Shown piece by piece: positions 1 to 23,189 of a stretch of 23,189 bases of DNA. This DNA is from a virus. The stretch spans positions 1-23,189 of the IMG/VR virus record IMGVR_UViG_3300025120_007721; one strand, given 5' to 3'. Position 1 is the stretch's first letter, and every line of letters starts with the position of its first letter. The translations under genes and the position numbers were made by a program. The notes below the pieces were generated by a model, which saw nothing but the letters and a program-made list of their open reading frames with translations, was not told the origin of the DNA and did not search any database.

Positions 1-1
1 C

Positions 2-1381
2 AAAGGTACTTCTAAGATTCGCTTTGACTTCTCCGATATTCGACCAAAAGGCGCCCGTTTAGTGACTTCTGGCGGCAAAGCCCCCGGACCACAACCTCTT
101 CGTGAGTGCCTAGTGAAGCTACGCGGCGTATTGGACACAAAAGAGAACGGCGACAAGTTAAGTTCTATTGAGGTTCACGATATGGTGTGTCACATCGCTG
201 ATGCAGTGTTAGCCGGCGGAATCCGCCGAGCAGCCCTTATCTCCCTATTCTCAGCAGATGACGACGAAATGATTTCTGCCAAAGCAGGCAACTGGTGGGA
301 AGTTAATCCACAACGAGGCCGCGCAAACAATAGTGTTGTTTTGATGCGCCACATTGTTACCAAAGAGTTCTTTATGGACCTTTGGGACCGTGTGAAAGCA
401 AGTGGAGCAGGAGAGCCCGGTTTCTATTTTACTTTTGACAAAGATTGGGGAACCAATCCTTGCTGTGAGATCGCACTCCGGCCATACCAGTTCTGTAACT
501 TGACAGAGGTCAATGTCTCAAATGTAGATACACAGGAAGAATACGAAGCACGAGTTAAAGCAGCAGCCTTTATTGGAACACTCCAAGCCTCATACACAGA
601 CTTTCATTACCTTCGCCCAGTATGGCAGCGTAATACAGAGAAAGACTCTCTTATCGGTGTTTCTATGACGGGTATTGCATCAGGTAACGTCTTAAAGCTA
701 GATATGAAAGCAGCAGCGAAGGCAGTAAAAGAAGAAAACAAGCGAGTTGCTGAACTTCTAGGAATCAAGCCGGCTGCACGAACAACCTGTGTTAAGCCAG
801 CCGGAACCACGTCTCTAACACTCGGAACCTCATCAGGCATTCATGCTTGGCATAACGACCACTATATTCGTCGTATCCGAGTCGGCAAGAATGAAGCTAT
901 CTATCAATATCTGTTAGCGAACCATCCAGAACTAGTAGAAGACGAATATTTCCGTCCTCACGACACAGCAGTTATCTCCGCGCCACAACGAGCGCCAGAA
1001 GGTTCCATAACACGGACTGAGACGGCCCTAGACTTGCTCAACCGAGTAAAGAAGGTCAGCACAGAGTGGGTGAAAACCGGCCACTGGAAAGGGCAAAATA
1101 CGCACAATGTGAGTGCAACCGTCACTATCAAGGATGAGGAATGGGACGAGGTTGGAGAATGGATGTGGGAGAACCGAGAGACTTATAATGGTCTATCCGT
1201 CCTACCTTTCTCAGACCATACTTATAAACAAGCACCATTTGAAGATTGTGATGAAGATACATACAACGAAATGCTAAAATCACTGTTATCAGTTGATCTT
1301 ACCAATATTGTTGAGATGGAAGACGATACTGATCTTCAAGGCGAGTTGGCGTGTGCCGGCGGTGCTTGCGAAATTAAATAA
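2..1381 (+). CDS. nrdJ: Adenosylcobalamin-dependent ribonucleoside-triphosphate reductase, class II, 3' part
   Basis: Reduces ribonucleotides to deoxyribonucleotides with a B12 cofactor and feeds DNA synthesis. The reading frame is open at the left window edge, so the N-terminus is missing; about 459 residues remain. By comparison with the 739-residue Lactobacillus leichmannii enzyme, roughly 250 residues lie outside. Seen directly: the DIRPKGARL and GGKAPGP motifs near the left edge; NPCCEIAL at about visible residue 152-159, holding the thiyl-radical Cys (codon 461-463) and catalytic Glu (467-469); a second redox Cys 11 residues after the first, as expected for C408/C419; and a C-terminal CAGGAC tail with Cys-x4-Cys, the shuttle pair that thioredoxin or glutaredoxin re-reduces. 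The spacing fits the monomeric triphosphate reductase type known from phages. One oddity: the residue between the catalytic Cys and Glu is Cys, where I recall Gly. No intein interrupts the visible part. Confidence 0.93.
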   Translation, partial: KGTSKIRFDFSDIRPKGARLVTSGGKAPGPQPLRECLVKLRGVLDTKENGDKLSSIEVHDMVCHIADAVLAGGIRRAALISLFSADDDEMISAKAGNWWEVNPQRGRANNSVVLMRHIVTKEFFMDLWDRVKASGAGEPGFYFTFDKDWGTNPCCEIALRPYQFCNLTEVNVSNVDTQEEYEARVKAAAFIGTLQASYTDFHYLRPVWQRNTEKDSLIGVSMTGIASGNVLKLDMKAAAKAVKEENKRVAELLGIKPAARTTCVKPAGTTSLTLGTSSGIHAWHNDHYIRRIRVGKNEAIYQYLLANHPELVEDEYFRPHDTAVISAPQRAPEGSITRTETALDLLNRVKKVSTEWVKTGHWKGQNTHNVSATVTIKDEEWDEVGEWMWENRETYNGLSVLPFSDHTYKQAPFEDCDEDTYNEMLKSLLSVDLTNIVEMEDDTDLQGELACAGGACEIK

Positions 1382-1385
1382 ACAC

Positions 1386-1414
1386 TTGACTCGTTAAGCA
1401 AGACGAGTTATAAT
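1386..1414 (+). promoter_or_regulatory. Sigma70-type promoter P1 upstream of the groES-like gene
   Basis: TTGACT at 1386-1391 and TATAAT at 1409-1414 are separated by exactly 17 bp, with GT immediately before the -10 box. It sits in the 60-base gap after the RNR stop codon and would start a long unit from the groES-like gene toward dnaE. Confidence 0.85.
1389..1408. promoter_or_regulatory. Inverted repeat inside promoter P1, possible operator
   Basis: ACTCGT (1389-1394) and ACGAGT (1403-1408) are perfect 6-bp arms with an 8-base centre. One arm overlaps the end of the -35 box and the other abuts the -10 box, so a bound repressor would block polymerase. Arms this short could be chance. Confidence 0.35.
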
Positions 1415-1441
1415 ATAGATATAGAGACAACGGAGTCAAGA

Positions 1442-1717
1442 ATGAAATTAGATCCTAAAAACAACTGGATTCAAGTTGAACTTTCCTTTGATGAAAAAGA
1501 GGAGAAGGAGAGCTTGATTGCTCTTCCAGAAGACTATAAACCTGCCGAAAAGCCATACAAGGCGGTTTCAATGAAAAGTGATCCACAAGGTGATTACAAG
1601 TTTGGAGATATACTTGTTGTTCCTACCCACATTATTCGCGAGATTGAGATCCGAGATAATAAATTCTATCTCGTTGAGCGAAACCACGTTATGGCCGTGG
1701 TAAACCACGATGGCTGA
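1442..1717 (+). CDS. GroES-like co-chaperonin
   Basis: 91 residues, close to the 95-100 of bacterial GroES. The order of elements follows GroES: an N-terminal strand (WIQVEL, residues 9-14), a charged flexible segment ending in a hydrophobic patch (ESLIALP, 23-29) that would match the mobile loop and its hydrophobic tripeptide, then YKAV (39-42), KFGDILVVP (53-61) matching the GroES VGDKVLF strand, and a C-terminal DNKFYLVERNHVMAVV matching GEEYLILREDDILAVI. It should cap a GroEL ring and close the folding chamber. A groEL gene lies 17.6 kb downstream in this same window, which supports the call. It is the first gene after promoter P1. Similarity to host GroES is low, so an automatic search may call it hypothetical; T4 gp31 is the precedent for such divergence. 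I infer the function from motif order, not from a database match. Confidence 0.72.
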   Translation: MKLDPKNNWIQVELSFDEKEEKESLIALPEDYKPAEKPYKAVSMKSDPQGDYKFGDILVVPTHIIREIEIRDNKFYLVERNHVMAVVNHDG

Positions 1718-1997
1718 CCCAAAAGCTTTTAGAAGCGAAAGAGAATGGATCTCTGCTACAGTCCCTTCAGCTAAATCTTTCCCGAAAGATAAGGTGGATC
1801 ACCCAGACCATTACGGTGGGGAAGAAAACCTTTATGAAGCCATTAAAATCATTGAGGCTTATGATCTAAACTTTTCTCTTGGAAATTCTATTAAGTATAT
1901 CCTTAGAGCAGGAAAGAAAAACGATAATGTTATCGAGGACCTACAGAAAGCAAGTTGGTATATCCAGCGTCAGATTGAGTTTTTGGAGCAAAAATGA
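1710..1997 (+). CDS. DUF3310 (SaV-like / T7 gp1.7-type) protein
   Basis: 95 residues. The signature begins at KVDHPDHYGG (about residues 28-37) and runs through an EAIKIIEAYDL helix, an LGNSIKYILRAGKK segment and a C-terminal DLQKASWYIQRQI helix. This is the DUF3310 domain, widespread in phages and also found in T7 gp1.7, a phage nucleotide kinase; whether all members have kinase activity is not settled. Residues 1-27 are a variable leader. The ATG overlaps the end of the groES-like gene by 8 bases and the stop overlaps the thyX start, so translation is probably coupled. A role in nucleotide metabolism fits its position next to ThyX. Confidence 0.82.
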   Translation: MADPKAFRSEREWISATVPSAKSFPKDKVDHPDHYGGEENLYEAIKIIEAYDLNFSLGNSIKYILRAGKKNDNVIEDLQKASWYIQRQIEFLEQK

Positions 1998-2692
1998 GAA
2001 GTATTGATATTTACGGCGATGGTGTTGGAAAAGTTGATCTTGTTGATCATATGGGTTCAGATCTTACAATCGTAAACTCTGCCCGTGTTAGTTTCGGCAA
2101 ATCTAAGGAAGAATTAGATGAGAAAGACGAAAGGCTTATTAATTATCTGGTCAAGCATCGGCACACGAGCACGTTTGAGCATAATGTTGTTACTTTTCGG
2201 TTTACTGTGCCTCTATTTGTACGAAGTCAGCATCACCGGCATAGAACTTGGAGCTATAACGAGATATCTCGCCGATACACTGACATAAACATTCAGTTTT
2301 ACGAGCCCGAAGCGTTTAGAACACAACACAAGTCTAACCGACAGGCGAGCAACCCTGATGAGGTGGCCGATCCAACACTATACACGCCAGTTGAGAAAAC
2401 TAGTGAAGCAGTTAGGAAACATCACGAAGAAAGTATGCGCCTTTTTAACAAGATGATTGAAGCAGGCGTTTGCCGCGAACAGGCCCGTGGAGTTCTGCCA
2501 CAAAATATGTATACTGAGTATTATGGCACAACAAATCTAAGTAATCTCTTAAAGTTCATCGATCTCCGCACACACGAAGGCGCACAATGGGAAATCCAGA
2601 TGGTCGCAGAGGCTTGTCTGGACATTGCAGAAGAACTCTGGCCGGTTGCTGTGGGTTCGTATCGGAAGGTTAAAAGTGAACGATCTGGTTGA
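1994..2692 (+). CDS. thyX: Flavin-dependent thymidylate synthase ThyX
   Basis: Methylates dUMP to dTMP using methylene-tetrahydrofolate, FAD and NADPH. The 232 residues contain the family-defining RHRx7S motif: R82-H-R84, then seven residues to S92, within HRHRTWSYNEISRRY. The C-terminal LLKFIDLRTHEGAQWEIQ segment matches the conserved nucleotide-binding helix. Length is typical for the family (about 220-250). The ATG is preceded by GGAG at 1985-1988. The product closes a pathway seen in this window: RNR makes deoxynucleotides, dUTPase (12375-12833) gives dUMP, ThyX makes dTMP. The 3' end overlaps the next gene by 17 bases. Phages often carry ThyX whatever the host enzyme is. Confidence 0.96.
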   Translation: MRSIDIYGDGVGKVDLVDHMGSDLTIVNSARVSFGKSKEELDEKDERLINYLVKHRHTSTFEHNVVTFRFTVPLFVRSQHHRHRTWSYNEISRRYTDINIQFYEPEAFRTQHKSNRQASNPDEVADPTLYTPVEKTSEAVRKHHEESMRLFNKMIEAGVCREQARGVLPQNMYTEYYGTTNLSNLLKFIDLRTHEGAQWEIQMVAEACLDIAEELWPVAVGSYRKVKSERSG

Positions 2693-3167
2693 GGATTACA
2701 TCAATAATGTCTTAGACGAAAAAAGACCTGAGTTTGGTGGCAAAAGAGTTTGCCCCTTCGCATCTCGCGAGCTAGAAACAAATAAGTTGATGATAGCAGA
2801 AGTTGGCGACAAGAGTTTAGTAGATCTAATAGATGATTTTAAGAACTCTAAATATGACAGTGCTTTATTAGTTATTAAAGATAACATTCCTGCTGACCAG
2901 ACAAACGATTTCAAGATCTTTGTAAATAAACTTTTAGAGGCGCAAGGCTTGGGAGATCACAAAAACATTTGTTTTAATCCTAACGATGAAGCCACAGTTG
3001 ACGGATACAATCCAAGGTCATTAGCACCTTATTTTATGGTCAATATCGCCCCAAGAGAAATATTAAGCAAAGCAGCAAAAACACTAAGGAAAACAAACTA
3101 TTATGATAGACTACCAGACGAGTATCTATCTTTCTTAAAAATAAAAGACAGACCAAAGAGCAAATAA
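2676..3167 (+). CDS. Unknown protein with a CPF motif, faintly DUF1415-like
   Basis: 163 residues from a GTG start. I chose GTG at 2676 because GGAAGG (2664-2669) lies 6 bases upstream; an in-frame ATG at 2625 would add 17 residues inside thyX and has no such site. Visible features are CPFASRELE near residues 26-34, an alternating hydrophobic strand YDSALLVIK, and a C-terminal segment with NPNDEATVDGYNPRS followed by a helical region. The order CPF, then a xNPxD strand, then NPRSxxPY recalls DUF1415 proteins, but the match is weak and from memory. Translation is coupled to thyX through a 17-base overlap. Function unknown. Confidence 0.75.
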   Translation: MNDLVEDYINNVLDEKRPEFGGKRVCPFASRELETNKLMIAEVGDKSLVDLIDDFKNSKYDSALLVIKDNIPADQTNDFKIFVNKLLEAQGLGDHKNICFNPNDEATVDGYNPRSLAPYFMVNIAPREILSKAAKTLRKTNYYDRLPDEYLSFLKIKDRPKSK

Positions 3168-3496
3168 TGAGTTTAGACAAGTTAGTATCCAAAATCAGGA
3201 CATATACGCCGTTCGTAACACCTGAATATGAGTTGTATGTTGTAAATGGCTTGTATTGTAGGTTCGGCGCCAACACTCTCAGGAAATACAAGTTCAAGTT
3301 CCCAGAGGATATTGATGGAAGATCTGTTAAACTTATTTATCGGACAACATATTCTGGCAAACTACATTATTGGGATTATACAAACAACTACCCCGGCCAC
3401 GTCAGAGAAGATAGCGATGTTCGTCCAATAACCAAAGACCAAGAGGCAGTTTTGACCAAGATTTTAGAAGACTTTATCAACAGCGAGAAAGAGTAA
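3167..3496 (+). CDS. Small protein of unknown function
   Basis: 109 residues. The start ATG shares a base with the previous stop codon, typical of coupled phage genes. The middle is rich in aromatic residues and basic strands (YELYVVNGLYCRFG, KYKFKFPED, LHYWDYTNNYPGH), suggesting a small beta-rich fold, and the C-terminus is an acidic helix. No catalytic motif, signal peptide or membrane segment is visible. I do not recognise the family. Confidence 0.72.
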   Translation: MSLDKLVSKIRTYTPFVTPEYELYVVNGLYCRFGANTLRKYKFKFPEDIDGRSVKLIYRTTYSGKLHYWDYTNNYPGHVREDSDVRPITKDQEAVLTKILEDFINSEKE

Positions 3497-3714
3497 TGTG
3501 GGAACTGTGGCAATGGGATGGCCGATATATTAAAGGCAAGAAACTAAAAAGGTCCAAAACTAAGCAAACTGTTATGAACCACGCTAAAAAGCATATGGAA
3601 TATGATAGGATTGTAAAGGGGGGCAAAAAGGGTGAGTTTTTCTTTGAAGACAAAGAAGGCCGACCCGTAGGTATGTTGATAGAGAGGCAAGATGCGAAAG
3701 AAACTAAGAAATGA
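3496..3714 (+). CDS. Small basic protein of unknown function
   Basis: 72 residues starting MWELWQWDGRYIKGKK. The start shares one base with the preceding stop. The protein is strongly basic in its first half (KGKKLKRSKTK) and ends in a strand-turn-strand FFFEDKEGRPVGMLI. It might bind nucleic acid, but only because of charge. Its 3' end overlaps the next small gene by 23 bases. Confidence 0.65.
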   Translation: MWELWQWDGRYIKGKKLKRSKTKQTVMNHAKKHMEYDRIVKGGKKGEFFFEDKEGRPVGMLIERQDAKETKK

Positions 3715-3820
3715 GTTGGTGGCACTCACACTAGCCAGAGAAATTACAAAACTGGTTATAGGAGCAGCAATTGCAGTAACCATAACACTTTTAGTGTTTA
3801 AATATTTAATTTGGAGTTAA
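3692..3820 (+). CDS. 42-residue single-pass membrane protein
   Basis: This short frame fills what would otherwise be a 107-base gap before the glutaredoxin gene. It starts at ATG 3692, with GAGAGG at 3682-3687 placed 4 bases upstream, and stops at TAA 3818-3820. The N-terminus is basic and polar (MRKKLRNE), followed by one hydrophobic helix at about residues 21-41 (LVIGAAIAVTITLLVF). The positive-inside rule predicts a cytoplasmic N-terminus. The good ribosome site and the exact fit to the gap support a real gene. Function unknown. Confidence 0.6.
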   Translation: MRKKLRNELVALTLAREITKLVIGAAIAVTITLLVFKYLIWS

Positions 3821-3821
3821 T

Positions 3822-4145
3822 ATGTTAGCAGAAAGACCAGTATTTAAAATATATATCAAGGATGGATGTCCTTATTGTGATAAAGCACGCGATTTTATTT
3901 TGCACGAAATGCAAATGTCGCTTCATACGATTGATATCACAAGGGATCCTCATATGAGAGAGATGATCATCGAAGACACAGGACAAAAGACATTGCCTGC
4001 TATCTTCCTTGGTGGTGTGTTCCTCGGTGGATGTGATGATATGATTAAATCTTATGAGGACGGCGAGCTAGAACTAATGGCCCTCCGCGAAGAGAACGCT
4101 ATTCTCAAAGGCGTGATTAGTAATGTTAGGAAAAGTGTAAATTGA
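3822..4145 (+). CDS. Glutaredoxin with C-terminal helical extension
   Basis: A small thiol-disulfide oxidoreductase, likely an electron donor for the phage ribonucleotide reductase. Seen: a beta strand FKIYIKDG, the active site CPYC at residues 16-19, the cis-proline motif TLPAIF (57-62) and the GGCDDM glutathione-binding turn (69-74). That core of about 85 residues is classical. After it a charged helix (LELMALREENAILKGVI) extends the protein to 107 residues and may form a coiled coil. GGAG at 3812-3815 precedes the ATG. The stop overlaps the next gene, which begins with TTG, by 4 bases. Confidence 0.93.
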   Translation: MLAERPVFKIYIKDGCPYCDKARDFILHEMQMSLHTIDITRDPHMREMIIEDTGQKTLPAIFLGGVFLGGCDDMIKSYEDGELELMALREENAILKGVISNVRKSVN

Positions 4146-4585
4146 AAGCCACTCTTACCAAGGCGATCGTAGGTGGGGCAACCATAAGTTTTGTTCCATC
4201 TATAATCGTTGGCTGGTTGGCCAACACTTTCCCGAGTATTGCACCAAAAGAGCTACAGACTGTATCTGACTTCTTTGGTTCGGGTATTGGCCCGCTACAA
4301 CTAATGGTTTTCGCCATTATTGTGTTCGTTATTCCGCCAATAGAGGAAATACTGTTTAGAGGCTGGTTGTGGAAGATGTGCAGGTGGAAGATAAACCCCT
4401 ACTGGACGTGGATTATTACTTCGCTTATTTTCGCCGCAGTCCACGCTGAACCACTACATATTTTAGGGCTACTTCCACTTAGTTTTTTCTTGGGTTGGTT
4501 ACGAAAAGAAACCGGCGGTATTGAGTATTCTACGATCGCACACATTACAAATAACGCTGTGGCTTGTCTATTGATGATTATTTAA
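4142..4585 (+). CDS. CPBP-family intramembrane metalloprotease (CAAX protease-like)
   Basis: 147 residues, mostly hydrophobic with about four membrane segments. The three family motifs are all visible and in order: EExxxR as E68-E69-ILF-R73, FxxxH as F97-AAV-H101, and HxxxN as H134-ITN-N138. These supply the Glu and His residues that hold the catalytic metal within the membrane in Rce1/Abi-type enzymes. The start is TTG at 4142, overlapping the glutaredoxin stop as ttga; AGGA at 4128-4131 is the nearest ribosome site. The protein is shorter than many bacterial members (200-300), keeping mainly the catalytic core. In bacteria such proteins process peptides, protect against bacteriocins or act in quorum signalling. 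In a phage the target is unknown; a host membrane protein or another phage product are both possible. Confidence 0.82.
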   Translation: MKATLTKAIVGGATISFVPSIIVGWLANTFPSIAPKELQTVSDFFGSGIGPLQLMVFAIIVFVIPPIEEILFRGWLWKMCRWKINPYWTWIITSLIFAAVHAEPLHILGLLPLSFFLGWLRKETGGIEYSTIAHITNNAVACLLMII

Positions 4586-4593
4586 AGGATAAA

Positions 4594-5457
4594 ATGAAGT
4601 TAGATAGGCACATTTATGAGAAAAACGAAATCGTTATTGGTGGCTGTCTATCCTCTCTCCTTCACGCATACAAAAACAACATACCAGTTATTTTTGTTAA
4701 TCCAAAACCTCCCTTTCGCTACGACAAGATAGAAAGCGAGTATGATTTAAGTTTCCTTGGTCTCGAACCATTTGAGATGTATTATCAGCGTCAAGTGTGG
4801 GAGAGGCTGCTGTTTTTACTGGGTCTGTCTGGCAATCTGCCACTTTCTAATAATGCAGCAGGTTTGAGAGTTGTTGATAACCTATTAACAGTTACAACCG
4901 CGAACCACAGAGTTATTAAGTTTGAGTTCAATAAACTAATAATCTTTGATGACGAGGGGATCTCCGGATTACCTATGATGTCAGGCCAAATAGCAGGCAA
5001 AAACAGAGTTATTGACTGGGTAAATGTTAGAAGCGGCTGTTCGCATTCACATAACGAGCTAAACTCAGGTGATGACTTTGTGAACAAGATAATCTTTTAC
5101 CCGTCCGACAGAAGCGACAACAAAAACCTAAAAGACTTAGTTTCTATCTCTTATCTCACTGATGAACAACTACAAGACCACGACTACTCAGATACGATGG
5201 TCAGATTCAAAGTTAAGAAAATGATGAAAGCAGCCGGCATCCGTGGTGCAAGAAACGGACGAGATGTCAAAAACCCTAATAAGTACAAGTATTATGCCGT
5301 TAGGGTTGAACCTGCCGAGAGGGTGGTTGAGAAAGATGTTAAAACATACTATGAACCAGACGAAAGATTTGAGTTCCGCTATGATGAAGTATTTGACCTT
5401 ATAAAAGACCCCAAGAAACCGCCTGACTACTTAGGCATATTAAGCGAGATCCTATGA
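4594..5457 (+). CDS. Unknown protein with a possible Rossmann-like N-terminus
   Basis: 287 residues from ATG 4594, chosen because AAAGGA (4584-4589) lies 4 bases upstream; an upstream TTG at 4564 lies inside the previous gene. The N-terminus EIVIGGCLSSLLHAYKNN followed by IPVIFVNPKPP has the strand, Gly-rich turn, helix, strand order of a dinucleotide- or cofactor-binding Rossmann fold, but GGCLS is not a standard GxGxxG. The middle has alternating strands, and the C-terminus is basic (RGARNGRDVKNPNKYKYY). I have an impression of similar proteins in marine viral genomes with no assigned function. It is followed with a 4-base overlap by a nucleotidyltransferase-like gene and then dnaE. Confidence 0.78.
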   Translation: MKLDRHIYEKNEIVIGGCLSSLLHAYKNNIPVIFVNPKPPFRYDKIESEYDLSFLGLEPFEMYYQRQVWERLLFLLGLSGNLPLSNNAAGLRVVDNLLTVTTANHRVIKFEFNKLIIFDDEGISGLPMMSGQIAGKNRVIDWVNVRSGCSHSHNELNSGDDFVNKIIFYPSDRSDNKNLKDLVSISYLTDEQLQDHDYSDTMVRFKVKKMMKAAGIRGARNGRDVKNPNKYKYYAVRVEPAERVVEKDVKTYYEPDERFEFRYDEVFDLIKDPKKPPDYLGILSEIL

Positions 5458-6299
5458 CGACACACCTTGCCGGCATTGTTCCAGTTGTAACAAAACAAAT
5501 GGATTTTCAGTTAGACTGGCACGACTGTCTGATGCCCATCGCACCTAACTTTTATGCTATTGAAAGGGCAGTTTTAGAGTGTGCTTATGCAGGTTGCAAG
5601 ACCATCTGGATTATAGCCAACGACGACACAACACCGCTCGTTAGGCACCGTATTGGTGATTTTGTACAAGACCCAGTATATTTAAAGCGCAAATCAAGGT
5701 TTCCGTCGCAACAGAGACAACAAATACCTATCTTTTATGTACCAATCGCTTCAAATCACAGCAATAAAGCCAACTGTATCTCTTGGACTATCCTGTTTGG
5801 AGCCAAAACAGCATTAGAAATAGGAAATACAATCAGTAAATGGGTATCACCGAGTAAATACTATGTTTCATTCCCATACTCTGTGTATCCAGCGGAGGCG
5901 GTAAGACCGTCAAGGCAAGATATTTCTAATCATGACTTCTTTTTGACATTTAAAGAAAAATCTTTTAAAACTAATGATATGCTTGGTTTTACCTTTAATA
6001 ACGAGCACCTAATAAAAATTCTAGATGTGTTCAGAGACACAGAAAACAGTTTTTTGTTAGGGGACAACCTGTCAAATGAAGAAGTTTTCTTTGAGAACAA
6101 CTTTACGCTTGACAAAGCCTTTGGTCGTGTTATATTAGATACTGATGATGGGGTTAGTGTTCCTTGGTTCTATCCAATAGACAGTTGGGACGCTTATTGT
6201 AAATATCTGGCATCCGAGGAAAAGTCGTCCATACGACACCCCGGAAAACTAGTTATGTCCTATCGAGAATTTAATCCAGTGGGGGAAGATAATGAGTAA
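5454..6299 (+). CDS. Possible nucleotidyltransferase-like protein (GT-A type)
   Basis: 281 residues. The start LAGIVPVV, then CLMPIAPN (residues 25-32), AIERAVLECAYAGCKTIWIIAND (about 35-57) and a later LGDN (about 198-201) follow the layout of sugar-phosphate nucleotidyltransferases: N-terminal loop, product-limiting P, helix ending in AGC, then a strand. The usual GxGTRLxP signature loop and Lys are not clearly present, so catalysis is uncertain. It overlaps the gene before by 4 bases and dnaE after it by 8. A promoter-like sequence (6109-6136) lies within its 3' part. A role linked to DNA replication or modification is only suggested by position. Confidence 0.72.
   Translation: MTTHLAGIVPVVTKQMDFQLDWHDCLMPIAPNFYAIERAVLECAYAGCKTIWIIANDDTTPLVRHRIGDFVQDPVYLKRKSRFPSQQRQQIPIFYVPIASNHSNKANCISWTILFGAKTALEIGNTISKWVSPSKYYVSFPYSVYPAEAVRPSRQDISNHDFFLTFKEKSFKTNDMLGFTFNNEHLIKILDVFRDTENSFLLGDNLSNEEVFFENNFTLDKAFGRVILDTDDGVSVPWFYPIDSWDAYCKYLASEEKSSIRHPGKLVMSYREFNPVGEDNE
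6109..6136 (+). promoter_or_regulatory. Internal sigma70-type promoter P5 upstream of dnaE
   Basis: TTGACA (6109-6114) and TATATT (6131-6136) are spaced 16 bp apart, with GTGT before the -10 box and GC before the -35 box, as in P3 and P4. It lies inside the preceding coding region, about 155 bases before the dnaE start. A CAAAG-C-CTTTG palindrome (6113-6123) overlaps the -35 box. Confidence 0.55.
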
Positions 6300-9200
6300 G
6301 ATTGCGTTTGTAGGTTTACACGCACACAGTGTGGCCGGTTCTATTTTTGATGGGCTTGGCTATCCACAAGAACATATGGACTTTGCATATGAAAACGGTA
6401 TGGATGCGCTTGCGCTGACAGATCACGGCAATATGAATGGTCTAGCGTGGCAAGTTTTGCACGCCAAGAAGATGAAGGCTGATGGCAAAGTGTTTAAGCC
6501 TATCTTTGGTTGTGAGGCATACTTTGTGCCGTCTATACCTGAGTGGCGCGAAGACTATGATAAGATTATGCAGGACAAGAAAGCTGCACGGGCTGCTAAG
6601 AAGGAAGAAACTTCTGGCGCAACAGTTGAGGATGAGGGTGCTTCTAAGAAAGCTGCTCGTAACATTCTTAATCGCCGACGCCACCTTGTCCTTCTAGTCC
6701 AGAACCAGACCGGTCTAAACAACTTGTTCAAACTTATTTCTGAGTCTTACCAGTCTGAGAACTTCTATCGCTATCCGCGAATGGACTTTGATCTGTTGGA
6801 GAAGTATAATGAGGGCATCATTGCGTCCTCTGCGTGTCTTGGAGGCGTTTATGCTGGCTGCTATTGGGAGAACCGAGACCAAGGCGAAGAAGCCGTCTTA
6901 GATGCAATGAGAGCCGTTACAGAGCGTATGGTTGATATCTTTGATGATCGCTGGTATGGTGAGCTACAGTGGAATAACATCCCCGAGCAGCACGAACTTA
7001 ACAAGTATATTATTCAGGTGTGCAAAGAGTATAATGTTCAGATGATCTCTACAGCAGATTCTCATTATCCAAACCCTGATGCTTGGCGCGACCGTGAGCT
7101 TTACAAGCGTCTTGGCTGGCTTGGCAAGGGTCGTCCCTCTTGGGGCGGTGATGGCGAGTTGCCCATCGACGTTGACGAGATTGGCTATGAACTTTATCCA
7201 AAGAACGGCGACCAGATGTGGGAGTCTTATAAGAAGTATTCTAAGTCCTGTGATGTAGAGTATGATGACCAGCTAGTCTATGACTCGTTGACCACCACAC
7301 ACTTTATTGCACACGAACGCATTGAGTCGTTTATGCCCGATAACACAGTCCGCCTGCCTGACTTCGTGATTCCGGTTGGTGAGACAGCAGACTCTGCCCT
7401 TCGTAAGTTCTGTTTTGAAGGCTTGAGATCCAAGAACCTGCACAGCGACGATGAATATACAGATCGTCTGGAGCACGAGCTTTCTGTTATCGCAGACCGT
7501 GGCTTCTCAAAGTATTTCTTAACTATGAACGAGATTGCTACCATCACCAACGAGGTGATGCTGACAGGCCCCGGTCGTGGTTCGGCTGCTGGTTCTCTGG
7601 TTGCTTATGCTTTGGACATCACACAAGTTGATCCTCTCAAGTATGGACTACAGTTTGCTCGTTTCCTTCGGGCTGATGCAACGGACTACCCAGACATTGA
7701 CTATGATGTAGCCGAGCCGATGGAACTGAAAGAACTTCTAGTTGATAAGTGGGGCAGCGATGTTGTCGCTCCGATCTCTAACTGGAACACTCTTCAATTG
7801 AAATCTCTTATCAAGGACATTTCTAAACTTTATGATATCCCTTTCCAAGAGGTTAACGCCGTTACTGGTAAGATGATGTTTGAGGCCACCGTTGCTGCTA
7901 AGAAGAAGCACGGTATCAAGGCTGGTGTGTATGTGCCGACATTTGAGGAAGTAAAAGAGTTCTCAACAACTCTTAGGTCATTCTTGGCCAAGTATCCAAA
8001 TGTTGCGGTTCACGTTGATGCTCTCTATGGACAAGTCCGATCCTGTTCCCGTCACGCTGGTGGCGTTGTGATTGCAGAAGATCTAGACCGCCATATGCCA
8101 CTTATCTCCTCCAAGGATGTGCGTCAAACGCCTTGGTCGGAGGGACAAAACGTCCGTCATCTAGAGCCTATGGGCTTTATCAAGTTTGACCTTCTGGGAC
8201 TCTCTACACTCCGTATGATTGAAGGTGCCATCCGGCACGTTCTCAAGCGTTACGAGGGTATCGAGGATCCATCGTTCAAAGATGTAATGAACTACTATAA
8301 CAGTAAGCTACATCCAGATGTCGTTGATTTCAACGACCAGAAGGTCTATAAATCGGTGTTTCAGAAAGGTAAGTGGGCTGGTGTATTCCAGTTTACTGAA
8401 ACTGGAGCACAGAACCTGTGTAAGCAAGTGCAGCCAAAGAATCTTATTGATATCTCAGCTATCACTTCTATCTTCCGTCCCGGCCCTCTGTCAGCCAATG
8501 TTGACAAAGACTTTGTGAAGACACGCAATGCTCCCGGTATGGTGACTTACATCAACGAGATGCACCGTGAAGTTACCGAGGAAACCAACGGCTTCCTTAT
8601 CTTCCAAGAGCAAATTGCTATGCTTGCACACAAGTTGGGTAAGGATCTAACACTGGATGAGGGTAATATGCTTCGTAAGGTGCTAACTAAGAAAGGCACT
8701 GGCAAGGCAGCAAAGGTCAAGGCAGCATTACACGGTAAGTTTATTGAGGGCTGCTTAGAAAAGAATATGAGTAAGTCTGTTGCTGAACGAATGTGGGAAA
8801 CATTTGAGTATTTCTCCGGTTATGGTTTCAACAAATCACACGCTGTATCTTATTCTATGATTTCGTTCCAGTGTGCTTGGTTGCTAACTTACTATCCAGA
8901 GTGCTGGATGGCAGCGTTCCTTGATAAAGAGCCTGAAACCCGTAAAGAGAAAGCCATTGCGATTGCAAAGCAGTTCGGGTTTGAGATTGAGCCTCTGAAC
9001 ATTAATACTTCTGGCCGAGTCTGGGAGATTAGTGAAGATGGCAAGCGTCTTATTCAACCCCTGTCTTCGCTCAAGGGCCTTGGAGACTCGGCGATTGACC
9101 AGATTTATGTTGGTCGTCCGTTCCATTCTATTGAGGAGTTTCTTTTCAATGAAGAGATGCGTTATTCTAAACTCAATAAGAAGTCACTTGATGTTCTTGT

Positions 9201-9723
9201 CAGATCTGGCACCCTGAAGCCTCTGATGGATAACCGATTCACTGGGATGAAACACTTCTGGTCATCAGTAGCAGTGGACCGCCCACGGAAGCTAAAGAAT
9301 CTGGAACAGAACATTGAACTGTATGCACCAGAGGGTGACTTCACTGAAGAAGAAAAGATCCAGTCTCTTGTAGATCTAACAGGTCAGTTCCCGATTAACA
9401 AAGTTATCAATGAAGAGATCATGACCAAGTTAGAAGCCATGGCGATCCCACCCATCTCGGAGTATGACCCAGACTTACAAGTTGTCTGGCTAATCCCCCG
9501 TAAGATTACACCCAAGAAGACAAAGAATGGTAAAGATTATTTGATCGTTGAAGCGACAGACTCCAACTCTTCGAACCTTCGCATCCGTTGCTGGGGTGTC
9601 GATGTCAACGGCGGAGATAATATTCAGCTAAATAAACCTTACATGATTCGTCCCAATTATAGTATGGAATGGGGATTTTCTACCCGAGGCAGAGCATATA
9701 AAACGTGGAAGGCGCTTGCATAG
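6292..9723 (+). CDS. dnaE: DNA polymerase III alpha subunit, DnaE type
   Basis: The replicative polymerase, 1143 residues, close to E. coli DnaE (1160). N-terminal PHP domain: LHAHS (H10, H12), LTDHGN (D44, H45), GCEAYFVP, ASSACLGG and TADSHY, so the metal-binding residues lost in E. coli appear present and 3'-5' exonuclease proofreading is possible. Polymerase core: GPGRGSAAGSLVAY, then PDIDYD with catalytic D470 and D472, and KFDLLGL with D633. Later blocks are FRPGPL, FQEQ, LRKVLTKK and GYGFNKSHAVSYS. A helix-hairpin-helix segment LKGLGDSAI and a C-terminal OB-like part (about residues 1060-1140) follow. GGGGGAAG at 6281-6288 precedes the ATG. A charged insertion at about residues 98-122 (KKAARAAKKEETSG and following) extends the PHP domain. 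No intein is present. No separate DnaQ is visible in the window. Confidence 0.96.
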   Translation: MSKIAFVGLHAHSVAGSIFDGLGYPQEHMDFAYENGMDALALTDHGNMNGLAWQVLHAKKMKADGKVFKPIFGCEAYFVPSIPEWREDYDKIMQDKKAARAAKKEETSGATVEDEGASKKAARNILNRRRHLVLLVQNQTGLNNLFKLISESYQSENFYRYPRMDFDLLEKYNEGIIASSACLGGVYAGCYWENRDQGEEAVLDAMRAVTERMVDIFDDRWYGELQWNNIPEQHELNKYIIQVCKEYNVQMISTADSHYPNPDAWRDRELYKRLGWLGKGRPSWGGDGELPIDVDEIGYELYPKNGDQMWESYKKYSKSCDVEYDDQLVYDSLTTTHFIAHERIESFMPDNTVRLPDFVIPVGETADSALRKFCFEGLRSKNLHSDDEYTDRLEHELSVIADRGFSKYFLTMNEIATITNEVMLTGPGRGSAAGSLVAYALDITQVDPLKYGLQFARFLRADATDYPDIDYDVAEPMELKELLVDKWGSDVVAPISNWNTLQLKSLIKDISKLYDIPFQEVNAVTGKMMFEATVAAKKKHGIKAGVYVPTFEEVKEFSTTLRSFLAKYPNVAVHVDALYGQVRSCSRHAGGVVIAEDLDRHMPLISSKDVRQTPWSEGQNVRHLEPMGFIKFDLLGLSTLRMIEGAIRHVLKRYEGIEDPSFKDVMNYYNSKLHPDVVDFNDQKVYKSVFQKGKWAGVFQFTETGAQNLCKQVQPKNLIDISAITSIFRPGPLSANVDKDFVKTRNAPGMVTYINEMHREVTEETNGFLIFQEQIAMLAHKLGKDLTLDEGNMLRKVLTKKGTGKAAKVKAALHGKFIEGCLEKNMSKSVAERMWETFEYFSGYGFNKSHAVSYSMISFQCAWLLTYYPECWMAAFLDKEPETRKEKAIAIAKQFGFEIEPLNINTSGRVWEISEDGKRLIQPLSSLKGLGDSAIDQIYVGRPFHSIEEFLFNEEMRYSKLNKKSLDVLVRSGTLKPLMDNRFTGMKHFWSSVAVDRPRKLKNLEQNIELYAPEGDFTEEEKIQSLVDLTGQFPINKVINEEIMTKLEAMAIPPISEYDPDLQVVWLIPRKITPKKTKNGKDYLIVEATDSNSSNLRIRCWGVDVNGGDNIQLNKPYMIRPNYSMEWGFSTRGRAYKTWKALA

Positions 9724-9744
9724 TGCGCCGAAGTGTGTTATAAT
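9716..9744 (+). promoter_or_regulatory. Sigma70-type promoter P2 upstream of uvsE
   Basis: TATAAT at 9739-9744 is preceded by GTGT; the -35 TTGCAT (9716-9721) is weaker but at exactly 17 bp, and overlaps the dnaE stop codon. GGCGC (9711-9715) and GCGCC (9725-9729) form an inverted repeat around the -35 box. Confidence 0.65.
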
Positions 9745-9766
9745 AAATATACAAAAGGGGGAAAGA

Positions 9767-10699
9767 ATGAATCTAGGTTACGCTTGCATCAATATGTCTC
9801 TATCTGGCTTGCCCAAGTCAAAGAGGATCACCACTAACAGAAATATGATTAAGAGGACATTCAAGCAGAAGGGTATTGCTTACGCTTCTGAACTGGGTCT
9901 ACTCAACAGTAAAGATCTATACAAGATCTTGGAATGGAACTTAGCCAACGGCTTCTCATTCTTTCGTCTGTCTTCGGACATCTTTCCGTGGTCATCCGAG
10001 TATCGCTTGGAAGAGATGCCAGATTATGAGGAAATCAAAGTAGTGCTCAAGAAGTGCGGCGACTTTGCCAAACAACACGGTATGCGTATTACAACCCATC
10101 CCGGCCCGTTCAATGTCCTTGGTTCACCGCGACCAGATGTTGTTGAGAAAACCATTAAGGAACTAAACACGCACTCAGAGGTGTTTGACCTGATGGGCCT
10201 ACCCGCTACACCGTGGGCTAAGATCAACATCCATGTTGGCGGCACATACGGCGGTGACTTCGAAGGCACAGCCAAGCGTTGGTGTGAGAACTTCAAGCGC
10301 CTCGATGCCAACACCCAGAAGCGCGTGACCGTCGAGAACGATGACAAAGGCTCTATGTGGTCAACCAAACATCTGTTTGATTACATCCACTCAGAGATTG
10401 GCATTCCTATCGTGTTTGACTACCACCACTACAAGTTCTGCACCGGTGGACAGACCGAGCAGGAAGCACTGGAACTAGCGATGAGCACTTGGCCGGATGG
10501 TGTCACACCCGTCGTTCACTATTCACAGTCCCGTGCTGAAGAGCACAACGACCCGAAGATTCGCCCACAAGCACACTCAGATTCATACTGGGCTGCTCCG
10601 AACTTCTATGGTCACACCCTACACGTTATGTGTGAGTGTAAACACAAAGAGTTGGGTGTCTTTGCCCTGCGAGAACTTCTAAACCGCAAAGCAGCGTGA
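9767..10699 (+). CDS. uvsE: UV-damage endonuclease UvsE/UVDE
   Basis: Nicks DNA next to UV photoproducts and starts excision repair. 310 residues from ATG 9767, the start preceded by a strong GGGGG site (9757-9761); an in-frame ATG at 9716 lies inside dnaE upstream of the promoter and is not used. Family motifs: LGYACINMSL at the N-terminus, FRLSSDIFPW (66-75), TTHPGPFNVLGSP (109-121, metal ligand H111), NIHVGGTYGG (154-163, H156), TVEND (188-192, E190), FDYHHYKF (217-224) and VHYSQSR. The expected His/Glu/Asp metal ligands of the TIM-barrel are all visible. Length fits the bacterial enzymes (about 300). It is the first gene after P2 and is followed 7 bases later by purA. Confidence 0.94.
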   Translation: MNLGYACINMSLSGLPKSKRITTNRNMIKRTFKQKGIAYASELGLLNSKDLYKILEWNLANGFSFFRLSSDIFPWSSEYRLEEMPDYEEIKVVLKKCGDFAKQHGMRITTHPGPFNVLGSPRPDVVEKTIKELNTHSEVFDLMGLPATPWAKINIHVGGTYGGDFEGTAKRWCENFKRLDANTQKRVTVENDDKGSMWSTKHLFDYIHSEIGIPIVFDYHHYKFCTGGQTEQEALELAMSTWPDGVTPVVHYSQSRAEEHNDPKIRPQAHSDSYWAAPNFYGHTLHVMCECKHKELGVFALRELLNRKAA

Positions 10700-10706
10700 G
10701 GATAAG

Positions 10707-11738
10707 ATGAGTCAGTTTAAAGTAGATGTAATCGTTGGGTTACAATCAGGAGACGAAGGCAAAGGTAAGATTACCCACCACCTTCTCAAATCAGGAAAGT
10801 ATACACACTGCGTTCGTTATAACGGCGGTGGTAATGCAGGCCACACTATCTACCATAATGGTAAGAAGTTTGTGACCCACTACATTCCAGCAGGTGTGTT
10901 CTTTGGTATTAAGTCTATTATTGGTCCGGGCTGTGTGGTAAACATTAGTAAGTTTTTTCAAGAGATCCGATACTTGAATAACAACGGCATAAAAACAGAT
11001 GGCCTTGTTTACATAGCAGATAACGCGCACATCACTATGGATTCGCACGTCAAAGAAGATTTAAAAGATGAAGAGATTGGCACAACAAAAACAGGCAATG
11101 GCCCAACCTATCGCGATAAGTATTACCGCAAAGGATACAGGGTTCAACAGTTTGACATTTTGTATCCTTACGCTATTGACTTTTATGAAGAGTTTCACGA
11201 ACGCAAACAAGACATTCACGCACTGTTTGAAGGAGCACAAGGTTTTGAACTGGACATTGATTGGGGAGACTACCCATATGTTACATCCAGTCATTGTACT
11301 ACAGCAGGCGCACTTCTAAACGGTATCCCACCACAAGCATTAGACAGGGTTTGGGGTGTCGCAAAGGCATACGAGACTTATGTTGGGACAAAAGAGTTTG
11401 AACCTAAAGAAGAAGTTTTCTCTACGCTTAGGGATCTAGGCTCAGAGTATGGTGCAACTACGGGACGCCCAAGGCAATGCAACTGGATGGACATTAACCG
11501 ATTGAAGCGAGCAGTAAATATTAACGGCGTTCAGTCTTTGGTCATTAACAAGATGGACATCCTTAGAGAACTTGGTCAATGGACCCTGCGTAATGACAAT
11601 GTTACTGTATCGTTTACATCAGAGAAAGATTTTAAAGATTATATTGTTGACCAACTGCCCAACGTGGAAATCTATTTCTCAGGTTCACCGCACGGTTTTA
11701 GCAGCACAGCCTATAATAAAAACAAAGCAGTCGCATAA
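10707..11738 (+). CDS. purA: Adenylosuccinate synthetase family protein, short form (PurA/PurZ superfamily)
   Basis: Ligates aspartate to IMP with GTP, the first step from IMP to AMP; phage relatives named PurZ use dGMP to make 2-aminoadenine nucleotides. Seen: GLQSGDEGKGK (11-21) with the catalytic Asp (D16) and K19; NAGHT (43-47) with the general acid H46; IGTTKTGNGP (124-133); FEGAQG (174-179); DYPYVTSSHCTTAG (188-201); GATTGRPRQCNW (249-260) with both Arg of the aspartate loop; NKMD (281-284), the GTP-selecting motif. The protein has 343 residues against about 430 in E. coli, so it matches the compact archaeal and phage forms. Retention of Asp16 and NKMD argues for IMP and GTP, that is PurA rather than PurZ, but the size keeps the question open. 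Start ATG 10707 with AGGA 10700-10703. An inverted repeat covers its stop codon. Confidence 0.9.
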   Translation: MSQFKVDVIVGLQSGDEGKGKITHHLLKSGKYTHCVRYNGGGNAGHTIYHNGKKFVTHYIPAGVFFGIKSIIGPGCVVNISKFFQEIRYLNNNGIKTDGLVYIADNAHITMDSHVKEDLKDEEIGTTKTGNGPTYRDKYYRKGYRVQQFDILYPYAIDFYEEFHERKQDIHALFEGAQGFELDIDWGDYPYVTSSHCTTAGALLNGIPPQALDRVWGVAKAYETYVGTKEFEPKEEVFSTLRDLGSEYGATTGRPRQCNWMDINRLKRAVNINGVQSLVINKMDILRELGQWTLRNDNVTVSFTSEKDFKDYIVDQLPNVEIYFSGSPHGFSSTAYNKNKAVA

Positions 11739-11753
11739 ATTTTATTTTTATGC
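11733..11753. repeat. Perfect 7-bp inverted repeat at the purA stop
   Basis: GCATAAA (11733-11739) and TTTATGC (11747-11753) flank a 7-base loop and cover the purA TAA. It directly abuts the -35 box of P3. It is A/T-rich and has no following T run, so it is a poor terminator; it may be a regulatory site or an mRNA 3' structure. Confidence 0.4.
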
Positions 11754-11782
11754 TTGACGTTGGCACCAATCGGTGTTATATT
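11754..11782 (+). promoter_or_regulatory. Sigma70-type promoter P3 upstream of the thioredoxin operon
   Basis: TTGACG (11754-11759) and TATATT (11777-11782), spacer exactly 17 bp, with GTGT before the -10 box. TTGG-CA-CCAA (11760-11769) forms a small inverted repeat in the spacer. It would drive thioredoxin through the gene ending at 14885. Confidence 0.82.
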
Positions 11783-11805
11783 ATATAAGTAAAGAGGAGA
11801 GAGGA

Positions 11806-12078
11806 ATGATTCCCGCTGAAGGAAAAGTGCTAGTAGATTTTTATGCAGATTGGTGTGGCCCGTGCAAGGTGATGAGCCGAGAGGGTGGCACACTAGATGC
11901 ATTCCAACAGATCTCAGATGTTCCACTTGTTAAGATTAACGTGGACCAAGAACGAGAGATCGCCACAAAGTATGATGTGCGAGGGATCCCTTGCTTTATC
12001 TACTTTGAAGATGGGATTGCCAAGGCACGAACAACAGGTGTGCAATCCCTACAACAACTCAAGAACTTAACAAAATAA
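11806..12078 (+). CDS. Thioredoxin
   Basis: A disulfide reductase, probably an electron donor for ribonucleotide reductase. 90 residues from ATG 11806, preceded by AGAGGAGAGAGG; an in-frame ATG at 11773 lies within the promoter and is rejected. Seen: strand VLVDFYADW, active site WCGPCK (16-21), VDQEREIATKYDVRGIP (47-62) with the cis-proline P62. It is shorter than E. coli thioredoxin (108) because the N-terminal strand-helix is reduced. One oddity: the residue after the cis-proline is Cys63 (GIPCF) where Thr is usual, placing a third thiol beside the active site. It heads an operon that includes dUTPase. Confidence 0.95.
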   Translation: MIPAEGKVLVDFYADWCGPCKVMSREGGTLDAFQQISDVPLVKINVDQEREIATKYDVRGIPCFIYFEDGIAKARTTGVQSLQQLKNLTK

Positions 12079-12096
12079 ATAACTGTGGAGGTTAGT

Positions 12097-12378
12097 ATGT
12101 TTGGTAATGATACCGCTATTGTAGAACAAGTCCGTGATGAAAAGACGGAGAAGATGATTGAATATATCAAGAGCCTGAAGGCTATTGAAGATGCTATTGA
12201 GCCTTATGCTGAACAGAAGCGTGAGCTTCGTAAAGACTTCAAGGACCAAGGTTGGCTAACAGGAGACGAAATCTCAATGACTGTAAAGGCTTATCGGATG
12301 ATGAAGAACGATGTAGACATCGACCAGTTTGTGTCTGTGTTTGATTCGCTGTCCAACGCCGCCCGAGGTGGAAGTTGA
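12097..12378 (+). CDS. Small helical protein of unknown function
   Basis: 93 residues from ATG 12097, chosen because GGAGG (12087-12091) lies 5 bases upstream; a GTG at 12085 overlaps that site and is less likely. The sequence is almost all helix with many charges (EKTEKMIEYIKSLKAIEDAI, then EQKRELRKDFKDQGW), so a coiled coil is probable. I recall similar small proteins in marine phages but no function. The stop overlaps the TTG start of dUTPase. Confidence 0.75.
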   Translation: MFGNDTAIVEQVRDEKTEKMIEYIKSLKAIEDAIEPYAEQKRELRKDFKDQGWLTGDEISMTVKAYRMMKNDVDIDQFVSVFDSLSNAARGGS

Positions 12379-12833
12379 TCCTCGAATATCATTCGCTGCC
12401 GCATTGCGAGCATAAGCCAGTCCGAGCTAACCCCTCGGATGCTGGCCTAGACCTTCGGTTCAACCCTGTGAATGGTGGGACTCAAGTCCTAGCAGCAGGC
12501 CAGAGCGCCATCTTGCCAACAGGTCTAAAATTTGGTGTCCCACACGGCTACATGATTCAGATTATGAACCGTAGCGGAAATGCAGCCAAGAAGCAACTTA
12601 TGGTTGGAGCCTGTGTGGTTGACTCTGGGTATAATGGAGAAGTCTTCGTGAATCTTCATAACATCGGTTCAAAACCACAATCGATTAGCTCCGGCGACAA
12701 GATCGCACAAGCAGTAGTAATCCCCGTTGTGCCTGTAAGGTTCTTGGAGACTAAGAATGACAACCTGTATGAATGGGCTCCTATTACTATTTCTGATCGT
12801 GGGGCTGGCGCGCTTGGTAGCACAGGGCGATGA
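12375..12833 (+). CDS. dut: dUTP diphosphatase (trimeric dUTPase)
   Basis: Hydrolyses dUTP to dUMP, which keeps uracil out of DNA and supplies ThyX. 152 residues with all five trimeric dUTPase motifs in order: I, DAGLDL (22-27); II, NRSGNAAKK (65-73), usually PRSGLA; III, GACVVDSGYNGEV (78-90) with the catalytic Asp83; IV, GDKIAQAV (107-114); V, RGAGALGSTG (142-151), the P-loop-like tail. The start is TTG 12375, overlapping the preceding TGA, with GAGG at 12365-12368. The end overlaps the TadE-like gene by 4 bases. Confidence 0.95.
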   Translation: MILEYHSLPHCEHKPVRANPSDAGLDLRFNPVNGGTQVLAAGQSAILPTGLKFGVPHGYMIQIMNRSGNAAKKQLMVGACVVDSGYNGEVFVNLHNIGSKPQSISSGDKIAQAVVIPVVPVRFLETKNDNLYEWAPITISDRGAGALGSTGR

Positions 12834-13273
12834 TGAGGATGACATCTTATGGTAGACGGGGCAGTTACGCTGTAGAGTTCGCGCTAATCTTGCCGATCTT
12901 CTTACTTCTTATCTTTGGAGGCATTGAGCTTCTTTGGTATTCAGTAGAGACAGGCAGGGTTACATCGGCTCTTACAGCGGGGTGTAGAGGTGGAGCGGCA
13001 ACAGGTATTAATATCTTTACCGATCCCTACACCCGCGCTGCTGATTACATCAGCGAGACTGTATCCAGAAATAGTAGATTTGATTGCTTGGCAGGAGACT
13101 GCTTTATTGTTATTTCAGAATCTGATTTAACAGCATCAGATGTTATTTGGATGGATTGCAAAGTAGAAGTGAATTACCCCCCACTAACTAACTTTGTCCC
13201 CGGCCTACCTACCCTTATCACAGCCACATCATCACAACCAATCACTCGACCCTTGGAGGAAGAAGATGAATAG
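12830..13273 (+). CDS. TadE-like pseudopilin
   Basis: 147 residues with the organisation of TadE/TadF-family minor pilins. A short basic leader ends in RRG (residues 9-11), followed by SYAVEFALILPIFLLLIF. A type IV prepilin peptidase would cut after G11, which puts Glu at position +5 (E16), the hallmark of such substrates. The hydrophobic helix covers about residues 17-37. The periplasmic part has a conserved-looking helix ETGRVTSALTAG, four Cys (52, 86, 91, 110) able to form disulfides, and a strand CKVEVNYPP as in TadE. In bacteria these proteins serve tight-adherence pili and are processed by TadV-like peptidases. No other Tad gene is in the window. The gene overlaps dut by 4 bases and the next gene by 8, so it is a genuine member of this operon. 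Its job in a phage is unknown. Confidence 0.8.
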   Translation: MMRMTSYGRRGSYAVEFALILPIFLLLIFGGIELLWYSVETGRVTSALTAGCRGGAATGINIFTDPYTRAADYISETVSRNSRFDCLAGDCFIVISESDLTASDVIWMDCKVEVNYPPLTNFVPGLPTLITATSSQPITRPLEEEDE

Positions 13274-13550
13274 AGAACAAAGACGGTCTGCTGTAAAGCA
13301 ATCCAAGAAAGATGGCACCGGAGAGATGCAGGAAAAAATCATGCTGTTTGGTAAGTTAGAGGACGAGTGCCTAACCTGCCAAAAGCCATTTAATAAAAAA
13401 GACAAAGAAATGGTTATGTCTTGGCAGGTCGTGGTAAGGCAGGAAGAAGAAAAAGTCAATCTTTACTGTCCAGAGTGCTGGGACAAGGCAATCCAGATTA
13501 CAGAGGATTTCATGAAAAGAGTAGAGGAACGTAATGAAGACAGCCCTTAG
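13266..13550 (+). CDS. Small zinc-knuckle protein
   Basis: 94 residues from ATG 13266, with GGAGGAAG just upstream; a longer frame starting at 13194 lies inside the TadE-like gene. The basic N-terminus MNREQRRSAVKQSKK is followed by C35-LT-C38 and C68-PE-C71, two CxxC pairs 30 residues apart, which should bind one zinc ion. Between them is a strand MSWQVVVRQEEEKVNLY. This fits a zinc-ribbon fold that might contact nucleic acid or protein. I recall similar phage proteins without known function. It overlaps guaB by 17 bases. Confidence 0.78.
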   Translation: MNREQRRSAVKQSKKDGTGEMQEKIMLFGKLEDECLTCQKPFNKKDKEMVMSWQVVVRQEEEKVNLYCPECWDKAIQITEDFMKRVEERNEDSP

Positions 13551-14544
13551 TTTTGATGATGTGCTGCTTGTGCCTCAATACTCAGAGATCTTTACCCGCA
13601 AGGACATTAAGATTCAGCAGAAGTTAAAAGGATTGCATCCACTCAGATTACCTATTATCTCTAGTCCAATGGATACTGTGACGGAGGATAGGATGGCCTG
13701 TGCTATGCACAAAGAGGGTGGCGTCGGTGTTATTCATCGCTACAACACGGTTGTGGAGCAGGCGAGTATGGTTGCAGAGGTCCGTATGTCTGGTCATCAA
13801 ATTGGCGCCGCGATCGGAGTAGGTGACACTTCTGTTCAACGCGCCAAAGCACTTGTTGAGGCTGGAGTTAATTTTCTTTGTATTGATGTAGCACACGGAC
13901 ATCACGCAAAGGTAAGATACACACTTCAAGTATTGAAAAACACATTTGGTGACGAAGTTCACATCATGGCTGGTAACGTCGCGACACTAGAAGCGTTCAA
14001 TGACCTAGCAGACTGGGGTGCTGACTCTATCCGCGTAGGCATTGGTGGAGGCTCTATTTGCTCCACACGGATCCAGACAGGCCACGGCATGCCAACCCTT
14101 CAGTCGGTTATGGATTGTGCCGAGTCAGATAGAGATGTAACACTTATCGCTGACGGAGGCATCCGAACCAGTGGTGACATTGTAAAAGCACTAGCAGCAG
14201 GAGCAGACTTTGTAATGTTAGGCTCGCTTCTGGCAGGAACAGATGAGACACCGGGCCAAGTTATTAATACTAAAGACGGTAGAGAAAAGATCTACCGAGG
14301 TATGGCAAGCAAAGAAGCGCAAAGAAGCTGGCGTAATAGAGTTTCATCCATTGAAGGTGTGTCGCACACAGTGCCACTTAAAGGACCAGTAGCAGATGTT
14401 TTGGATGAACTACGAACCGGTATTACAAGCGGCATCTCTTATTCTGGTGCTGATAGTGTTTTATCGCTTCAGTCCAGAGCGACCTTTGTGCAGCAAACAC
14501 AATCGGGACAGGTAGAAAGTTCCACACACATTAAGAGAATCTAA
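13534..14544 (+). CDS. guaB: IMP dehydrogenase / GMP reductase family enzyme without CBS domains
   Basis: A TIM-barrel oxidoreductase acting on IMP or GMP. Seen: [14 protein letters not shown] (6-19), [16 protein letters not shown] (40-55), GGVGVIHRY (62-70), IDVAHGHH (117-124), GNVAT (147-151), [15 protein letters not shown] (169-183) with the catalytic Cys176 and Thr178, [13 protein letters not shown] (204-216), [13 protein letters not shown] (229-241) and YRGMASKEA (254-262). Wording in the barrel is closer to IMPDH. The length, 336, and the lack of the Bateman (CBS) domains resemble GMP reductase. The Arg-Tyr flap pair needed for IMPDH hydrolysis is not obvious ([11 protein letters not shown], 265-275). 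Direction is therefore open: IMP to XMP, or GMP to IMP. The neighbouring purA-like gene uses the same IMP node. The ATG is preceded by GAGGAA. Confidence 0.88.
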
Positions 14545-14885
14545 TGAGTGAGCCCAAGTACGGTACGATGAACAAGAAGGTTGTATTCTACGACTCGGAT
14601 AAACGATTTGCAGAGTTAAAGATTCGCTTGCAGCACGACGGGGTATCCCAAGCCCAGTTCTTTCGAGGCATTGTAACTGGCTATTTAATGCAGGATGGAG
14701 ACGTATTATCTTATGTTGATAAGTTAAAAGCATCAAAAAACATAGGTAACCGAACCAAAAAGAGTATAAAAGAAGAAAGAGAACTAATTAATACTGGAAA
14801 AGAGCAATCGAACAAGTTGGCTCTCGGTGATGAAGAGATAGAGAACATTTTTGATATTCTTGAAAAGCAAAACCCAGATCTTTAA
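14544..14885 (+). CDS. Unknown protein, possible ribbon-helix-helix fold
   Basis: 113 residues. The start shares one base with the guaB stop. Residues about 20-50 (RFAELKIRLQHDGVSQAQFF, then a helix) have the strand-helix-helix order of ribbon-helix-helix DNA-binding proteins. A lysine-rich linker follows (NRTKKSIKEE), and the C-terminus is an acidic helix ending LEKQNPDL. If the assignment is right, it could be a regulator, perhaps of the switch to the late genes that begin just downstream; that is inference from place and fold only. I recall similar unnamed proteins in marine phages. Confidence 0.7.
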   Translation: MSEPKYGTMNKKVVFYDSDKRFAELKIRLQHDGVSQAQFFRGIVTGYLMQDGDVLSYVDKLKASKNIGNRTKKSIKEERELINTGKEQSNKLALGDEEIENIFDILEKQNPDL

Positions 14886-14906
14886 GGTGCTTTTCTAAAA
14901 GTTAGT

Positions 14907-14920
14907 TACTATTTATTATA
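14907..14920 (+). promoter_or_regulatory. Putative late promoter element L1
   Basis: TACTATTTATTATA, 41 bases before the start of the acidic protein gene. The same core, ACTATTTATT or ACTATTTAAT, recurs at 17281 and 22470, each time 26 to 41 bases before a late-type gene. No sigma70 -35 box precedes it. Confidence 0.45.
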
Positions 14921-14947
14921 CAATCTACTACAGGAGATTTTTTTATT

Positions 14948-15595
14948 ATGAGCAAGAAAACACTTTTAAACGAAGCCACAGTGCGACAGTTTATGAAATA
15001 CGCAAACATCGGCGGCTTGGCCAGTGGCTTTGTTAACGAGATGTATGCCAAAGAAGAAGAGGAACTTGATGAGGGCCGTCACGATGAAGGCCGTGAAGAC
15101 AAGATGGAAGAGGCAGCACACGATGAAGGTCGAGGCCTTCCTATGGAAGCGGCTCACGAAGAGGATATGCACGCCGAAGATATGCACGCTGAAGATGAAG
15201 CTGATATGGATATGGACGCTGAAGAAGCTGATATGGACATGGACATGGACGACGAAGCAGAAATGGAAGATACCTCCGAGGCTTCCGTTGAGGCTCTCGT
15301 TGACGCACTCGCCGACACCATTTCGAGAGTTACTGGTGTTGAGGTGACCGCTGCTGACGACGCTCCTCCTATGGATGACATGGCAGACGCCCCAATGGAC
15401 GACGCTGAAATGGCTATGGACGACGCCGAGATGGATATGGCAGATGATGCCGCAGAAGATGTCCTCGACGAAGAAGAAATGATTGAAGAAACGGTTCGCA
15501 GAGTAACCAAGAGAATCGCTGCTGCTAAGAAGCGCGATCAACTGGCTGAGACAATCACTAGCCGTATCATGGAAAGACTCGCGAGCAAGAAGTGA
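14948..15595 (+). CDS. Highly acidic low-complexity protein, possible capsid core/scaffold
   Basis: 215 residues. An N-terminal helix (residues 1-33, MSKKTLLNEATVRQFMKYAN) is followed by an acidic tract (35-108) rich in Asp, Glu and Met with repeats such as DMHAED and DMDMD, a neutral helical part (112-130), a second acidic tract (137-180, PMDDAEMAMDDAEMDM) and a basic C-terminal helix (183-215). This charge pattern resembles internal prohead core proteins of T4-like phages. The neighbour two genes on is a ClpP-like protease, fitting a scaffold removed by proteolysis, but no capsid gene is seen here. The gene lies alone between element L1 and a strong terminator, so it is probably made in large amounts. 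AGGAG lies at 14932-14936. Alternatives are a DNA mimic or a virion acidic protein. Confidence 0.85.
   Translation: MSKKTLLNEATVRQFMKYANIGGLASGFVNEMYAKEEEELDEGRHDEGREDKMEEAAHDEGRGLPMEAAHEEDMHAEDMHAEDEADMDMDAEEADMDMDMDDEAEMEDTSEASVEALVDALADTISRVTGVEVTAADDAPPMDDMADAPMDDAEMAMDDAEMDMADDAAEDVLDEEEMIEETVRRVTKRIAAAKKRDQLAETITSRIMERLASKK
15161..15253 (+). repeat. Short tandem repeats encoding DMHAE and DMD units
   Basis: Two 15-base units (15161-15175 and 15176-15190) differ only at two positions. They are followed by imperfect repeats of GCTGATATGGA and ATGGAC. They lie inside the acidic gene and keep its frame, so they look like coding repeats grown by slippage. Confidence 0.7.
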
Positions 15596-15616
15596 TTTTA
15601 AAACTGTAGTAGATTG

Positions 15617-15655
15617 AAGGCCACGGTGAGTTATCTTACCGTGGCCTTTATTTTG
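15617..15655 (+). terminator. Strong rho-independent terminator
   Basis: AAGGCCACGGT (15617-15627) pairs perfectly with ACCGTGGCCTT (15638-15648) around a 10-base loop and is followed by a T-rich run (TTTATTTT). The 11-bp stem is GC-rich at its centre. It lies directly after the acidic gene and only 8 bases before the next start codon. Confidence 0.9.
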
Positions 15656-15663
15656 AGGCGTTG

Positions 15664-16047
15664 ATGGATTGGTTATTATTTTTTATTGGTTTTTTTAGTG
15701 GCGTGTTAGTCTATCGCGTGTTATCTTCTTTTATGGAGTTAGGGCAGACAGGTCTTTATGTTAGGGAAGCCGAAAAGAACGCTCTTGTAATGTTAGCAAC
15801 CGTAGCAGAATCGGTTGCGTACATGCAAAGTATTAAATACCGTGTTATGGAAGAGATGGAAGTTCCAGATCATACCATAAAGTTAACAAAGAATGTTGAC
15901 GATTATAACTTTACTGCTTGGAAAAATGCAGCAGTAAGCAACCTGCTCGCAGCCTATCCAGAGAAGTATCGTAAAATGGCACGCTATGTAGATTGGAAGA
16001 CAGGTATGAGTATGTTAAATAAAATTTATAAGAAAGGACAAAAGTAA
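15664..16047 (+). CDS. Membrane-anchored protein of unknown function
   Basis: 127 residues from ATG 15664; GAGG at 15655-15658 lies 5 bases upstream, whereas the TTG at 15661 is too close. Residues 1-20 are one hydrophobic helix (WLLFFIGFFSGVLVY), with no cleavage site evident, so an N-terminal anchor. The rest is soluble and helical, with a basic C-terminus (RKMARYVDW, NKIYKKGQK). No promoter separates it from the terminator just before it, so it must rely on read-through. Function unknown. The stop shares a base with the clpP-like start. Confidence 0.75.
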   Translation: MDWLLFFIGFFSGVLVYRVLSSFMELGQTGLYVREAEKNALVMLATVAESVAYMQSIKYRVMEEMEVPDHTIKLTKNVDDYNFTAWKNAAVSNLLAAYPEKYRKMARYVDWKTGMSMLNKIYKKGQK

Positions 16048-16718
16048 TGAGTAGGGTTAAGAAGCTAGAAGAAGAAAAGCCTGAGACTGAAAAAGAAAGT
16101 TCAGACGACGCACTCTCTAAGATTTTGATGTTAGGGGCTGGCGCACAAGAACCAGAACTACGCACTATGACACTTATCGGTGACATCAGCGAGGAGATAA
16201 GCAGAGACATTCTTTCTGCCCTTTGGTTTCTCAAACACTCAGCAAAAACACAAGAACTGGTCAACCCAGAAGACCCTAAGTGTGAAGAACTAAAAGAGGT
16301 TATTCAACCGATTGAGATTGTTGTATCCACAAACGGTGGCAATGCAGATGACATGTTCGCAATCTATGACGCAATGCGATACATCAAAGAGGAAGTTGAG
16401 ATTGAGACATTCGGCCTAGGCAAAGTTATGTCAGCCGGTACTCTCATCCTCGCCGCAGGAACCAAAGGCAAACGTAGGATTGGTAAGCACTGTCGTGTTA
16501 TGATCCACTCTGTTATCGGAGGCTCAGTAGGCCCAATGCATCAATTGGACAACGAGATGAAAGAAGTCAAGGCTATTCAAGAATCTTACATCAAAGCTAT
16601 TTGTGACGAAACTAATCTTACAGAACGCAAACTACGCGCTCTCCTCAAAAAGAAAGTTAATATTTACTTAACAGCAGAAGAAGCCGTTAAACACGGCTTT
16701 GCTGACATCATTGTATAG
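16047..16718 (+). CDS. ClpP-like serine protease, possible prohead protease
   Basis: 223 residues, crotonase-type ClpP fold. After an acidic 35-residue leader come TLIGDISEE (42-50), the strand IEIVVSTNGG (89-98), the nucleophile region VMSAGTLILAAG (127-138) with S129, and RVMIHSVIGG (150-159) with H154, matching E. coli MIHQPLGG. The third triad position, Asp171 in E. coli (RDRFLSAPEAV), aligns with N205 in KKVNIYLTAEEAV, giving Ser-His-Asn. A ten-residue insertion (AKTQELVNPE and following) lies before the IEIVV strand. Phages use ClpP-type enzymes as head maturation proteases, and the acidic scaffold-like protein two genes upstream suits that. A host-directed Clp subunit is the alternative. 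No ClpX or ClpA partner is seen. Confidence 0.87.
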   Translation: MSRVKKLEEEKPETEKESSDDALSKILMLGAGAQEPELRTMTLIGDISEEISRDILSALWFLKHSAKTQELVNPEDPKCEELKEVIQPIEIVVSTNGGNADDMFAIYDAMRYIKEEVEIETFGLGKVMSAGTLILAAGTKGKRRIGKHCRVMIHSVIGGSVGPMHQLDNEMKEVKAIQESYIKAICDETNLTERKLRALLKKKVNIYLTAEEAVKHGFADIIV

Positions 16719-16728
16719 GAGATTAAGT

Positions 16729-17277
16729 ATGAACTTAAAAGATAAAGGTTGGATTGTGTTGGACGCGCGCGCTCCACTAACCAAGATCGCTCACAATGAA
16801 AACCTACCTTGTTGCACCCTTTGTGCAATGTGGTGTCTCGATGTAGCAGATGGTGTAAGGGAAACCTCAGTTTCTCGCTACGCAGGCCAAGACACCGAAT
16901 GGTGGAAGCAAGCAAACGTTTATGAGTGGACTGAGCCGTGGAGCGCACTTATAGCGATTCAAGAAAAGCTAGGCGGAACCATCGCTTACTGTGCAGACGT
17001 TGAAGACTTCGCGCCCCCACTAACCCCCGGTCATTGGCACGTTGTCCAGAGATGGGGCAAGTTGGGTCTTAACGATGAAGATCTTATGGAAGATGATGAA
17101 GTTGTGAATGGTTCATATGGTCATACTTACCTTGCTTATGCCGATGAAAATGAAGAAGGCAAAGTAACTATTATTCAAAGCAGTATCAAAAAAGGATACC
17201 GCACCAACGTCGGAACTTGGGAAGGCAACGCAGGACTTAAAGGTTTTTCTGTCGGCGTCTTAACTTTACCTGCATAA
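16729..17277 (+). CDS. Unknown Cys/His protein, possible papain-like or NlpC-like fold
   Basis: 182 residues from ATG 16729, with AGGAGAT just upstream; a longer frame from TTG 16699 overlaps the protease gene. Four Cys cluster early (28, 29, 32, 36 in LPCCTLCAMWCLD), followed by several Trp (WW at 58-59, W67, W71), GHWHVVQRW (101-109) and YGHTYLAYA (130-138) with a following strand VTIIQSS (146-152). The order Cys helix, then GHxxLxY strand, then a polar residue on the next strand is that of papain-like peptidoglycan hydrolases. The Cys cluster could instead bind metal. No signal peptide is seen, which is normal for a phage endolysin used with a holin. I am not sure of the function. Confidence 0.75.
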   Translation: MNLKDKGWIVLDARAPLTKIAHNENLPCCTLCAMWCLDVADGVRETSVSRYAGQDTEWWKQANVYEWTEPWSALIAIQEKLGGTIAYCADVEDFAPPLTPGHWHVVQRWGKLGLNDEDLMEDDEVVNGSYGHTYLAYADENEEGKVTIIQSSIKKGYRTNVGTWEGNAGLKGFSVGVLTLPA

Positions 17278-17279
17278 AA

Positions 17280-17293
17280 TACTATTTATTGTA
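17280..17293 (+). promoter_or_regulatory. Putative late promoter element L2
   Basis: TACTATTTATTGTA, 31 bases before the 560-residue protein, in the 33-base gap after the preceding stop. It shares its first 11 bases with L1. The surrounding sequence has no sigma70 -35 box at the right distance. Confidence 0.45.
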
Positions 17294-17310
17294 TTATAGG
17301 AGCCTTTATA

Positions 17311-18993
17311 ATGAGCACCAACTGGGATTTATTGATTGAGAACCATTTTAATAAGAAAGGAAACGAAGAAGAAAAACTATCTTTGAACCTTTTGATGGAG
17401 TCTATTGGGGAAGTTTTGGCAGAGATGCCAGCCCCAGATGATTACTTACTGACCGAAAGAATGGGAACTCAAACCCTGACTTTTAACTCTATTCCTGACA
17501 TTCCTGTCTCAGAGATCGGCTGGTCCGCAATGGAAACTAGAGAAGGCGTGGAAGTGCCTTCTGAACAGCGTAGCCAGTTAGCCCAGTTCTTATCTGGTAT
17601 TGCTCCCGGCGCCGATCTTACTGTTAAGATCGCAGATCTATCTAACTTTTATAAGATGGATGACGAAATGATTCGTAGTCTGGAAACAGGCAATATGAAA
17701 GAGAACATTGGAAAGGCTTTATCTTATCTTGTATTCTTTAAAACATTAACCCAGATCCTAACCCAGTTTAACGCATCCTCCGCAGGCTTCTCTTTTGAAT
17801 CTTTCTTGGGTGTTCTGTTAGGCGGTAAGCAGGTTCCAACCGGCGAAGGCACGATTGCTGACTTGACCGACGAGAACGGCGTACCTATCAGTTTGAAACT
17901 TTATAGAGAGGGTGGTCTTGAAGTTGGTGGTTCTTTTACTGACTTGTCCCGAGATTTAAGAAAACCTGAATTTAAAAACACAATGCAATACATCGTTGTT
18001 ACAAAGAATCTTTCCGGTGAAGCAGGGGAACAAGAAGGCACCTTAAACTGGTATCGTTTCAACTTCAACCTCAGTAATGTTTATAACATCATCGCTAACT
18101 CAAGTAAGGATTCTCGTAAAAACATCCTTCTTCCAAAGATCTTCATTGAATCAAATGGCCAAAGCGTTGAGGGAGTGCCCGAGAAAGGCGCAAGTATGCC
18201 CAGCGCAGAAGAAATGGAGAACCAGTTCTTTGAAATCTTATCTGGTATCGTTTCTGACAATGAAGAACTCGCGACGATTAATCTTGAAGATCTGAAACAA
18301 TCAATGGATTTTGCTAAGAACGACGAGTTGTTCGGTGGCAAGAAAATACGCGGTAAGGATGGTATGAAGGTAGCCCCTGTTATACAGGCTCTAAGAGCCT
18401 CTGCGCTCAAAGATAGCGACCTAAATAATGCTGAAGTTAAACAAACTGCTATTTATAAGGCTATTTCTCAATCTAGCAATGCGTTGCTTAATCGTTATAA
18501 GCGTGATGAACAATCCAAAAGACGACAGACCACTCTAAACGAAATGTATTTCTACGATGATTTGGATGAGAAAGAACTCGTTGAACGCTCACGCGCTTTT
18601 TACAATAATGCATCTCCCGATGTTAAGATTAAGGCGTTGGAAATATCTTATGGTTACGTTTCTAACGGACACTTTAACTTGGCACAGGGTATGGTTCTTA
18701 ATGTTGCCAAACTCGCAGGAGATCAAGCAGGAGACTTGTTCCCAAGCGGCCAGTCCCAAGTTGGCATCGGCCAGTTGGAGATCGGAGCTTCCAACGTCCA
18801 GCAAGTGCTTAACAAGATTGGTGCCATGTTAAATCAAAACATCTTTGAGATTTTTGAAAACCTTAAACTTCTGACTACAAACATCCAAGGTTACTTTGCT
18901 GGTGGTCTACAAGATAATACAAAAGCCACAACAGCGATTAGTGCTGCTGAAACCATTGAAACCAAGACAGCCGACCTAGCGGACACAGAATAA
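17311..18993 (+). CDS. Large late-type protein of unknown function with possible PD-(D/E)XK-like motif
   Basis: 560 residues from ATG 17311, with AGGAG at 17298-17302. No signal peptide or membrane segment. The N-terminal 40 residues are acidic and helical (NEEEKLSLNLLMESIGEVL). Around residues 159-198, GFSFESFLGVLLGG, then GTIADL, then VPISLKLYRE give E163, D184 and K196, the spacing of an endonuclease-type PD-(D/E)XK core with Ser-x-Lys in place of Glu-x-Lys. This is a pattern match only. The C-terminal 200 residues are helical (including NKIGAMLNQNIFEIFENL) and end in an Ala/Thr-rich tail. The upstream element L2 marks it as late, so a virion or packaging role is likelier than a free restriction-type enzyme. 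Confidence 0.82.
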   Translation: MSTNWDLLIENHFNKKGNEEEKLSLNLLMESIGEVLAEMPAPDDYLLTERMGTQTLTFNSIPDIPVSEIGWSAMETREGVEVPSEQRSQLAQFLSGIAPGADLTVKIADLSNFYKMDDEMIRSLETGNMKENIGKALSYLVFFKTLTQILTQFNASSAGFSFESFLGVLLGGKQVPTGEGTIADLTDENGVPISLKLYREGGLEVGGSFTDLSRDLRKPEFKNTMQYIVVTKNLSGEAGEQEGTLNWYRFNFNLSNVYNIIANSSKDSRKNILLPKIFIESNGQSVEGVPEKGASMPSAEEMENQFFEILSGIVSDNEELATINLEDLKQSMDFAKNDELFGGKKIRGKDGMKVAPVIQALRASALKDSDLNNAEVKQTAIYKAISQSSNALLNRYKRDEQSKRRQTTLNEMYFYDDLDEKELVERSRAFYNNASPDVKIKALEISYGYVSNGHFNLAQGMVLNVAKLAGDQAGDLFPSGQSQVGIGQLEIGASNVQQVLNKIGAMLNQNIFEIFENLKLLTTNIQGYFAGGLQDNTKATTAISAAETIETKTADLADTE

Positions 18994-19003
18994 ATCAAAT
19001 AAC

Positions 19004-19016
19004 TGCTTGACAAGCA
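19004..19016. promoter_or_regulatory. Palindrome over the -35 box of the groEL promoter
   Basis: TGCTTG-A-CAAGCA is a perfect inverted repeat with 6-bp arms and a single central base. It contains the whole -35 box TTGACA. A dimeric regulator bound here would exclude RNA polymerase. Confidence 0.4.
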
Positions 19017-19035
19017 AGTGTAGGGTGGTTATATT
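19007..19035 (+). promoter_or_regulatory. Sigma70-type promoter P4 upstream of groEL
   Basis: A consensus -35 TTGACA (19007-19012) and TATATT (19030-19035) are separated by exactly 17 bp, with GGT before the -10 box. It lies in the 66-base gap before groEL. No heat-shock sigma32 motif was seen. Confidence 0.87.
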
Positions 19036-19059
19036 ATAAAGACAACAGAGAGGTGTGTA

Positions 19060-20613
19060 TTGTCTAAGAGTTATGACGCGGGGTCTTCGTTAAGTCAGAA
19101 GATCATCGCTGGTGTTGATAAACTTGCTGATAACGTTGCTTCAACGCTTGGCCCCCGGGGGCGTAATGTAATCATTAAACAAGCAGGAAAGCGACCTATT
19201 ATCACAAAAGACGGCGTAACAGTCGCAGAGTTTGTGGACCTTGACGATCCCTTTGAGGACGTCGGAGCACAGATCATTAAGCAAGCCTCACGGCAGACCA
19301 ACTCGGTTGCTGGTGATGGTACTACAACCGCTACAGTGCTCGCTAGAGCTATCCTGCACGGCGCACAGCGCCACATTGTGGCTGGTGCATCACCTATTGA
19401 CGTGAAGCGACAGATTGACGCAACCGTTGAAGAGTATGTACAGAACCTAAAAGATATGGCCAGACCTATCCAAAGCGAAGAAGACATTGCACATATTGCA
19501 ACCATCTCCGCGAACAATGATGAAGCTATTGGAAAGCTGGTTGCAAAAGCAGTTGACTGTGTTGGCAAGGACGGCTCTATCTCCGTAGAGGAAGCCCGTT
19601 CCCTAGAGACAAGTCTTGATCTGACCGAGGGCTTTCGTTTTGATTCTGGTTATACGGCGACAGCGTTTATCAATGACGAACGCCGTGGAGCAGTTGTGTA
19701 CGAAGATCCTCTTATTCTTGTCGCAGACTGTAAGATTGATAAAGTGGAAGACATTCTACCAGTTCTTGAAACAGTCGCAAGAGAAGGGAGACCGTTGATT
19801 ATCGTCGCCTCTGACATCGAAGGGCAAGCACACGCAGCACTCATTATGAATATGATGCGTGGTACTATGAAGATCGCAGCAATCAAGGCTCCTCGTTATG
19901 GTGAGGAGCGCAGGAACATCCTTAAAGACTTATGTCTCTCTACAGGAGCAGCATACACAACTAAGTCCGCAGGTCTTAAACTTAAAGACGTGAAGCTGGA
20001 ACATCTTGGAACTTGTAAGAAGATTGATGTTCTAAAAGGCTGGACCACGATCGTCGGTGGTAAAGGAAACTATGAAGATGTCGATACCCAGATTGATAAT
20101 CTTAAAGTAGAACTTGAACAAACTGAAAGTCTTCGTGAGTGTGAGCGTATCCAAGAACGGATTACAAGACTTGCATCTGGTGTTGCAGTTATTAAAGTTG
20201 GTGCTGCAACAGAGATTGAGATGATTGAGAAGAAGCATCGTATTGAAGATGCACTTGAAGCAGTGCGAGCAGCACAGTTGGAAGGTATTGTTCCGGGTGG
20301 CGGCGTTGCTCTTGTCCGTGGTAGAAAACACACAAAGGGCTATGGAAAGATTGTCTATAAGGCAGTCGCAGAACCACTACGCCAGATGGCAAAGAACGCT
20401 GGTGAAAGTCCTGATGTAATCTTGGCCATGGTTCAGAGAGCAAAGGGTGACCGAGGTTGGGACTTCAAGGCTGCTAAGATGACTAACATGATTGGTTCTG
20501 GCATTATTGACCCAGTTAAGGTTACAATCACAGCCTTACAGAACGCAGCATCAGCAGCAGGAACTTTGATCACTACCGATCACGCTATTATTGAGGCTGA
20601 AGATGGAAGTTAA
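19060..20613 (+). CDS. groEL: Chaperonin GroEL
   Basis: An ATP-driven double-ring folding machine. 517 residues from a TTG start at 19060, with GAGAGGTG at 19048-19055. The ATP site is intact: TLGPRGRNV (29-37), ITKDGVTV with D51, AGDGTTTATVLA (84-95) with D86, IEDAL with D397, and VPGGGVAL (411-418). The apical domain is present (residues about 190-375). Of the eight E. coli GroES- and substrate-binding positions, Y199, F204, L234, L237 are kept, V263 and V264 become Ile and Met, but Y203 becomes Ala and L259 becomes His. The protein stops at EAEDGS, lacking the Gly-Gly-Met tail of host GroEL. It has its own promoter and heads a six-gene unit. The GroES-like protein at 1442-1717 is the likely lid; host GroES is the alternative. 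Confidence 0.96.
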   Translation: MSKSYDAGSSLSQKIIAGVDKLADNVASTLGPRGRNVIIKQAGKRPIITKDGVTVAEFVDLDDPFEDVGAQIIKQASRQTNSVAGDGTTTATVLARAILHGAQRHIVAGASPIDVKRQIDATVEEYVQNLKDMARPIQSEEDIAHIATISANNDEAIGKLVAKAVDCVGKDGSISVEEARSLETSLDLTEGFRFDSGYTATAFINDERRGAVVYEDPLILVADCKIDKVEDILPVLETVAREGRPLIIVASDIEGQAHAALIMNMMRGTMKIAAIKAPRYGEERRNILKDLCLSTGAAYTTKSAGLKLKDVKLEHLGTCKKIDVLKGWTTIVGGKGNYEDVDTQIDNLKVELEQTESLRECERIQERITRLASGVAVIKVGAATEIEMIEKKHRIEDALEAVRAAQLEGIVPGGGVALVRGRKHTKGYGKIVYKAVAEPLRQMAKNAGESPDVILAMVQRAKGDRGWDFKAAKMTNMIGSGIIDPVKVTITALQNAASAAGTLITTDHAIIEAEDGS

Positions 20614-20956
20614 AGTACAGTATGTTACAGAGTTGAATAACGTGCTTAATGAAGCGAAGAGATTGTTACCTACTTCTATGGATTGGACCTACGAACTAAA
20701 CACAACCTCTACTTTTCTGGATAAGGGCCAAGTAGAGGTAGCAGCTAGCATTATAGACGCAACGCGGCAGTCTATGTATCAAATAGATCAGAGGTTAGCA
20801 GATTGTCAGGCTATACTTGGTGGGTATGTTTCTACTATAAATCCACCAATACGGCAAGATATGGACTTGGAAAAACTGAATGATATGAGCGAAAGGTTGC
20901 AAGACATGACGAGTATGCTACAACCACAGGAGGATACAAATGGTACAACTAATTGA
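20603..20956 (+). CDS. Helical protein of unknown function
   Basis: 117 residues from ATG 20603, chosen for GAGG at 20593-20596; it overlaps the groEL end by 11 bases. Heptad-like helices run through most of it (VTELNNVLNEAKRLL, then VAASIIDATRQSMYQIDQRL, then LEKLNDMSERLQDMTSML), so an oligomeric coiled coil is likely. A short NPPIRQD break lies near residue 86. The tail is Asn/Thr-rich. Coupling to groEL could mean a role with the chaperonin, but nothing in the sequence shows this. It overlaps the next gene by 17 bases. Confidence 0.72.
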   Translation: MEVKVQYVTELNNVLNEAKRLLPTSMDWTYELNTTSTFLDKGQVEVAASIIDATRQSMYQIDQRLADCQAILGGYVSTINPPIRQDMDLEKLNDMSERLQDMTSMLQPQEDTNGTTN

Positions 20957-21236
20957 AGTATTCAATGAAGTATCTTCCGCTATGCGTGGAACTTCAAAGT
21001 ATACACTAAGAGAAATTTATATTAACCCAAAGCATGTTGTTGCTATTCGTCCTGATACCCGCATGAACACCGTGTTGAAAGAAGGCTTACTGCCAGAAGG
21101 CATGGACGAGCGCCAGTCTTTTACCAAGGTTTTTATGGACCGAGGACAAACCGGCATCGACATTATCGTCGTTGGCGAAGCAGCCCTTGTCGGCAAGAAA
21201 CTAGGACTTTACGAGAAAGAACTTCTGAAGGGGTAG
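20940..21236 (+). CDS. Small protein of unknown function
   Basis: 98 residues with a strong AGGAGG site (20929-20934) before the ATG. It starts as a helix (MVQLIEVFNEVSSAM) and continues with TLREIYINPKHVVAIRPD and TGIDIIVVGEAALVGKKL, an alternating strand pattern. I recall similar small proteins in marine phages, with no function. The next gene begins 3 bases later. Confidence 0.73.
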   Translation: MVQLIEVFNEVSSAMRGTSKYTLREIYINPKHVVAIRPDTRMNTVLKEGLLPEGMDERQSFTKVFMDRGQTGIDIIVVGEAALVGKKLGLYEKELLKG

Positions 21237-21239
21237 ACT

Positions 21240-21692
21240 TTGGATGATCAAGTCTTCCAGCAAGATATAGATGCTGTTGAGATATATTTAATAGAAGAGT
21301 ACGGTGTGGACGTGATCTTTGGTGATGATGAGGCTAATGCTTATTGGAAGCCAAACGGTCACGCTTGCGTCTCTGTGAACACAAATCAGCGCAAACGGTT
21401 GCAACTTTATACTATTTTACATGAAGCAGGCCATGTTATCATTCGTTCCAGAGAAAGATATGAAACATTATATCCCTATGGCCAACAAGATAAAAGTAAA
21501 ACTATTTCACGCAGAGTTGATGTTCTCCGTGAAGAAGTTGCAGCGTGGGACGAAGGCGAGAAACTAGCAATACGACTAGGTGTAAAGCTGGACAGAAGAT
21601 TGTATCATAACTTTTATAAGAAACATTTGTTTGAATATGTGAAGTGGGCAAATGACCCCACTACTTATGGGGCAGACATTGGAAAACCTTAG
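21240..21692 (+). CDS. ImmA/IrrE-like zinc metallopeptidase
   Basis: 150 residues. The zinc motif HExxH is HEAGH at residues 61-65, preceded by the helix RLQLYTIL. A downstream REEVAAWDEGEKLA (97-110) provides the third ligand Glu, as in the ImmA/IrrE and related small phage peptidases. An upstream strand HACVSVN (41-47) fits the edge strand of the fold. Such enzymes cleave repressors (ImmA) or regulators (IrrE). Here it is inside the groEL operon and no repressor gene is beside it, so the substrate is unknown. The start is TTG 21240, with AAGGGG at 21228-21233 before it. The ATG 4 bases later is in another frame. Confidence 0.82.
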   Translation: MDDQVFQQDIDAVEIYLIEEYGVDVIFGDDEANAYWKPNGHACVSVNTNQRKRLQLYTILHEAGHVIIRSRERYETLYPYGQQDKSKTISRRVDVLREEVAAWDEGEKLAIRLGVKLDRRLYHNFYKKHLFEYVKWANDPTTYGADIGKP

Positions 21693-21705
21693 TCCGGGGG
21701 GACAA

Positions 21706-22053
21706 ATGATGAATATAATTTATTGGAAAGCCATCGCACTTTTTATGGCTGGTCATACACTATCGTGGTTTCAGTTAAATAGCCATATGGTGTTTGATTG
21801 GTGGAAAGGTAAGGAGTACCTTGCGGTTTTAATATTTGGATTGCCCGCTGGCTTTATGTTTTTGTTTGGTTGGGTAATGGCAGCGGGTGAAAGCGGAGAG
21901 TTGTGGATGCCCAGATTCTTGGCGTTCTGCGCCTCTTGGGTGCCGTTCCCACTTTTAACTTGGTATTTTATGAACGAGACACCTTTTACTTGGAAAACAA
22001 TAACGTGTTTCTTTTTAGCGTGTTGTATCCTTGGGGTACAACTTTGGAGGTAG
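21706..22053 (+). CDS. Four-helix membrane protein of unknown function
   Basis: 115 residues from ATG 21706 (or the next ATG, 21709), placed 5 bases after a GGGGGG run. Four hydrophobic segments are visible at about residues 4-20, 37-60, 70-87 and 94-113 (for instance VLIFGLPAGFMFLFGWVMAA). Loops hold NSHMVFDWWKGKE and NETPFTW. From memory, related proteins of this size are frequent in marine viral genomes with no known role. There are no catalytic motifs, and the fold is not that of a simple holin. It ends directly at the start region of the cupin gene. Confidence 0.78.
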   Translation: MMNIIYWKAIALFMAGHTLSWFQLNSHMVFDWWKGKEYLAVLIFGLPAGFMFLFGWVMAAGESGELWMPRFLAFCASWVPFPLLTWYFMNETPFTWKTITCFFLACCILGVQLWR

Positions 22054-22054
22054 A

Positions 22055-22408
22055 GTGAATACAATAGTAGATAAGCCTTGGGGTCACGAAGAACGCTGGG
22101 CGATTACAGAAAAGTATTTAGGAAAGATACTTTTTGTAGAGCAAGGGCATAAACTTTCTTTACAGTATCACGAACAGAAAGATGAAACCGTTTATGTTCT
22201 CAGAGGTCGTCTCCTACTTCACGTTGGCGACAAAGAAAAGCAAGAGATCATTGAACTCAGGATGGGACAATCATACAGGATTACACCCGGCGTGGTTCAT
22301 CGGTTCGAGGCCCCGTCAAACGTGGATGTAACTTTAATCGAGGTCAGCACCCCAGAGATAGACGACGTGGTTCGGCTCGAAGACGATTATAACAGAGTTA
22401 AAGAATAA
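22055..22408 (+). CDS. Cupin-domain protein (mannose-6-phosphate isomerase-like)
   Basis: 117 residues from GTG 22055, with GGAGG at 22046-22050; a longer frame from 22031 overlaps the membrane gene and is not needed. Cupin motifs: KPWGHEERW (7-15), LSLQYHEQKDETVYVLRG (34-51) with H39 and E44, and ITPGVVHRFEAP (77-88) with H82. This is the type II phosphomannose isomerase or WbuC-like cupin pattern, known for sugar-phosphate metabolism and often found near LPS genes. The tail ends EVSTPEIDDVVRLEDDY, also common in that group. In the phage it may act on surface sugars. It is the last gene before a terminator. Confidence 0.86.
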   Translation: MNTIVDKPWGHEERWAITEKYLGKILFVEQGHKLSLQYHEQKDETVYVLRGRLLLHVGDKEKQEIIELRMGQSYRITPGVVHRFEAPSNVDVTLIEVSTPEIDDVVRLEDDYNRVKE

Positions 22409-22429
22409 AGTCTCGCGCCATTTTTTTCC

Positions 22430-22462
22430 AAGGCACTCTCAAACGGGGGTGTCTTTCTTTTT
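22430..22462 (+). terminator. Rho-independent terminator after the groEL unit
   Basis: AAGGCACTC (22430-22438) pairs with GGGTGTCTT (22447-22455), including two G-T pairs, around an 8-base loop and is followed by TCTTTTT. It ends the unit started at P4 and precedes the next late element by 7 bases. Confidence 0.78.
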
Positions 22463-22468
22463 GTCGCA

Positions 22469-22483
22469 AACTATTTAATAGTA
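22469..22483 (+). promoter_or_regulatory. Putative late promoter element L3
   Basis: AACTATTTAATAGTA, 28 bases from its start to the ATG of the last gene. It shares ACTATTTA with L1 and L2. It follows the terminator closely, as expected for a new transcription start. Confidence 0.42.
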
Positions 22484-22496
22484 CGGAGAACTACAA

Positions 22497-23189
22497 ATGG
22501 ACTTTCACTCAATGGTTTCTAGGTTCAAGCAAAGCGTGCTTGAAGAGGAACAACAAGTTACCGAACTATCAAAGAACGCCCGAAAGATAGTCAGGAAGTA
22601 TATCGCAGACGGCACGCCAGACCGACATACCCCAAAGTATTCTTTTAAGGAACTCTTTAGAGATGTGCCCAATTTTGATCGCTTGGGCAAGTCAGGACCA
22701 ATGCGTGTTATGTTCCCGATGGGCAACACAATCCAACGAGGTGGCACCGAACTGTTCAAGCGTCTCGTAGATCAAGGATGGGAGCCAGCCTTTACAACCA
22801 AGACGGTCATCCAAAAGAACCGGGACGAAGACGGTAGAGAATACGATGTTCCGATGGTTCTTCCTGTCCTTGAAATGAAAAAGGAAGAAGAAAAGGTTAT
22901 TCCGAAAGGCCCGCGAGCAGGCGAGAAAGTAACAAGCACTAAGAAAGTATCTTTGGGTAAGTTGATCCAAAGAGTGGGCAGCGACGAAGATAAAGCGTGG
23001 TGGAAAGAAAACCAAAACGATCTCCGCGAAATGGAGAATGTTAGAAAGTTCTTTTTGAAGCCGTATCTTAACGACTTCGACGGCCTCACCAGAACACCAA
23101 ACCACATTATTATTTCCCGGCATCCTATCGATGTTGCCCGTATGTCAGACTTTAGCACCACTCGCTCTTGCCACTCCGAAGGTTCCTCA
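22497..23189 (+). CDS. Unknown late-type protein, 5' part
   Basis: 231 codons from ATG 22497 to the window edge with no stop. GGAG (22485-22488) precedes the start. The N-terminus is a charged helix (MDFHSMVSRFKQSVLEEEQQ), followed by PKYSFKELFRDVPNF, a strand region MRVMFPMGNT, a lysine-rich linker and NHIIISRHPIDVARMSDF, then TTRSCHSEG at the edge. I have an impression that RHPIDVxRMSD and SCHS recur in marine phage proteins, but I do not know their function. It is under element L3 and so is probably late. Confidence 0.82.
   Translation, partial: MDFHSMVSRFKQSVLEEEQQVTELSKNARKIVRKYIADGTPDRHTPKYSFKELFRDVPNFDRLGKSGPMRVMFPMGNTIQRGGTELFKRLVDQGWEPAFTTKTVIQKNRDEDGREYDVPMVLPVLEMKKEEEKVIPKGPRAGEKVTSTKKVSLGKLIQRVGSDEDKAWWKENQNDLREMENVRKFFLKPYLNDFDGLTRTPNHIIISRHPIDVARMSDFSTTRSCHSEGSS

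Follow-up and report, generated by a model that had tools for sequence, protein, structure and literature searches.

A compact CPBP-family protein gene as a conserved member of a glutaredoxin operon in a phage clade

Background

What could an intramembrane endopeptidase of the Rce1/CPBP family do for a phage? The question is raised by a 147-residue protein encoded in the DNA analysed here (the window), a stretch of 23,189 nucleotides that constitutes an IMG/VR virus record, IMGVR_UViG_3300025120_007721. The four-helix CPBP domain and the roles of its motifs have been described (PMC11980579, excerpt). A search of the open-access literature yielded one paper, published in 2015, in which phages are reported to encode the CAAX-protease domain; the phages, MyoPhiKZC1 and MyoPhiKZC12, are phiKZ-like and come from eel mucus (PMC4310352, excerpt). 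These large phages resemble the present case in having a CAAX-domain protein; however, their genomes are phiKZ-like, and they are likened here by description, not by sequence. A further paper describes a host CPBP gene that serves as a prophage insertion site (PMC8637289, excerpt), and the part of PMC8537503 considered here concerns the CAAX motif, not the protease. The literature searched yielded no study of what a CPBP protein does in a phage.

Identification of the CPBP protein

The genes discussed below are listed in Table 1. The Pfam profile PF02517 (Rce1-like) matches residues 53-140 of the protein with E 6.9e-19 and 68.4 bits, the curated cut-off being 22.4 bits. The motifs, as defined in PMC3578759 (excerpt), are EExxxR (E68-E69-x-x-x-R73), FxxxH (F97-x-x-x-H101), a variable small-xxx-small motif sxxxs (S114/G118) and HxxxN (H134-x-x-x-N138). 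The protein was aligned with 15 others from viral contigs, having 17-95% identity to it; L108 and other near-duplicates were excluded, as was L032, because its protein has an undetermined residue. Motifs 1, 2 and 4 are fixed in all 16 sequences, and the nine invariant columns are P65, E68, E69, F72, R73, F97, H101, H134 and N138. The first-pass annotation had proposed a CPBP protein with all three catalytic motifs in 147 residues and had suggested a profile search as a check. Both the Pfam score and the invariant motifs confirm that the product is a true Rce1/CPBP-family protein, and it is more conserved than is evident from the single sequence. The TTG start is supported by the relatives, which start at almost the same column, and by its overlap with the stop codon of the upstream gene.

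Table 1. Genes of the window considered in this study
Gene or product	Position	Strand	Remarks
72-aa basic protein, upstream of TM40	3496-3714	+	closest relatives only; no significant family match
TM40, 42-aa tail-anchored single-TM protein	3692-3820	+	profile matches in relatives; TM scan
Glutaredoxin (CPYC)	3822-4145	+	PF00462, 2.8e-13, 50.3 bits
CPBP/Rce1-like intramembrane endopeptidase gene	4142-4585	+	147 aa, TTG start; Pfam PF02517
Orphan gene P295	4594-5457	+	no Pfam, PHROG or NCBIfam match
Orphan gene P282	5454-6299	+	after P295, before DnaE-type polymerase
Adenylosuccinate-synthetase-like	10707-11738		PurA models, 254-284 bits (below cut-off); PurZ, 123 of 300 bits
TadE-like single-TM protein	12830-13273		PF07811, 3.2e-10
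IMP dehydrogenase/GMP reductase-like gene	13534-14544		
GroEL-like chaperonin	19060-20613		phrog_5725, 3.3e-140

Among NCBIfam models, the best score is that of the CPBP domain of NF041647 (ABC_perm_CPBP), which is also the best model for the homologues L121 and L043. However, only the C-terminal domain of this model is matched, with 70 bits against a curated cut-off of 435, and the window protein is a stand-alone one, without the ABC-permease part. The next matches are the myxosortase-like MrtS (41.3 bits, cut-off 130) and MrtJ (40.1 bits, cut-off 75). All of these scores are far below the curated cut-offs, and no CTERM-tagged protein was seen. Among PHROGs there is a weak match to the unnamed phrog_28058 (E 1.8e-4, 22.3 bits, residues 56-143), a family without a curated cut-off. 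A PADLOC search with the protein yielded no family at E <= 1.

Predicted fold

The AlphaFold2 model obtained from the 16-row alignment is all-helical, with pLDDT 89.8 and pTM 0.84; the model from four near-identical rows reached a pLDDT of only 49.3. When the former was aligned with 212 PDB chains, the best match was SpdC (6u0o; Z 10.0, 137 residues, 4.1 A), the second was Rce1 (4cad; Z 7.4, 131 residues, 4.1 A) and the third 5a63 chain C, a gamma-secretase subunit (Z 6.1). The alignment tool advises caution with such values, since a helical bundle scoring Z below about 13 may reflect no more than a common arrangement. Foldseek found no match to the model in PDB at E <= 0.001, and a profile search of the solved-structure sequences with the CPBP protein gave none. 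Among the named entries of a library of viral structures, the model is matched best by CAAX proteases of viruses; giant-virus proteins and gp60 of Bacillus phage G are among them. The model has the multiple membrane helices of the family fold, including the core helices found in Rce1. The matches to solved folds lend indirect support to a clustering of the catalytic motifs in one pocket, the other check named in the first-pass annotation.

The resemblance to MmRce1 (PDB 4cad) covers all motifs, the core helices and the fold across 131 residues. The spacings E68-H101 (33) and H134-N138 (4) are the same as in MmRce1, whose corresponding residues we take to be E140, H173, H227 and N231. However, the 4cad chain has 253 residues compared with 147 here, and neither a prenylated CAAX substrate nor a prenyltransferase was noticed in the window. 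The giant-virus CAAX proteases (Terrestrivirus, Orpheovirus, Hokovirus, Fadolivirus) share the compact CPBP fold with 139-219 aa, but they belong to giant viruses rather than phages and have 16-24% identity.

Homologues in viral and cellular sequences

Matches to the CPBP protein were found in three of 50,697 phage records, all of them partial with 32-33% identity: two records of one phage, containing gp60 of phage G, and a faecal contig. The phage G protein is itself a phage CPBP, with 33.3% identity over residues 72-146 and a TM-score of 0.78 by query length; however, it is 237 aa long and comes from an unrelated phage. Phage CPBP proteins are thus already known, from phage G and from the phiKZ-like phages of eel mucus, and the window protein joins them.

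Three contigs of IMG/VR encode near relatives, whose best segments have identities of 99, 95 and 87%. A scan with the motif pattern produced 14 stretches, some of them chance matches outside the family. Identical compact single-domain proteins of 149 aa are encoded in L007, L014 and L018, and another one of 148 aa in L017; those of L006, L011 and L013 are longer or cut off. A scan using the neighbouring ribonucleotide reductase (RNR) gene kept 80 loci, and the motif scan found CPBP in seven of them (L024, L030, L031, L032, L042, L043, L058). Additional CPBP contigs, L108 and L109, came from a profile scan, and a second pattern scan added L121 (223 kb) and L122 (68 kb), both encoding a CPBP protein of 166 aa. 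A Pfam search of 50 whole related records found PF02517 in nine. In total, three viral groups besides the clade of the window have compact homologues, with lengths of 148-166 aa.

As for a cellular source, a pattern scan of genome_contigs gave one candidate stretch, and no tblastn relative was found among 93 pattern-matched stretches of genome_contigs, the pattern pre-filter being narrow. One plasmid match was obtained, partial and with 38.7% identity.

Conserved gene order

By gene order, the clade of the window comprises 12 contigs: the window, L001, L002, L003, L024, L030, L031, L032, L042, L058, L108 and L109. The first-pass annotation had noted the adjacency of the CPBP gene to glutaredoxin, and this neighbourhood recurs in the relatives, as a glutaredoxin profile match lies upstream of CPBP in all 12 contigs. 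In the window the end of the glutaredoxin gene and the start of the CPBP gene share 4 nt. Five contigs (L003, L030, L031, L042, L109) have a gene for a basic protein of 49-53 aa between the two, and the CPBP start overlaps the stop of the preceding gene. P295 directly follows CPBP in all 11 contigs that reach past it, L002 ending at CPBP. The identities of the CPBP, P295 and P282 proteins between the window and other lineages are similar (59, 58 and 60% to L024; 60, 59 and 62% to L030), as expected for joint inheritance. P282 has no match among the 50,697 phage records, and both orphan genes also occur in many further relatives that have RNR but lack CPBP. The CPBP gene is no stray gene but a constant part of an operon in this phage clade. 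Glutaredoxin was considered as a gene exclusive to CPBP loci and rejected: it is matched in 25 of the 50 related records, 8 of the 12 with CPBP and 17 of the 38 without, and only the adjacency is specific. This adjacency may stem from RNR metabolism rather than from the function of the protease.

Outside this clade the neighbours are different genes. In L043, which is the same contig as L007, ORFs of 132 and 115 aa precede CPBP. In L121, by reading of the sequence, the neighbours are a 111-aa protein with a C-terminal TM segment and a 262-aa ORF resembling secreted serine proteases. The region 4767-7874 of this 223-kb contig has the 166-aa CPBP flanked by this secreted trypsin-like ORF, with a thioredoxin-like lipoprotein ORF nearby.

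That the gene is carried by a phage, as originally proposed, is borne out by the origin of the window as a virus record, by its match to a ClpP-type head-maturation protease (phrog_94, 8.1e-26) and by the terminase of larger related records. When 24 related records were searched, 7 had the terminase (phrog_2), six of the seven being contigs of 141-317 kb; it was seen in none of the 12 CPBP-bearing records, compared with 7 of the 12 others. The window also contains an adenylosuccinate-synthetase-like and an IMP dehydrogenase/GMP reductase-like gene, likely phage purine-nucleotide genes, and a GroEL-like chaperonin gene. The collinear record G051 has a GroEL-like ORF too.

Selection and divergence

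The ratio dN/dS was counted by the Nei-Gojobori method among the window, L002 and L003; in the genes compared, L001 does not differ from the window. For CPBP it is 0.24 (window-L002), 0.11 (window-L003) and 0.15 (L002-L003); the gene is under purifying selection. The values are 0.05-0.06 for glutaredoxin, 0.04-0.08 for the 72-aa basic protein and 0.38-0.85 for TM40. Since glutaredoxin and TM40 are conserved and have dN/dS below 1 in all non-identical pairs compared, both are real genes.

The divergence of the window and L002 is uneven along 3600-4585: the identity is 94-95% at 3601-3800, 76-80% at 3901-4200 and 99-100% at 4201-4400, and dS is 1.76 in glutaredoxin compared with 0.07-0.12 in the flanking genes. 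This mosaic looks like gene-level recombination.

Candidate substrates and partners

The gene for the small membrane protein TM40, which the first-pass annotation had linked to CPBP, is real and occurs in eight of the 12 clade contigs; the linkage fails in the other four. These contigs, L031, L032, L042 and L109, span the whole interval from RNR to CPBP and lack TM40 there, and the other small hydrophobic ORFs of the interval either overlap with known genes or are unsupported by any family match. Thus TM40 cannot be a general partner, and it was rejected as an obligate one. One explanation of its linkage is a dedicated phage pair, in which CPBP would mature or degrade TM40 and thereby release or activate a small peptide of the membrane that might act in lysis timing, exclusion or signalling. 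Its profile matches are confined to CPBP-bearing loci, and it is the sole product with a lone C-terminal TM segment in the scanned stretches of the window, L108, L030 and L024, the fifth scanned stretch, L127, having none. However, the three further groups with CPBP gave no TM40 match at their loci, its selection is looser than that of CPBP, and the two genes might merely share a clade. Together with the four contigs lacking TM40, this makes the dedicated pair unlikely.

A CTERM-type sorting system was rejected, as TM40 alone has a lone C-terminal TM segment in the five scanned stretches. The TadE-like gene was found in one of the 50 related records besides the window (L019 of another CPBP group, 5329-5712, about 3 kb from CPBP), and both have CPBP. 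However, the 37-kb CPBP-bearing record G051, collinear with the window, has no TadE, and this pseudopilin was rejected as an obligate substrate.

SLT or amidase genes lie near CPBP in L031, L032 and L042, and G051 contains a candidate endolysin (weak amidase and peptidoglycan-hydrolase matches) about 20 kb from CPBP. A lysis partner is not supported, as SLT genes occur in 2 of the 12 records with CPBP and 13 of the 38 without. Among the latter, weak profile matches place an SLT-like gene just upstream of P295 in L056, L057 and, more weakly, L098.

Possible function

The reading that we prefer, and to which we give an even chance, is that of a minimal CPBP glutamic-type endopeptidase, most likely catalytically active, that would reside in the inner membrane of the host and cut a membrane substrate there, perhaps a host protein. 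It starts from the family, the motifs, the predicted fold, conservation, purifying selection and the overlapping gene order; proteolysis and the roles of residues are inferred from the CPBP family, and the substrate is a guess. The protein would be made in one operon with glutaredoxin, near the RNR, ThyX and DnaE genes, and would sit in the inner membrane of the infected cell. E68/E69 and H101 would activate water, and H134 and N138 would form the oxyanion site. During infection it would cut a membrane or membrane-anchored substrate. As the target, a host inner-membrane protein (takeover or exclusion) is preferred over a dedicated phage peptide, because TM40, the one phage-encoded candidate, does not occur in a third of the contigs with CPBP and because no phage membrane gene was found alongside CPBP in all its genomes. 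Processing of a phage peptide is possible in the contigs that do have TM40.

Two considerations would weigh against activity. Conserved CPBP motifs alone do not prove proteolysis, as the precedent of the Abi-domain protein Abx1 suggests: it regulates the kinase CovS and does not need its putative catalytic residues for that (PMC3578759, excerpt). In addition, the best solved match of the predicted fold, SpdC, comes from a complex with SagB that is described as a peptidoglycan release complex. Both proteins are models for a scaffold or regulator that would bind a host sensor kinase or a peptidoglycan-hydrolase complex and cut nothing, and the SLT-like gene upstream of P295 in some CPBP-lacking relatives fits the latter. 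However, the catalytic-motif residues are all invariant, which speaks against such a role, and SLT genes show no positive association with CPBP; we therefore consider it improbable.

A role in immunity, defence or counter-defence (exclusion of superinfecting phages, self-immunity of the bacteriocin type, cleavage of a defence effector anchored in the membrane) is very unlikely: CPBP proteins are tied to bacteriocin self-immunity, as mentioned in PMC3578759 (excerpt), but PADLOC gave no match, no bacteriocin or defence gene was noticed nearby in the ORF lists, and the 'abortive infection' annotation of the domain is a historical error according to the same source. For the latter reason, and given the PADLOC result, the label Abi mentioned for the family in the first description of this locus is not supported.

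Implications

Returning to the endopeptidase, a broader version of it is conceivable, although we rate it as doubtful: a family of minimal single-domain intramembrane proteases specific to phages (about 140-166 aa, at least four viral groups, a fixed glutaredoxin operon in one) that would rewire the host inner membrane during infection by cutting host membrane proteins or a phage tail-anchored micro-protein, and would thus constitute a viral step of intramembrane proteolysis dedicated to bacterial hosts. If the protein is active, it would equip phages with regulated proteolysis inside the membrane, and no phage role was found assigned to enzymes of this type in the literature searched. Its 147 residues would then be a natural minimum of the CPBP fold, attractive for structural work. 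The conserved position in an operon, rather than that of accidental cargo, makes the question of the CPBP substrate testable.
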